This document shows, piece after piece, positions 1 to 64,000 of a stretch of 64,000 nucleotides of DNA. Each line of letters opens with the position of its first letter. The stretch's first letter is position 1. The notes under the pieces were generated by a model. That model was not told the DNA's origin, did no database searches, and saw only the letters and a program-made list of their open reading frames with translations. This stretch comes from an uncultured Lachnospiraceae bacterium. GTDB taxonomy: Bacteria > Bacillota > Clostridia > Lachnospirales > Lachnospiraceae. The position numbers and the translations under genes are program-made. The stretch covers positions 1-64,000 of the forward strand of contig CANREG010000002.1 in NCBI GenBank assembly GCA_947629565.1, written 5' to 3'.

Positions 1-2
1 CC

Positions 3-134
3 TATGAGTTGGACGGCGGCGGCAAGGGAACCATCGGAATTATCGGTCCAAAGCGCATGGACTATAAGAAAGTGGTCAGTACCCTTAAGAATCTTACAGA
101 TGAGCTAGATACGATATTTAAGAAGAAAGAGTAG
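3..134 (+). CDS. hrcA: Heat-inducible transcription repressor HrcA, C-terminal end (partial, 5' end outside window)
   Basis: Frame from base 3 reads YELDGGGKGTIGIIGPKRMDYKKVVSTLKNLTDELDTIFKKKE*, the typical HrcA C-terminus (GtIGIiGPkRMdY); directly upstream of grpE-dnaK-dnaJ. Confidence 0.9.
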   Translation, partial: YELDGGGKGTIGIIGPKRMDYKKVVSTLKNLTDELDTIFKKKE

Positions 135-144
135 AGGTGTCAGA

Positions 145-816
145 GTGGAAGAAAAGAAGAAAAATAATGCCAACCGTAACGGAACAAAGAAAAAGCAGCC
201 CGAGGGCAAGGCCACTGAGGAAAAGGTGGAGGAAGTTGCCGTAGAATCCACTGAGGAGACAGAAGTAGAGGCAAAAGAAGTGGAAAAGGAAAGCGGCCCC
301 AAACCGGCGAAGGGCAAGAAAGGCAACCGGCGCTCCGGCGGTGGTGGCGGCAACAACAAGGCCATGGAGGTGGAACTTAACAAGCAAAAGGAGCTTGTAG
401 AGGAAGCCAATGACAAATACAAGCGCCTTCTGGCGGAATTTGAGAATGCCAGAAACCGCAACGAAAAGGAATCCAAACGGATGTATGACATCGGCGCCAA
501 GGAGGTTTTGGAAAAACTTCTTCCGGTGGTGGATAACTTTGAACGGGCTTTGCAGGCCATCCCTGAGGAGGATAGGGAAAGAGCCTTTGAGCAGGGGGTT
601 GACAAGATTTATAAGCAGCTTATCGTTGCTTTGGAGGAGATTGGCGTAACCCCGATGAATGCGGAGGGCACAGAGTTTAACCCGGATCTTCACAATGCGG
701 TAATGCATGTGGAGGACGAAGAGCTTGGAGACAACATTGTTGCCGAGGAGCTGCAGAAGGGTTATATGTATAAGGACGAGGTGCTTCGCCACAGTATGGT
801 AAAGGTAGCCAACTAA
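145..816 (+). CDS. grpE: Nucleotide exchange factor GrpE
   Basis: C-terminal GrpE motif (LLPVVDNFERAL...GVTPMNAEGTEFNPDLHNAVMHVEDEELGDNIVAEELQKGYMYKDEVLRHSMVKVAN); acidic/low-complexity N-terminus; operon context. Confidence 0.95.
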   Translation: MEEKKKNNANRNGTKKKQPEGKATEEKVEEVAVESTEETEVEAKEVEKESGPKPAKGKKGNRRSGGGGGNNKAMEVELNKQKELVEEANDKYKRLLAEFENARNRNEKESKRMYDIGAKEVLEKLLPVVDNFERALQAIPEEDRERAFEQGVDKIYKQLIVALEEIGVTPMNAEGTEFNPDLHNAVMHVEDEELGDNIVAEELQKGYMYKDEVLRHSMVKVAN

Positions 817-860
817 ACACAGAGTGTTTGGAGCATATATTTATAAGATATGAAAGATGA

Positions 861-2729
<1,869 letters not shown>

Positions 2730-2740
2730 GGGTGAGGAAG

Positions 2741-3904
2741 ATGGCAGAGACAAAGAGAGATTATTATGAGGTCCTTGGTGTTTCTAAAACGGCCACCGAT
2801 GCAGAATTAAAGAAAGCTTACAGACAGATTGCCAAGAAGTATCATCCGGATATGAATCCGGGTGATGCGGAGGCGGAGGCAAAGTTTAAAGAGGCATCTG
2901 AGGCGTATAAGATATTGAGCGACCCGGATACCAGAGCGAAGTATGACCAGTTCGGCCATGCGGCCTTTGACCCGAACAGCGGTATGGGAGGCGGCTTCAG
3001 CGGCTTCGATTTCAGCGATATGGGAGATATCTTCGGCGATATCTTCGGAGATATGTTCGGCGGCACCAGAACCCGCCAGTCCAATGGGCCAATAAAGGGA
3101 GCAAATATTAAGACCAGCGTCCGGGTAAAATTTGATGAGGCGGTATTTGGCTGCCAGAAGGAATTAGAGCTGCCCTTAAAGGACGAGTGCGTGGTCTGCC
3201 ATGGAACCGGCGCCCAGCCGGGACACACGCCGGAAACCTGTACCAAGTGTAACGGAAAAGGCCAGGTGGTATTTACCCAGCAGTCCTTATTTGGCGTAGT
3301 GAGAAACGTGCAGACCTGTCCGGAGTGTAGTGGAACCGGTAAGGTAATTAAGTATAAATGTACCCAGTGTTCCGGTACCGGATATGTAAAGAGCAAGAAG
3401 AAGATTCAGGTGGTGGTTCCGGCCGGTATCGACAACGGCCAGAGCATCCGCATCCGGGAAAAAGGAGAACCGGGCGTGAATGGCGGCGGCAGAGGCGATT
3501 TGCTGGTTACCGTATTAGTAGACCGGCATCCGCAGTTTCAGCGGCAGGAGTATGATATCTTTTCCACAGAGCCGATTACCTTTACCCAGGCTGCTTTAGG
3601 CGGTAATATAACCATTAATACCATAGACGGACCTATGGATTATGAGATTAAGGCTGGTACCCAGACGGATACTAAGGTGAAGTTAAAGGGCAAGGGAGTT
3701 CCCACCCTGCGGAATAAGAATGTCCGGGGCGACCATTATGTCACATTAGTGGTGCAGGTACCCGATAAGCTTACCGAGGAACAGAAAAATATACTGAATA
3801 ACTTTGACGAGGCCACCGGCTCTACGGCCAGAAGGTCAACGGATTCTTCAGGCGATTTCAGCTTCAGCGGGCATAAGAAGAAGGGCTTTGGCAAGAAAAA
3901 ATAA
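2741..3904 (+). CDS. dnaJ: Molecular chaperone DnaJ
   Basis: J domain (HPD), Gly/Phe region, four CxxCxGxG zinc motifs; ATG at 2741 preferred over the GTG at 2732. Confidence 0.97.
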
Positions 3905-3931
3905 GAAGAAATAAGAAGAAATAAGAAGAAA
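3900..3931 (+). repeat. Three tandem copies of a ~10-bp ataagaagaa unit at the dnaJ stop codon
   Basis: aaataagaagaaataagaagaaataagaagaaaa read directly. Confidence 0.7.
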
Positions 3932-3958
3932 ACCAGTAGATAACGAAAAAGGTATAAG

Positions 3959-3997
3959 TAATTCCCATACAGAGCGGTCTGTGTGGGAATTTTTTTG
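3959..3997 (+). terminator. Rho-independent terminator after dnaJ
   Basis: aattcccatacaga-gcgg-tctgtgtgggaatt followed by a T-tract. Confidence 0.88.
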
Positions 3998-4073
3998 CAA
4001 AAAGGAGGCGGGTGTGATATAATAATATTCAATATGCGCCTTGAGCTTTGATAGGAAGGAAAGTTGTGCGAAA

Positions 4074-5021
4074 ATGAAAGAGTCAGAGAAGATTTCTTTT
4101 GTAATTCCCTGTTACCGTTCTGAAAAGACGGTTATTCTGGTGGTTGATGAAATTGAGGAGACCATGGGGCAAAGAAAGGAATTAGATTATGAAATTATAT
4201 TGGTGAATGACGGGTCTCCGGATAACGTCTGGGATGTGATTGCCAGACGGGCAGCAGATGATAGTCATATTACTGGTATTAATCTTGCCAGAAATTTCGG
4301 ACAACATGCGGCTCTCATGGCTGGATATAACTATTGCACCGGTGATTATGTGGTTTCCCTGGATGATGACGGGCAGACTCCGGCCAATGAAGTATTTTCA
4401 TTAATGGACGAGTTGGAAAAAGGTTATGATGTAGTATATGCATCATATCCGGAAACGCATCAGAACTGGTTTCGGCGGTTGGGTTCGGATTTTGCTAGTA
4501 AAACATCAGCATATGTTTTTGGCACGAAGGGAGACGACAGAAAGGGAAGCAGTTTTTTTGTAATGCGCAGATATATTGTAGAGGAGATAGTCCGATATGA
4601 ACATTCTTTTCCTTATGTTGCAGGATTGATATATAGAACCACGACAAATATTGGTTTTGTGCAGGTCAATCACAGGGAGCGTTTTTCCGGCACCTCCGGA
4701 TACAGCCTTAGGTCTTTGATTTCCCTGTGGCTGAATGGGTTTACTGCATTTTCAGTGCGGCCGTTGGAACTGGGGGCCTATGCGGGTTTTGGCATGGCGA
4801 TTGTGGGATTTATATATGCTATTTATACGATTATACGACGTTTGTTAAATCCGTCAATTATGCAGGGCTGGAGTTCGCTGATCTCTATTATGTTGATTGT
4901 CGGAGGGATTATTATGATTATGCTGGGCTTGATTGGCGAATATATTGGCCGTATATATATATGCATTAATAACTCTCCCCAGTATGTGGTAAAAGATATA
5001 TGTAAAAAGGATAAAATGTAA
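4074..5021 (+). CDS. Family 2 glycosyltransferase, CsbB/GtrB/DPM1-like (predicted polyprenyl-phosphate sugar transferase)
   Basis: KISFVIPCYRSEKT...EIILVNDGSPDN...DDDGQTP GT-A motifs plus two C-terminal TM helices; ATG 4074 preceded by aggaaggaaag. Confidence 0.88.
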   Translation: MKESEKISFVIPCYRSEKTVILVVDEIEETMGQRKELDYEIILVNDGSPDNVWDVIARRAADDSHITGINLARNFGQHAALMAGYNYCTGDYVVSLDDDGQTPANEVFSLMDELEKGYDVVYASYPETHQNWFRRLGSDFASKTSAYVFGTKGDDRKGSSFFVMRRYIVEEIVRYEHSFPYVAGLIYRTTTNIGFVQVNHRERFSGTSGYSLRSLISLWLNGFTAFSVRPLELGAYAGFGMAIVGFIYAIYTIIRRLLNPSIMQGWSSLISIMLIVGGIIMIMLGLIGEYIGRIYICINNSPQYVVKDICKKDKM

Positions 5022-5035
5022 GAGGTGGTATTCTT

Positions 5036-6181
5036 ATGAAAACGCTATTAAGCAGCGTGACTTATCAGGAAAATGATTATTATGTTAAAATTAATCATTT
5101 ACTGCACAGTGATAAAAAAATTGGTGTTTTTGGAGCCGGGATTTATGCAAAACAATTAGAATCGCGGTTAAATAAATGGGGGATTTTAATTGATTTTTGT
5201 GTAGTTGATGACGAATATTTTGACACGGCAATTTCTAATGGTAAAGAGCTGGTTAAATTAACCCAATTAAAATCTTATGACGATGTTATATTAATTATTG
5301 GTTTTGAAACAATAGTTGAGCGGGAAGAATTTTTGAAGGCAAAAATTAATGAAATATTACTCTCTGCCCCCAATATCGAAATAATGGATTTTGAAAATTG
5401 TTATGTTGATTGGGATTTTATTGATTATCCTTTTTTTCTTAATCATTATGAAGAATTTGAAACAACGTATAATTTATTAGCAGACGATTTTTCAAGAAGA
5501 GTTATGGTTGAATATTTAAATGCCTGCATTTCCGGAAAGGCAGGTGATTTTTGTAATTTAAAAACAGATCATATGCATGATTATGAGCATGAACTGATTT
5601 TTAAGAACATAGTTTCGGGGGGGGTAATTCTAGAGTGTGGTGCATACAATGGCAAAACGGCACTCGAAACAGCAGAAACCTTAGAGGATAAGAATATATC
5701 AGCAACAATTGTTGCATTAGAGCCGGATGAAAGTAATATCAAAATATTGAATGATAATTGTAAAAATTATCCCAATATTGTTTTGGAATCAAAAGGCGTG
5801 TATAGCAAGGATGGAATTGTATATTTCTGTCTGTTGGGAGGGCAGGCTGGGAAAATAACAAATATAGATGAAATTGAAGATATGTCGCAATATACCGCTG
5901 TCGATGTGGTCAGCATCGACTCATTAGAGAAAAAATACGGTCCGATTACGGCTGTCTTAATGGATATAGAAGGAAGTGAGTTAGAGGCGCTTAAAGGAGG
6001 AATAAATGTTATCAAAAAATATAAACCTGCGTTAGCAATAAGGGCTTACCATAAAAAAACAGATTTATTTGAAATACCAATGTTTTTGGATTCATTGTTG
6101 ACTCAGAATAAATATAAATTATATCTTCGAAATAATGCAAACAGCAGGGGAATATTTGATTTAACATTATATGCTGTTTGA
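5036..6181 (+). CDS. N-terminal Rossmann-like domain fused to FkbM-family methyltransferase
   Basis: N-term KKIGVFGAGIYAKQLESRL; C-term VILECGAYNGKTALETAE...VALEPDESNIKIL...DVVSIDSL...AVLMDIEGSELEALKG (FkbM SAM-binding motifs). Confidence 0.82.
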   Translation: MKTLLSSVTYQENDYYVKINHLLHSDKKIGVFGAGIYAKQLESRLNKWGILIDFCVVDDEYFDTAISNGKELVKLTQLKSYDDVILIIGFETIVEREEFLKAKINEILLSAPNIEIMDFENCYVDWDFIDYPFFLNHYEEFETTYNLLADDFSRRVMVEYLNACISGKAGDFCNLKTDHMHDYEHELIFKNIVSGGVILECGAYNGKTALETAETLEDKNISATIVALEPDESNIKILNDNCKNYPNIVLESKGVYSKDGIVYFCLLGGQAGKITNIDEIEDMSQYTAVDVVSIDSLEKKYGPITAVLMDIEGSELEALKGGINVIKKYKPALAIRAYHKKTDLFEIPMFLDSLLTQNKYKLYLRNNANSRGIFDLTLYAV

Positions 6182-6196
6182 TAAATATAGTATTGT

Positions 6197-6586
6197 TTGG
6201 GTAAAAGGATAATGGGAATGAAAGAAAAAAGTTATAATTGGAGGGCATTTGTTGTTCTTCAGCTTGCTGTTTTTATTGTATCTTTAGGCGGAATCTGTTC
6301 CAAAATGGCAGGACGGCAGATATTTTTATCTAAAAAGTTTATAATATATTACGCCTTGCTGTTATGCATACTGTTTGTATATGCGCTTATATGGCAGCAG
6401 GTGCTTAAGCATATCTCACTGTCTGTCGCCTATGCCAGCAAAGGCGTGGGGATTGTGTATGCGATCTTGTGGGGAATATTGATTTTTGGCGAAGAGATAC
6501 GATGGAATATGATAGTGGGCGCAGTTTTGGTATTAATTGGTTCTTATTGTTATATCATTGATGAAATCAGGAGGATTTCCAAGTGA
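6197..6586 (+). CDS. SMR/EamA-like small membrane transporter subunit (ArnE/F-like)
   Basis: Four predicted TM helices; SLSVAYASKGVGIVYAILWGILIFGEEIRWNMIVGAVLVLIGSYC resembles the SMR/EamA C-terminal motif; ATG alternatives at 6212/6218. Confidence 0.72.
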   Translation: MGKRIMGMKEKSYNWRAFVVLQLAVFIVSLGGICSKMAGRQIFLSKKFIIYYALLLCILFVYALIWQQVLKHISLSVAYASKGVGIVYAILWGILIFGEEIRWNMIVGAVLVLIGSYCYIIDEIRRISK

Positions 6587-6918
6587 ACTATATAATTATT
6601 TTTCTGCTGTCTGTGTTTGTGTCCTCCGTTTCCCAGATCTTGCTGAAAAAAAGCGCAGGCAGACAATATAAGAGCGTGATTGCCGAATATCTGAATCCGA
6701 GGGTTATTACAGCATATGGGATGTTTTTTTTATCCACCCTGTTAACCATGTATGCATATAAAGGCGTGCCGCTGTCTTTTGGCGCACTTTTAGAGGCGGC
6801 AGGATATATATATATTCCGGTGTTAAGTTATTTTTTTCTGGGAGAAAAGATAACGTCGCTGAAAATAACCGGAGCTGTATTGATTATACTCGGCATATGC
6901 TGTTATTCTTTGCTATAG
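6583..6918 (+). CDS. SMR/EamA-like small membrane transporter subunit (second of pair)
   Basis: GTG start overlapping the preceding stop by 4 bp; GVPLSFGALLEAAGYIYIPVLSYFFLGEKITSLKITGAVLIILGICCYSLL. Confidence 0.72.
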   Translation: MNYIIIFLLSVFVSSVSQILLKKSAGRQYKSVIAEYLNPRVITAYGMFFLSTLLTMYAYKGVPLSFGALLEAAGYIYIPVLSYFFLGEKITSLKITGAVLIILGICCYSLL

Positions 6919-6956
6919 ATATGATGTCGATAACATGAAGAACAAAAAGGAGATAA

Positions 6957-8090
6957 ATGATGAGACCACTGGAAGATTATTCTAAAATTATTTTTTTAGG
7001 CGGCGGCATTATGGCTGAGCGGTTGTATCGACAGATTGAAGGGATTGAACAAAAACTGGTTGGCGTTATGGATTTGTTAGAGCCTGAAAAACGGACCAAA
7101 ACGGAGTTTAAGGGGTTGAAGATTCAGTCACCGGAGTGTTACAGGGAGGTTCTGACCGATGGAGATACTGCAGTTATCGTTGCGATAGGACAATGGTTTG
7201 TGCCCGATATAGTTCATCAATATCTGTCTCAGTATGAATTCGGAGAAGAAAATCTTTTTGTTGTCAATCCGTATACAACGCTGCGTTTTTTCTGTATCGA
7301 TGAAGAGTTGGAAAAGGAAAAGAGAATATCGGTTAAAGCCCCAGGGTATCAATTTGTCAGGAAACTGTTTCAGGATGAGCTTTCGCTGAAAACATACCGA
7401 TTGCTGACGGAAAGTAAACCGTATGATACATTTGCCGACCCCTATGAGATTATGCCATATACACAGATAAAAGATATGTATTACATGGAAGAGGATTACT
7501 GGCTAAGTTATGATTTTGGTAAAAGCTGTGGCGGAGAAGCTACAGTTATTGATTGCGGCGCATATATTGGTGACAGCATATTGCCGGTTTGCAATAAAAT
7601 ACCGCAAAATCATATATACTATTATGCCTTTGAGCCGGATCGGGAAAATGCGGACTGTATGCGGAACAACGAGGAATTCAAAAATGCAGTCAGTCAACTG
7701 GAAATATATGAATATGGCGTAGGAGAGAAAAACCAGAGGCTTTCATTTAAATATCCGGAAAATGGAGACAAAGAGGGCGGAAGGTTTGTGGAAATAAATG
7801 ATGACACAGCCGAAGCGTTAGAGGTGAAACGGTTGGATGACCTTAATCTCGATATCCATGGCACGCTATATATTAAAATGGATATAGAAGGTTCTGAACT
7901 GGGGGCGTTAAAGGGAGCAGAGGACATATTGAAAAAGAACAGGCCTTATTTAGCGATTTGTCTTTATCACAGAAAAAATGATTTGTTAGAAATTCCCACA
8001 TATATCGCAAAACTTCTGCCGGATTATAAATTTTATCTGCGGGGAGGGTTTCATACCATATTGTGGGCAATTCCGGAAAAACAGGAGTAG
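6957..8090 (+). CDS. N-terminal Rossmann-like domain fused to FkbM-family methyltransferase (paralog of 5036-6181)
   Basis: KIIFLGGGIMAERLYRQIEG; ATVIDCGAYIGDSILPVCNK...YAFEPDRENADCM...LYIKMDIEGSELGALKGAEDIL. Confidence 0.82.
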   Translation: MMRPLEDYSKIIFLGGGIMAERLYRQIEGIEQKLVGVMDLLEPEKRTKTEFKGLKIQSPECYREVLTDGDTAVIVAIGQWFVPDIVHQYLSQYEFGEENLFVVNPYTTLRFFCIDEELEKEKRISVKAPGYQFVRKLFQDELSLKTYRLLTESKPYDTFADPYEIMPYTQIKDMYYMEEDYWLSYDFGKSCGGEATVIDCGAYIGDSILPVCNKIPQNHIYYYAFEPDRENADCMRNNEEFKNAVSQLEIYEYGVGEKNQRLSFKYPENGDKEGGRFVEINDDTAEALEVKRLDDLNLDIHGTLYIKMDIEGSELGALKGAEDILKKNRPYLAICLYHRKNDLLEIPTYIAKLLPDYKFYLRGGFHTILWAIPEKQE

Positions 8091-8100
8091 TTGATTTATT

Positions 8101-8817
8101 ATGAAAATAATTAATGCAGTCTGGGAACAGCGAAATCTGGGCGTAGATGCAGCAGAGATTCAATTTGAGATGAAGGATCGGATTGAGGACATTGCAGATT
8201 CTTTTGAAAATGTAGCGGCAGCCTATCTGGTAGCCAAGATTCCCAGTGGGCGTGGGGACTTATGTGGATTTGTGCAGGACCATGAATATCGATATATAGA
8301 AGATTTGATACAGATGGAACATGATTTACATGAACCGGTGCGAACGCCGCTGCATCAGCGTCTGTATAATGCAACTTCTTATAGAAAAATGACAGAGGAG
8401 GATATAGATATCCTGCAAAGGGAAGTCATGGCGGGAATGTTTGATTCCGACAGAATTTCCCAGGATTATGTCTTTGGGAAAGATGTGGCTGCAAAACGGT
8501 ATTGCAATTGGATTCATGATTTGATTGAACAGGGGGCGACGCCTTATGTGATTTTGTATAAGGAAGAACCGGCCGGTTTTGTTATGTTAAAGAATATGGA
8601 TAGTAAAAGCTATGAGTCCGTGTTAGGTGGCGGATACCAAAAGTATCGTGATACGGGGCTTGGACTAATACAAAAAGAACAAGAGATTGTTAAAAAAATG
8701 GGAGGAAAGCGGGTAACTACTCATGTTTCATCTAATAATCAGGCCCAATTAAGAGCCATGGTTTTAAACGGCTATATTCCCATGGGAATTGAACATGTTT
8801 TTGTGAAGCATATATAA
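8101..8817 (+). CDS. GNAT-family N-acetyltransferase (possible sugar-amine acetyltransferase)
   Basis: C-terminal half PAGFVMLKN...DTGLGLIQKEQEIVKKMGGKRVTTHVSSNNQAQLRAMVLNGYIPMGIEHVFVKHI, a GNAT-like fold signature; sits with a WecE-like gene. Confidence 0.65.
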   Translation: MKIINAVWEQRNLGVDAAEIQFEMKDRIEDIADSFENVAAAYLVAKIPSGRGDLCGFVQDHEYRYIEDLIQMEHDLHEPVRTPLHQRLYNATSYRKMTEEDIDILQREVMAGMFDSDRISQDYVFGKDVAAKRYCNWIHDLIEQGATPYVILYKEEPAGFVMLKNMDSKSYESVLGGGYQKYRDTGLGLIQKEQEIVKKMGGKRVTTHVSSNNQAQLRAMVLNGYIPMGIEHVFVKHI

Positions 8818-8851
8818 AATACAATAATTAAAATGAAAGGCAAATAGGAAA

Positions 8852-11458
8852 ATGGAAAAGCGTATAATGTTGATAAAGAAACATGGGGTATATATTGCGG
8901 CATTTTTGTTTCCGTGCATAATAGTTTTTTTGCATCTGATTACAAGAAATTCGTGGATATTCGGCGACGGAAGCATTCTCCGGGGAGATGCGGGCATACA
9001 GTATGTATATATTTTTGAAGAATTGTGGAATAAAGTACACAGTGGTGATTTATCCTTTTATAGCTGGAATGCGATGAGCGGATATGACTTTTATCTGAAT
9101 GTGATATATTATGCAATTTCGCCGGCAACGTTGATTTTACTGATATTGCCTAAAAGCATGTTGTATGATGGCATCCAGTTTTTTATGGTACTAAAATGGG
9201 CGTTGCTTTCCCTGTCTTCTGTGTATTTTTTTATGCATACAAAGTTTAACACATTAAAGAAGAACAGAAAATTAGTTGCGTTCACGTTAGGCGTATGTTA
9301 TGCTTTGGGGAATTTTTTTATTGATATGTTATGTTTATTCAATTGGCTGGACAGTCTGATATTGTTTCCTGTATTGCTCCTGTTAATTGAGAACATGACG
9401 GAGAGTGGAAAATGGAAACTGTACTACTGTGTATTGACAGTCTGTATATTTTGTAATTTTTATATTTCTTTTCCTATATGCATTTTTGTTACGTTTTGGT
9501 TTTTGGTAAATCTGTGGAAGGTTCATCAGGAAGATATGGGAAAAAGAATCAAAACATTTCTTGGCTCCTCAATTTTGGCGGGAATATCATCAATGGTGAT
9601 CATTATTCCCAGCATTTTTAATGTGAATAGCAGATATACGGAGGGAAGCCAGAATGTTCAAGAATATGTTAGAAGCATAATAAAGACGGTGGAAGGGTTT
9701 GTTAAGAAGTTCTTTATTTTTAGTTCTGTTGATGAAAATCATTTAAGTACATGTATGTTTATGTCAATAGGCGCAATTGTTCTTGGTTTGCTCTTTTTCT
9801 TTATTAAGTCAGATAAACGGATAAAATATACCAAAATTGCTATGTTTTTATTAGTACTGGCATCTTTCTTTATAGGAGCGCTCAATTATTTTTGGCATGG
9901 ATTTTCTGTTCCTCACGGAATCGACAGCCGGTATGCTTTTGGATTTATACTGTTATTCTGTATTATGGGACTTGAGGTATTTGCAAATTTAAAACAGATA
10001 AAACTGCAGCATTGTTTCATTGTTTTTGCAGTCAGTCTGGCGCTGTTCTTTTATACCTTTTTCCATCTTACGCATTTTGAAGCTGTTTATGTATATCTTG
10101 GCACATTATTTTTAATTGTACTGTACAATATATTATTTATGTTGAATCGCAGAAAAAGTATCAGCAATAAGATATTTATACGGATATTTTGTTGTCTGTG
10201 TATTTTAGAAATAAGTGCAAATGCATATTATCAGTTGAGGGCATATGAAGTCTTACGGCCGGAAAAAATTGGAAATGTGGCAGAGGCAGAAAAACAGGTT
10301 GAGGGCTTGAAGGTAAAAGAAGGGCAAAGGGTTGCGTTTCAGGATGCAGGATATGGAATGGGAATGAAAACAGGTCTTCCAAGTATTTCCGGATTTGTTT
10401 CCTTTTTTAACGGGAATCTGGGGGATTTATGTTATAATCTTGGCATGAACCGGGTTTCTGATGCGGCAATTGATTATTCCGGTGGGACTCCGGTTATGAA
10501 TGTTATGTTTAATATTGGGTATGGCGTGGGAGGATACGAATCGGAATTCAGTGATTGTGAAGTGGTAAAATCAGATGAGAATATGATATTGTGTAAGATG
10601 AACAGGCCGGCAGGACTGGGATATATGGTGTCTGACGACATAGTAAACTGGGAAGGCAATGATTTATCCAACTTTGTGAACCAAAATGAATTTGTTGAAA
10701 AAGCAACAAATGGGGCTGTGAAAGAGGTATTTAAGGTGTTTACCCCTGATGTGACCAACTGTGCCTGTGATAATTACAGTCTGGATACTGTCACGGAAGA
10801 ATTGGAAGAAGCAGGCGTATCCTATCATTATCTGATATTGGATGATGAAGAAAACAGTGTGCTGGAATTTGAGGCTGATGAGGATATGGATTTGTATTTT
10901 ACGATAAAAGGAAGTACGGAGTATTATTCTTCAGTGATGGTAAATAATCAGCTGGTGTATAAAGATGTCATAAAGATGGGAAGAAATATTGTTCATTTGA
11001 AAGATATTAAAGCAGGAGACAAAGTGTCAATTAATAATTATGTTGAGGGAGAGGCAGGGGAAGAGGCTGCTTTTTATATGCAGTTTGCCCGGTTTGATTT
11101 CGCGCAGTATGATACCTTTTACGATATGATATCAAAAAATATTTATGATATCACCTCTATGAAACCGGATGATATAAAAGGGACAATATCAGTAGATAAA
11201 GCGGGTGTGATGATGACCTCCATCCAGAATATGAAGGGCTTTCAGGTATTTGTGAATGGAAAGAAGGCCAATTATATAACCATTGGACAGGCGTTGATCG
11301 GAGTGCCTTTAGAACCCGGAGAATATGAGATAGAGTTTCAATACCGTACGCCGAATTTTGTGACAGGATGTGTTTTGTCAGGGGCGGGTATTATGATTTT
11401 TATTTTTATGTGTATATGGGACCGAAAAAAAAGGAGAGATAAAGTTGATTCCGTTTAA
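8852..11458 (+). CDS. YfhO-family multi-TM membrane protein (GT-C-like), paralog 1
   Basis: 868 aa, many TM helices; RGDAGIQYVYIFEELWNKVHSGDLSFYSWNAMSGYDFY... and C-terminal DIKGTISVDKAGVMMTSIQNMKGFQVFVNGKK...GVPLEPGEYEIEFQYRTP. Confidence 0.85.
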   Translation: MEKRIMLIKKHGVYIAAFLFPCIIVFLHLITRNSWIFGDGSILRGDAGIQYVYIFEELWNKVHSGDLSFYSWNAMSGYDFYLNVIYYAISPATLILLILPKSMLYDGIQFFMVLKWALLSLSSVYFFMHTKFNTLKKNRKLVAFTLGVCYALGNFFIDMLCLFNWLDSLILFPVLLLLIENMTESGKWKLYYCVLTVCIFCNFYISFPICIFVTFWFLVNLWKVHQEDMGKRIKTFLGSSILAGISSMVIIIPSIFNVNSRYTEGSQNVQEYVRSIIKTVEGFVKKFFIFSSVDENHLSTCMFMSIGAIVLGLLFFFIKSDKRIKYTKIAMFLLVLASFFIGALNYFWHGFSVPHGIDSRYAFGFILLFCIMGLEVFANLKQIKLQHCFIVFAVSLALFFYTFFHLTHFEAVYVYLGTLFLIVLYNILFMLNRRKSISNKIFIRIFCCLCILEISANAYYQLRAYEVLRPEKIGNVAEAEKQVEGLKVKEGQRVAFQDAGYGMGMKTGLPSISGFVSFFNGNLGDLCYNLGMNRVSDAAIDYSGGTPVMNVMFNIGYGVGGYESEFSDCEVVKSDENMILCKMNRPAGLGYMVSDDIVNWEGNDLSNFVNQNEFVEKATNGAVKEVFKVFTPDVTNCACDNYSLDTVTEELEEAGVSYHYLILDDEENSVLEFEADEDMDLYFTIKGSTEYYSSVMVNNQLVYKDVIKMGRNIVHLKDIKAGDKVSINNYVEGEAGEEAAFYMQFARFDFAQYDTFYDMISKNIYDITSMKPDDIKGTISVDKAGVMMTSIQNMKGFQVFVNGKKANYITIGQALIGVPLEPGEYEIEFQYRTPNFVTGCVLSGAGIMIFIFMCIWDRKKRRDKVDSV

Positions 11459-12575
11459 TAAACCTCCCTATGTGGGAAAAGAAAAAGAATATATTGCGGA
11501 GGCTATAAACTCCAACAAAATAAGCGGAGATGGTATTTTTACAAAAAAATGCCAGGAATGGCTGGAAAACATTACCGGAACAAGAAAGGCGCTGCTGACT
11601 ACTTCCTGTACTTCGTCATTGGAGATGAGTGCGCTTTTATGTGATATAAAACCGGGAGATGAAGTGATTATGCCATCTTATACCTTTGTATCTACAGCGA
11701 ATGCCTTTGTTATGCAGGGAGCGGATATTGTATTTGTCGATATCAGACCGGATACTATGAATATAGATGAAAAGTTGATTGAAGAGGCTGTGACAGAAAA
11801 AACAAAAGCAATTGTACCGGTTCACTATGCAGGAGTGGGCTGCGAGATGGATAAAATCATGGAGATTGCCGCAGCGCACAATTTGATGGTGATTGAGGAT
11901 GCTGCCCAGGGCTGTTGTGCTTCCTATAAAGAAAGACTGCTTGGCTCCATCGGGCATTTGGGGTGCTATAGTTTTCATGAAACGAAGAATTTCAGCATGG
12001 GAGAGGGCGGCGCACTTTTGCTTAATCGGGAAGACTTTATTGAAAGAGCTGAAATTATGAGGGAAAAAGGAACAAACCGCAATCAGTTTTTCCGGGGAGA
12101 GGTTGATAAGTATAGTTGGATAGAAAAAGGTTCTTCCTACCTGCCAAGTGACATGAACGCCGCATATCTTTGGGCGCAGCTGGAACAGGCTGACAGGGTG
12201 AATGAAAACCGTCTTGGCATATGGCGACAGTATGATGCCGGACTGCAGGAACTTAAGAAAAAAGGGTATATTGAATTGCCGTATATACCATCGGAATGTA
12301 AGCATAATGGGCATATGTATTATATAAAAACCGATTGTCTGAAGACGCGTACCAGATTGATTGAATATTTACGCAAATGTGGAATATACGCAGTGTTTCA
12401 TTATGTGCCTTTGCACTCTTCCGCAGGAGGACAAAAATACGGCCGGTTTTGCGGTGAAGACCGGTTTACTACGAAGGAGAGCGAAAGACTGGTGAGACTG
12501 CCGCTGTATTATGGATTGAGCGGTGATGAGGCAGAGTATATAGTGGATGCGGTTCAAAAATTTTATATACAGTGA
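11445..12575 (+). CDS. DegT/DnrJ/EryC1 aminotransferase, dTDP-4-amino-4,6-dideoxygalactose transaminase-like (WecE/RffA-like)
   Basis: MIPFNKPPYVGKEKEYI...GDEVIMPSYTFVSTANAFVMQGADIVFVDIRPDTMNIDEKLIEEA...VPVHYAGVGCEMD...SFHETKNFSMGEGGALL; closely resembles E. coli WecE as recalled; TTG start overlaps yfhO end by 14 bp. Confidence 0.92.
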   Translation: MIPFNKPPYVGKEKEYIAEAINSNKISGDGIFTKKCQEWLENITGTRKALLTTSCTSSLEMSALLCDIKPGDEVIMPSYTFVSTANAFVMQGADIVFVDIRPDTMNIDEKLIEEAVTEKTKAIVPVHYAGVGCEMDKIMEIAAAHNLMVIEDAAQGCCASYKERLLGSIGHLGCYSFHETKNFSMGEGGALLLNREDFIERAEIMREKGTNRNQFFRGEVDKYSWIEKGSSYLPSDMNAAYLWAQLEQADRVNENRLGIWRQYDAGLQELKKKGYIELPYIPSECKHNGHMYYIKTDCLKTRTRLIEYLRKCGIYAVFHYVPLHSSAGGQKYGRFCGEDRFTTKESERLVRLPLYYGLSGDEAEYIVDAVQKFYIQ

Positions 12576-12602
12576 TTTGTGAAAAAGAGAAGAGGATAGT
12601 AT

Positions 12603-15224
12603 ATGGAAGAAATGAAAAAGAAATTAAAGAAAAACTGGATATATATAGCGGCCTTTGCTATTCCGTGGATGATATTTTTATTTCATTCGTGGTATGCCGA
12701 CACCTGGGTAACCGGAAACGGAAGTATTCTGCGCGGAGACATGTCAGCTCAATTGGTTCCTTTTTACTATGAATTGTGGAATAAGATTCATGCAGGAGAA
12801 GCGCTTTCTTTTACCTGGAATGTGGGGGGCGGAGTAGATTTTCATACCATCAGCGGGTATTTGATATCTCCGTTCACTTTGCTGGTGCTGCTGTTACCTA
12901 AAGCGTGGATTCCCAATGTGGTGCAGTTTATTATGGTGATGAAATGGGCTTTGGTAACTGTCAGCATGGTATATTTTTTCAACCGTACCCGTTACAATAC
13001 AATAAAGGAGCATAAGGGAGTGGTTTCCCTGTTTTTAGGCACTGCTTATGGAATGGGAACCGGCATGATTAATTATATGGGCTATATTCAGTTTGAGGAT
13101 GTAATGATTTGCTTCCCCATTCTGCTGCTGCTGGTGGAGAAAATGGTATCAGAAAAAAAGTGGAAGCTGTATTATCTTTTACTGACATTTTCTATGTTTA
13201 GCAATCTGTATTTATCCTTTAGCGTTTGTATTTTTCTGTTGCTGTGGTTTATTTTGCAGCTTATGTCCGATACCGGAGAAAAAATAAAGAAATTTTTGAT
13301 ATTTGCAGGGACGTCAGTGCTGGCAGCCCTCACTTCCTTTAACGGATTAATCACCGGATTTGCGTTGGCTCAGGGGAGACTGGATACGGAATTGGACGAT
13401 GCGTTGAAGAACTATTTGCAATCTATGCTGGTAGAACCCCATAATTTTATAAAGCAGTTATTTGCTTTGACGCCTGTCGCAGATGCTACAAGCTATGATC
13501 CCAATATCTATTTTTCAGTCATTGCAGCAACGCTTGTGGGCACATTTTTATTTGTGAAAATAGAAAAAAAGAAAAAGATATATATGTTGTGTTTGGCCGG
13601 TATACTGACACTCAGTTTTTTTTATGGTCCACTGAGCATTATATGGCATTGTTTTGCGGTACCTAACGCAGTATATCACCGGTTTGCTTATCTGTTTGTA
13701 TTTGTAATGCTCTTTTTGGTCCTGCATGTGCTGATACATTTAGAGGAGCTGCGGCTGCGCCATATATGTGCAGTCGGAATAGCAGATGGCATTATATTTG
13801 TGCTTACCTTCTTATTTCTTGAATATTATGAATCTTATAAAGTATATCTGATAACCATAATGCTAATGGTTTTAACCATTATATTGTTGTATTTTCTTCG
13901 GAAAAAAAGGATTGCTTATCCGCAAATGCTGCTTACTATTTCAGTCATTGGTATACTGGAGGTATGTGTAACAGCTTTTGCTGCGTTGAAGGATTTTGAC
14001 AGAGATGCCTTTTATAATGACAAGGGGAATCAACAGGTTGTGGAGTTAGCAGGAAAAGCGGATTTGGCGGCCGGGGAACGGATGGAATTCATGGATTGTA
14101 CGCTGAATATGGGACTGGTGACTTCCAGGGCGTCAGATTCGGCTTTCCTGTCCAGTCTTAATGGATATAAGCGGCAGATGCACAAGGAATTAGGGATGCC
14201 ATATAATGGACAGGTGGAATATTCCTATTGCGGCGCCTCTCCTTTAATTAACCTGTTATCCAATATCCGATATTATGTGGCTACCGCTTCCACTCAGGTC
14301 AGTGATGCGGAAGAAGCGGCCACAGAAGATGGATATACCTTATACCGTACCAAGCGACTTGCCGGATTAGGTTATATGGTAGATGAGGAAATAACGAATT
14401 GGGATATAACTAAGGGAACAGGCTTTGATGTTCAGAACGGTTTTGTCAAGAATGCAGTTGGGGGCGCCGACATATTTCGTAAAATCAAATCCCCGCAGCT
14501 TACCTGTTACAATTCCACTGGTGAGATTCTTCAAGCCGATGCTGCATGGGCAGAAGAAGGAATTTATAGATATAACTATCAGATGCGATATGGAAATGAA
14601 ATGGATGCAATGATTGTCCAATATGTGGCGTCTGAGGATATAGATGATTTGTATATATCAGGAATCGCAAATTGGGGCGCATATTTTAATATAGCTTTGG
14701 ATGATGAATTAATTCATCCCAGTGATACAATAAATATTCAGCAAATGTTTCATATTGGAAAAATTAAGAAGGGGCAGACTCTCATCATATGTGCAATACC
14801 GGCGCCTTCGATCACTGCTGTGCCCGAAGGGATTCTTGCATTAGAATTTGCAGAGTTTAACGAGGACGCCTATGCGGAAGCCTATGAAAAGTTAAGCAGC
14901 AATGTGTATCAAATCGAAACACAGGAGGCAGACTATGTAAAAGGCTCTATTGAGGCTGAACAGTCAGGAATTATGATGACGTCCATTCAGGCTTTGGATG
15001 GTTTTACCGTTTACGTAGACGGGAAGGAAACCCAATGTGTTAAGGTGGCGGATGCTTTGCTTGGCGTTCCTCTGGAAAAGGGGAAACATACGGTTGAGTT
15101 CAAGTACCGGACGCCGTCGCCTCTGTATGGGAAGGTAATCTCTGCAGGCGCATTTGTCCTGTATGTGATATTCTGCCTGATTGATAATAGGAAGAAGAGG
15201 AAGAAAAATGGAAGTATACTTTGA
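12603..15224 (+). CDS. YfhO-family multi-TM membrane protein (GT-C-like), paralog 2
   Basis: 873 aa; same N-terminal RGDMSAQLVPFYYELWNKIHAGEALSFTWNVGGGVDF and C-terminal EADYVKGSIEAEQSGIMMTSIQALDGFTVYVDGK motifs. Confidence 0.85.
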   Translation: MEEMKKKLKKNWIYIAAFAIPWMIFLFHSWYADTWVTGNGSILRGDMSAQLVPFYYELWNKIHAGEALSFTWNVGGGVDFHTISGYLISPFTLLVLLLPKAWIPNVVQFIMVMKWALVTVSMVYFFNRTRYNTIKEHKGVVSLFLGTAYGMGTGMINYMGYIQFEDVMICFPILLLLVEKMVSEKKWKLYYLLLTFSMFSNLYLSFSVCIFLLLWFILQLMSDTGEKIKKFLIFAGTSVLAALTSFNGLITGFALAQGRLDTELDDALKNYLQSMLVEPHNFIKQLFALTPVADATSYDPNIYFSVIAATLVGTFLFVKIEKKKKIYMLCLAGILTLSFFYGPLSIIWHCFAVPNAVYHRFAYLFVFVMLFLVLHVLIHLEELRLRHICAVGIADGIIFVLTFLFLEYYESYKVYLITIMLMVLTIILLYFLRKKRIAYPQMLLTISVIGILEVCVTAFAALKDFDRDAFYNDKGNQQVVELAGKADLAAGERMEFMDCTLNMGLVTSRASDSAFLSSLNGYKRQMHKELGMPYNGQVEYSYCGASPLINLLSNIRYYVATASTQVSDAEEAATEDGYTLYRTKRLAGLGYMVDEEITNWDITKGTGFDVQNGFVKNAVGGADIFRKIKSPQLTCYNSTGEILQADAAWAEEGIYRYNYQMRYGNEMDAMIVQYVASEDIDDLYISGIANWGAYFNIALDDELIHPSDTINIQQMFHIGKIKKGQTLIICAIPAPSITAVPEGILALEFAEFNEDAYAEAYEKLSSNVYQIETQEADYVKGSIEAEQSGIMMTSIQALDGFTVYVDGKETQCVKVADALLGVPLEKGKHTVEFKYRTPSPLYGKVISAGAFVLYVIFCLIDNRKKRKKNGSIL

Positions 15225-16362
15225 CAATGCGGCGACAACGAAAGTTCTCCCGGAAGTAAAGGATATCATGATAAAGACCATGGAGGAGGAATATGGCAAT
15301 CCTTCTTCTATGCATCGGAAGGGTGTAGAGGCAGAACATTATCTGAAACGCACCCGTGAGATTATCAGCAGGCAGTTAAAATGCGAACCCAAGGAGCTGA
15401 TTTTTACCTCCGGCGGAACCGAGGCCAACAATTTGGCTTTGATTGGCATTGCCATGGCGAACCGCCGGGCAGGTAATCACATTATCACAACCAAGATTGA
15501 ACATGCGTCGGTAATCAATACGGTGCTCTATTTGGAGGAGCAGGGATTCCGGGTTACGTTTCTCCATGTGGATGCAAATGGAAAGGTAGATATGAACCAT
15601 CTTCGTGAGGTTCTCGATGAGGAGACGATTCTGGTGTCTGTCATGGCGGTCAACAATGAGATTGGCGCAGTAGAACCATTGGAGGAGATTGCTTCTGAAA
15701 TTGTGAAATATAATAAAGAGCATGGGAAGAATATTGTATTTCACGTGGATGCGATTCAGGCTTTTGGAAAACGGCTGATTTATCCCAAGCGGATAGGGAT
15801 TGGCGCATTATCCATGAGCGGCCATAAGATTCATGGACCGAAGGGAAGCGGCGCCCTGTTTGTGGACAGCGCTGTAAAGCTTCAGCCCATCCTGTACGGC
15901 GGCGGGCAGGAAAAGGGACGGCGTTCGGGTACGGAAAATACGACTGCCATTGCCGGGTTTGGCAAGGCTGTGGAGGTGATGTATGAGCGCCTGAATGAAA
16001 ACGTCACAAAAATGGAAGCAGTCAAGCAAAAATTAATTATGGGGGCGACGGCTATAGAAGGCGTCACAGATAATTCAGGGGAATCTCCCCATATTGCCAG
16101 CTTAAGTTTTCGCGGCGTCAAAAGCGAGGTTTTGCTGCATGCCCTGGAGGAGAAAGGAATCTGCGTTTCCGCAGGTTCTGCCTGCGCCTCTAACCATCCG
16201 GCGGTCAGCGGCGTGTTAAAAGCGATTGGACTGGATAAGGATTTGCTGGACTCTACACTTCGGTTCAGCTTTTGTGAGCAAAACACCGTAGAGGAGGCGG
16301 AGTATACAGTAAAGGCGTTGGAAGAACTGCTGCCGAATCTGCGCCGGTTTACCAGAAAGTAA
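15208..16362 (+). CDS. Cysteine desulfurase (NifS/IscS-like)
   Basis: MEVYFDNAATTKVLPEVKDIM...YGNPSSMHRKGVEAE; SMSGHKIHGPKGSGAL (PLP Lys); SAGSACAS catalytic Cys; ATG at 15208 overlaps yfhO end. Confidence 0.95.
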   Translation: MEVYFDNAATTKVLPEVKDIMIKTMEEEYGNPSSMHRKGVEAEHYLKRTREIISRQLKCEPKELIFTSGGTEANNLALIGIAMANRRAGNHIITTKIEHASVINTVLYLEEQGFRVTFLHVDANGKVDMNHLREVLDEETILVSVMAVNNEIGAVEPLEEIASEIVKYNKEHGKNIVFHVDAIQAFGKRLIYPKRIGIGALSMSGHKIHGPKGSGALFVDSAVKLQPILYGGGQEKGRRSGTENTTAIAGFGKAVEVMYERLNENVTKMEAVKQKLIMGATAIEGVTDNSGESPHIASLSFRGVKSEVLLHALEEKGICVSAGSACASNHPAVSGVLKAIGLDKDLLDSTLRFSFCEQNTVEEAEYTVKALEELLPNLRRFTRK

Positions 16363-16376
16363 GGGGGAGAAATACA

Positions 16377-17552
16377 ATGGAATACAAGGCGTTTTTGATT
16401 AAATACGCAGAGATTGGAACCAAGGGAAAGAACCGCTATGTATTTGAAGAGGTTCTGTGCAAACGGATATCAGAGCATGTGGCCGGGTTGGGGGAATTTT
16501 CCATCCGGCGGGAATACGGAAGGATTTTTTTAGAGGCGGAATCCGCTTATGATTATGAAGACCTGACGACGGAGCTTAAGAAGGTATTCGGCATTGTGGG
16601 CATCTGTCCGATTGTGGTGGAAGAGCATGTGGAATTTGAAGCCATTAAGAGCCGGGCCGTTTCCTACATGCAGGAGTGCTACGGGGGACAGGCCCTTACG
16701 TTTAAAGTCAATGCCAGACGAACCAACAAGGCGTTCCCTATGCATTCCATGGAATTAAACAGTGAAATCGGGCATTTTGTCTTAGAAGCGCTTCCCGGTA
16801 TGTCTGTGGACGTCCATACACCGGACGTCATGTTACATATCGAGGTCCGGGACAGGGTATATATTTATTCGGAAACCATTAAGGGGGCCGGGGGCTTGCC
16901 GGTTGGAACCAACGGGAAAGCCATGCTTCTGCTCTCCGGAGGCATTGATTCTCCGGTAGCCGGATATATGATTTCCAAGCGCGGCGTGGAGTTAGAGGCG
17001 GTGTATTTTAACGCGCCGCCCTATACGTCGGAGAGGGCAAAGCAGAAGGTCATTGATTTGGCGAAGATTGTGGCCGGTTATGCGGGACATATCCGCCTGC
17101 ATATCGTGAATTTTACGGATATCCAGTTAGCCATTTACGAAAAATGTCCCCATGCGGAGCTCACGATTATCATGCGCCGTTATATGATGAAGATTGCACA
17201 GCATTTAGCCGGGGAGAATCAGTGTCAGGCGTTGATTACGGGGGAGAGCATCGGACAGGTGGCCAGCCAGACCATGCACAGCTTAGCCTGTACCAATGAA
17301 GTGTGTACGATGCCGGTCTTCCGGCCCTGTATCGGCATGGACAAGCAGGAGATTGTAGATATCTCGGAGCAGATTGGCACCTATGAGACCTCGATTCAGC
17401 CTTATGAGGACTGCTGTACCATCTTTGTGGCAAAGCATCCGGTCACGAAACCTGTGCTGGATGTCATTAAGCGGTCAGAGGCAAAGCTTGATGATGTAAT
17501 AGATGAATTGATGGAGAAGGCGCTTGGCAGCGTGGAGGTTGTCGATATCTAA
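16377..17552 (+). CDS. thiI: tRNA 4-thiouridine synthase ThiI
   Basis: THUMP domain then LLLSGGIDSPVAGYMISKRGVELEAVYFNAPPYTSERAKQKV; adjacent to cysteine desulfurase. Confidence 0.95.
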   Translation: MEYKAFLIKYAEIGTKGKNRYVFEEVLCKRISEHVAGLGEFSIRREYGRIFLEAESAYDYEDLTTELKKVFGIVGICPIVVEEHVEFEAIKSRAVSYMQECYGGQALTFKVNARRTNKAFPMHSMELNSEIGHFVLEALPGMSVDVHTPDVMLHIEVRDRVYIYSETIKGAGGLPVGTNGKAMLLLSGGIDSPVAGYMISKRGVELEAVYFNAPPYTSERAKQKVIDLAKIVAGYAGHIRLHIVNFTDIQLAIYEKCPHAELTIIMRRYMMKIAQHLAGENQCQALITGESIGQVASQTMHSLACTNEVCTMPVFRPCIGMDKQEIVDISEQIGTYETSIQPYEDCCTIFVAKHPVTKPVLDVIKRSEAKLDDVIDELMEKALGSVEVVDI

Positions 17553-17604
17553 AACTGCTGTGCCATGAAGCAAATCAGGCTTTTGCGGAATCGTTGGAAA
17601 TTTC

Positions 17605-17633
17605 TTGCAAAGCTATCTGAAAACAATTATAAT
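17605..17633 (+). promoter_or_regulatory. Sigma-A-type promoter for the large surface protein
   Basis: TTGCAA (17605-17610) - 17 bp - TATAAT (17628-17633). Confidence 0.75.
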
Positions 17634-17680
17634 ATATTGTATGGGTTCGGTTTACTAAAATGTTAGTGGGAGGTTATGCT

Positions 17681-20600
17681 ATGAAGAAATATGTTAGACA
17701 AGCAAAGTATCTATTAATTATGTTTCTGTTGCAGATGGCGTTCTTTGCCCTGCCGATGGCAGGTATGACGGCGCATGCTGCGAGTGCAGGTGGATTGACT
17801 GTTACAGGAGGAACGGATGGGACGGATTATTCTTATGATGAGACAAAACATCAGTTGATAGTTAAGACGGATACGGCATTAACCCTTAGCGGTAAGGATA
17901 ATGCTATGCAAATATACATTGAGTCGGGGGTTGATGCGAATCTGACATTGAATGATATATTTATTAATAGATATGAAAATAATAAGCAAAGTATGAACTC
18001 GGAGGCGGCCGTGGTCATTGAGGATGATTCTCCCGCAACGGTTACGCTGACAATTAAAGGCACAAATGGGTATCTTGGCGGGATAAACGCCCCGGCCATA
18101 CAGAAGAATGGCGATCAGGGGAAGCTGATATTCAAGGGGAGTACTACGAGTAAGATTCAGATTGAAACTGTGGCGTACTTGACTGCTTGTCATGGGGCAG
18201 CCATAGGCGGTTCTGCAGGCAAAAACGGCGCTAACATACAGTTTGAGAGCGGGCGGTATGATGTAACATCCTTTACATCTGGGGCAGCCATAGGCGGAGG
18301 CAATGGCGCAGCTGGAAAGAATATTGTCATTAACGGGGGGACAATAAATGCATATTTGCAATCTTTAAGTGGTTATACTCTAGATCAACAATTTGGGGCA
18401 GCCATAGGCGGCGGATATGAGGGCAATGGAGAAAATATTACTATTAATGGAGGAACGGTAACGGCAGACGTTAAGGGAAAAGATACGTCCAGTAGTGGCA
18501 GGGGAGCAGCCATAGGCGGTGGTTCCTGCAAGGACAGTATTGATAATGTTAATAAGGGAGTTGGCAGGAACATTGTTATTAATGGAGGGACAGTAACAGC
18601 AACAGCATATCATTCTGCAGCCATAGGCGGCGGTTTGAATAGCAACGGAGGAAGCAGCATAACTATAAACGGGGGATTTATAACAGCCACATCTACCAAT
18701 GCGGCAGCAATAGGAAGTGGACAAACAGCAACAGAGGTAGATACAGCAACAGTTGGAACAGCAGACAGTAAGGTTACCATTACAGGGGGGACTGTCACGG
18801 CAAAGAATGGGGATGCATCGCCCGCCATTGGGGTAGGAGATGCAGGTTCTTCTAAGGTATATATATCGGGGGGTAGCGTTAATGCCACTGGAGGTCCGCA
18901 TACTGCAATCGATAGTGATTATACGGCGGATAATATTGGATTAAGCGCATTCGCAAAGAAGCTGAATGGCCCTAGTGGCAGCAAATACACCAGTACGTTG
19001 ACATACAGTGAGACCGATTCAGAAGATGTAGAACTTTTTAAGTATCAGGTTCCCGGTATAACAAAAATAACATCGGTAACGCCATATCTATTATATAAGG
19101 GGGAATATTATAAGGATTATGGAATTAAGGATTTGCAAACAGACAGTAATGGATATCTCTATCTGTACTTTAAAAAGAGCATAGTAAATGATATCACGGT
19201 AGGAGTCCTTGGAGCAGACGACTGCCTGCAGGAGTTTACTGTTTCTCTTAACAAAGACGGTTCTCTATGGAAAGATGCCGGGGAAGTCACATTGCAACCC
19301 GAAAACAATCCCAATCAATATGATGTAACAAAAGAAGACGGCAAGTATACCTTTAAAGGGATATTTAAAAAAGGTACTTATGATATTTGTGTTGACGGGA
19401 AACCCACTGGAAGGAAGATAACTTTGGGTGAGGAGGCAGCGTCCGATCAGACGTTAAATTATTACTCAGTGACGATAAATCAGCCTGAAAATGGAAAGAT
19501 TACAGGAGAAAACACGGCGTTAGAAGGAGTTGATTATACCTTTACTGTGACGCCCGACGCCGGCTATTCCGTGTCGGAAGCGTCATATACAATCGGCGGA
19601 ACAGAGAAGACTTTAAAAGACAAATATACAATTCCGGGAGAAGAGATTACCGGACCTGTTGCATTGTCAGCGGTAATAATTGATGGAAGAGGGACTCCGG
19701 TGGATTTATCCGGGGTTACCTGGAATTATGAAGGGCCTTATTACTATAAGAATGAGCCGTATACCGTTACATTGAAAAATTTGCCCGAGGGCGTAGATGA
19801 AACTCAGATTGTATATGAGAATAACAGCAAGTCAGAAGTCGGAACCTATACGGCAACGGCAACCTGTACGGCAAAGGCTGGCTATTATATCACAGAGCAG
19901 CCTTCTTCGCTTGACTGGGAGATTAAGGAATATGCTCCAACGGATATCACGCTGCAATATAATGGAGAAACGACAAAGCAGGAGTGGTATAATAAGAATG
20001 TAACCGTGACAGCAGAGGGTTATACCATGTCGGAAAGTCTTACAGGCTCATTTGTGCCGAGCGTGACATTTGATGCTACGGGCAGTAAGACTCTGTATTT
20101 TAAAAATGATGCAGGTGGTTATATAACGACAACGGGACGAACAGTTACGGTAAACATTGATAAAACCGCTCCGACGGGAACCATTACCCTTGACGGAGCA
20201 ACTTATAGCACATTAAATGAGAATTCTGTGGAACAAAGATGCCATATGCAGAATCGTAAGGCAGAATTTACCGGTGAAGATACCCAAAGCGGTATAGAAA
20301 AGATTCAGTATGCAGTATCGGGCGATTGTTACCGGGCGGCAGGGGACTTAGAGAAGCTTGAATGGCAATTAGGAAATTCTTATGAAGTAAAAGCAGACAC
20401 AAGACAGGCGGTATATGTAAAACTTCAGGACAAGGCGGGAAATGTCTCCTATTTATCTACGCCGATAATTTATGACGATACCGTGGCGCCGGCAACGCAG
20501 GGAGAACCGGAGATTACAGATAAGACAGATACCGGTGCTGTATGCAGCGTATCCTTTGACGGAATATGTTACTATGATTATGTTGTACTGTTGTCTGGTG

Positions 20601-22720
20601 AAACAGCTCCCGCAGATGCAGCCGATATCAAAAAAGCAGCGGCAGCGGAAGGCGGCATTGGTGGCAGCGGTCAGGCGGCAGAGGCCAGGATAGAACTAAA
20701 AGAACTAAAACCGAATAAAGATTATACGTTGTATATGATTTTAAATGACGGCCTTAAAACTTTGTCAGGGACGGACAATCCGAATCGTTCTGGCATAATT
20801 TCTGTTCCATTTACAACGGAAATGTCAAAGGTTAAGGTGACGGATCAAGAGCTTTATATTAAAGCAGAAAGCGACGTAGATAGTTATACATATGATTTGT
20901 CCCGGATGGTTTCCGGTTTGGATATTTCACAAATGACAACTATTGGGTATGAGATAAAAATAGAAAAAAATGGTCCTATTTTCTCCCAATATCCCAGTGT
21001 TAACGGGAATCTGTTGACAATTCCGGTTCGTACCGGATTAGCGGCCGACGTCAGTCAGGAGATTCAAATAACGTTTTCAATTCAGGATTATGTTGTCGTT
21101 ACGGCTGTTCTTACTGTTAAGACGGTTTCCAAAACACCAGCAACCCTTTCCGGTGTAACGGTAACGGATACAGTCTACAATGGGGAGCCTCATGGAGTTA
21201 CCGGTACGCCTCAATGGAAAGCTGGGGATACAGTGGTTACGGGTGGAACAACAGGTATTGTATATACAGGTATAGATAATAATTATTCTGGAATAACCCC
21301 ACCGATAAATGCAGGTACATACAAAGTTACATATACAATAGAACATTCAGATTATGTAGGAATCTGGTTGGCTACCTATGAAATTAAAAAAGCTGAAGTA
21401 TCCGGCATGGAGAATGTACAGTGGTATGTGGATAATGACAGTGAACCATATGACTTGCAAACCAGTGAAATATATGCAGATGGAAAAGAGCATACGATTT
21501 GTGTTAAGGGGTATCCGTCTAATGTGAAGCCTGAATATAGCGGAGTGTATAAAGCAAGTGCCGCAGGAGAATATACGGCCTATGTTGACTTTGTATTATC
21601 TGGCGGGGATTCAAAAAATTATAATCAGCCGTCAAGAAGGCAGATTTCCTGGAAAATCAAAGAAAAGCCTATGGACGTGACGAAACAAAAACCGGATATG
21701 TCAAACGTGCATTGGGAATATGAGCAGGAGGGAGTTTCAAAGGAAATTAAGGATAATGATAATCTGCCTGCAAATGGGAAACTATACACAGTAAAGCTTG
21801 CAGGGGTTCCTGAGGGTGTAGAGTGTATATATTCCGGGGACTACGTTGAAACGAAAGCAGGAAAGTATCTTGCTATAGTTGAATTTGAGGTTGACTCTGC
21901 TATTTATGAGGAGCCAGATCCCGGTAGAATGGAACTTAATTGGAATATTGTGGAATCCGGCAGTGGTGAAGAGGAAAAGGGTGAAAATCCAGATAATCCG
22001 ACACCGGACAATCCGACACAGGATAATCCAACACAGGATAATCCAACACAGGATAATCCGACATCGGGTAATCCGGGGAATACGGCGCCTTCAGGAAACA
22101 ACAGTCAGAAATCAGAACCGAATACAGAGGCAGTAGATATTCCGGCAGTGGGCGCTACGGAAGAATATGCCGGACAGAAATATAAGGTTGTTACGGCAAC
22201 AGCCCAAGGAGGAACGGTAGAGTATGACCAAGCGGACGGCAGCCAAACCAAGGTTGTGATTCCTGATCAGATTACTATAGGGGGTCAAAGCTATAAGGTC
22301 ACAGCTATCGCCAAAAATGCATTTAAAGCCAACAGTAAAAAGCTTAAGAGCGTGAAACTGGGAAATGAAATAAAGCAGATTCCTTCAAATTGCTTTAGCG
22401 GATGCTCCAAATTGACTTCCGTTACAATTGGTAAAAATGTGACTAAAATAGGGGCTAAGGCGTTTTATAAATGTACGTCTCTTAAGAAGATTACCATTCC
22501 GGATAACGTTAGCGTTATGGAAAAGCAGTGTTTTTCCGGATGCAAAAAGCTGAAAAATATTACAATTAAGTCAAAGAATCTTAAAAAGGTAGGCTCTAAA
22601 GCCATTAAAGGGATTGCGCCTAAAGCAACTATAAAATGTAAGGATAAGAAGACGGCTGCTAAGTATAAAAAGCTGTTTAAGAGCAGCACAGGATATGTAA
22701 AGACCATGCATATTAAATAA
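17681..22720 (+). CDS. Large secreted/cell-surface protein: signal peptide, Gly/Ala-rich beta-helix-like repeats, Ig-like/MBG-like modules, Asn-Pro-Thr-rich linker, C-terminal BspA-type leucine-rich repeats
   Basis: MKKYVRQAKYLLIMFLLQMAFFALPMAGMTAHAAS signal; repeated AAIGGG...ITINGGTVTA; PDNPTPDNPTQDNPTQDNPTQDNPTSGNPGN; LKSVKLGNEIKQIPSNCFSGCSKLTSVTIGKNVTKIGAKAFYKC; good RBS before ATG 17681. Confidence 0.85.
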   Translation: MKKYVRQAKYLLIMFLLQMAFFALPMAGMTAHAASAGGLTVTGGTDGTDYSYDETKHQLIVKTDTALTLSGKDNAMQIYIESGVDANLTLNDIFINRYENNKQSMNSEAAVVIEDDSPATVTLTIKGTNGYLGGINAPAIQKNGDQGKLIFKGSTTSKIQIETVAYLTACHGAAIGGSAGKNGANIQFESGRYDVTSFTSGAAIGGGNGAAGKNIVINGGTINAYLQSLSGYTLDQQFGAAIGGGYEGNGENITINGGTVTADVKGKDTSSSGRGAAIGGGSCKDSIDNVNKGVGRNIVINGGTVTATAYHSAAIGGGLNSNGGSSITINGGFITATSTNAAAIGSGQTATEVDTATVGTADSKVTITGGTVTAKNGDASPAIGVGDAGSSKVYISGGSVNATGGPHTAIDSDYTADNIGLSAFAKKLNGPSGSKYTSTLTYSETDSEDVELFKYQVPGITKITSVTPYLLYKGEYYKDYGIKDLQTDSNGYLYLYFKKSIVNDITVGVLGADDCLQEFTVSLNKDGSLWKDAGEVTLQPENNPNQYDVTKEDGKYTFKGIFKKGTYDICVDGKPTGRKITLGEEAASDQTLNYYSVTINQPENGKITGENTALEGVDYTFTVTPDAGYSVSEASYTIGGTEKTLKDKYTIPGEEITGPVALSAVIIDGRGTPVDLSGVTWNYEGPYYYKNEPYTVTLKNLPEGVDETQIVYENNSKSEVGTYTATATCTAKAGYYITEQPSSLDWEIKEYAPTDITLQYNGETTKQEWYNKNVTVTAEGYTMSESLTGSFVPSVTFDATGSKTLYFKNDAGGYITTTGRTVTVNIDKTAPTGTITLDGATYSTLNENSVEQRCHMQNRKAEFTGEDTQSGIEKIQYAVSGDCYRAAGDLEKLEWQLGNSYEVKADTRQAVYVKLQDKAGNVSYLSTPIIYDDTVAPATQGEPEITDKTDTGAVCSVSFDGICYYDYVVLLSGETAPADAADIKKAAAAEGGIGGSGQAAEARIELKELKPNKDYTLYMILNDGLKTLSGTDNPNRSGIISVPFTTEMSKVKVTDQELYIKAESDVDSYTYDLSRMVSGLDISQMTTIGYEIKIEKNGPIFSQYPSVNGNLLTIPVRTGLAADVSQEIQITFSIQDYVVVTAVLTVKTVSKTPATLSGVTVTDTVYNGEPHGVTGTPQWKAGDTVVTGGTTGIVYTGIDNNYSGITPPINAGTYKVTYTIEHSDYVGIWLATYEIKKAEVSGMENVQWYVDNDSEPYDLQTSEIYADGKEHTICVKGYPSNVKPEYSGVYKASAAGEYTAYVDFVLSGGDSKNYNQPSRRQISWKIKEKPMDVTKQKPDMSNVHWEYEQEGVSKEIKDNDNLPANGKLYTVKLAGVPEGVECIYSGDYVETKAGKYLAIVEFEVDSAIYEEPDPGRMELNWNIVESGSGEEEKGENPDNPTPDNPTQDNPTQDNPTQDNPTSGNPGNTAPSGNNSQKSEPNTEAVDIPAVGATEEYAGQKYKVVTATAQGGTVEYDQADGSQTKVVIPDQITIGGQSYKVTAIAKNAFKANSKKLKSVKLGNEIKQIPSNCFSGCSKLTSVTIGKNVTKIGAKAFYKCTSLKKITIPDNVSVMEKQCFSGCKKLKNITIKSKNLKKVGSKAIKGIAPKATIKCKDKKTAAKYKKLFKSSTGYVKTMHIK
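18197..18630 (+). repeat. Five copies of 14-bp gcagccataggcgg encoding (A)AIGG in a degenerate ~30-38-codon repeat
   Basis: Copies at 18197, 18284, 18398, 18506, 18617; spacings 87, 114, 108, 111 bp, all multiples of 3. Confidence 0.9.
21991..22076 (+). repeat. 15-bp in-frame tandem repeat encoding (D/G)NPT(Q/P/S) linker
   Basis: gataatccgacac/ggacaatccgacaca/ggataatccaacaca x2/ggataatccgacatc. Confidence 0.9.
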
Positions 22721-22744
22721 TTCATAATAAGGAGACAAAGCAAC

Positions 22745-25372
22745 ATGAATCAGGGATTAGATATTATATTAGTCAAGATGAAGGAAAAACGTTTTTATAT
22801 AGCTGCATTTCTAATTCCCTGGTTGGTGGTGCTGGTATATGGTTTTGTGACAGGTACATGGCCTTTTCAGGGGAAAAGCCTGTTGGAAGGGGATACCGGC
22901 CTGCAGTATGTTGAGCTTTATTATGAGCTTTGGCATAAAGTGCGGGCGGGAGAATCCCTGTTTTATAGCTGGAATGCGTTTGGGGGATATGATTTCTTTG
23001 TCAATATGCTGTATTATCTGGTATCGCCTTTTACTGCGCTCATATTGATTTTGCCAAAGAGTCTGATACCGGCGGGAGTCCAGTTTATCATGGTTTTAAA
23101 ATGTTCCTGCGTGTCTTTGGCGATGACTTATTTTTTTAATCATACAAAGCATAATACATTAAAGGAACAAAAAGAGCTGGTATCGCTGTTTTTGGGCGTT
23201 GCCTTTGGTATCAGCAACGGCATGCTTTATTTTATGAAATTTTTCAACTGGATGGATGCTATGATTTTATTCCCCTTCCTTTTGTTAAGCATAGAAAAGA
23301 TGATGGAGGGCAGGGGTTATAGACGATTTTGTGTATTGCTGGCGTTGGCGATTCTTACCAATTATTATATTATGTATCATGTCTGTATCTTTCTGGTATT
23401 CTGGTTTTTCCTGCAAATGGATCGTAATACTTCTCATAAGCTGAAGAAATTCCTGCTTTTTGCCGGAAGTTCTGTGTGGGCAGCCCTGATGGCCATGGTG
23501 GCCATATTTCCCACTGTTCTTACATTGCATGACAGAGAGTCTGCAGATATGGCGCAGTTGGCGCATGCGTATGTAAGGTATATATTTAATAGATTGACAG
23601 ATATAGTACAGTCTTTCTTTATTATGCAGCCTATTTCTATATACGAATTTGCTCCGAATGTATATTTTTCGGTTGCCGCTGTCTTTTTGGCAGTTTTGTT
23701 CTGTTTTATTCGCATGGGAAAGAAAAAGAAACTGTATATTATTCTCTTTGCACTGTTTATGACAGCCAGCTTTTCCTTTGGATTATTGAATATTTTGTGG
23801 CATGGGTTTACAGTGCCTACCGGAGTGTATAATCGTTTTGTCAATATGTATATTTTTCTGCTGCTGTTTATGGCGATGCAGGTAATGATTCATTTGAGCG
23901 ATATTCGGTTATGGCAGATTCTTGCTGCGGGAATAACGGTTTTGTTCTTGGTGGGAATTACCTTTATCAGCATTAAGGAGTATCAGGCTGTTTATGTATA
24001 CTTGATTACAATTATGCTGGTGGTTTTTTATCTGTTAATGCTGATTCTGTATAAAAGACAGTCCATTACCCATTCTCAGATACTTTTAGTTTTTGTGCTT
24101 GCAGGACTTGGAGAGTTGTGCGTGAATGCATATAATGGTCTGAACGGCCTTTTGGATCATGATTTTTTTAAGGCAGAGGGAAATGCTCAGATTATGGAAT
24201 TGTCTGAAAAGGCAGAATTGCAAAAAGGAGCGCGGATAGCATATCCCCAGTGTTTTTATAACATGGGAATGGTTACGAATCTGCCGGTAGCATCTGGTTT
24301 TCTCTCTCTTACGAATGGCAATATAAACCGTCTGTACCGCAATCTGGGAATGGAATCAAGTAACGATGTACAGATTGCTTATTGTGGAGGGTCTCCCCTT
24401 CTTAATCTGATGTTAAACATTGAGTATGGGATTGCTGTAGATGAGTTACAATATAGCGATGAGGAATTGGTAACAGAGAAAGATGGCTATTATCTTTACA
24501 AAATACAAAGAGGGGCAGGATTGGGATATATGGTGGATAATAGCGTTCTGGATTGGGATGTGAATGGCGGACAGCCTTTTGATTTACAGAATTCCTTTGT
24601 CCGTCAGGCTGTGGACGGGGAGAATATTTTTAAGGTAGTGCATCCAGAGGTAAAATGTCAGCTATGGGATATGACATTGGAACCAAATGCGGATATCCTT
24701 TCGGAACAGAATATTTATTCCTATGTTTATGCGACGGCTTATGGAGATGAACGGGATGCGCTCCAGATGCAGTTTACCGTAGAAGAAGATCAGGATTTAT
24801 ATTTGATTCGCACCAGCTACCTTGATCTTTATGCACAGGTATATATTGATGGCGTCCTTGCACATGATGAAGTGGGGGTAAGTGTCCGGGGAACCATACC
24901 AATCGGGAAAGTAAAAAAAGGACAGGTAATTACTGTGGTGTTCTCTCCGGCGGATTCGGCAGATGCAGGGAAAAATGCGTGGATTCAGTGTCAAATGGCG
25001 GCATTTGACGAGGCGGCTTATGAGGCCGCTTATGAGCGGTTGACAGAGAGCGTTTATCATGTAGATACCATGGAAGCAGATTATGTGAAGGGTTCTATAT
25101 CAGTGAAGAAACCAGGTCTGATGATGACTTCTATTCAGGCAGTGGATGGTTTTCAGGTTTTGGTTGATGGAAAAGAGAGTTCCTATGAGGTGGTCGGTGA
25201 TACTATGATAGCAGTTCCCTTAGAAACAGGGGAACATGTTGTGGAGTTTATCTATCAGACACCGGGCATATGGCAGGGAATTGTGATTTCAGGAGTAAGC
25301 ATACTGGCATTCCTTGTGTCGGCGCTGTTGAAAAAAAGATTCGGAGATAAGGAGAAGGCATGTGAAAGATAA
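22745..25372 (+). CDS. YfhO-family multi-TM membrane protein (GT-C-like), paralog 3
   Basis: 875 aa; EGDTGLQYVELYYELWHKVRAGESLFYSWNAFGGYDFF and MEADYVKGSISVKKPGLMMTSIQAVDGFQVLVDGKE. Confidence 0.85.
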   Translation: MNQGLDIILVKMKEKRFYIAAFLIPWLVVLVYGFVTGTWPFQGKSLLEGDTGLQYVELYYELWHKVRAGESLFYSWNAFGGYDFFVNMLYYLVSPFTALILILPKSLIPAGVQFIMVLKCSCVSLAMTYFFNHTKHNTLKEQKELVSLFLGVAFGISNGMLYFMKFFNWMDAMILFPFLLLSIEKMMEGRGYRRFCVLLALAILTNYYIMYHVCIFLVFWFFLQMDRNTSHKLKKFLLFAGSSVWAALMAMVAIFPTVLTLHDRESADMAQLAHAYVRYIFNRLTDIVQSFFIMQPISIYEFAPNVYFSVAAVFLAVLFCFIRMGKKKKLYIILFALFMTASFSFGLLNILWHGFTVPTGVYNRFVNMYIFLLLFMAMQVMIHLSDIRLWQILAAGITVLFLVGITFISIKEYQAVYVYLITIMLVVFYLLMLILYKRQSITHSQILLVFVLAGLGELCVNAYNGLNGLLDHDFFKAEGNAQIMELSEKAELQKGARIAYPQCFYNMGMVTNLPVASGFLSLTNGNINRLYRNLGMESSNDVQIAYCGGSPLLNLMLNIEYGIAVDELQYSDEELVTEKDGYYLYKIQRGAGLGYMVDNSVLDWDVNGGQPFDLQNSFVRQAVDGENIFKVVHPEVKCQLWDMTLEPNADILSEQNIYSYVYATAYGDERDALQMQFTVEEDQDLYLIRTSYLDLYAQVYIDGVLAHDEVGVSVRGTIPIGKVKKGQVITVVFSPADSADAGKNAWIQCQMAAFDEAAYEAAYERLTESVYHVDTMEADYVKGSISVKKPGLMMTSIQAVDGFQVLVDGKESSYEVVGDTMIAVPLETGEHVVEFIYQTPGIWQGIVISGVSILAFLVSALLKKRFGDKEKACER

Positions 25373-25399
25373 AAGAAGGCTGTCATCTGACAGCCTTCT
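25369..25399 (-). terminator. Terminator of the minus-strand HPr-like gene (possibly bidirectional)
   Basis: Perfect 12-bp inverted repeat agaaggctgtca-tc-tgacagccttct (25374-25399); on the minus strand it is followed by a U-rich tail. Confidence 0.72.
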
Positions 25400-25415
25400 G
25401 ATACCTGCGTTTCAG

Positions 25416-25646
25416 TTAGATAAGATATGGCTTCAACGCCTCCATTATCTCAGCGTCATCGCCGTCTGTGTGGATATTCAAATCGATGGGCTGGGAAATA
25501 TCCAGACTGAAGATTCCCATGATGGACTTGGCGTCAATGACATATCTTCCGGATACCAGATCAAACTCGGCGTCGAATCTGGCAATATCGTTGACAAAGC
25601 TCTTGACCTTGTCGATAGAATTTAACGAGATCTTAACTGATTTCAT
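25416..25646 (-). CDS. HPr-family phosphocarrier-like protein lacking the canonical active-site His motif
   Basis: 76 aa MKSVKISLNSIDKVKSFVNDIARFDAEFDLVSGRYVIDAKSIMGIFSLDISQPIDLNIHTDGDDAEIMEALKPYLI; retains the KSIMGIFSLD Ser-46 region; RBS ggaggaac upstream on the minus strand. Confidence 0.8.
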   Translation of the reverse strand: MKSVKISLNSIDKVKSFVNDIARFDAEFDLVSGRYVIDAKSIMGIFSLDISQPIDLNIHTDGDDAEIMEALKPYLI

Positions 25647-25735
25647 AACTGTTCCTCCTGAATATACTATTATGCGTTACGCATTACTGCTATTATGATA
25701 ACTTTTTGGACAGCAAAAGTCAATAGGGATAACGA

Positions 25736-27166
25736 ATGGATGAGAAAAAACAATTATTACGGAATAAAAAGGCCCTGCTGATGAATCTGGGCTGTAAAGT
25801 GAATAAATATGAGACGGACGCCATGGCAGAGCGTTTGCGGGAAGTCGGGATGGAGATTGTGGAGCCGGGCGTCCCGGCGGACGTGTGCATTGTCAATACC
25901 TGTTCCGTAACCAATATGGCGGAGAAGAAATCCCGGCAGATGTTAAGAAGGGTGAGAAGGCAGAACGAAAAGGCAGTGGTAATCGCTGCCGGCTGCTATG
26001 TCAATGCAGAGCATGAAAAGCTCCTTGGGGACGATCTTGTGGATATTGTGGTTGGCAACAACCGGAAAAAAGAGATTGTTGAGGTGTTAGAGGAATATTA
26101 CTTCGAACATACAGGGAAGCGAGCGGAAGAACAGGCCGTAGAACATAGCGGGGAACATGTTCACATGGACTGCTATGCGCCTATAGGCGAGCAGAGGGAA
26201 TATGAGGAGATAGGAAGCCTGCGGGCAGAGGGGCTTGACCACAGGCGGGCTTACATCAAGATTCAGGACGGCTGCAACCAGTTCTGCTCTTACTGCATCA
26301 TTCCCTATACCAGAGGCCGGGTGAGAAGCCGGGATCCGGAGGAGATTATAAGGGAAATTTCTCAGCTTGCTGTCTCCGGCGTGAAGGAATTTGTGCTTAC
26401 CGGCATCCATATATCCTCGTATGGAACGGATTTTTCCGACGGGAAGGAACCAAACGACTTAGGAAGCCTTGTTCAGGCCATAGACAGGATTCCGGAGGTT
26501 AGGCGGATCCGGTTAGGCTCGTTGGAACCCCGGATTATCACAGAAGAATTTCTTCATAAGATTAAAGACAGCGAAAAGCTCTGCCCTCATTTCCACTTGT
26601 CCCTGCAAAGCGCCTGCAATGCAACCCTTAAACGGATGAACCGCAGATATACCATAGAGGAATATATGGATAAATGCAGGCTGTTACGGGAATGTTTTGA
26701 CCGGCCGGCCATTACCACGGATGTGATTGTAGGCTTTCCGGGGGAGACAGAGGAGGAGTTTGACGAGACCTTTGCCAATTTAAAAAGGCTTGGCCTTTAC
26801 GAAATCCATGTGTTCAAATATTCCCTGCGCTCCAAAACGGCGGCGGAGAAGCTTCCGGACCATGTGCCGGAGGAGATAAAGAATATCCGCAGCAATCTGT
26901 TGTTGGAACTGACAGAAAAACAAAAGGCTGACTTTGAAGGGCAACTTTCCGGCATGATGGAAGAGGTGTTAGTGGAGGAACCTCTTGACTGTAGCGGCGA
27001 GAGGGAAAAGTTAGCTGAGGCCGTGGTTCTTACAAAGTCCGGTTCGCCTGAAAATATACCGGAAGGCGGGCAGTATTTCACCGGACATACAAAAAGATAC
27101 GTTAAAGTGCGGATAAAGTCGGAGCAGGACTTGGTGAACCGGCTTCTTGCGGTAAAAATGTCCTGA
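25736..27166 (+). CDS. mtaB: tRNA (N6-threonylcarbamoyladenosine(37)-C2)-methylthiotransferase MtaB
   Basis: LNLGCKVNKYETDAM; radical-SAM CNQFCSYCIIPYTRGRVRSR; C-terminal TRAM-like. Confidence 0.93.
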   Translation: MDEKKQLLRNKKALLMNLGCKVNKYETDAMAERLREVGMEIVEPGVPADVCIVNTCSVTNMAEKKSRQMLRRVRRQNEKAVVIAAGCYVNAEHEKLLGDDLVDIVVGNNRKKEIVEVLEEYYFEHTGKRAEEQAVEHSGEHVHMDCYAPIGEQREYEEIGSLRAEGLDHRRAYIKIQDGCNQFCSYCIIPYTRGRVRSRDPEEIIREISQLAVSGVKEFVLTGIHISSYGTDFSDGKEPNDLGSLVQAIDRIPEVRRIRLGSLEPRIITEEFLHKIKDSEKLCPHFHLSLQSACNATLKRMNRRYTIEEYMDKCRLLRECFDRPAITTDVIVGFPGETEEEFDETFANLKRLGLYEIHVFKYSLRSKTAAEKLPDHVPEEIKNIRSNLLLELTEKQKADFEGQLSGMMEEVLVEEPLDCSGEREKLAEAVVLTKSGSPENIPEGGQYFTGHTKRYVKVRIKSEQDLVNRLLAVKMS

Positions 27167-27170
27167 CTTT

Positions 27171-27206
27171 GTCGGAAAAATGAGAAAACGCTGGGGATTT
27201 TCCGAC
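27171..27206 (+). terminator. Possible hairpin after mtaB
   Basis: gtcggaaaa / ttttccgac inverted repeat with 18-nt loop; no strong T-tract follows. Confidence 0.4.
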
Positions 27207-27223
27207 AGAGAGTAAGATACGAC

Positions 27224-27252
27224 TTGCAACTTTTGGAAAATTATATTATCAT
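27224..27252 (+). promoter_or_regulatory. Sigma-A-type promoter for ireB-ruvX operon
   Basis: TTGCAA (27224-27229) - 17 bp - TATCAT (27247-27252). Confidence 0.6.
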
Positions 27253-27277
27253 AGAGATATTGAAGTGAGGACGTGAT

Positions 27278-27547
27278 ATGATGAATAACCAGAATACATT
27301 TAACACACAATTTGTGGAAGTAGTGAAAGACAACGATCTGCCGGTAACGGAGATTCTTGAGGATGTGTATAACGCCCTTTCCGAGAAAGGGTATAATCCG
27401 GTAAGCCAGATTGTTGGTTATATAATGAGCGGAGACCCAACCTATATAACCAGCTATAAGAATGCAAGAAGTCTGATTATGAAGGCAGAGCGGGATGAGA
27501 TTATTGAGGTTTTGTTGTCGCACTATATCGAGACAAAACTCAAATAA
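27278..27547 (+). CDS. ireB: IreB-family regulatory phosphoprotein (UPF0297)
   Basis: 89 aa; [52 protein letters not shown]; upstream of ruvX. Confidence 0.93.
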
Positions 27548-27557
27548 CGGGAGACGG

Positions 27558-27983
27558 ATGATGCGGATTATGGGACTGGACTATGGGAGTAAGACAGTTG
27601 GCGTTGCCGTAAGCGATGAGCTTTTGCTTACCGCCCAGCCTGTGGAGACCATAGAGAGAAAGTCGGAGAATAAGCTTAGGAGAACCTTGGCGAGAATCGA
27701 GGAGCTAATCGATTCCTATGGGGTTTCTTTTATCGTGCTTGGATATCCGAAGAATATGGATAATTCGGAAGGGTTCCGGGCACAGGCAACGGAAGAATTT
27801 AAAGAGATGTTAGAGAGAAGGACAGGCTTAGATGTGTTCTTGCAGGATGAGCGGCTCTCCACTGTGGAATCTGAACGGGTTTTAATGGAACAGGGAGTGC
27901 GTCGTGAGAACCGGAAACGTTATGTGGATAAGTTGGCGGCTTCAGTTATCTTACAGGGCTATCTGGATAAGCAGAGACAGTAA
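27558..27983 (+). CDS. ruvX: Putative pre-16S rRNA nuclease/Holliday junction resolvase RuvX (YqgF)
   Basis: [33 protein letters not shown]...[16 protein letters not shown]. Confidence 0.93.
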
Positions 27984-27997
27984 AGAAAGGAAATGGA

Positions 27998-28291
27998 ATG
28001 GAAGAAGAATTAGAGACGATTGTGATTACCTTTGAGGATGGGGAGGAAGCAGAATTTTATGTGTTGGAAGAGACGCAGTTGATGGGCGTGAATTATTACC
28101 TGGTACTGCCGGCGGAGATGGAAGACGACGGCAGCGAGGAATTAGAATGTTATATTCTTAAGGAGAACGGAGGTTCTGAACAGGACGGAGAGGCAACCTA
28201 TGAATTTGTAGAGGACGAAGCGGAGCTGCAAAGTTTAGGTTCGATTTTTGACGAGTTGTTAGAGGACAGTGATATGGAGGTAGAATTTTGA
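27998..28291 (+). CDS. DUF1292 domain protein (YrzB-like)
   Basis: Acidic ~97 aa, VITFEDGEEAEFYVLEETQLMGVNYYLVLPA; follows ruvX as in Bacillus yrzB. Confidence 0.82.
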   Translation: MEEELETIVITFEDGEEAEFYVLEETQLMGVNYYLVLPAEMEDDGSEELECYILKENGGSEQDGEATYEFVEDEAELQSLGSIFDELLEDSDMEVEF

Positions 28292-29991
28292 AAATGAATA
28301 TGAAAAAAGGGGAGCCTTACAGGAAGGGAAAAGCATCGAAGGCTCCCAGCGTGAAGATTATTCCTTTGGGAGGTCTTGAGCAGATCGGCATGAACATTAC
28401 AGCCATTGAGTACGAAGATACCATCGTTGTAATCGACTGCGGTCTGGCATTTCCGGAAGAGGATATGTTGGGAATTGATCTGGTGATACCGGATGTATCG
28501 TATCTGAAAGAGAATATCGAGAAGGTAAAGGGATTGGTAGTAACCCATGGACATGAGGACCACATCGGCGCAATCCCCTATGTGGAGAAGGAAATGAATA
28601 TGCCGATTTATGCGACCAAGCTTACGATGGGACTGATTGAGAATAAGCTGAAAGAGCATAATCTGATGAACAATGTGAAGCGGAAGGTGGTAAAGCATGG
28701 ACAGACCATTAATTTAGGCTGTTTTAGAGTAGAGTTTATCCGTTCTAACCACTCCATTGCAGATTCTTCCGGCCTTGCCATTTATACACCGGCGGGAATT
28801 TTAGTACACACGGGCGACTTTAAGGTGGACTTTACCCCGGTTTTTGGGGAAACCATTGATCTGCAGCGGTATGCGGAGCTTGGAAAGAAGGGAGTGCTCG
28901 CCTTGATGGCGGACTCCACCAATGTGGAGAGACCGGGCTTTACGCCCAGTGAGAAGAAGGTGGGGCGGACGTTTGATATCCTCTTTTCCGAGAATAAGAA
29001 CAGCCGTCTGATCATTGCCACCTTTGCTTCGAATGTGGATAGAGTACAGCAGATTATCAACAGCGCGGACAAGTACGGGCGCAAGGTGATTATTGAGGGA
29101 AGAAGTATGGTGAATGTGATCAACACGGCTTCTGAACTCGGATTTATCCAGATTCCGGATAATACCTTAATTGATATAGAGCAGATGAAGAACTATCCCG
29201 ACGAGCAGATTGTACTGATTACCACGGGAAGCCAGGGAGAGAATATGGCGGCTTTAAGCCGGATTGCCGCAAATATCCACAGCAAGGTAAGCATCAAGCC
29301 GGGGGATACGGTCATCTTAAGCTCCAGCCCTATTCCCGGTAATGAGAAGGCCATTAACAAGATTATCAATGAGTTAGAGATGAAGGGGGCAAAGGTAATC
29401 TTCCAGGATACCCACGTATCCGGACATGCCTGTCAGGAGGAGCTTAAGCTAATCTATGCCCTGACGAAGCCCCAGTATGCGATTCCGGTACATGGAGAGT
29501 ACCGGCACTTAAAGCGGCATGCCCAGCTGGCAATGGAGATGGGCGTGGAAAAGGATCATGTGCAGATTTTAAGCAACGGCATGATTTTAGAGCTTTCCGC
29601 AGATTCTTCCAAGATTACCGGTCATGTGACCTCGCAGGGCGTGTTGGTAGACGGCCTGGGCGTGGGGGATGTGGGCAATATCGTCCTTCGCGACCGCCAG
29701 CACCTTTCACAGAATGGTTTGATTATTGTGGTGGTTGCATTGGAAAAGAACAGCAATCTGTTAGTGGCAGGGCCGGACATCGTATCCAGAGGTTTTGTGT
29801 ATGTCAGGGAATCAGAGAATCTGATGGATGAATGCCATGACGTGGTGGAAGATGCTTTGAACGACTGTCTGGAACGGAATATTACGGACTGGGGCAAGTT
29901 AAAGACTTCCATTAAAGATGAATTAGGGGATTTCCTCTGGAAACGGACCAAGCGGAACCCCATGATTTTACCGATTATTACGGAAGTGTAG
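28288..29991 (+). CDS. Ribonuclease J
   Basis: KIIPLGGLEQIGMNITAIEY...VVTHGHEDHIGAIPYV...IRSNHSIADSSGLAIYTPAGILVHTGDFKVD...VPVHGEYRHLKRHAQLA. Confidence 0.95.
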   Translation: MKMNMKKGEPYRKGKASKAPSVKIIPLGGLEQIGMNITAIEYEDTIVVIDCGLAFPEEDMLGIDLVIPDVSYLKENIEKVKGLVVTHGHEDHIGAIPYVEKEMNMPIYATKLTMGLIENKLKEHNLMNNVKRKVVKHGQTINLGCFRVEFIRSNHSIADSSGLAIYTPAGILVHTGDFKVDFTPVFGETIDLQRYAELGKKGVLALMADSTNVERPGFTPSEKKVGRTFDILFSENKNSRLIIATFASNVDRVQQIINSADKYGRKVIIEGRSMVNVINTASELGFIQIPDNTLIDIEQMKNYPDEQIVLITTGSQGENMAALSRIAANIHSKVSIKPGDTVILSSSPIPGNEKAINKIINELEMKGAKVIFQDTHVSGHACQEELKLIYALTKPQYAIPVHGEYRHLKRHAQLAMEMGVEKDHVQILSNGMILELSADSSKITGHVTSQGVLVDGLGVGDVGNIVLRDRQHLSQNGLIIVVVALEKNSNLLVAGPDIVSRGFVYVRESENLMDECHDVVEDALNDCLERNITDWGKLKTSIKDELGDFLWKRTKRNPMILPIITEV

Positions 29992-30069
29992 GAAAAGGAA
30001 GCGCCGCTGTGATTTGATATGCATTTGGCAGGCGGCCGGCATATATATTTTGGGGAAAGGAAAACCGGT

Positions 30070-30405
30070 ATGATAACAAAAGAAGCGGAACGGCTGAATC
30101 AGACAATTAAAGAAAGTCCGGAGTACCGGAATTATCTTACAGCGCTAAACCGGCTTAAGGAGAATCAGGAGCTTTATCAGGCCATGAATGTCTTTCGGAG
30201 AAGAAATTATGAGCTGCAAAGCTATGACGACGGTATTAACCGTTACCATGAGATTAACAATTTAGGCCTGGAGTTTGAAAAGGTGCTCCGCAATCCTTTG
30301 GTCAATGAATTTCTGATCGCAGAGCAGATTCTTTCCAGGAAGATGACGAGGGTATATGAGATGATTGCAGACGGACTGGAATTAGATTACAGTTATATGG
30401 AGTAG
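30070..30405 (+). CDS. YlbF-family regulator
   Basis: MITKEAERLNQTIKESPEYRNYLTALNRLKENQELYQAMNVFRRRNYELQ. Confidence 0.75.
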   Translation: MITKEAERLNQTIKESPEYRNYLTALNRLKENQELYQAMNVFRRRNYELQSYDDGINRYHEINNLGLEFEKVLRNPLVNEFLIAEQILSRKMTRVYEMIADGLELDYSYME

Positions 30406-30413
30406 GTGAGAGG

Positions 30414-30800
30414 ATGGCAGGGGACAGGGAAAATATATCGGGTACAATTTTAAGGCTCAGCCTGCGGACGCTGGTCAATATGGTATTGTTGTTTTTTCTG
30501 GTAGAGGGCTGCATAGCGGCATACAACTTTTCCTACAAAGTGTTTGCTGATTATCCCTATATGGCGGTATCAAAGGATACGAAAACTGTTACCATTTCCA
30601 AAGGGCAGACGGCAAAGGATGTGGCACTTGTTTTGGAGAAGTCAGATATTGTGGAAAGCCGGTATGTGTTTTTGGCAAGGGCGTATCTTGGCAGGTATAA
30701 CAATCAGATTCAGGCGGGAACTTATACGTTAGGTCCGGGCATGACGCCGGAAGAGATTTGTAAGACAATCTGCGGGCAGCAGAGTGAGGGCGATACATGA
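30414..30800 (+). CDS. Short MltG/YceG-like protein (TM + LysM-like domain only)
   Basis: TM helix then VTISKGQTAKDVALVLEKSDIVESRYVFLARAYLGRYNNQIQAGTYTLGPGMTPEEICKTI; ends at 128 aa, without the catalytic YceG core. Confidence 0.72.
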   Translation: MAGDRENISGTILRLSLRTLVNMVLLFFLVEGCIAAYNFSYKVFADYPYMAVSKDTKTVTISKGQTAKDVALVLEKSDIVESRYVFLARAYLGRYNNQIQAGTYTLGPGMTPEEICKTICGQQSEGDT

Positions 30801-31444
30801 TAGTAGAAGAGAGAATTGCCTCCTTTATCCAGTCTATGATTCCGGATATGGGAGGTATTTTAGGTGAGATTGAAAAAGAGGCGATAGCGGATGAGGTTCC
30901 CATTATCCGGAAGGAGACCAGGGAATGGATGAAAACATTGCTGCTTGCCACACGCCCGGTACGGGTGTTAGAGGTAGGAACGGCAGTGGGATTTTCTGCA
31001 ATCTTTATGTGCAGCTGCCTTCCGGCGGAGGGGCACATCACAACCATTGAAAAGTGGAAGCCGAGAATTTGTAAGGCAAAGGAGAATTTCAAACGTGCTG
31101 ACGTGGAGAACAGAATTACCCTGCTTGAAGGCGATGCGGCAGAGGTGTTAAAGGAGCTTTCCGGCAGTTTTGATTTCATTTTTATGGATGCGGCTAAGGG
31201 TCAGTATATCCATTTTCTGCCGGAGGTGCTAAGGCTGCTGGCGGAAGGCGGTATTCTGGTGTCTGACAATGTGCTTCAGGATGGTGAAGTGCTTGATTCG
31301 AAATATGTGGTGGAAAGACGGAACCGGACGATACACAGCCGGATGCGGGAGTATCTATATACGCTGGAAAATCATGCATGCCTGACAACTTCAATCCTCC
31401 CCATAGGCGACGGGGTGGCTTTTTCGGTAAAGCGCAGCGCATAG
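30797..31444 (+). CDS. SAM-dependent O-methyltransferase family 3 (YrrM/TrmR-like)
   Basis: RVLEVGTAVGFSAIFMCSCLP...IFMDAAKGQYIHFLPEVLRLLAEGGILVSDNVLQDG. Confidence 0.88.
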   Translation: MIVEERIASFIQSMIPDMGGILGEIEKEAIADEVPIIRKETREWMKTLLLATRPVRVLEVGTAVGFSAIFMCSCLPAEGHITTIEKWKPRICKAKENFKRADVENRITLLEGDAAEVLKELSGSFDFIFMDAAKGQYIHFLPEVLRLLAEGGILVSDNVLQDGEVLDSKYVVERRNRTIHSRMREYLYTLENHACLTTSILPIGDGVAFSVKRSA

Positions 31445-31453
31445 AGATTCAGG

Positions 31454-32722
31454 ATGGAAAGTGGTGGAAGAGGAATGAGAGAGACAGAATTGTTAGTTCC
31501 GGCGGGAAGCCTGGAAGTATTGAAGGTGGCGGTGGATTATGGCGCAGATGCGGTATATATCGGCGGAGAAGCCTTTGGATTACGGGCAAAAGCTCACAAT
31601 TTTTCAATCAAAGATATGAAAGAAGCGGTTGCTTACTGCCATGCCAGAAAAGTCCGCTTATATGTGGCGGCCAATATTTTTGCCCATAATCGGGATCTTG
31701 CCGGAATCCGCTCTTATTTTGAACGGCTGAAGCCTTTGGGGATTGACGGTTTGATTATATCTGATCCGGCAGTTTTTATGCTGGCGAAGGAGATTTTGCC
31801 GGAGGTGGAACGCCATGTCAGCACCCAGGCGAATAACACCAATTATGGGACTTACCGATTCTGGCATGATTTGGGAGCGAAACGGGTGGTGTCCGCCAGA
31901 GAACTTTCTCTTGCCGAGCTTAAGGAAATCAGGGAGCATATCCCGGAGGATATGGAGATCGAAAGCTTTGTCCACGGCGCCATGTGCATATCCTATTCGG
32001 GAAGATGCCTGTTATCCCATTATCTCACAGGAAGGGACGCTAACCAGGGCGCCTGCACCCACCCCTGCCGATGGAAATATGCAGTCGTGGAGGAAAAACG
32101 TCCCGGAGAATATTTTCCCGTGGATGAGGATGAGCGGGGAACGTATATTTTTAATTCCAAGGACCTTTGCATGGTGGAGTACATTCCGGAGCTTATGGAG
32201 GCGGGGATTGACAGCTTTAAGATTGAAGGGCGGATGAAGACGGCTCTCTATGTGGCGACTGTGGCGAGAACCTACCGGATGGCCATAGATGATTACCGAC
32301 AATCACCAAAGCTATATAAAAAGCGGCTGCCATATTACAGGGAGGAGATTGGAAAGTGTACCTATCGGCAGTTTACCACAGGCTTTTACTTTGGAAAGAC
32401 GGATGAAACCTCCCAGATCTATGACAGCAATGAATATGTGAAGGATTATACCTATATCGGCAGGGTGGAGCAGGTGGATAAGGAGGGAAGGGCCTGCTTT
32501 ATCCAGCGCAATAAGTTTTCCGTGGGGGAGCAGGTGGAGGCCATGCTTTTTGACGGAACCAATAAGCTGCTTACGGTCAGGGCAATCCGCAACGAAAAGG
32601 GGGAGCAGGTGGAAAGCGCCCCCCATCCGAAGGAGCAGTTGGCGGTAGATTTTGGGGAGGCGTTGGCGCCGGGAATCATCCTACGCCGGGAAACCGTCGA
32701 AAGCCCTGCGCAGCTTGTGTAG
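31454..32722 (+). CDS. U32-family peptidase-like protein (YrrN/YrrO, tRNA/rRNA hydroxylation-type)
   Basis: ELLVPAGSLEVLKVAVDYGADAVYIGGEAFGLRAKAHNFS; ESFVHGAMCISYSGRCLLSHYLTGRDANQGACTHPCRWKY; ATG alternative at 31475. Confidence 0.92.
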   Translation: MESGGRGMRETELLVPAGSLEVLKVAVDYGADAVYIGGEAFGLRAKAHNFSIKDMKEAVAYCHARKVRLYVAANIFAHNRDLAGIRSYFERLKPLGIDGLIISDPAVFMLAKEILPEVERHVSTQANNTNYGTYRFWHDLGAKRVVSARELSLAELKEIREHIPEDMEIESFVHGAMCISYSGRCLLSHYLTGRDANQGACTHPCRWKYAVVEEKRPGEYFPVDEDERGTYIFNSKDLCMVEYIPELMEAGIDSFKIEGRMKTALYVATVARTYRMAIDDYRQSPKLYKKRLPYYREEIGKCTYRQFTTGFYFGKTDETSQIYDSNEYVKDYTYIGRVEQVDKEGRACFIQRNKFSVGEQVEAMLFDGTNKLLTVRAIRNEKGEQVESAPHPKEQLAVDFGEALAPGIILRRETVESPAQLV

Positions 32723-33313
32723 CGCTTTTTTTTCAATGCGGGATACATAGGAGCGGGATATGTGCAAGGCGTCCGCCACCTCCCGCTGTGTCATGGGATT
32801 TTTGTGGAACAGGCCGTAGCGCAGGGAAAGCACCTTGAATTCACGCGGTTCTAATTGCTGATTCAGTGCCTGGTAAAGCTGTTTTACATTGTCTTCTAAG
32901 ATAATGTGTTCGCTGATGTCCCTGCCCTCTGATTCCACAATGTCAAGCAGATTGATTTCGTTCCCCTCTTTATCGGTGCCGATGGGCTCGTAGAGGGAAA
33001 ATTCCCTGGAGCATTTCCGCTCCTGCCGGAGCATCATCAGCAGCTCGTTTTCAATGCACCGGGAGGCGTAGGTAACCAGGCGGCTGCCCTTTTCCATGTC
33101 ATAGGTGTTGATGGCTTTAATCAGCCCGATGGTTCCGATGGAGATTAAGTCATCCGTATCCCGGTCAAAATTATTGTATTTTTTTACAATATGGGCTACC
33201 AGCCGCAGATTGTATTCAACTAAGATATTACGCGCCTCTAAGTCGCCTTCCCTGCTTCTTTTCAAATAATAAAGCTCAGATTCCTTCGATAGAGGCTGTT
33301 TGAATGTCTGCAT
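32681..33313 (-). CDS. sigK: RNA polymerase sporulation sigma factor SigK
   Basis: MQTFKQPLSKESELYYLKRSREGDLEARNILVEYNLRLVAHIVKKYNNFDRDTDDLISIGTIGLIKAINTYD...REVADALHISRSYVSRIEKKALHKLRRAF; ATG 33313 with aaggtg RBS; longer upstream ORF extension looks non-coding. Confidence 0.92.
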   Translation of the reverse strand: MQTFKQPLSKESELYYLKRSREGDLEARNILVEYNLRLVAHIVKKYNNFDRDTDDLISIGTIGLIKAINTYDMEKGSRLVTYASRCIENELLMMLRQERKCSREFSLYEPIGTDKEGNEINLLDIVESEGRDISEHIILEDNVKQLYQALNQQLEPREFKVLSLRYGLFHKNPMTQREVADALHISRSYVSRIEKKALHKLRRAFDGFPA

Positions 33314-33445
33314 AGGAGTCACCTTAAAGGGGTTTTTCCTTATTTTATGATGAAATTTGCCAAAAGTGCTTTTCCACAAAGGTTTTTCCCGGTTTTTGTG
33401 CAAATAAACAAAATTATAGAAAAGGTTTCTTTTTTTTTGGTAATG

Positions 33446-33454
33446 TGGTACAAT
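33446..33454 (+). promoter_or_regulatory. Extended -10 promoter upstream of pilB
   Basis: TGgTACAAT 29 bp upstream of the pilB ATG; weak -35. Confidence 0.55.
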
Positions 33455-33482
33455 ATGAATATCTAAAATTATTTGTGAGGTC

Positions 33483-35204
33483 ATGCATATGCGAATCGGA
33501 GTAGGAAGAAAGAAAATAAGAATCGGTGATCTGTTAGTTGCGGCGGGGGCAATTACAGAGGAACAGTTGCAGGAGGCTCTTACCATTCAGAAGGAGAAGG
33601 GGCAGAAGTTAGGCCAGACTCTTTTGGAGGAGGGCTTTATCAGTAAGGAATTATTTATTGCCGTACTGACCCAGCAGATGGGCGTGGAATATATAGATCT
33701 GAAGGGCTGCAAGTTTGATGATGATGTATTGTCCACTATTCCTGAAGATATCGTTATGAAATATAATGTGGTTCCTTTAGGATATGATGAGAACAATCCC
33801 AATGTGTTGAGGGTTGCCATGTCGGATCCCATGGATATCATTGCGGTGGATGATATCTCTATTGCTACCGGCACCCAGGTAGAACCGCTCCTTGCCATGG
33901 AGGATGAGATAGCCGAGACGATTGGTAAGTATTACGGCAGCCATCAGGCTATGGAAGCGGCGGAAGCTTACCGGAGAGAGCGGGAAGAGGCCATGCTTTC
34001 CGAGGCGGAAGAAGAGGAGATGAATGCGGATATTGAGAACTCTCCTATCGTACTTCTTGTAAAGCAGATATTGGAAGGCGGAGTCAGACAGAGGGCTTCC
34101 GATATCCATATTGAGCCGTTAGAGACTTCCGTTCGCGTCCGGTACCGTATCGACGGTGCACTAAAGCAGGTAATGTCCTATGATTATTCCCTGCTTTCCG
34201 GTATCTGTGCCAGATTAAAGATTATGGGAGGCATGGATATCTCCGAGAAGAGAAAACCTCAGGACGGCCGTATCTCCATTATGGTAGACCGGAAAGAGTT
34301 TGATATCCGTGTGTCCATGCTTCCCACGGTATATGGAGAGAAGACGGTTATGCGTCTTACCTCAAAGGAAGGCTTGACGAGACCGAAATCCGGACTCGGT
34401 TTCTCACCGGAGGAGGAGAAGGTCTTCGACGGCATCTTGAGTAACCCGCATGGAATTATCCTGGTAACGGGGCCTACGGGTTCCGGTAAGTCAACGACTC
34501 TGTATACGGCGCTAAGCGAGCTGAATACAGAGGACGTGAATATCATCACGGTAGAGGACCCGGTGGAGGCGAATATCGAAGGAATCAACCAGTGTCAGGT
34601 AAATGAGAAGGCGGAGATGACATTTGCGGCAGCCCTTCGTTCTATCTTACGTCAGGACCCGGACATTATCATGATCGGTGAGATTCGTGACGGCGAGACG
34701 GCGGATATCGCGGTAAAGGCGGCGATTACCGGACACTTGGTGGTATCTACCCTGCATACCAACTCTGCGGCTTCTACGGTAACCCGTCTGATTGATATGG
34801 GAATTGAGCCCTATACGGCCGGCGATGCGCTGGTAGGAGTAATTGCCCAGCGTCTGGTAAGAAGGCTGTGTACCTGCAAGCAGCCGAGATATGCAGAGGA
34901 GAACGAGAAGCGCCAGTTAGGCGTGGAAGGGGAAGATGATGTGGTAATCTATGAGCCGGTTGGCTGTCCCCTTTGCAATGATACCGGTTATACCGGACGT
35001 ATCGGCGTGTATGAGATGATGCCGGTTTCAAGGGGACTGCAGCAGGTTATCGCTACCAATGCTCCGGCGAATGAGATTGAGAAGCAGGCTTTGGCAGAAG
35101 GCATGATGACATTGAAGCTTAGCTGCGCCAAGCATGTACTGAATGGAATCACATCTATCTCTGAGATGCGTAAGATTGTGTACGAAGCAGGAGATGATTA
35201 TTGA
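33483..35204 (+). CDS. pilB: Type IV pilus assembly ATPase PilB (GspE/T2SS-E family)
   Basis: N-term GspE_N; Walker A GPTGSGKSTTLYTAL; Asp box; CTCKQ...GCPLCNDTGYTGRIGVYE tetracysteine. Confidence 0.95.
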   Translation: MHMRIGVGRKKIRIGDLLVAAGAITEEQLQEALTIQKEKGQKLGQTLLEEGFISKELFIAVLTQQMGVEYIDLKGCKFDDDVLSTIPEDIVMKYNVVPLGYDENNPNVLRVAMSDPMDIIAVDDISIATGTQVEPLLAMEDEIAETIGKYYGSHQAMEAAEAYRREREEAMLSEAEEEEMNADIENSPIVLLVKQILEGGVRQRASDIHIEPLETSVRVRYRIDGALKQVMSYDYSLLSGICARLKIMGGMDISEKRKPQDGRISIMVDRKEFDIRVSMLPTVYGEKTVMRLTSKEGLTRPKSGLGFSPEEEKVFDGILSNPHGIILVTGPTGSGKSTTLYTALSELNTEDVNIITVEDPVEANIEGINQCQVNEKAEMTFAAALRSILRQDPDIIMIGEIRDGETADIAVKAAITGHLVVSTLHTNSAASTVTRLIDMGIEPYTAGDALVGVIAQRLVRRLCTCKQPRYAEENEKRQLGVEGEDDVVIYEPVGCPLCNDTGYTGRIGVYEMMPVSRGLQQVIATNAPANEIEKQALAEGMMTLKLSCAKHVLNGITSISEMRKIVYEAGDDY

Positions 35205-35312
35205 TAGGATTTATAAGTCAGATGGCGCTTATACTTGAATGTGGCGGCATTTGGCAAAAATACGGAGCCGTCAGGCGACGAGATATAATGTAACAGGGAA
35301 AGGGGAAAAGAC

Positions 35313-36365
35313 ATGATTGACATCAAGGAATTATTGGCATTTTCAGTGGAGCAGAAGGCGTCCGACGTGCATATTGCAGTGGGGATTCCGCCGAAGCTTC
35401 GTATTAATGGTAAGCTGATTGAGGTGGAGAGTCCCCCATTAGAGCCGGCGGATGCGGCGGAGATGATTGGGGCTACCATGCATGAGAGACATAAGCAGAT
35501 CTTGAAGGAACGGGGAGAGGTGGACTTTTCTTTTGACTCTGATGAGACCGGCCGTTTCCGTGTGAATGTATTTATGGACCGGGGCAATATGGCAGCCGCT
35601 TACCGGCGGGTGGAGACTATAATCCCGAGACCGGACCAGTTAGGAATTCCTACCGAGGTTGTGGAATTATATAAGAAGAAAAGAGGACTGGTTTTGGTAA
35701 CCGGACCTACCGGTTCCGGTAAATCCACCACGCTTGCTTCTATTATTAACAAAGCTAATGAGAATCTGACAGATCATATTATTACATTGGAAGACCCGAT
35801 TGAGTATGTGCATCACCATAAGAAATCCGTGGTGAACCAGCGGGAGGTCGGAATGGATACCTTAAGCTACGGCAACGCCCTTCGCGCAGCCCTTCGTGAG
35901 GACCCGGACATTATTCTTTTGGGAGAGATGCGTGATTTAGAGACAATTTCCACGGCAATCACGGCGGCTGAGACCGGACACCTGGTATTCTCAACCCTGC
36001 ATACGATTGGAGCGGCCAATACGATTGACCGTATCATTGACGTATTCCCGACTCATCAGCAGCAGCAGACCCGTGTACAGCTGGCCATGATTTTGGAGGG
36101 AGTTATTTCGCAGGCGTTAGTGCCTGCTGAAGATGGCAGAGGCCGTGTGGCAGCCTTTGAGGTTATGTTTGGAAGCGCCGCTATCCGAAGCCTGATTCGT
36201 GAGGCCAAGACGCATCAGATTCAGTCCACTATCCAGACCAGTCGTCAACAGGGGATGATTACATTGGACGATCATTTGTATGAATTGTACAGAGAAGGGG
36301 CTATTAGTCGTGAAAATGCACTAATTTACGCTCAGGATCAGGTGGCTCTGAAGAAGAAAATGTAG
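35313..36365 (+). CDS. pilT: Type IV pilus retraction ATPase PilT
   Basis: KASDVHIAVGIPPKLRINGKL; GPTGSGKSTTLASIIN; AIRSLIREAKTHQIQSTIQT (PilT AIRNLIRE-like motif). Confidence 0.95.
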   Translation: MIDIKELLAFSVEQKASDVHIAVGIPPKLRINGKLIEVESPPLEPADAAEMIGATMHERHKQILKERGEVDFSFDSDETGRFRVNVFMDRGNMAAAYRRVETIIPRPDQLGIPTEVVELYKKKRGLVLVTGPTGSGKSTTLASIINKANENLTDHIITLEDPIEYVHHHKKSVVNQREVGMDTLSYGNALRAALREDPDIILLGEMRDLETISTAITAAETGHLVFSTLHTIGAANTIDRIIDVFPTHQQQQTRVQLAMILEGVISQALVPAEDGRGRVAAFEVMFGSAAIRSLIREAKTHQIQSTIQTSRQQGMITLDDHLYELYREGAISRENALIYAQDQVALKKKM

Positions 36366-36412
36366 AATTTTGTACAAAATTGATAAAAAATTAATTTTAT
36401 GTCAATTTATTA

Positions 36413-36441
36413 TTGCAATTTTGACGAAATTGGTTTATTAT
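36413..36441 (+). promoter_or_regulatory. Sigma-A-type promoter upstream of pilC
   Basis: TTGCAA (36413-36418) - 17 bp - TATTAT (36436-36441) in a 192-bp intergenic region. Confidence 0.6.
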
Positions 36442-36557
36442 CATACTTAGGAAATAGAATGTTAATAATTTGTTCATATTTTGCAGCGGAATGCATATTT
36501 AATAGTAAGGGGATTTGCAGGATGTGAACATAGGGTGAATGGTGGAGGAGTTGTTAT

Positions 36558-37766
36558 ATGGCACAGTTTAATTATAAGGCGACCGACAAAGCTGGTAAAG
36601 CGAGAAAGGGTACAATTGATGCGGCCGACGAGTCCAAGGCAAGAGAGAAGTTAAAGGCAGAGGGGCTTACAGTCAGTGAGATTAAGGACGCCGGTGATGC
36701 AAAGCCGATTCGAATCGGCAAGAAGAAGGTAAAGAGCCGGGATTTATCCATTGTGTGTAAGCAGATGGTAAGTATTTTGAATGCAGGTGTTACCGTAATT
36801 ACTGCGTTGGATATGCTTTCTGAGCAGATGGATAACAAGGTGCTGCGGGCGGCACTGATTGAGGCGAAGGTGTATGTAGAGAAGGGAGGCAATCTCTCAG
36901 ACGCCATGCGTTTGAATCCCAATGTATTCCCACCGATTATGATTAACATGGTGGCGGCAGGTGAGGCTTCCGGTAGTATGGAGACAGCTTTTGATCGTCT
37001 GTCAATTCACTTTGAGAAAGATGATGCATTGAAAGGAAAGATTAAGGGAGCGCTTACTTATCCGATCATGGTTATGATTGTAGCGGTACTGGTAATCATC
37101 GTGGTTATGATTGCAGTTATCCCTAACTTTGTTGAGATGTTTGCAGATATGGGAACAGAACTTCCTTTAGCAACAAGAATTATGATGGCGGGCAGCGACT
37201 TTATTTTGCATAGGTGGTTTATCCTGGTTCCGGTGTTGATTGGTATCGGATTTGGCATTAAGGTTGCATTGGCAACCCCAGGCGGACAGTTGTTTGCGGC
37301 TAAGGTCGGTATTAATGCACCGATTTTCAGCGATATGGTTATCAAGTCCAATTCTGCACAGTTTGCAAGAACGTTAAGTACATTGATGGCAGCAGGTATT
37401 CCTATGTTGGATGCTATTGAACAGGTTGCCCGGATGATGAGCAATAAGATTTTCCGGGATGGCTTGATGAATACGAAGGCGCAGGTTGCCAAAGGCTTGC
37501 CATTATCCAAGCCACTTAAGGATATGGATGTATTTCCAACCATGCTGGTACAGATGGTTAAGATTGGAGAAGAGACCGGTAATATTGAAGATATGATGGA
37601 GAAGGTTGCTGACCTCTATGACAGAGAGGTGGATTTGGCAACGGAATCTTTGACACAGGCTATGGAGCCGCTTACTATGGTACTGATGGCTGGTATTGTG
37701 GGCATGATTGTTGCCGCAGTATACGGACCAATCCTCAGCATGTACGAAGGTATCGACAATATGTAA
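36558..37766 (+). CDS. pilC: Type IV pilus inner-membrane platform protein PilC (GspF family)
   Basis: FNYKATDKAGKARKGTIDA...LPLSKPLKDMDVFPTMLVQMVKIGEETGNIEDMMEKVADLYDREVD. Confidence 0.94.
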   Translation: MAQFNYKATDKAGKARKGTIDAADESKAREKLKAEGLTVSEIKDAGDAKPIRIGKKKVKSRDLSIVCKQMVSILNAGVTVITALDMLSEQMDNKVLRAALIEAKVYVEKGGNLSDAMRLNPNVFPPIMINMVAAGEASGSMETAFDRLSIHFEKDDALKGKIKGALTYPIMVMIVAVLVIIVVMIAVIPNFVEMFADMGTELPLATRIMMAGSDFILHRWFILVPVLIGIGFGIKVALATPGGQLFAAKVGINAPIFSDMVIKSNSAQFARTLSTLMAAGIPMLDAIEQVARMMSNKIFRDGLMNTKAQVAKGLPLSKPLKDMDVFPTMLVQMVKIGEETGNIEDMMEKVADLYDREVDLATESLTQAMEPLTMVLMAGIVGMIVAAVYGPILSMYEGIDNM

Positions 37767-37773
37767 TCCTTAC

Positions 37774-37952
37774 GAGCCTTGCACGAATATCTGGGAAACA
37801 ATCTGCGCAAGCTTGCTTGCAGCCAGATTGTTTCGCGGATATTCGTATACGGCGACAAGCCGCAGCGAACTGCGAAGCAGTGAGCTGGCAAGGCTCGGTA
37901 GAGCAAAGCGACAAGCCGCAGCGAACTGCGAAGCAGTGAGCTGGCAAGGCTC
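37774..37952. repeat. Structured intergenic repeat element: long inverted repeat followed by two identical 45-bp direct repeats
   Basis: gaaacaatctg...cagattgtttc nested in acgaatatc...gatattcgt; 45-bp copies gcgacaagccgcagcgaactgcgaagcagtgagctggcaaggctc at 37852-37896 and 37908-37952; gagccttgc at 37774-37782 is the inverse of each copy's end. Confidence 0.88.
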
Positions 37953-38024
37953 CTATTTTACAATGGTTAAATCTGCTACTGACCATAGCAGTTTTGATAA
38001 AAATATTATATAAGTAAAGGAGAG

Positions 38025-38546
38025 ATGATTATGAAAACAAACAAAGGTTTCTCAATGGTCGAGTTGATTATCGTTATTGCCATCATGGCAATCTTAGCAG
38101 GTGCGTTGGCTCCGGCGTTGATTAAGTACATCAACAAGTCTAGAATCTCAACAGATATCCAGACAGGTAACACAATTGCAACTGCAATTCAGACAGCACT
38201 TTCAGTTGAAGCTGCTTATGATGATGCTTCTGGCACAACCTACAATCAGAAATGGACGACATTGACTGGTGGTAACGCATGGGGCCATTCCGATTCATTT
38301 ATGGATGCAATCAAGGATACCGTGGGCGGCAGTAACATGCCTAAGGTTAAGTCAAAGAAGTGTGTTGGTAGTGGTGGTACCAATTATACAGGTGCTAATT
38401 TTATGTTCTATGTTGATCCAGCTGCTAACAAGGTTTTTGTTGCTATCTCTAACGGAACAACTAGCCACCTTATATTCCCGACAGCAAGTATTTGCTTGGA
38501 CACTGACACAACAGTTCATGCAGCATATAACGGTATGGTTAACTAA
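38025..38546 (+). CDS. Type IV prepilin (probable major pilin)
   Basis: MIMKTNKG|FSMVELIIVIAIMAILAGALAPALIKYINKSRISTD class III signal; two Cys in C-terminal part. Confidence 0.92.
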   Translation: MIMKTNKGFSMVELIIVIAIMAILAGALAPALIKYINKSRISTDIQTGNTIATAIQTALSVEAAYDDASGTTYNQKWTTLTGGNAWGHSDSFMDAIKDTVGGSNMPKVKSKKCVGSGGTNYTGANFMFYVDPAANKVFVAISNGTTSHLIFPTASICLDTDTTVHAAYNGMVN

Positions 38547-38557
38547 TGTTTAATCTT

Positions 38558-38591
38558 ATTAGGCACATTTCTTTTCGGAAATGTGCCTAAT
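38558..38591 (+). terminator. Strong stem-loop downstream of the pilin gene, without a U-tract
   Basis: attaggcacatttc-ttttcg-gaaatgtgcctaat: 14-bp perfect stem, 6-nt loop. Confidence 0.75.
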
Positions 38592-38608
38592 GGTGACAGG
38601 AGAGTGTC

Positions 38609-39436
38609 ATGGAAAAGGTTTTGACAGGAGGGGTGGGTGTGCTGCTTGCCTGGTTCGCTGAATTTGCACTCCCGTTATCCGTATTTATTCGTGCAATTGA
38701 AGAAGAAACCTTGTGCCGGAAGTGCACTCAACTGACAGATTGTTTTGCCAGGCGGAAGACAAAGCAGGGAGATTTCCTTTATGTTGAAAAGTGGATGTTG
38801 ATTTCTTTTTTTCAGGTTAGAAAGAAATGTCCCTACATACGCAGGAATACTTTGCGCAACATAATTATAAGTTTTATGGGATGCCTTGGTGTTTATCTCT
38901 TTCCTCTTTGGTCAGGAGAAATGGGGATAAGAGGCTTTTTATACGGAATTGCCGCCGCTATGTTATTTTTTCTATCTATAGTGGATTGGCAGACCCAGTA
39001 TATTCCTTTGGAGTGTAATGTTATAATTTTTTTATGCGGACTGATTCATTTATTTGCAGATTTTTCTAATTGGGTAGATTATTTAATTGGTCTTTTTGCG
39101 GTCAGCGGTTTTTTATTATTTGTAGATAGGATTTTCACGCCGGTTCTTCGGGAGAAATATCAGGGTGAAGCGGAGATCGAACATGTAATAGGGGACGGCG
39201 ACATCAAATTAATGGCAGCAACTGGCTTATTATTAGGCTGGCAACTTAATTTTTTAGCATTGGGAATCGGGTGTGTAGCAGGGTCAGTTATACATTTGAT
39301 TTTAATGAAAATCAGGAAGGCGGACAGACAATTTGCCTTCGGCCCGTATTTATCTTTGGGCGTTTATATAACAATGATATGCGGTGAACAGCTGATAAGC
39401 TGGTATCTGAACATGTTGGGTATTAAGCCCACTTAA
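38609..39436 (+). CDS. Prepilin peptidase (A24 family, PilD-like)
   Basis: Multi-TM; SIVDWQTQYIPLE and GDGDIKLMAATGLLLG active-site Asp motifs. Confidence 0.88.
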   Translation: MEKVLTGGVGVLLAWFAEFALPLSVFIRAIEEETLCRKCTQLTDCFARRKTKQGDFLYVEKWMLISFFQVRKKCPYIRRNTLRNIIISFMGCLGVYLFPLWSGEMGIRGFLYGIAAAMLFFLSIVDWQTQYIPLECNVIIFLCGLIHLFADFSNWVDYLIGLFAVSGFLLFVDRIFTPVLREKYQGEAEIEHVIGDGDIKLMAATGLLLGWQLNFLALGIGCVAGSVIHLILMKIRKADRQFAFGPYLSLGVYITMICGEQLISWYLNMLGIKPT

Positions 39437-39464
39437 ACAAAACTTCTGATTAGCAAGGGAGGCT

Positions 39465-41108
39465 ATGGAGATGGCGAAAAGTAATAAAGTCTTAACGGTA
39501 GAGATAACAAATGAAAGTATTACAATCATTGAGGTTACGCCCTCAATTAAAAAACAAACCAATGTACATAATGCATTGATTTTTGAGACACCTGAGGATG
39601 CATATGAGGATGGCACCCTTAGAGATGTAGAGAAGGTTGCTTCGGCAATCAGGGAGCAGTTAGACTCTAACGGAATAACGAACAAGAATGTTATATTCAT
39701 TCTTTCTTCCTCTAAGGTAGTAAACAGAGAGGTTCTTATTCCGGAAGTGAAAGAGACGAAAATAAAGGGAATAGTCAGTGCAAATGCGTCTGAATACTTC
39801 CCTGTTAACATAGAGGATTATGTGATATCTCATTCTGTCCTCGAGCATTTGACAGATGAGTCCAAAACAAAACAGATTAAGTTAATGGTTGTAGCAGCGC
39901 CGATTGCTATGGTAAAGGGATATTATGAATTAGGAAGCATGCTGGGATTGAATGTACAGTCTATTGATTATGTCGGAAATGCAATGCTTCAGTTGATTAA
40001 GACCCAGACAAGCGCAACTATGACAACAATGGTAATACAGTTAGGCAGCGAATCTACTATTTTGAATATTGTTAAGGGTGATACCTTATTGCTGCAAAGA
40101 ACAGTGCCTTATGGTACGAATGCCGTGGTAACGGAGATTATGGATGAAAAGGGCGTGGACGCCACCACAGCTATGACTCTTTTACAGAATGAACGTATGA
40201 TTACGGTTGATTTTGATGACAATGCGGCTACGGGCGCCTTTCGTTATCTGATTAATAACATCGGACGTGTGATTGATTATTATTCCACTAAGAATCCGGA
40301 TAAGCCGATTGATGACGTATTTTTGGTTGGTGACGGAGCTTTGATTCGCGGTATTGACGGTCTGTTCAAGATTCAATTGAATATTCAGACAAGAATTATG
40401 GACAGTCTGTATAACGTCAAATTTGATCCTAAGATTGATTTAAAAATATATAATCCCGTATATCTGGTGGCTCCTATCGGTGCGGCTTTTGCGCCAATGG
40501 GCTTTTTACCTGTGGAGGCTAAGGCTTCACGGAGCGGTAATACGGAATACTTTAAGTATTGCGCTGCCATAGCCGGTGTGGTAATTCTTGCAGCGGCCGT
40601 TGCGAGCGGAGTGACTATTGTCTTGAAGAATAACGAGCAGCAGCGCCGAGACAGCATTAATGCCCAGATTATGGCAATTCAGGATATTGATCAGATTATT
40701 ACTCAATACGATGCAGCAAAGGCCAAATATGACGATATTATGCTGATGTATGACACGACCCGCACCTTGAATGAAAACGTGAGTATGTTTATTGCAGCTT
40801 TAGAGGATTGTATTCCTAAGGAGGTTACGGTTCAGACATACAGCTCTAGTGAAAGCGATGTGTCTATTGCAGCGACTTCAGCCAGTTATGATGCAATTGC
40901 CAAATTTGTAATCGAGTTAAAGAAGATTGAATGTATATCTGATGCATTTGTAACTGATATTTCTACTTCTATTGATGCAGAAGATGGCACAGAACTGCAT
41001 ACCTTTAATGTGACTTGTCAGTTTGTATCTATGGTACAGGAAGATCAGATTGGCGTGGATGAAGGTGAAACAGAGTCTGATGCTTTGTTAGACACAACTG
41101 TAGAATAA
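39465..41108 (+). CDS. Fused PilM-PilN type IV pilus assembly protein
   Basis: N-terminal actin-like PilM domain (NKVLTVEITNESITIIEV...; VFLVGDGALIRGIDGLF) then TM YCAAIAGVVILAAAVASGVTIVL, coiled coil and PilN-like domain (FIAALEDCIPKEVTVQTYSSSESDVSIAATSASYDAIAKFVIELKKIECISDAFV). Confidence 0.85.
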   Translation: MEMAKSNKVLTVEITNESITIIEVTPSIKKQTNVHNALIFETPEDAYEDGTLRDVEKVASAIREQLDSNGITNKNVIFILSSSKVVNREVLIPEVKETKIKGIVSANASEYFPVNIEDYVISHSVLEHLTDESKTKQIKLMVVAAPIAMVKGYYELGSMLGLNVQSIDYVGNAMLQLIKTQTSATMTTMVIQLGSESTILNIVKGDTLLLQRTVPYGTNAVVTEIMDEKGVDATTAMTLLQNERMITVDFDDNAATGAFRYLINNIGRVIDYYSTKNPDKPIDDVFLVGDGALIRGIDGLFKIQLNIQTRIMDSLYNVKFDPKIDLKIYNPVYLVAPIGAAFAPMGFLPVEAKASRSGNTEYFKYCAAIAGVVILAAAVASGVTIVLKNNEQQRRDSINAQIMAIQDIDQIITQYDAAKAKYDDIMLMYDTTRTLNENVSMFIAALEDCIPKEVTVQTYSSSESDVSIAATSASYDAIAKFVIELKKIECISDAFVTDISTSIDAEDGTELHTFNVTCQFVSMVQEDQIGVDEGETESDALLDTTVE

Positions 41109-41121
41109 TAGTAGGGAGGGA

Positions 41122-42381
41122 ATGACTATGAAGTTAAATGATTCACAGAAAAGTATTATTGTGATTTTAATTGCAGCCGTTATTGCAGCAGTTTGCGGTA
41201 TCTATATAATTAAGCCGAATATTGACGAGACTCAGGCATTGAAAGCAGAGTGTGCCCAGTTGCAGGACAGACTGAATCTTCTTCAGCAAAAAGAAGCGCG
41301 GAGAGATGAGTATTTAGCAGGAATTGAGGAATATGAGAATGCATTTCAGGAGCAGATGGCTAATTTTGCCCCTGATTTGAATCAGGAAGTTACCATTATG
41401 TTCTTAGAGGGAATTAAGGATAATAATGACTTTGATATCTCAGCTTTGACTTTAGGTGAGCCTGAGCAGTTCTATACATTAGGCCTTGGCGGCGGAGACG
41501 CTGCTTTGACAGGTACAACAGATGCTGCGGCAACAGATGCTGCGGCAACAGAAGCAGCATCTACGGAGGCAGCTTCTACAGAAGCTGCATCAACAGAAGC
41601 AGCGCCTGCAGAGGGATTGGCAGAAGGCGAGGCTCCAGTGGATGATAATGGATATTATTGCTATAGAGCAGATTTCCCGATATCTTATTCAGGTTCCTAT
41701 GAATCATTAAAGGATGTTATTGATTATGTCAACAATTTTGAAAACAGAATGACAATTAATTCTATTGATATTACTTATGCGGCAGACACAGAAACTTATT
41801 CCGGCAACCTTGATTTGAAATGTTATGCGATTACAGGTCCGGACAGACCGGAGACCAGCATGGATCTTAACGAGGTTGAAACAGGTACAGACAATATCTT
41901 CCATGGCCAGGGTGGCGATGCATCCGGTTCAGCAACGGAAGGCATGAATAAGTATGATGAGAATGATGGAGCTGCAATTGAGAGCAACTATGATTTCTAT
42001 GCAATGTTGAGTCCTGCCACCAGTGATGTTTCCGCTAAGGTAGTAGGACAGAATGGTTCCGGAAAAGAAGCCAGTGTTATTTCTAATAGCGATAACAATG
42101 TATCTACTTTGAGCTATGAGTTTTATGAAAAGGATGGAAAGAATTATTGCAAATATACTTTAGCAAATTCTTTATCATATGAAGCTGAGGTTACTTCAGC
42201 AGAGGACATCAAGTTATTGATTCAGTCATCTGCCAGAAAGAATGATGAGGATGATGTCGGATTACGGGTAACTATTAAGAATACTACTTCTTTACCGGTT
42301 TATGTTAAGGTTAGCGGAGAAGATAGTGTTTCACCGAGAGTTGACATTGTTAGCAAATCTGGTTCTGTGAAGGTTTATTAA
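41122..42381 (+). CDS. PilO-like type IV pilus assembly protein with pentapeptide-repeat linker
   Basis: N-terminal TM plus coiled coil, position after PilMN; TDAAATDAAATEAASTEAASTEAASTEAAPAE linker. Confidence 0.7.
   Translation: MTMKLNDSQKSIIVILIAAVIAAVCGIYIIKPNIDETQALKAECAQLQDRLNLLQQKEARRDEYLAGIEEYENAFQEQMANFAPDLNQEVTIMFLEGIKDNNDFDISALTLGEPEQFYTLGLGGGDAALTGTTDAAATDAAATEAASTEAASTEAASTEAAPAEGLAEGEAPVDDNGYYCYRADFPISYSGSYESLKDVIDYVNNFENRMTINSIDITYAADTETYSGNLDLKCYAITGPDRPETSMDLNEVETGTDNIFHGQGGDASGSATEGMNKYDENDGAAIESNYDFYAMLSPATSDVSAKVVGQNGSGKEASVISNSDNNVSTLSYEFYEKDGKNYCKYTLANSLSYEAEVTSAEDIKLLIQSSARKNDEDDVGLRVTIKNTTSLPVYVKVSGEDSVSPRVDIVSKSGSVKVY
41518..41607 (+). repeat. Six in-frame 15-bp tandem units encoding T(D/E)AA(A/S/P)
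   Basis: acagatgctgcggca x2, acagaagcagcatct, acggaggcagcttct, acagaagctgcatca, acagaagcagcgcct. Confidence 0.92.
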
Positions 42382-42401
42382 GAGAATGGAGTGATTGAAC
42401 C

Positions 42402-43940
42402 ATGCCAAAAATGAAGAACAAGGGTGTAAGTATGGTTGAGATTTTGATTTCCATTACAATCTTTGCCATATTGATGATACCAATTGTATCGGGTATTATT
42501 AGTTCGATGAATAATACTACCAATGCAAAGACCCTTCAGTATCGAAATGAATATATAGAGAATATAATTGAATATGTAAAAGAAGAATCTCTTGAAAATA
42601 TACTAGCGGGTAAATATTTTTCGGATAATGGTTCTTTCACAGATACCTCTGATCCTGTGAATGTTTCAGTTGACTTTTATAAGAAAACAGACGCTGCTAC
42701 GTATGATTTAAATCTGAAACCGTTGGCCGATTTAGCTACGGATAAGGGCTGGACATTGAATGTGAAAGATTCTGATGTTATGGATGGCGTGGGTATCGGT
42801 GCAAAGTCCGTTCCTTACGAAGTATATACTGTGTCAGGTAAGGTGAAGCTGGGCACAAAGCATAAAACCTATGCCTATAAGATGGAGATAAGCAACAAAT
42901 ATTATGCGCAGAAAGAAATTGACTCTTCTTATGTGAATCCTAACAATTTGGCCTTGGGTGTTGTGGAAGATATCGATCATACAAAGGTTGCATTAATCAA
43001 CGGAACGATTGCTAATTATGACACAGCAGTATCAAATGCATTTATGACTAAGAAGTTAGAGGTATTAAAAGAGAAGAATCCGGATTGGTATGATATTTAT
43101 ATTAATCAGGCCGAGGCAACGAATTTGTTTCCAAATGATACGGCTACCCGGAAAATTATTCTCAAGGTTTCCGGCAGTGAAACAAAGGGTTATACGGTAA
43201 CCTGCGGATTGGTATATCATGATAATTCAACGAACAGTACTGTCCAGAGCGCTCTTGCAAATTATAACATTGAGTATATGCCTTTTGAGTATAATTATCC
43301 GATAGATCCTACAACAAAGAAAGCAGTACTTCCCAATATATACCTTATGTATAATGTGTGTCTGTATAACGGGCGGTTCTCCAGTGATGATTATATCGTG
43401 TTTGACACGACAGAAATGGAAGACGATACGCCAATTAACTGTTTTGTTGTTCAGACGGCGGAGAAGTATTCCACTAATTTGGCGGAAGCAAATCCGGATT
43501 TGGATGCTTCAAAGACATTGTATAACAATCAACTGACCACGGATGCTGTTGTAAGAAATGATATCAATATCCATATGGTTGCTGTTAAAGGGTCGAAGTT
43601 ATCTAATTTATATGTTTATCATAATTTTGACAATGGCTCACCCAATATGGACGCCAATAAAAAGAATGAAAAACTATTGTATCGGAATACAGATGCTGGT
43701 CTGTTTGACAGCACATTGCCGACAACGGAATATGTTCCATTGGTTTCATATCAGCCGGGAACCGGTTCGCCAGATCCCAGCAGCAGTGCTGCGGCTGTTG
43801 GTTCCTTAGATAGCGCAACGGCGGAGAATCGAGGGCTATATCAGGTTAAATTGTGGATGGCAGAAAGTGATAACATAGATGATGTAGATACATCAGCAAA
43901 TCCAGTGATGACGGCAACGAAAGGAGGAGATGAGTCTTGA
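42402..43940 (+). CDS. Minor prepilin (PilV-like, large)
   Basis: MPKMKNKG|VSMVEILISITIFAILMIPIVSGI class III signal; 512 aa. Confidence 0.82.
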   Translation: MPKMKNKGVSMVEILISITIFAILMIPIVSGIISSMNNTTNAKTLQYRNEYIENIIEYVKEESLENILAGKYFSDNGSFTDTSDPVNVSVDFYKKTDAATYDLNLKPLADLATDKGWTLNVKDSDVMDGVGIGAKSVPYEVYTVSGKVKLGTKHKTYAYKMEISNKYYAQKEIDSSYVNPNNLALGVVEDIDHTKVALINGTIANYDTAVSNAFMTKKLEVLKEKNPDWYDIYINQAEATNLFPNDTATRKIILKVSGSETKGYTVTCGLVYHDNSTNSTVQSALANYNIEYMPFEYNYPIDPTTKKAVLPNIYLMYNVCLYNGRFSSDDYIVFDTTEMEDDTPINCFVVQTAEKYSTNLAEANPDLDASKTLYNNQLTTDAVVRNDINIHMVAVKGSKLSNLYVYHNFDNGSPNMDANKKNEKLLYRNTDAGLFDSTLPTTEYVPLVSYQPGTGSPDPSSSAAAVGSLDSATAENRGLYQVKLWMAESDNIDDVDTSANPVMTATKGGDES

Positions 43941-46924
43941 TGATGAGAAAAAAGCATGGTAAACGGAAACAGAATCAAGGTAACAGTTACATAATGGTTG
44001 TGGCTACAATATCTTTTCTTGCTGTTTTGGTAGCTGCAATTTTAGTGGCGGTAGCGTTATGTTATCGGTTGAAAGCCTTTGACATTAATGCCAGGGATAA
44101 TTTCTATTATCTTGAACAGGCGATGGACGAAATCTATGCGGGAGTTGGTGCAGATGCAATGCAGCATTTGAACGAGGCATATGATGATACCATTGAAGTA
44201 TTGGTATATTATGATGTTACCACGCAGGCTTATGTAACTATGGATGATGAGGAGGCTAATCGGATACTTAAAAATACCTATATTAATCTGGTAAAGAACG
44301 ATCCCAGCTATGGCAGTAGTAATTTGGATGATTTGAAAGAACATTTGAATGGTTTTTTGAGTAATAAATATGCCGATGACAATAAAGAAGGGATACAGTT
44401 ATCTATTGAGAATCGTGTTACAGATGACGATTCCCTGACGATTGTTAATCTGCTGTTAAAAAGAGAGGCTGTATATAGTACGGTCAATTCCAGAAAATCA
44501 GTAGATGACGAGGGCAATGTTACTGTAGCAGCCGGAGATACTTTTGTACAGACAATTACTACAGATTTGGTGATTGGCAAGCCGGAGTTTAATGTTAATT
44601 TCAATACAATCTCCTCTGATTTGAACGACTTGTATACGTATTCCTTTGTTGCAGATAAGGGTATTGAAATTGGAAATGCTACTACGAAGGTAAATATTAC
44701 TGGTAATATCTATGCGGCTTCGGATTTTTATAATAAGGATTACAATATAACCGATACATCCGATCCGAATTATATTTCCAAAAATGATACTGACGGCTCA
44801 GCTGTAAAATATGCGGCGGTCAGCAATTATAAAGACTCTGAAGACCGATATAAAAATTGTGATGGCAAACAGGAAAAGAGTATGTATTCCGGTATCTACA
44901 TTGATGGTGCGGATGTAATTATATCTGCCAATCGTGTAATCGTTCCCGGAACTATTTCTGCGTTTAACAGTGCAAGCCTTACGCTTTCCGGCGCCAGCCA
45001 AAGTACCGCTAATGCATCAGAAGTATGGGCAGATGGAATTGCATTGGGCGGTTATTCCTTACTGAAGAGTGCAGAGAGCAAGGATGTGCAGGGTTCCGTA
45101 GTGAATATGCGTGCGAAGGCTTATATTGCGGACGATTTGGAGTTAAATGCGAATTCTTCATATTTCAATATGGTCGGAGAATATTATGGTTATAATTATG
45201 CTTCTTTAGACAACAGAACATATACGGATGCCTGTATCACGGCTAACGGAGGAAGGACCTTTGTTTCTAACGTAAAGGATACAATTAAAGACGGCGCTAC
45301 TCTGGAAGGTCAGGCACACTATAACAGTAGTGCTGTTATTGTGAATGGTGAGAATTCATCTTTGGATTTGTCGGGTGTTACTAATATGTATATTGCCGGC
45401 CAGGCATACATTGAGACGTCTAAGGATTATGGTGATGATGAGGATAAGGAAGTAACGGTTACTAATAAAAATGGCGAAGAAGAAACAGTAACAACGGATA
45501 CTTATGATTATCCGGGACAGTCAACGCGTAAAGAGACAGTTGTCACAAAGACAACAGAAAAGGATGGAACGGAAGTAGAAAAGACGGAAGAAGTGGATGT
45601 TCCGGATAACTATACGACCAATTCGAAGGACTTTAAGGATGAAGACAAGAATACGAACATTCAGGATTATCGTACCGGTGAAGCAATTTCTATAAAGAGC
45701 AACCAGTTAGCGTATATTCCAAACTGGGCGGTTACGGATACGGAAGATGGCTTGTATTTATCCCTTCCGGCCGGACTTAGAAATTATGACATTTTCAAGG
45801 ATAATTGGGACGATTTATCCCACATTCCTATTATTAAAACAGTTGTTTCAGGTAAAAGGTATTATTTCTTTGACTTTTCTACCGAGGAGACAACAAAAGC
45901 CGGCAAGACACAGGATGTAATGAATAAATTTATTGAGGCTTATGCGGATATGTTTACCTTAGAGCCGGAGCAGACTGTTTCAGAAGGCGAGACGGCGCAG
46001 CTTACCAATATTACAGATTATGATTATTTTAAGATTCAGATGTTGAAGGTAAATACAACCTATGATGATTCAACGAAAGCGCCGGATACAGATGCATCGG
46101 GTAATTATGAGAACATATATTCCAATTCGGCAATTTCAGTGAAGAATGGCGCAAGCTTTACGATTAAGGCAAAGAGCAGCAGTATTAATCCGTTAATTAA
46201 GGCTGCCGGCAATATTAACAGCAGTATTAATGAACAGAATAAATATATTGCCGAAGATGCTGCAAAGAGAACGGATTTGGTATCTGAAAATGAAGAGCAG
46301 GATGCTTCTGCATTGGCTAATACGGTTACAACCAGACTGCAAAGTGAATATAAGGAAGCTAAGTGGATGCTGACGACAACAAGCCGGAACCAGGCCGGCG
46401 TATCTGATGCGCATACCATGAAGGAAAGTGATATTACGCCGATTAATTATTTCTTCTATTTCAATAAGTTAGGAGATAGCTGGAATGATATTATCGTTAA
46501 ATTAAATTCCGGATATAAAGTTTGGGTTTGTAAGGGAGATGTAGAAGTAACTGCGGAAGATTTCCCAAGCGGCAATGTTCAGGGAATGATTATTTGTAAG
46601 GGTGATGTTACATTTGCATCTGATGTTAAGTCCTTTGAAGGTCTGATTGTATCCGGAAGCAAAGTAAAAATCAACCAGACCATGAACTTTATGGCGAATG
46701 AGGAGATTATTAAAACGATTCTTCGGGAATGTGATGAATCTCAATTGTCTGCGGATGCTTCTAAGAATTACTTTGAGGTATGTAATTTGTTCCAGCAGTA
46801 TCAGTCTATATATAAGGTTGATGAAGATTCCGGAACGATACAAACAGAATCTACAAAGAATATTAGCGCAGTGCAATTTGAAGATGTACTTAGCTTTAAG
46901 AATTGGAAGAAGAATGTAGATTAG
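43937..46924 (+). CDS. Large PilX-like pilus-associated protein with beta-helix-like passenger
   Basis: GNSYIMVVATISFLAVLVAAILVAVALCYR N-terminal TM; overlaps the previous gene by 4 bp; repeated Gly/Asn/Ser-rich GASFTIKA, SSLDLSGVTNMYIAGQAYI, GDVTFASDVKSFEGLIVSGSKVKI. Confidence 0.68.
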   Translation: MMMRKKHGKRKQNQGNSYIMVVATISFLAVLVAAILVAVALCYRLKAFDINARDNFYYLEQAMDEIYAGVGADAMQHLNEAYDDTIEVLVYYDVTTQAYVTMDDEEANRILKNTYINLVKNDPSYGSSNLDDLKEHLNGFLSNKYADDNKEGIQLSIENRVTDDDSLTIVNLLLKREAVYSTVNSRKSVDDEGNVTVAAGDTFVQTITTDLVIGKPEFNVNFNTISSDLNDLYTYSFVADKGIEIGNATTKVNITGNIYAASDFYNKDYNITDTSDPNYISKNDTDGSAVKYAAVSNYKDSEDRYKNCDGKQEKSMYSGIYIDGADVIISANRVIVPGTISAFNSASLTLSGASQSTANASEVWADGIALGGYSLLKSAESKDVQGSVVNMRAKAYIADDLELNANSSYFNMVGEYYGYNYASLDNRTYTDACITANGGRTFVSNVKDTIKDGATLEGQAHYNSSAVIVNGENSSLDLSGVTNMYIAGQAYIETSKDYGDDEDKEVTVTNKNGEEETVTTDTYDYPGQSTRKETVVTKTTEKDGTEVEKTEEVDVPDNYTTNSKDFKDEDKNTNIQDYRTGEAISIKSNQLAYIPNWAVTDTEDGLYLSLPAGLRNYDIFKDNWDDLSHIPIIKTVVSGKRYYFFDFSTEETTKAGKTQDVMNKFIEAYADMFTLEPEQTVSEGETAQLTNITDYDYFKIQMLKVNTTYDDSTKAPDTDASGNYENIYSNSAISVKNGASFTIKAKSSSINPLIKAAGNINSSINEQNKYIAEDAAKRTDLVSENEEQDASALANTVTTRLQSEYKEAKWMLTTTSRNQAGVSDAHTMKESDITPINYFFYFNKLGDSWNDIIVKLNSGYKVWVCKGDVEVTAEDFPSGNVQGMIICKGDVTFASDVKSFEGLIVSGSKVKINQTMNFMANEEIIKTILRECDESQLSADASKNYFEVCNLFQQYQSIYKVDEDSGTIQTESTKNISAVQFEDVLSFKNWKKNVD

Positions 46925-46935
46925 GCGGTGATGGC

Positions 46936-47526
46936 ATGAAGAAGAACAAAGGTTATACACTAATTGAAATGATTATTGTCATTGCTATTATGGCAATATT
47001 GACAGCCGTTGCATTTGTTACTTTGGGCGTTATTCATCAGGCAAAATGTAATGCGGCTGTTAATTCCCTGGATAATCAGATTGGAAGCTTGTGGATTAAA
47101 ACAAAGGCAATATCTCAGGGCAAAACCCAAACCAGTCCCACATCTTCTGAACCGGGCGCAGCATATCCTTTATGTATGCAGTTATGCAAGAATGTCGATA
47201 GTACAGATGATATAAGGGATGGATCCTACGAGATTATTTTGGGATATGAAGATGGAACTAACTTTATACAAAAGGAAAAAGTTGAGGCATTGACGGATAT
47301 TGTTTCAATAAAATATACCGAAACTTCAGGTCATGCGGAACAAAGACATAGTACGCTTACATCTTCTCCAAATGCAGATGGAACAACAGATAACATATTA
47401 ATTGAGTTTAATAAATCAGATGGCTCTGTTAAATATGGTGCAGGTACGTACGAGGTTATATATAATAACAGTACAGTGGCGTCGATTTATTTGGATAGTA
47501 TAACCGGAAATCATTATATCAAGTAA
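46936..47526 (+). CDS. Minor prepilin/pseudopilin (GspH-like)
   Basis: MKKNKG|YTLIEMIIVIAIMAILTAVAFVTLGVIHQAKCNAAVNSLDNQIGSL class III signal. Confidence 0.88.
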   Translation: MKKNKGYTLIEMIIVIAIMAILTAVAFVTLGVIHQAKCNAAVNSLDNQIGSLWIKTKAISQGKTQTSPTSSEPGAAYPLCMQLCKNVDSTDDIRDGSYEIILGYEDGTNFIQKEKVEALTDIVSIKYTETSGHAEQRHSTLTSSPNADGTTDNILIEFNKSDGSVKYGAGTYEVIYNNSTVASIYLDSITGNHYIK

Positions 47527-47533
47527 GGAGGGA

Positions 47534-48565
47534 ATGCAGTTGGGGAATGCGAAAAAAGCCAATCAGGGTTTTTCATTAATTGAATTGTTGATTGCAATGA
47601 CAATCCTTTCGATTATAATGATTATGATTGTTCAATTTATGAGTACATCCTCGGGAGCCTATCGCAAGACAAAGAAAAATCTGAATATCCAGACGGAATC
47701 CATGCAGGTTATGGAGCAGATGGCGGATACGTTGATGCAGGCGAGTTATGTCAGAGTCAGCACAAAGGATGATGGAATGTATACCATTACGAAGGCTGAC
47801 AAAGACACAAAAAATCAGAGGGTGGTAGCTGAGGCAGCTTCTTATGATGCTGTAAAATTTGATTTTGTACCGGATAATTACGGTAACTATGCGTTGAATG
47901 ATACCTTGAAAACTACAAGTCGTGATGTTATAGTCGATTTTACAACCTTTGAGGTATTAGATGGCAGCAGCGGTAAACCATATCCATTGGATACAGACAG
48001 TGATTTTATATCGCCTGATGAACCGGTGCGTTCATTCCGATATTTGAAGTCTACTGGAGAGTATCAGTATATCAAACCGGAGTTTATTTACGCAGAATAT
48101 GCAAGACAGGCTGATGATGGCACTGCCATTACGGTTCACGTGATATATTATATTACGGATATAACAGATACGCGGGATGGAACCTGTTCCATATATGTTA
48201 ACCGGTATGAGACACAGACGGATGCAGATGCTAAAGCCAAGAATTATGAATGGGCGCGCCAACAGATATTAAGTAAGTTAGGAGCCAGTGTTTCGACAGC
48301 AGCGAGTAAGAAGTCAGCTGTTACGGATAAGTTTACTTCGGCTAATACAACTATATCCGGTGACATCGAAGGATTGTTGACAGATCGAGTTTCAGATTTT
48401 TATCTGTCGGCAGATTCAGAGGGCAATGCATTCTTAGCGAATATTCTTTTTGCGGATGAAGGATATGAATATAATGTTGCGGAGACGATTAGTTTCAGAA
48501 ATTCTAACGTCCTGACGGTCCGGCCGCAGCAGTTATATAAGAAAAAAGGAACTGGAACACCATGA
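47534..48565 (+). CDS. Minor prepilin (PilW/GspJ-like)
   Basis: MQLGNAKKANQG|FSLIELLIAMTILSIIMIMIVQFM class III signal; 343 aa. Confidence 0.85.
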   Translation: MQLGNAKKANQGFSLIELLIAMTILSIIMIMIVQFMSTSSGAYRKTKKNLNIQTESMQVMEQMADTLMQASYVRVSTKDDGMYTITKADKDTKNQRVVAEAASYDAVKFDFVPDNYGNYALNDTLKTTSRDVIVDFTTFEVLDGSSGKPYPLDTDSDFISPDEPVRSFRYLKSTGEYQYIKPEFIYAEYARQADDGTAITVHVIYYITDITDTRDGTCSIYVNRYETQTDADAKAKNYEWARQQILSKLGASVSTAASKKSAVTDKFTSANTTISGDIEGLLTDRVSDFYLSADSEGNAFLANILFADEGYEYNVAETISFRNSNVLTVRPQQLYKKKGTGTP

Positions 48566-48602
48566 TTAAGCATGAGTAGAAGAAAGGAAAAGGGAGAAAG
48601 AT

Positions 48603-51600
48603 ATGTCAAAGAAAAAAGTAATCAATATAATTTCAATTGCCGTCTTGATTGCTCTGTTTGCAGTGGTTTCTGTAGCTTCTTACTCTATTGCAACCAAAGG
48701 TCATGGAGAATCAAAAAATAGTATTAAGCTGGCAGAAAATGATATGACAAACAGAGGCGATAATTTGTCAGATATGACCTATATGACAAATATTGACTTG
48801 ATAATTGACAATGCAATAAATGCAAATGAAAAATTTAACGTAGTTGAAATTATACCAAACGGCGCCACCCAATCTGATTTGGGTGCGTACATTGCCAATG
48901 AAGGTTTTAGCAAGTATGTTATATCTGCCAATAAGGATAGTGTGGCCTCAGATATGCCGGCGGGTATGGTTAATTTTACTTTGCTTACCATACATGCCGG
49001 AACAGCTTTAAGCGACGTTGTCTCTGGCGAGGAAACGGTTCAGTCGATATTAGATGCAGCAGATTTAATCTATGTAAACAGTCCTGCCTATAATTCCTAT
49101 GATGGAACCAATAATATGAATGACGATTTGTTTAATTATCTTCATGTGTATGCTTTAGGTCAGGATAAACCGATTATTATGGATTATGTTACGAAGGGAA
49201 CTACGGCGGCAGCGAATAAGACTTATTATGATTTGGTCAATGCAATCAGCAGGAACCATATTAAATTCCGTACCTATTCATGGGCGGAAGGCTTAACTGC
49301 CGAGAATTTCTTCAAGGCAAACGGATCTTATTATCTGAAAAACAACGTGAATAGCAGAACAGACAGAGCGCCCGGTACAGTGCTTGTTGTAACGAATAAT
49401 GATTCAGCAGCCGATACCATGTACCAAAGAATGTCAGGATATAGTGATGTTATCAAAGATGCATATTATGGTATGAGTGATAAATTGCCGGAAGCAATGA
49501 ATTATACGGTTGTTTCGCCGAGTGCGCTTACAGTGGCCGAATTGGAGAATGGGTATGATTATATCCTTTTGGAAAATGATATTAAGACTGAGACAGTACC
49601 GGAGGATGTCTATAAGAAACTGAAAGCGTTATCAGAGTCTAGTAAGTATATTTTATATGATGGACGGATTATTGGAAATACTTCTGGCGAGGTAGTGGAT
49701 TCTGGTGCGAATAACTACCTGAAATTAATGGATATGCTGATTAGTAATAAGGGTGTAGCAAGGTATCCTCATGTTCTGGCTATTACCAGCGGTTTCTTTA
49801 CTTCCCTGAATGAGCAGCAGGCAGAAGGAATAGCCGGCGCTAAGACGGTTGCCGATATTTTAAACGGAGGGGATTATCGCGGTAGCGGCTCAAGAGGTTC
49901 TAACGGTAAGAAATTCCGTGTCCTGGAGTTACAGCCCTGTTATCCCATTGATCTGGAACTGGCACAGACAAAACCGGCAATGACCAGCAGCAAGGTGCAA
50001 AGTGTATATGAGATGGGTGGTAACTATTATGAGCAGCCTTCCGAAGTGCTTAGCGGCGTTACGAAGGATGAGGTAGAAGAAGGTACGGAGTACTACGCAT
50101 TCGAGTTGTCGAAGGCAAAGATTGCGTATGCAACAGGTCTTAAAATGACGCAGATTCAGATTGACCAGATGTCTACAGATGAGCTGATTACCAGAAAGGA
50201 TAAGCTGATAGAGACATATGATTTAATCTATGTAGGCGGTAATTCCTCTGCTCTGACACCGCATATCTTTGCGGATTTCTTTAGAAATCAAACTAAAGCG
50301 AGCTTAAAGGATGCATTAAAGGTATGTACTTATTTTGATATGTATACCCATACGGGAATTTCTGTTCCTTTGCGTGTGGCAGCAAGTAATAACAAGCAGG
50401 TAGTAACGAACAGTATTCCTTATGGTAATGTAGATAATGAATCAATGAGTACCTTTGTGGAATTAAATGGTAATGACATTACGAAGCGCAAGTTAGATGA
50501 GTTTATTGCCTATATGAATGCAGGAATGCCGATTATTTTTGAAAGCCGGGTAACGGAGGCTTTTGAGAAGGTAAAGAATGAGACTAACCGTCTAAAGCAG
50601 CTTGAAATGAATGATATTGACCCGGATTCCTTTATGTATGATCTGTTAGATGCAGCTTATGCGGATCAGGATAAGAAAGCTAGTATTCTCTGGGATTTTA
50701 AGGCAACAGATGGGCTGGATGATGAGGGGAAGCCATACACTGCTGTTACGCAGATAGATAACTCAGATAAGACTTATGGCAATACACTCGGAGACGTTAC
50801 TGTTTTCAAAGAGGAGGTTGGCGTTGAGATAAAAGATGTAGTGAACGCCTCTCAGACCAGACCGGTTTTAACTCTGACAAAGGCGCCGAAGGATTATATT
50901 GAGGGCAATGCGAATTCGTATAATGAGGCCGGAGAGAAGTTAAGCGTAACCGGTTATGCGACTCTTCCGGGTTCCGATTTGGCGGATATCACAATGAAAT
51001 TATATGTGGATTATGACGGAGACGGAGTCTTCAGTGATGATGCGGATGAATTGGTAAGCTCCGGAATTTATCATTATAATTCAGCAGAGACCACGCCGAC
51101 GGAAATGACCTTAACCTATGATGAGATGGATGAAGATTTTTATGGTCTTGTCAGCTGGAAGGTAGTTGCTCTGGCTCAGAGCGGCGCTTGCGCTGTGACA
51201 GAAGGCTATGCATACTATCCGAAGAAAGAGGATTTGGAAAAGAAGACAGTCCGTATTTTAGAGATTATGCCGGTTGCAGATACCAACGCATCAGGAGAAG
51301 GCGAAGATGAGAATGACGGCCATTCCCTGTATCTGTGCCCGGAATGTCAGATGGCAGAGTACCGCGCTAAGTATAATATATGGTGTAACGGTCTTGATGC
51401 ACTTGCGGAGAATACATCCGGTGATGATGAGACAATAAATGGCGTGAATTTAGGACTGCATCAGCACAAGTTTGGCATTGTTAAATTTGATTCTACCATT
51501 ATGGATGAGGATTGGGATTCCAATATAGCTGATATTTTGTTAGAGGACTATGATTTTGAACTGGATATTGTGACAGTTAACGAATTTGAACAAGTTGTCA

Positions 51601-53708
51601 ACGCAGTTGCAGGACAGACAGACGAACAGATTGAAGCGAATAGACTTGCGGCGCAAGAGCATTATGCCAAGTATCTGCAGTTGCAGAAAGAAGTTGACGA
51701 AAGTATAGAGCTTGCCAACCTAAAGGAAGAGATGGGAAAATTGGTAGGCAATTCTGCGTATACGAAGTCAGATCGTCTGGAACAATATATTGAGAATAAC
51801 GAGTTTTATAAGTTCTGGCTGTATAATATAAATGCACAGCAGGGCGCTTTAGGGGGCAATGGCAATTTGGTGCAGCTAAAGAATTATTATAATGCTTATA
51901 TTGCAAAGAAGGATGAAGCAATTAAGGAATATAATGAATACATTAACTATACTCGTTTATCCGGTAATGCAGAAAATTGGATGTTGAATAACTTTGATAT
52001 GGTTGTATTGGGATTTGCAGAGGACTTTGGAGGCAGAGATTTATCTTTGAGCGCTTGTGAACAGCTTAAGAGTTACATTGATAATGGCGGCGCTATGTTG
52101 AATACCCATGACTCTACAACCAGATACAAGGGCGCCGGTGCAACCAATCTTACGAATGAACTTCGTTCCAGATTTGGTATGGATCGTTTCCATGTAACAG
52201 GACCGGATGATAGTATAGCTGCTTCTGCACAGTCATTGTCATTTGTTTTTGGTAATCAGCCAGGTTGGGGAGCACAGAATGAATTTACTGTTAAGGATAC
52301 AGATATTAATCTGTCTCTTACAAGAAATAATCCATATAATAGTAATATAGACCAAATATCAGCAACAGAGGTACAGGATTCTGTTCATTCGTCTCTTGAT
52401 GAGAAACTTACAATAAATATAGAAATTAAATATCCAGATGGGGGTGCAGTAGCGAATCAAGATGTATGTATATACCGTACCGATAATCGAGATGTTTATG
52501 TGCTAGGGAAAACAGACTCAGATGGAAAAGTGACGTTGCAGTGGGATCAATATGTACGGACAGGAGGTAAATACCAGAAATATCTGACTGAAGACAAGAG
52601 CTTGTATTTCTGGACTGAACGTGCAAGGAATGGCGACAGTACAAGTTTAGATTCTCCATTAAATTGGATGATTTATGGATATCGTTCCATAGTGGGCGTG
52701 ACAGACCCGATGGCTATGTATTCAACTGTTGAAAATCATACGTCACCGTATTTGTATGTACAGTATGAATTCCAAAATGCGGTATTCTGGAATCAGGGTT
52801 ACAATGTAGTAAAAGGAAAAGGAACGGATGGAGCTTCACAGGTAAATGACGGTATTGTAACCACCTATCCATTTACAATCAGTTCAGAGCTTCGGATATC
52901 CGGCACCCATTCACAGACCCTTGCATTGGATATGGAGGATGAAAACGTAGCCGTATGGTATACCTTGTCCGCAGGATCGTCCGCCAGCTCAAAAGACGGC
53001 GCATCTGTATTTGCAGCATCGCCGCATGATGGCATGGATAATTACTTCCTGTACAGTAAAGGCAATATCTTCTACTGCGGCGCCGGTCATACAGTGGTAA
53101 CCGGTCCGGCACGTGACAATAATGACGAGCGTAGATTATTTATTAACATCATTGTAAACAGTGTTCGTAATAAAGGCTCTAAGCCAAAGATTACAGTTCA
53201 TGAACCGGATACAGATGGTGAAGTAATTGACAAGACAAAAGATGAGGGCAATATCTTTTTAGATGAAGATGGGAACTATTATTATAATGTTGAAGATGCA
53301 GAAAGCGTTCCTGAATTTGACTTTAAGGTAAAAGTGGATTCCACTACAGAGCTCAAGCAGGTATATGTATACTATGATTTGAACTATAATATTCCCGGTG
53401 GTGATCTGTTAGATGATTACAGTGCAGATTCAAATCACGTTATGATTGCAGAGTATAATACTCTGACAACGAATAAAGATTTGTTAGGTGGTTTGGATGG
53501 CACATTGAAGAAAGGACAGTTAGCTGAGCTGCGCTACGATCCGGAAAAGAAGGAAGGCTTTAAGAATCTGAAACTGAAATCCCAATATTTTGAACCATAT
53601 GGAGGACAGTATACTTACATTGTAATAAAGGCCGTTGATGGAAAAGGCAATATAGCATACAAGAGGATTAAGATTAAATTAATTCCAAGGCTCTTTGATT
53701 TGACTTAA
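48603..53708 (+). CDS. Giant (1701 aa) membrane-anchored extracytoplasmic protein, last gene of the type IV pilus operon (possibly DUF5057-type)
   Basis: N-terminal anchor KKVINIISIAVLIALFAVVSVASYSIATK; no C-terminal sorting signal; repeated h-LEI-x-P and DLIYV/DMVVL-type motifs; family name is from memory and unverified. Confidence 0.7.
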   Translation: MSKKKVINIISIAVLIALFAVVSVASYSIATKGHGESKNSIKLAENDMTNRGDNLSDMTYMTNIDLIIDNAINANEKFNVVEIIPNGATQSDLGAYIANEGFSKYVISANKDSVASDMPAGMVNFTLLTIHAGTALSDVVSGEETVQSILDAADLIYVNSPAYNSYDGTNNMNDDLFNYLHVYALGQDKPIIMDYVTKGTTAAANKTYYDLVNAISRNHIKFRTYSWAEGLTAENFFKANGSYYLKNNVNSRTDRAPGTVLVVTNNDSAADTMYQRMSGYSDVIKDAYYGMSDKLPEAMNYTVVSPSALTVAELENGYDYILLENDIKTETVPEDVYKKLKALSESSKYILYDGRIIGNTSGEVVDSGANNYLKLMDMLISNKGVARYPHVLAITSGFFTSLNEQQAEGIAGAKTVADILNGGDYRGSGSRGSNGKKFRVLELQPCYPIDLELAQTKPAMTSSKVQSVYEMGGNYYEQPSEVLSGVTKDEVEEGTEYYAFELSKAKIAYATGLKMTQIQIDQMSTDELITRKDKLIETYDLIYVGGNSSALTPHIFADFFRNQTKASLKDALKVCTYFDMYTHTGISVPLRVAASNNKQVVTNSIPYGNVDNESMSTFVELNGNDITKRKLDEFIAYMNAGMPIIFESRVTEAFEKVKNETNRLKQLEMNDIDPDSFMYDLLDAAYADQDKKASILWDFKATDGLDDEGKPYTAVTQIDNSDKTYGNTLGDVTVFKEEVGVEIKDVVNASQTRPVLTLTKAPKDYIEGNANSYNEAGEKLSVTGYATLPGSDLADITMKLYVDYDGDGVFSDDADELVSSGIYHYNSAETTPTEMTLTYDEMDEDFYGLVSWKVVALAQSGACAVTEGYAYYPKKEDLEKKTVRILEIMPVADTNASGEGEDENDGHSLYLCPECQMAEYRAKYNIWCNGLDALAENTSGDDETINGVNLGLHQHKFGIVKFDSTIMDEDWDSNIADILLEDYDFELDIVTVNEFEQVVNAVAGQTDEQIEANRLAAQEHYAKYLQLQKEVDESIELANLKEEMGKLVGNSAYTKSDRLEQYIENNEFYKFWLYNINAQQGALGGNGNLVQLKNYYNAYIAKKDEAIKEYNEYINYTRLSGNAENWMLNNFDMVVLGFAEDFGGRDLSLSACEQLKSYIDNGGAMLNTHDSTTRYKGAGATNLTNELRSRFGMDRFHVTGPDDSIAASAQSLSFVFGNQPGWGAQNEFTVKDTDINLSLTRNNPYNSNIDQISATEVQDSVHSSLDEKLTINIEIKYPDGGAVANQDVCIYRTDNRDVYVLGKTDSDGKVTLQWDQYVRTGGKYQKYLTEDKSLYFWTERARNGDSTSLDSPLNWMIYGYRSIVGVTDPMAMYSTVENHTSPYLYVQYEFQNAVFWNQGYNVVKGKGTDGASQVNDGIVTTYPFTISSELRISGTHSQTLALDMEDENVAVWYTLSAGSSASSKDGASVFAASPHDGMDNYFLYSKGNIFYCGAGHTVVTGPARDNNDERRLFINIIVNSVRNKGSKPKITVHEPDTDGEVIDKTKDEGNIFLDEDGNYYYNVEDAESVPEFDFKVKVDSTTELKQVYVYYDLNYNIPGGDLLDDYSADSNHVMIAEYNTLTTNKDLLGGLDGTLKKGQLAELRYDPEKKEGFKNLKLKSQYFEPYGGQYTYIVIKAVDGKGNIAYKRIKIKLIPRLFDLT

Positions 53709-53773
53709 ATATGACCAATGATGAGTATGCTATGGTATTATGATTCAGTAATTGTATATCCGTAGGGTTAATG

Positions 53774-53830
53774 AGAAAGCACCGCCATTTGCCAGTTCTG
53801 AAAGGGATGGGCAGTGGTAAGGTGCTTTCT
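53774..53830 (+). other. Imperfect long stem-loop between the giant pilus-locus protein gene and the GT2 gene
   Basis: agaaagcacc...ggtgctttct outer stem (10 bp perfect) enclosing ccatttgcc...gggcagtgg. Confidence 0.55.
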
Positions 53831-53862
53831 ATGGTTATAATGCTTTTAAAGAGGTACGTTAT

Positions 53863-54816
53863 ATGAAGAAAAAAATTTCTTTGATTATTCCAAGTTATAA
53901 TGAACAGGAAAGCCTGCCTATTTTGTATGATAGTCTTTGTGGTGTGGCAGAAAAAATGCCGGATTACGAATTTGAATTTTTGTTCGTGGATGACGGTTCA
54001 ACGGATGGAACCAAGGCCGTACTTAGGAAATTAGCAGCGGAAGATAAACGTACAATCTATTTTTCATTTTCAAGGAATTTTGGAAAGGAATCGGCAATGT
54101 ATTGTGGTTTCTGTAATGCAAAGGGCGACTATGTAGCTGTGATGGACGCCGATATGCAGGATCCTCCATCTCTGTTACCGGAAATGGTAAAAGATTTGGA
54201 AACAGGGGAGTACGACAGCGTGGCAACGAGGCGGGTTTCCCGCCAGGGCGAACCTCCTATTCGGTCTTTTTTTGCAAGGATATTTTATAGAATTATTAAT
54301 AAAATTTCGGATGCAGATATTGTAGATGGGGCCAGAGATTTCCGGCTAATGACCAGGGAAATGGTCAATGCAATTATCCGGATGTGTGAGTATAACCGGT
54401 TTTCCAAGGGAATTTTTGGGTGGATTGGCTTTCGGACAAAATGGATTCCCTTTGAAAATATTGAAAGAGTCGCAGGCCAGACAAAATGGAATTTTTGGGG
54501 ATTGTTTAAATATTCTCTCGATGGGATTATTAATTTTTCTCAGGTACCGTTAGTTCTTTCTTCCTGGATGGGTATCTTTTTTACGATTCTGGCTTTTGTC
54601 ATGATTTTATTTGTAATAGTAAGGAGATTAATTTTTGGTGATCCTGTACAGGGGTGGGCTTCTCTGGTGTGTATTATTACGCTTATAGGCGGTATCCAAT
54701 TATTTTGTATTGGTATTTTGGGACAATATATATCAAAGATGTATCTGGAAGTTAAAAATAGACCACATTATATTATAGGCGAAACAAATGAGAAAAATGT
54801 TAATAGGATAAAATAG
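53863..54816 (+). CDS. Family 2 glycosyltransferase, GtrB/CsbB-like
   Basis: KISLIIPSYNEQESLPIL...FLFVDDGSTDGT...MDADMQDPP and two C-terminal TM helices. Confidence 0.92.
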   Translation: MKKKISLIIPSYNEQESLPILYDSLCGVAEKMPDYEFEFLFVDDGSTDGTKAVLRKLAAEDKRTIYFSFSRNFGKESAMYCGFCNAKGDYVAVMDADMQDPPSLLPEMVKDLETGEYDSVATRRVSRQGEPPIRSFFARIFYRIINKISDADIVDGARDFRLMTREMVNAIIRMCEYNRFSKGIFGWIGFRTKWIPFENIERVAGQTKWNFWGLFKYSLDGIINFSQVPLVLSSWMGIFFTILAFVMILFVIVRRLIFGDPVQGWASLVCIITLIGGIQLFCIGILGQYISKMYLEVKNRPHYIIGETNEKNVNRIK

Positions 54817-54827
54817 GAGATTCATGT

Positions 54828-55334
54828 ATGCATAAGCTTTATCCAAGATGCGCATATAACAAAAAAGAGGATATACCCATTGAAAAATACTATCAACAGG
54901 GATTTCGGGGAATATTGCTTGATATCGATAATACATTAGTTCCCCATGACCAGCCGGTAGATGAAAAGGCGGAAATTTTCATTCAGAGATTGAAGGCGGC
55001 AGGATTTGGGATTTGCCTGATTTCCAATAATGATGAAGAACGGGTGCGTACCTTTGCAGATCCATTGGGAGTAAAATATGTGTATAAAGCATGGAAACCT
55101 TCCAAAAAAGGCTATGAAAGAGGTATGGAGCGGTTGGGAACTAATCTGGAAAACACACTGTTTGTTGGGGATCAGATATTTACGGATATTTGGGGGGCCA
55201 ATCGTGCCGGTATGTATAGTATTTTATTAGATCCGATTGATCCTAAGGAGGAATTTCAAATTGTTCTGAAACGAATTCCCGAAAAGATAATTAAATGGTT
55301 TTATCTAAGAAAAGTTTCCAGGGGAGGAAAATAA
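54828..55334 (+). CDS. YqeG-family HAD IIIA-type phosphatase
   Basis: FRGILLDIDNTLVPHDQPVDEKAEIFIQRLKAAGFGICLISNNDEERV...FVGDQIFTDIWGANRAGMYSILLDPI. Confidence 0.93.
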   Translation: MHKLYPRCAYNKKEDIPIEKYYQQGFRGILLDIDNTLVPHDQPVDEKAEIFIQRLKAAGFGICLISNNDEERVRTFADPLGVKYVYKAWKPSKKGYERGMERLGTNLENTLFVGDQIFTDIWGANRAGMYSILLDPIDPKEEFQIVLKRIPEKIIKWFYLRKVSRGGK

Positions 55335-55336
55335 TA

Positions 55337-56719
55337 ATGAATATTAGCGGAAAGACCAGTGTGATTGGTTTGATTGGCAATCCGGTGGAGCATACATTGT
55401 CACCGGTGATTCATAACGGATTGGGAGAGCGGCTTAACATTCCTTCCGTATATGTGCCTTTTTTAGTGGAAAAGGAGGGGCTTAGCGCGGCAGTGAAGGG
55501 CGCTTACGCCTTGCATATAAAGGGGCTTAACGTGACCGTACCCCACAAAAATGACGTAATGGATTCTCTGGTGGAGATAGATGAGGCGGCGGCGGCAATC
55601 GGAGCAGTCAATACGCTGGTCCGCTGCGAGGAGAAGGGCGGCTATAAAGGGTACAATACGGATATGTCGGGGCTTCGGCGGCAGATGAAAGAGGATGGGA
55701 TTTCTCTTAAGGGGGAAACCGTGGTTATCTTAGGCGCAGGCGGGGCGGCAAAGGCGGTTGCCTATATGTGTCTCATAGAAGGGGTGGCAAAGATTTACCT
55801 TTTAAACCGCACTGTGGAAAAGGCGGGGGAGATTGCTGGGAAGCTTGACCCAGAGGGAAAAGTGATTGTCCCTATGGCGCTGGCGGATTATGGGAAGCTT
55901 CTTGAAGGATTGGAGAAATGGATTGTCTTTCAGGCAACGTCAATCGGATTGGCGCCTCATATAGATCAGGTTGTAATTGAGGACGGTTCCTTTTATGACA
56001 GGGTAAAAATCGGCGTGGACCTTATCTATAATCCGGCGGAGACCAAGTTCATGAAGCTGGTAGCAGCGCATGGAGGAAAAGCATTTAATGCCCTCAAAAT
56101 GCTGCTTTATCAGGGAATTATCGCTTATGAGCTATGGCATGATATGACGGTGCCGGAGGACGTGGCGGCGGAGATTTACACTGAGCTAAGGCGCCAGGTG
56201 TACCCGAAGGATAACATTGTCCTTATCGGCTATATGGGAAGCGGCAAGACTACCTTTGGAAAAGCTTTGGCGAAGCATTTTGACATGGATTTTCTGGATA
56301 CGGACGGGTATATTGAGCGGCAGGCGGGAAAGAAGATTTCAGAGATTTTTGCGGAAGAAGGGGAGGAAGCCTTCCGAAAGCTTGAGACGGAAGCATTGAC
56401 CGGGCTGCGGGATTCCCTGCAGCATACGGTGGTCGCCACCGGCGGCGGTATGCCTCTGCGTCCGGAAAATGCAAGGCTTCTAAGGGAGATTGGCCGGGTT
56501 TGCTACCTGACGGCGGCCCCTCAGGTCATTTATGAGCGGGTAAAGGAAGACGGAAACCGACCTCTCTTAAAGGGGGAAGACCCTTACGGCACCATATGCC
56601 GGATGATGAAGCAAAGAGAGCCTATGTACAGGCGGGCGGCTGATGTGGCTGTGGACGCAAACTGCGACAGCATTGAGGAAATGTTGGAGAGATTAATTCC
56701 GGCTGTGGGCGTAGAATGA
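55337..56719 (+). CDS. Bifunctional shikimate dehydrogenase (AroE)-shikimate kinase (AroK) fusion
   Basis: AroE: GLIGNPVEHTLSPVIHNGLGERLNIPSVYVPF...GLNVTVPHKNDVM...GYNTDMSGL; AroK: NIVLIGYMGSGKTTFGKALAKHFDMDFLDTDGYIERQAGKKISEIF. Confidence 0.93.
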   Translation: MNISGKTSVIGLIGNPVEHTLSPVIHNGLGERLNIPSVYVPFLVEKEGLSAAVKGAYALHIKGLNVTVPHKNDVMDSLVEIDEAAAAIGAVNTLVRCEEKGGYKGYNTDMSGLRRQMKEDGISLKGETVVILGAGGAAKAVAYMCLIEGVAKIYLLNRTVEKAGEIAGKLDPEGKVIVPMALADYGKLLEGLEKWIVFQATSIGLAPHIDQVVIEDGSFYDRVKIGVDLIYNPAETKFMKLVAAHGGKAFNALKMLLYQGIIAYELWHDMTVPEDVAAEIYTELRRQVYPKDNIVLIGYMGSGKTTFGKALAKHFDMDFLDTDGYIERQAGKKISEIFAEEGEEAFRKLETEALTGLRDSLQHTVVATGGGMPLRPENARLLREIGRVCYLTAAPQVIYERVKEDGNRPLLKGEDPYGTICRMMKQREPMYRRAADVAVDANCDSIEEMLERLIPAVGVE

Positions 56720-56765
56720 GAGAGCATTGAGGAGATGCCGGAGAGATTGATTCTGGCTGCGGGCG
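56666..56765 (+). repeat. Degenerate 54-bp-period tandem duplication spanning the aroEK stop codon
   Basis: gacagcattgaggaaatgttggagagattaattccggctgtgggcg (56666-56711) vs gagagcattgaggagatgccggagagattgattctggctgcgggcg (56720-56765). Confidence 0.88.
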
Positions 56766-56826
56766 ATGAGTACCCGAAGTGCAGCCGGGGAAATAAGAAA
56801 TTGCAGGAACAGGGAAAGGGCAGAGT

Positions 56827-58017
56827 TTGGAAATGTGGCAGGCAAGAAGGGATTTTTTAAGAGAAAAACTGAAAAGGCAGGGAATGGCGGCTGTGCTGAT
56901 TGACAGTCCGGCGAACCTTTATTATTATACAGGATTTACCGGCGGAGAGGCGGTATTTTTGATGCGCGCAGAAGACGGACGGGGGGTTCTTATAACGGAT
57001 TCCCGCTATTATGAACAGGTGGAGAAGGAGTGCCCGGATATTCCCTTAGCGCCGTTAGAGAAGGAACCTTATCATATTGTAGTTAGTAAACTGCTTGGGG
57101 AGCTTGTGGGAGAAGGCGTATCAGACAGTGCAGGAGTTGGCGCGAATGTTAAGGCGCATGAGGAACGTGAGGTATCAGGAGGAGCCGCTGCAGGAGGTAG
57201 TGTATCCGGTAATGTTAAGGCGGTTGTGGGAATTGAGGCGACGATGCCGCTTTCCCGGTATCTGCGGTTTCGCGAGACCTGTGGAGAATATGAGTTCATT
57301 TTAGCACAGGATGCGATTCAGGAAAGCCGTCAGGTGAAAGACGAAAAAGAGCTTTCGCTTATTGCCAGGGCAGAGGCTATCGGCGACGCAGCATTTTCTC
57401 ATATATTGGAACTGATCCGGCCGGGGGTGACGGAGGCGGAAATCGCCTTAGAGCTGGAATTTTTCATGAAGAGACAGGGCGCCGCCAAGTTAAGCTTTGA
57501 CACCATTGTGGCAAGCGGCCCTAATTCTTCCATGCCGCATGCGCAGGTGACCGACAGGAAGCTGCAGCCGGGAGATTTCATCACGATGGATTTTGGCTGT
57601 GTGTATCAGGGGTATTGTTCCGATATGACAAGAACCGTTGCGTTGGGAAAGCCCTCCGAGGAAATGCGGCGCATATATGAGATTGTGTCCGAGGCAAACT
57701 GTCGGGCGATGGAGGCGGTTCGCACAGGCGTGAAGTGCAGTTTCGTTGACGCGGCGGCAAGGGATTATATTGCCGACATGGGCTATGGGGAGTATTTCGG
57801 CCATGGTCTGGGGCACAGCGTGGGCCTGGAAATCCATGAGGAACCCCGTTTTTCCCCTAAGTGTGACGTCGTAACTAAAGAGAATATGGTGATTACGGAT
57901 GAACCGGGAATTTATCTGCCGGGGAAGTTTGGCGTCCGCATTGAGGATTTGCTGGTGGTAAAGGAGGATGGGTGCGAGTGCCTTTCCCATTCCCCGAAGG
58001 AGTTGATTATTTTGTAG
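56827..58017 (+). CDS. M24-family Xaa-Pro aminopeptidase
   Basis: Creatinase_N-like domain, then ITMDFGCVYQGYCSDMTRTVALG...GHGLGHSVGLEIHEEPRFSP...NMVITDEPGIYLPGKFGVRIEDLLVV; TTG start or ATG 56833. Confidence 0.92.
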   Translation: MEMWQARRDFLREKLKRQGMAAVLIDSPANLYYYTGFTGGEAVFLMRAEDGRGVLITDSRYYEQVEKECPDIPLAPLEKEPYHIVVSKLLGELVGEGVSDSAGVGANVKAHEEREVSGGAAAGGSVSGNVKAVVGIEATMPLSRYLRFRETCGEYEFILAQDAIQESRQVKDEKELSLIARAEAIGDAAFSHILELIRPGVTEAEIALELEFFMKRQGAAKLSFDTIVASGPNSSMPHAQVTDRKLQPGDFITMDFGCVYQGYCSDMTRTVALGKPSEEMRRIYEIVSEANCRAMEAVRTGVKCSFVDAAARDYIADMGYGEYFGHGLGHSVGLEIHEEPRFSPKCDVVTKENMVITDEPGIYLPGKFGVRIEDLLVVKEDGCECLSHSPKELIIL

Positions 58018-58062
58018 GGCTCACGGTTTTCTTTCCCGATGGAACGGATTATTTTGTAAGAC

Positions 58063-59070
58063 TCAGTGTGTAATGTCAAGAAAACGCTTTGCTGTGGTGC
58101 CGATGGCGTGTTCGTTATACACAAAACCAACGGTGCGTTCCGGGATTTCATAGTCCATGGGAATTTCTATGACCTGGCCGCTTTCAATGTAGGAATCCAC
58201 AAATTCCCGCACCACACAGGCGACGCCCATGCCAATGGCGGCAAAATCAATCAGCAGATCCATATTGTTAATCTCTAAAATCTGTCCCGGCTGGATGCGG
58301 TGCTTTTCTATATAGGCGTCGATGTATTGCCGGGATATATTTCCTTTGTCTAACAGCATGAGATTGGATTTTTCCAGAATCTCTTTTTCTGTAAAGGGGA
58401 TATCGGAACTCTTTTTCTTATCTTCTTCCGCAAATAGCAATAGACCGGTCATAGGTGGAAGCGGAGAAGCCCCGGCTCCTGTTTCACTGTCGGAACGGGA
58501 GCTTCCTTGATCGGCGTCGTATTCCCGCAAAATCAGGTTATCCAGATAAAGCCTTGTGGTGACAAAGGTGTCGTGGATTTTTCGCAGAGGCGCAAAATGA
58601 AAGTCTCTGTCTAATTTCGTCTCACAGATTAATCCAATATCAATTTTATCTGCCTTAAGAAGCTGGATGGTCTCAAAGGTGGGATTACATTCAATGGAAA
58701 CCTTGACATGGGGATTTTCCCGGATAAAATCCTGCAGGTACGACAGCAGCACATATTTGCAAAGCGAGGTGGAAACGCCGATGCGGAGCTGTCCCATGCC
58801 CAGATTTTTAATGCGTTTTAAGGTGTTTTCCGCCATGTCGATGGAGGCAAAGGCAGTTTCTAAGTGTTGGTAGAGGGTCTTACCTTCCTCCGTCAGCTTT
58901 ACGCCTTTTTTGCTTCGGATAAAAAGCGTCTGCCCAAGGGAATGTTCTAATCCGGTGATGGATTTGGAAACAGCGGGCTGGCTGATATAAAGATTCTCTG
59001 CCGCCCGGCTGATATTGCCGGTTTTTGCGGCTTCATAAAAAATGCGGTAATGGTTTAAATTCTGTTCCAT
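58063..59070 (-). CDS. LysR-family transcriptional regulator
   Basis: N-terminal HTH HYRIFYEAAKTGNISRAAENLYISQPAVSKSITGLEHSLGQTLFIRSKKGVKLTEEG. Confidence 0.94.
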   Translation of the reverse strand: MEQNLNHYRIFYEAAKTGNISRAAENLYISQPAVSKSITGLEHSLGQTLFIRSKKGVKLTEEGKTLYQHLETAFASIDMAENTLKRIKNLGMGQLRIGVSTSLCKYVLLSYLQDFIRENPHVKVSIECNPTFETIQLLKADKIDIGLICETKLDRDFHFAPLRKIHDTFVTTRLYLDNLILREYDADQGSSRSDSETGAGASPLPPMTGLLLFAEEDKKKSSDIPFTEKEILEKSNLMLLDKGNISRQYIDAYIEKHRIQPGQILEINNMDLLIDFAAIGMGVACVVREFVDSYIESGQVIEIPMDYEIPERTVGFVYNEHAIGTTAKRFLDITH

Positions 59071-59128
59071 GGGGTTTTCCTTTCTTCTATGAGTCTAATT
59101 GTTTTGCTTTTCTATAATCCGATATGAT

Positions 59129-59243
59129 TTTGTGGTTCTTGTAATCTCTTATGATTTCTGTAGTTATTTTGTGATATTTATAATCTCTTATGATTTCTGT
59201 AGTTGTTTTGTGATTCTTATAATCTTTTATGGCTTCGCAGGCA
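59129..59243 (+). repeat. 39-bp tandem repeat, about three copies, AT-rich
   Basis: tttgtggttcttgtaatctcttatgatttctgtagttat unit starts at 59129, 59168, 59207. Confidence 0.85.
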
Positions 59244-59550
59244 TCTGTCTTTTTGTAATTTGGAGTTGCATTATAAAAACAGATAACATAAATGATAGTT
59301 ATTATAAATTTAAATATCTATACAATAAAATTATATTATATCAATACAATTATTTTTTCAAGTCCGGTTAATGGGACACTTATTTTGATACAATGAATTT
59401 ATCAAGAAGTTAGATTGAAAAATTAAACCTGTACTTTGACAACTGACGATGGCTAAATAAGTCTAATTTACTTTTGCATAAGAATGTTTTTCATTCAAGG
59501 ATAATTTTAGGTTGCCTAAGTGTTGACGGAAGATTATAATACAAGGAGGA

Positions 59551-60519
59551 ATGGCTATGGGGAAACAGGAGAATATTGTAGTTCATTTTTTGTCGAGGGA
59601 TGACCGGTTCGCAGATTTGTTTAATGCGGTTTGTTTTAATGGGGAGCAGGTGATTGATGAGAAGGCGCTCAGGCCATGGAACGAGACTTACCGGACAGTG
59701 GTTAAGGATCGTACAGGGATGGATGTGATTCGCAGGGAACGGGATATTTCCAGAGTGGTAACGTTTGGAGACACAAAGCTTTTGCTGATGGTTTGCTGTG
59801 TGGAGCATCAGGAACATATTAATTACTGTATGCCCTTTCGGAGCATGATGTACGATTGTCTGGAATATTCGGATCAGGTGAGCCGGGTACAGTACCAACA
59901 TACACAGAGGAAGGACCTGTCAGGGGATGCGTATCTGGGACGTTTTGCCAAGGAGGATAAGCTGATTCCCGTGATAACGCTGATTTTCTATACGGGAGAC
60001 GACAAGTGGGACGCCGGCAGGTGTCTGTGGGATATGCTGGATATCGGGTTTCCGGATTTGGTGCGCCCCTATATTGGGAACTGGCCCCTTAATCTGGTAG
60101 AGTTTCAGAATATGGGAGATACAGAAGGGTATCGTTCGGACCTGAAACTGGTGTTAGATATTCTAAAGCACCGGGATAGCAAAGATGATCTGTGGAATTT
60201 TATTAATCAGAATGTACAATATCGTAATCTGGAAGCGGATACCTATATGATGATATCTAAGTTTATGAAGATGGATTTGATTGTAGATTCAGAGAATTAT
60301 GAGAACGAGGAAGGTGGGATTGATATGTGTAAGGCAGTACAGGAGATTTTTGAGGAAGGTCAGATGAATGGAAGGATAGCGGGAAGAGAAGAAGGAAGAG
60401 AAGAAGGAATACGCCTGGCAAAGAGGATATTTGAGAGAAGGTCAGCCGGAGAGGATATTGAGGAGATAGCGAAAGAGGAAGGTTTGGATATAGAATATGT
60501 CAGATCCATTCTGCTATAG
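59551..60519 (+). CDS. Rpn-family recombination-promoting nuclease/putative transposase-like (PD-(D/E)XK)
   Basis: 322 aa; VTFGDTKLLLMVCCVEHQEHINYCMPFRSMMYDCLEYSDQV...RKDLSGDAYLGRFAKEDKLIPVITLIFYTGDDKWDAGRCLWDML; C-terminal REEGREEGIRLAKRIFERRSAGEDIEEIAKEEGLD. Confidence 0.8.
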   Translation: MAMGKQENIVVHFLSRDDRFADLFNAVCFNGEQVIDEKALRPWNETYRTVVKDRTGMDVIRRERDISRVVTFGDTKLLLMVCCVEHQEHINYCMPFRSMMYDCLEYSDQVSRVQYQHTQRKDLSGDAYLGRFAKEDKLIPVITLIFYTGDDKWDAGRCLWDMLDIGFPDLVRPYIGNWPLNLVEFQNMGDTEGYRSDLKLVLDILKHRDSKDDLWNFINQNVQYRNLEADTYMMISKFMKMDLIVDSENYENEEGGIDMCKAVQEIFEEGQMNGRIAGREEGREEGIRLAKRIFERRSAGEDIEEIAKEEGLDIEYVRSILL

Positions 60520-60541
60520 AGGATTGGGTGCAATCAAGGGA

Positions 60542-60572
60542 TTGAATACTATGTATGAATTTATGTTATAAT
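60542..60572 (+). promoter_or_regulatory. Candidate promoter upstream of leuC
   Basis: ttgaat (60542-60547) - 19 bp - TATAAT (60567-60572); a second candidate, extended -10 TGcTATACT, lies at 60612-60620. Confidence 0.45.
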
Positions 60573-60659
60573 ATGTATTCTATATATATATTTTAATTAT
60601 AAATAGGATTATGCTATACTGTGTATGAATTTAATCAATAAGTAAAGGAGAGAATGGTT

Positions 60660-61925
60660 ATGGGAATGACTATGACACAGAAGATTCTTGCTGCCCATGC
60701 AGGACTTCCCTCGGTAGAAGCAGGCCAGTTGATTGAGGCAGATTTGGATTTAGTATTAGGAAATGATGTGACAACGCCGGTAGCCATCCATGAGATGGAG
60801 AAATTTAAGACAGATAAGGTGTTTGACAAGGATAAAATCGCTATGGTGCTTGATCATTTTACGCCGAATAAGGATATTAAGAGCGCAGAGCATTGTAAGT
60901 GTGTCAGGGAGTATGCGGATGCCCAGGAGATTACCAATTTCTTTGATGTGGGAGAGATGGGGATTGAACATGCGCTGCTTCCGGAGAAAGGCTTGATTGT
61001 TGCCGGAGAGACCTGCATTGGCGCAGATTCCCACACCTGTACCTATGGCGCATTGGGAGCATTTTCCACCGGAGTGGGTTCTACGGATATGGCGGCCGGA
61101 ATGGCAACCGGGAAGGCGTGGTTCAAGGTACCCTCTGCGATTCAGTTTGTATTGACTGGGAAACCAAAGAAATGGGTCAGCGGCAAGGATGTTATTTTAC
61201 ATATTATCGGCTTGATTGGTGTAGACGGCGCCCTTTATAAGTCGATGGAATTTGTAGGAGACGGTATTGCCAATCTTTCGATGGACGACCGTTTTACCAT
61301 GGCGAATATGGCCATTGAAGCAGGGGCCAAGAATGGAATTTTCCCTGTGGACGATAAGACGATTGCTTATATGAAGGAACATTCCAAGAAAGAGTATAAG
61401 GTCTATGAAGCCGATGAGGATGCGGTATATGATGAGGTGTATACCATTGATTTAAGCGCTTTAGAGCCTACTGTGGCGTTTCCGCATTTGCCGGAGAATA
61501 CCAAGCCAATCAGTCAGGTTCCGGATATTGCCATTGATCAGGTGGTGATTGGTTCATGTACCAATGGACGGATTGAAGATTTGCGGATTGCCGCAGAGGT
61601 ATTGAAAGGAAGACATTGTGCAAAGGGCCTCCGCGTAATTGTCATTCCGGCTACCCAGGCAATCTATTTACAGGCAATGGAGGAAGGCTTGCTCAAGATT
61701 TTTGTGGAAGCAGGGGCAGTTGTCTCTACTCCAACCTGCGGTCCATGTCTTGGCGGACATATGGGAATCCTTGCGGCAGGGGAAAAAGCAGTGGCCACAA
61801 CTAACCGGAACTTTGTAGGGCGCATGGGACATGTGGATTCTGAGATTTATCTGGCTTCCCCGGCGGTGGCAGCAGCTTCAGCGGTAACCGGTAAGATTTC
61901 CTGTCCATGCCAGTTAGAGAATTAA
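60660..61925 (+). CDS. leuC: 3-isopropylmalate dehydratase large subunit
   Basis: [94 protein letters not shown]. Confidence 0.95.
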
Positions 61926-62051
61926 GATAGAAAGGAACGCCTGGACAACGGGCATTTATTTAAGGCTGTATATCAGACAGCCGACAGGACAGCATCAGAC
62001 AGATATGGAGTGTTTGATAAGAAGAATGAGCAAACAGGAGGTTTAAGAATA

Positions 62052-62537
62052 ATGAAAGCACATGGAACAGTACATAAGTATGGAGATAATGTGGATACCG
62101 ATGTTATTATTCCGGCAAGATATCTCAATTCATCTGATCCGGCGGAGCTGGCAAAGAATTGCATGGAGGATATTGACAAGGATTTTGTAAAGCGGGTAAA
62201 GCCGGGCGATATTATGGTAGCCAATAAGAATTTCGGCTGTGGTTCCTCAAGGGAACATGCCCCGATAGCGATTAAAGCCAGCGGCATTAGCTGTGTGATT
62301 GCGGAGACCTTTGCAAGAATTTTTTACCGCAACGCCATTAATATCGGACTTCCGATTATCGAATGTCCGGAGGCGGCAAAGGGAATTGATGCCGGTGACG
62401 AGGTGGAGATTGATTTTGACAGCGGTATGATTTATAACCGGACCAAGGGAACAGAGTTTAAAGGGCAGGCATTTCCGCCGTTTATGCAGGAGATTATCAA
62501 GGCGGAAGGTCTGGTAAATTATATTAATAATAAGTAA
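62052..62537 (+). CDS. leuD: 3-isopropylmalate dehydratase small subunit
   Basis: [74 protein letters not shown]. Confidence 0.95.
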
Positions 62538-62553
62538 TTCGGGAGGAAGGAAG

Positions 62554-63636
62554 ATGAATTTTAATTTAGCGGTCATCAAGGGAGATGGCATTGGACCGGA
62601 GGTTGTCACAGAGGCAATGAAGGTCTTAGATAAGATTGGGGAAAAGTATGGACATACCTTTCAGTATGACCAGCTTTTGATGGGGGGCTGCTCCATTGAT
62701 GCTTACGGCGAACCCTTGACAGACGAGACAGTGGAACGGGCGAAGAAGGCAGATGCAGTGCTGTTAGGCTCCATTGGCGGCAATACCAGCACTTCCCCCT
62801 GGTATAAGTTAGAGCCTCATTTAAGGCCGGAGGCAGGACTTTTAAAAATCCGCAAGGAATTGAATCTGTTTGCCAACTTAAGACCGGCATTATTATATCC
62901 CGAATTAAGAGGCGCATGTCCTCTGAAGGAGGAAATCTCTGAAAAGGGCTTTGACATGATGATTATGCGGGAACTGACCGGAGGACTGTATTTTGGTGAA
63001 AGGAAGACAGTTGAGGAGAACGGTAAGAAAAAGGCTATTGATACGTTGACCTACACGGAGGACGAGATTAGAAGAATTGCAATCCGGGGATTTGACATTG
63101 CGATGAAACGCAGAAAGAAAGTCACCTCGGTGGATAAAGCGAATGTATTAGATTCATCAAGACTTTGGCGGGCTGTAGTCAACGAAGTGGCAAAGGATTA
63201 TCCGGAGGTTCAGTTAGAGCATATGCTGGTGGATAACTGTGCCATGCAGTTAGTGAAGGATCCGGCGCAGTTTGATGTAATCCTGACAGAGAATATGTTT
63301 GGGGATATCCTATCTGACGAGGCGTCTATGGTGACCGGCTCCATCGGAATGTTAGCCTCCGCTTCCCTCAATGAGACGAAGTTTGGCATGTATGAGCCAA
63401 GCGGCGGTTCCGCACCGGATATTGCGGGACAGAACAAGGCAAATCCCATTGCCACAATCCTGTCTGCGGCTATGCTGCTCCGGTTTTCCTTGGATCTGGA
63501 CAAGGAGGCCGATGCGGTTGAGGCGGCAGTGAAGAAGGTTCTTGAAGATGGGTACCGCACCTGTGATATCGTATCGGAAGGAACGCAGTTAGTTAGCTGT
63601 ACGCAAATGGGAGACCTGATTGCTGAAAGGCTCTAA
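62554..63636 (+). CDS. leuB: 3-isopropylmalate dehydrogenase
   Basis: [99 protein letters not shown]. Confidence 0.96.
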
Positions 63637-63661
63637 TAAAAGAATATAAAGGAGACAGATT

Positions 63662-64000
63662 ATGAAGAGTGATAATGTTAAAGTTGGTATGCAGCAGGCG
63701 CCGCACAGATCTTTATTTAATGCGCTGGGCATGACCGAAGAAGAGATGAAGAAACCTTTAGTCGGCATTGTATGTTCCTATAATGAGATTGTTCCGGGAC
63801 ATATGAATCTGGATAAGATTGCCCAGGCCGTTAAGATGGGGGTTGCCATGGCAGGCGGTACGCCGGTTATGTTCCCGGCTATTGCTGTCTGTGACGGAAT
63901 TGCCATGGGGCATATCGGTATGAAGTATTCTTTAGTGACGAGAGATCTGATTGCAGATTCCACAGAATGTATGGCCATTGCCCATCAGTTTGACGCTTTA
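63662..64000 (+). CDS. ilvD: Dihydroxy-acid dehydratase, N-terminal part (truncated by window end)
   Basis: [113 protein letters not shown]. Confidence 0.95.

Follow-up and report, generated by a model that had tools for sequence, protein, structure and literature searches.

A probable toxin-antitoxin system of the RpnL/RpnS type within a single gene of an uncultured Lachnospiraceae bacterium

Introduction

The closest described systems to the gene analysed here are the rpn genes of Escherichia coli, which comprise RpnAL/RpnAS (yhgA), RpnB-E and RpnP2 (Zhong et al. 2023, PMC10327210; Kingston et al. 2017, PMC5350276). A sequence-only reading of the DNA had noted that E. coli rpn genes make a short C-terminal product from an internal start, and this product is indeed real and published (PMC10327210). 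In its crystal fold RpnAS forms a dimer, in which the long first helix connects two three-helix bundles, and the four-residue repeats of RpnS proteins begin 8-20 residues after the methionine (PMC10327210). An rpn gene of C. difficile, when tested in E. coli, was shown to make a short product as well (PMC10327210). The RpnL/RpnS class, a phage-defence arrangement, has been known since 2023 through published work that includes this C. difficile gene, and the gene described here very probably adds one member to it.

We analysed a window of 64,000 nucleotides from an uncultured Lachnospiraceae bacterium (GenBank assembly GCA_947629565.1, contig CANREG010000002.1, positions 1 to 64,000), to which all coordinates refer unless another locus is named.

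Results

An intact rpn gene lies beside leuC

An intact 322-codon ORF extends from 59551 to 60519 on the + strand, with its stop codon ending at 60519. Its product matched the Pfam model PF04754 (Transposase_31, 'putative transposase, YhgA-like'; E=6e-9, 36.2 bits, cut-off 21), which assigns it to the COG5464/Transposase_31 (YhgA-like) Rpn proteins, and scored 18.8 bits with TIGR01784, under the cut-off of that model (52.1). One homologue, carried by plasmid pSRC7, is annotated as belonging to the Rpn family. The ORF has two candidate full-length starts, of which ATG 59557 is more likely than ATG 59551 because an AAGGAGG Shine-Dalgarno (SD) sequence ends 7 nt 5' of it, the SD duplex is stronger (dG -11.2 vs -4.3) and most homologues have a methionine at this position. 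The long form and its surroundings are as follows.

59557 to 60519, + strand: long form of the rpn gene (RpnL-like), 320 aa (322 aa from the start at 59551), with an N-terminal PD-(D/E)XK nuclease domain (Transposase_31/YhgA family) and a C-terminal three-helix domain, both as predicted
59543 to 59549, + strand: AAGGAGG SD of the long form, 7 nt 5' of ATG 59557, duplex dG -11.2
58063 to 59070 and 60654 to 61925: flanking genes, a divergent LysR-type gene and leuC, with the rpn gene between them

Among the genomes of the genus in which both flanks were readable, only the window and its sister species carry rpn between the LysR-type gene and leuC, and at least 14 congeners have both flanks without an rpn match between them. 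This patchy presence at the leuC locus agrees with reports that rpn is gained and lost as a single gene. PADLOC gave no match for the window gene, nor did it for E. coli RpnA; no defence-gene neighbours were noted at the leu locus, where the gene adjoins leuC rather than lying in a defence island.

A good -35/-10 pair (TTGCCT-17-TATAAT, 59512-59549, with the -10 ending at 59540) was also present in the same arrangement in the sister species. The transcription start predicted from it, at about 59546-59549, falls inside the long-form SD, so that the long form may be translated from an mRNA with almost no leader, on which the internal SD described below would be complete. On the other side of the gene, just downstream of it and 5' of leuC, an AT-rich element (ATTCTATATATATATTTTAATTATA, about 60570-60605) is kept upstream of leuC in most genomes of the genus that were read and is likely the leuC control region.

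The nuclease domain retains RpnA catalytic residues and is under purifying selection

Alignment of the family profile with E. coli RpnA using hhalign was colinear (E=2e-6, 18% identity). Four residues of the window protein, numbered from ATG 59557, aligned with RpnA D63, E82, Q84 and R94, mutants of which lose activity or recombination; their columns are 90-98% conserved among 90 homologues. The corresponding codons span 59743 to 59841.

59743 to 59745, + strand: D63
59803 to 59805, + strand: E83
59809 to 59811, + strand: Q85
59839 to 59841, + strand: R95

The position of another essential RpnA residue, D11, is occupied by Glu in the window gene and by Asp in 75 of the 86 homologues that have a residue there. 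We regard this as a conservative departure that could reduce nuclease activity. The gene is also isolated: it stands alone beside leuC and, of the genomes of the genus that were open to checking, only the window genome and its sister have it. Both features might suggest an inactive remnant, a neutral locus that makes both products but whose nuclease is dead. However, the frame and the four catalytic residues are intact, and Asp/Glu exchange is common at metal-binding acidic positions. Furthermore, comparison of the nuclease domain with that of the sister species gave a dN of 0.014 and a dS of 0.190, and the resulting dN/dS of about 0.07 reveals a purifying selection that argues against a dead enzyme. 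We consider an inactive remnant very unlikely, and an enzyme maintained by selection is the reading that we follow below.

An internal start codon precedes the C-terminal domain

The sequence-only reading had proposed an in-frame internal start at ATG 60325 that would give a 64-aa protein. Frame, length, 64-aa translation and preceding sequence proved exact, including the SD stretch and the attgat that follows it.

60325 to 60519, + strand: nested rpnS frame, 64 aa, start ATG 60325, stop codon common with the long form; ATG or GTG at the start in 89 of 90 homologues
60307 to 60318, + strand: internal SD region, gaggaaggtggg, followed by attgat; duplex dG -12.8

The start (60325-60327) is codon 259 of the 322-codon ORF and residue 257 when counted from ATG 59557. 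The same reading called its SD strong, which held far above chance across the family, as described below, but not in the window gene itself, where the dG of -12.8 compares with a mean of -14.1 for synonymous recodings and 68% of shuffles were as good or better. The linker before the internal methionine reads EEGGID, its codons are SD-like anyway and the SD core is AGGTG. Because the SD of the window gene does not exceed what its amino acids predict, the argument for an internal start must rest on the family. For the window gene taken alone, an SD no stronger than its synonymous recodings in a purine-rich region would also agree with there being no internal start at all; in that case the Glu/Gly/Lys codons of a charged linker would give rise to the SD-like stretch incidentally, and the methionine would be kept for structure.

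A scan of 60100-60325 for a promoter before ATG 60325 found no convincing site, promoter-like sites occurring at chance number; E. coli rpn genes have a promoter before the internal start.

A second in-frame ATG (60364 to 60366, + strand), for which an SD of its own had also been proposed, was rejected as a start. Its alignment column is unconserved and mostly E/A/Q/K, the ATG being common to the window and the sister species only, and the SD-like stretch before it (dG -8.6) falls in purine-rich Glu/Gly/Arg codons.

The internal start and its SD are conserved across the family

We collected homologues with their DNA and aligned 90 full-length proteins. The column of ATG 60325 contained 84 ATG, 5 GTG and 1 TTA, a conservation of the methionine equal in degree to that of the catalytic residues. 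All five valines at this column are encoded by GTG, an outcome with a chance probability of 0.4% given that GTG makes up 34% of Val codons. The internal SD had a mean dG of -13.4 kcal/mol, whereas synonymous recodings gave -10.2 and the sequences preceding 624 further in-frame ATGs in these genes gave -3.8. This excess was restricted to about -3 to -12 from the start, and the downstream EG repeats, which are equally purine-rich, were slightly less SD-like than expected. Since kinship inflates shuffle z-scores computed over all homologues, we used cluster representatives: 0 of 2000 shuffles reached the observed SD with 65, 38 or 15 representatives (<60, <40 and <30% identity, respectively). A second sample drawn from named GTDB genomes, which overlaps the first in part of its species, gave 77 ATG, 2 GTG and 1 GTA (n=80) and a mean SD of -13.2 vs -9.1 after recoding, with 0 of 1000 shuffles as good. 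Across 66 genes, the mean dG was -13.6 for the internal SD vs -11.0 for the long-form SD, making the internal SD the stronger of the two on average.

The comparative evidence therefore places an internal start with a ribosome-binding site before the C-terminal domain, and indicates that the family conserves both elements, with selection acting on synonymous sites, so that internal initiation is well supported. The near invariance of the cysteine that follows the methionine does point to some protein-level constraint, as expected if the methionine were kept for structure only; against this stand the synonymous-site signal and the finding that every Val replacement in the first sample is a GTG.

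The C-terminal segment is predicted to form a repeat-bearing three-helix domain

An AlphaFold2 model built on 69 sequences (pLDDT 88.6) comprised an alpha/beta N-terminal domain and a three-helix C-terminal domain, with predicted C-terminal helices at 257-296, 301-308 and 312-319 (numbered from ATG 59557). The internal methionine, residue 257, is the first residue of the predicted long helix, which bears the four-residue repeats.

60349 to 60408, + strand: xxxG units FEEG QMNG RIAG REEG REEG, in the long helix

The window gene has five such units and the sister species seven. They start at residue 9 of the short form in the window, and 8-20 residues past the methionine in all 69 proteins with at least three units, so that length, variable number and placement of the repeats agree with those published for RpnS. 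In one locus (L123; G113:C6 90000-95400), tandem rpn genes have two vs six EKGI-type units and are accompanied by a further partial copy, which we read as an apparent divergence in repeat number between neighbours.

A Foldseek search with the model gave nothing significant and did not list 7TH0. PDB sequence searches produced no significant match to a solved structure; in these structure searches the best PD-(D/E)XK match was a weak one to R.BspD6I2 (2p14). BLASTP of the window short protein against the E. coli short protein was without significance.

The C-terminal segment also occurs as stand-alone copies

The sister species (G020, L031 = L161, an uncultured Lachnospiraceae) has, at the same leuC locus, a long gene 97% identical to that of the window. 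About 100 bp 3' of it lies a separate copy of the C-terminal segment, including SD and ATG, that differs from its parent gene by 5 nt and 1 aa. Independent stand-alone copies adjoin the long gene in L032, L068, L075, L100 and L118, and are found in named genomes at L169, L178 (Blautia schinkii DSM 10518) and L236. In L075, copy and parent are homologous only from the AGGAGG that lies 16 nt 5' of the ATG onwards. In L118, an upstream frame break has replaced the linker by an unrelated peptide while SD and ATG are kept, so that the upstream sequence can matter there only as a ribosome-binding site. Decayed copies were observed in L052, L065 and as one of the two in L075, and the window has no downstream copy in 60520-60653. 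Stand-alone MCKAVNDF-type short frames also flank an rpn gene in L197, at about 2144-2511 and 3969-4129, in a record labelled Riflebacteria.

Copies that start with the SD, or retain it in another frame, are hard to reconcile with an SD-like stretch that is only a coding by-product. They also bear on what the short protein does. Since the comparative data reveal selection for a separate product but not its sign, the short protein might be a structural partner needed by the nuclease, as Cas11 is for Cas10d or Cas8, rather than an inhibitor, and E. coli RpnAL and RpnAS do form a stable 2:2 complex (PMC10327210). However, the E. coli long form cuts and is toxic alone, and the short form blocks it (PMC10327210). 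Furthermore, short-only copies, in some cases differing in repeat number (L032, L075, L118), fit additional antitoxins better than they fit a stoichiometric subunit. A required structural partner thus seems very unlikely to us, and an inhibitory short form is the reading that we retain.

A second nuclease-like family carries the same C-terminal module

Two proteins, encoded by L034 (531-1388) and L036 (1065-1913), matched rpn in their C-terminal part only. Together with L131-L160 they define a second family, of which we compared 29 relatives. Its N-terminus has no Pfam or NCBIfam match and conserves D43...E70-x-K72, as in PD-(D/E)XK enzymes. An internal ATG is aligned in 28 of the 29, the remaining one being truncated before the ATG position, and is preceded by an AGGAGG-type SD (-12.9 vs -7.9 recoded, 0 of 1000 as good). 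According to hhalign, the C-terminal modules of both families are homologous from residue 1 of the short product (prob 98.4, E 5e-15), whereas their N-terminal domains could not be aligned (prob 0.2). In L034, too, a stand-alone copy lies downstream. The conservation of the methionine and of an AGGAGG-type SD behind different linker peptides further argues against the SD being dictated by linker codons and, considering all of these observations, we judge the absence of an internal start to be highly improbable.

In genome G056, members of both families (L137, L056) are about 80% identical at the nucleotide level over part of the C-terminal tail, which suggests an exchange of modules between the two families. 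We consider it rather likely that the nested antitoxin is a portable cassette, made of SD, start, repeat helix and tail, that has been joined in Lachnospirales to at least two nuclease-like proteins whose N-termini show no detectable relationship. If so, the second family would represent a second, undescribed kind of gene-within-gene toxin-antitoxin; a limited literature search found no description of it.

The second family is common in the same genus and family, and only the shared C-terminal domain was found in the window genome. Both families share an MCxA motif at the internal start: the residue after the methionine (60328-60330) is Cys in 83 of 90 rpn homologues and is invariant in alignment A2, and removal of the methionine would expose this Cys as the N-terminal residue of the short form but not of the long form. 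Viral contigs contained one distant rpn and plasmids two rpn homologues, with the second family absent from both, and phages contained four distant rpn homologues.

Discussion

The window gene very probably encodes an RpnL/RpnS-type toxin-antitoxin within one gene. The proposal that Firmicutes have here a counterpart to the long and short Rpn forms of E. coli is supported by the catalytic residues, the selected internal start and SD, the stand-alone copies and a predicted RpnS-like domain. In the mechanism that we propose, the long protein would be a PD-(D/E)XK endonuclease with a C-terminal helical oligomerization domain, and ribosomes would start independently at ATG 60325, by means of the SD just upstream, to produce the C-terminal domain alone (64 aa). 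Through the long helix that bears the repeats, this short protein would pair with the corresponding domain of the long protein, and the paired nuclease would stay inactive until a trigger, probably phage infection, frees it. Because its SD is stronger on average than that of the long form, the short form may be over-produced and so cap the long nuclease as their helices pair. By analogy with E. coli, we infer for the window gene that the two forms assemble into hetero-oligomers, that cleavage by the toxin is thereby inhibited and that the system serves in phage defence.

Evolutionary evidence thus extends RpnL/RpnS, shown experimentally in E. coli and for one C. difficile gene, to gut Lachnospiraceae, where start codon, SD and synonymous sites appear to be selected across a family about 30% identical. 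A synonymous SD excess combined with a column restricted to ATG and GTG provides a cheap general test for genes within genes. Moreover, to judge from the stand-alone and swapped modules, the antitoxin part seems to move and diversify as one piece, and this is relevant to how nuclease/antitoxin pairs gain new specificities.

Compared with known systems, the window gene resembles type I-D cas10d with its internal Cas11d in having an in-frame internal start that would give the C-terminal domain alone; in contrast, Cas11d is a complementary subunit and not an inhibitor, and we claim no homology. Like the C. difficile gene, it would be a Gram-positive rpn that makes a short product from an internal start. 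The short-form copies 3' of the long gene in L031, L032, L075 and L178 recall E. coli rpnE with the downstream rpnES (ypaA) and the rpnCS copies, although the window genome is without such a downstream copy. Unlike E. coli RpnAL/RpnAS, to which it is 18% identical in profile alignment, the window gene has Glu at the D11 position and lies beside the leucine operon, and the MC start motif typical of its family is absent from E. coli RpnAS (MTIAERL). Nevertheless, it shares with RpnAL/RpnAS a colinear homology, equivalent catalytic residues and an internal SD and ATG before a predicted three-helix C-terminal domain, and in both families the xxxG-type repeats vary between close relatives and stand-alone short copies occur beside the gene.
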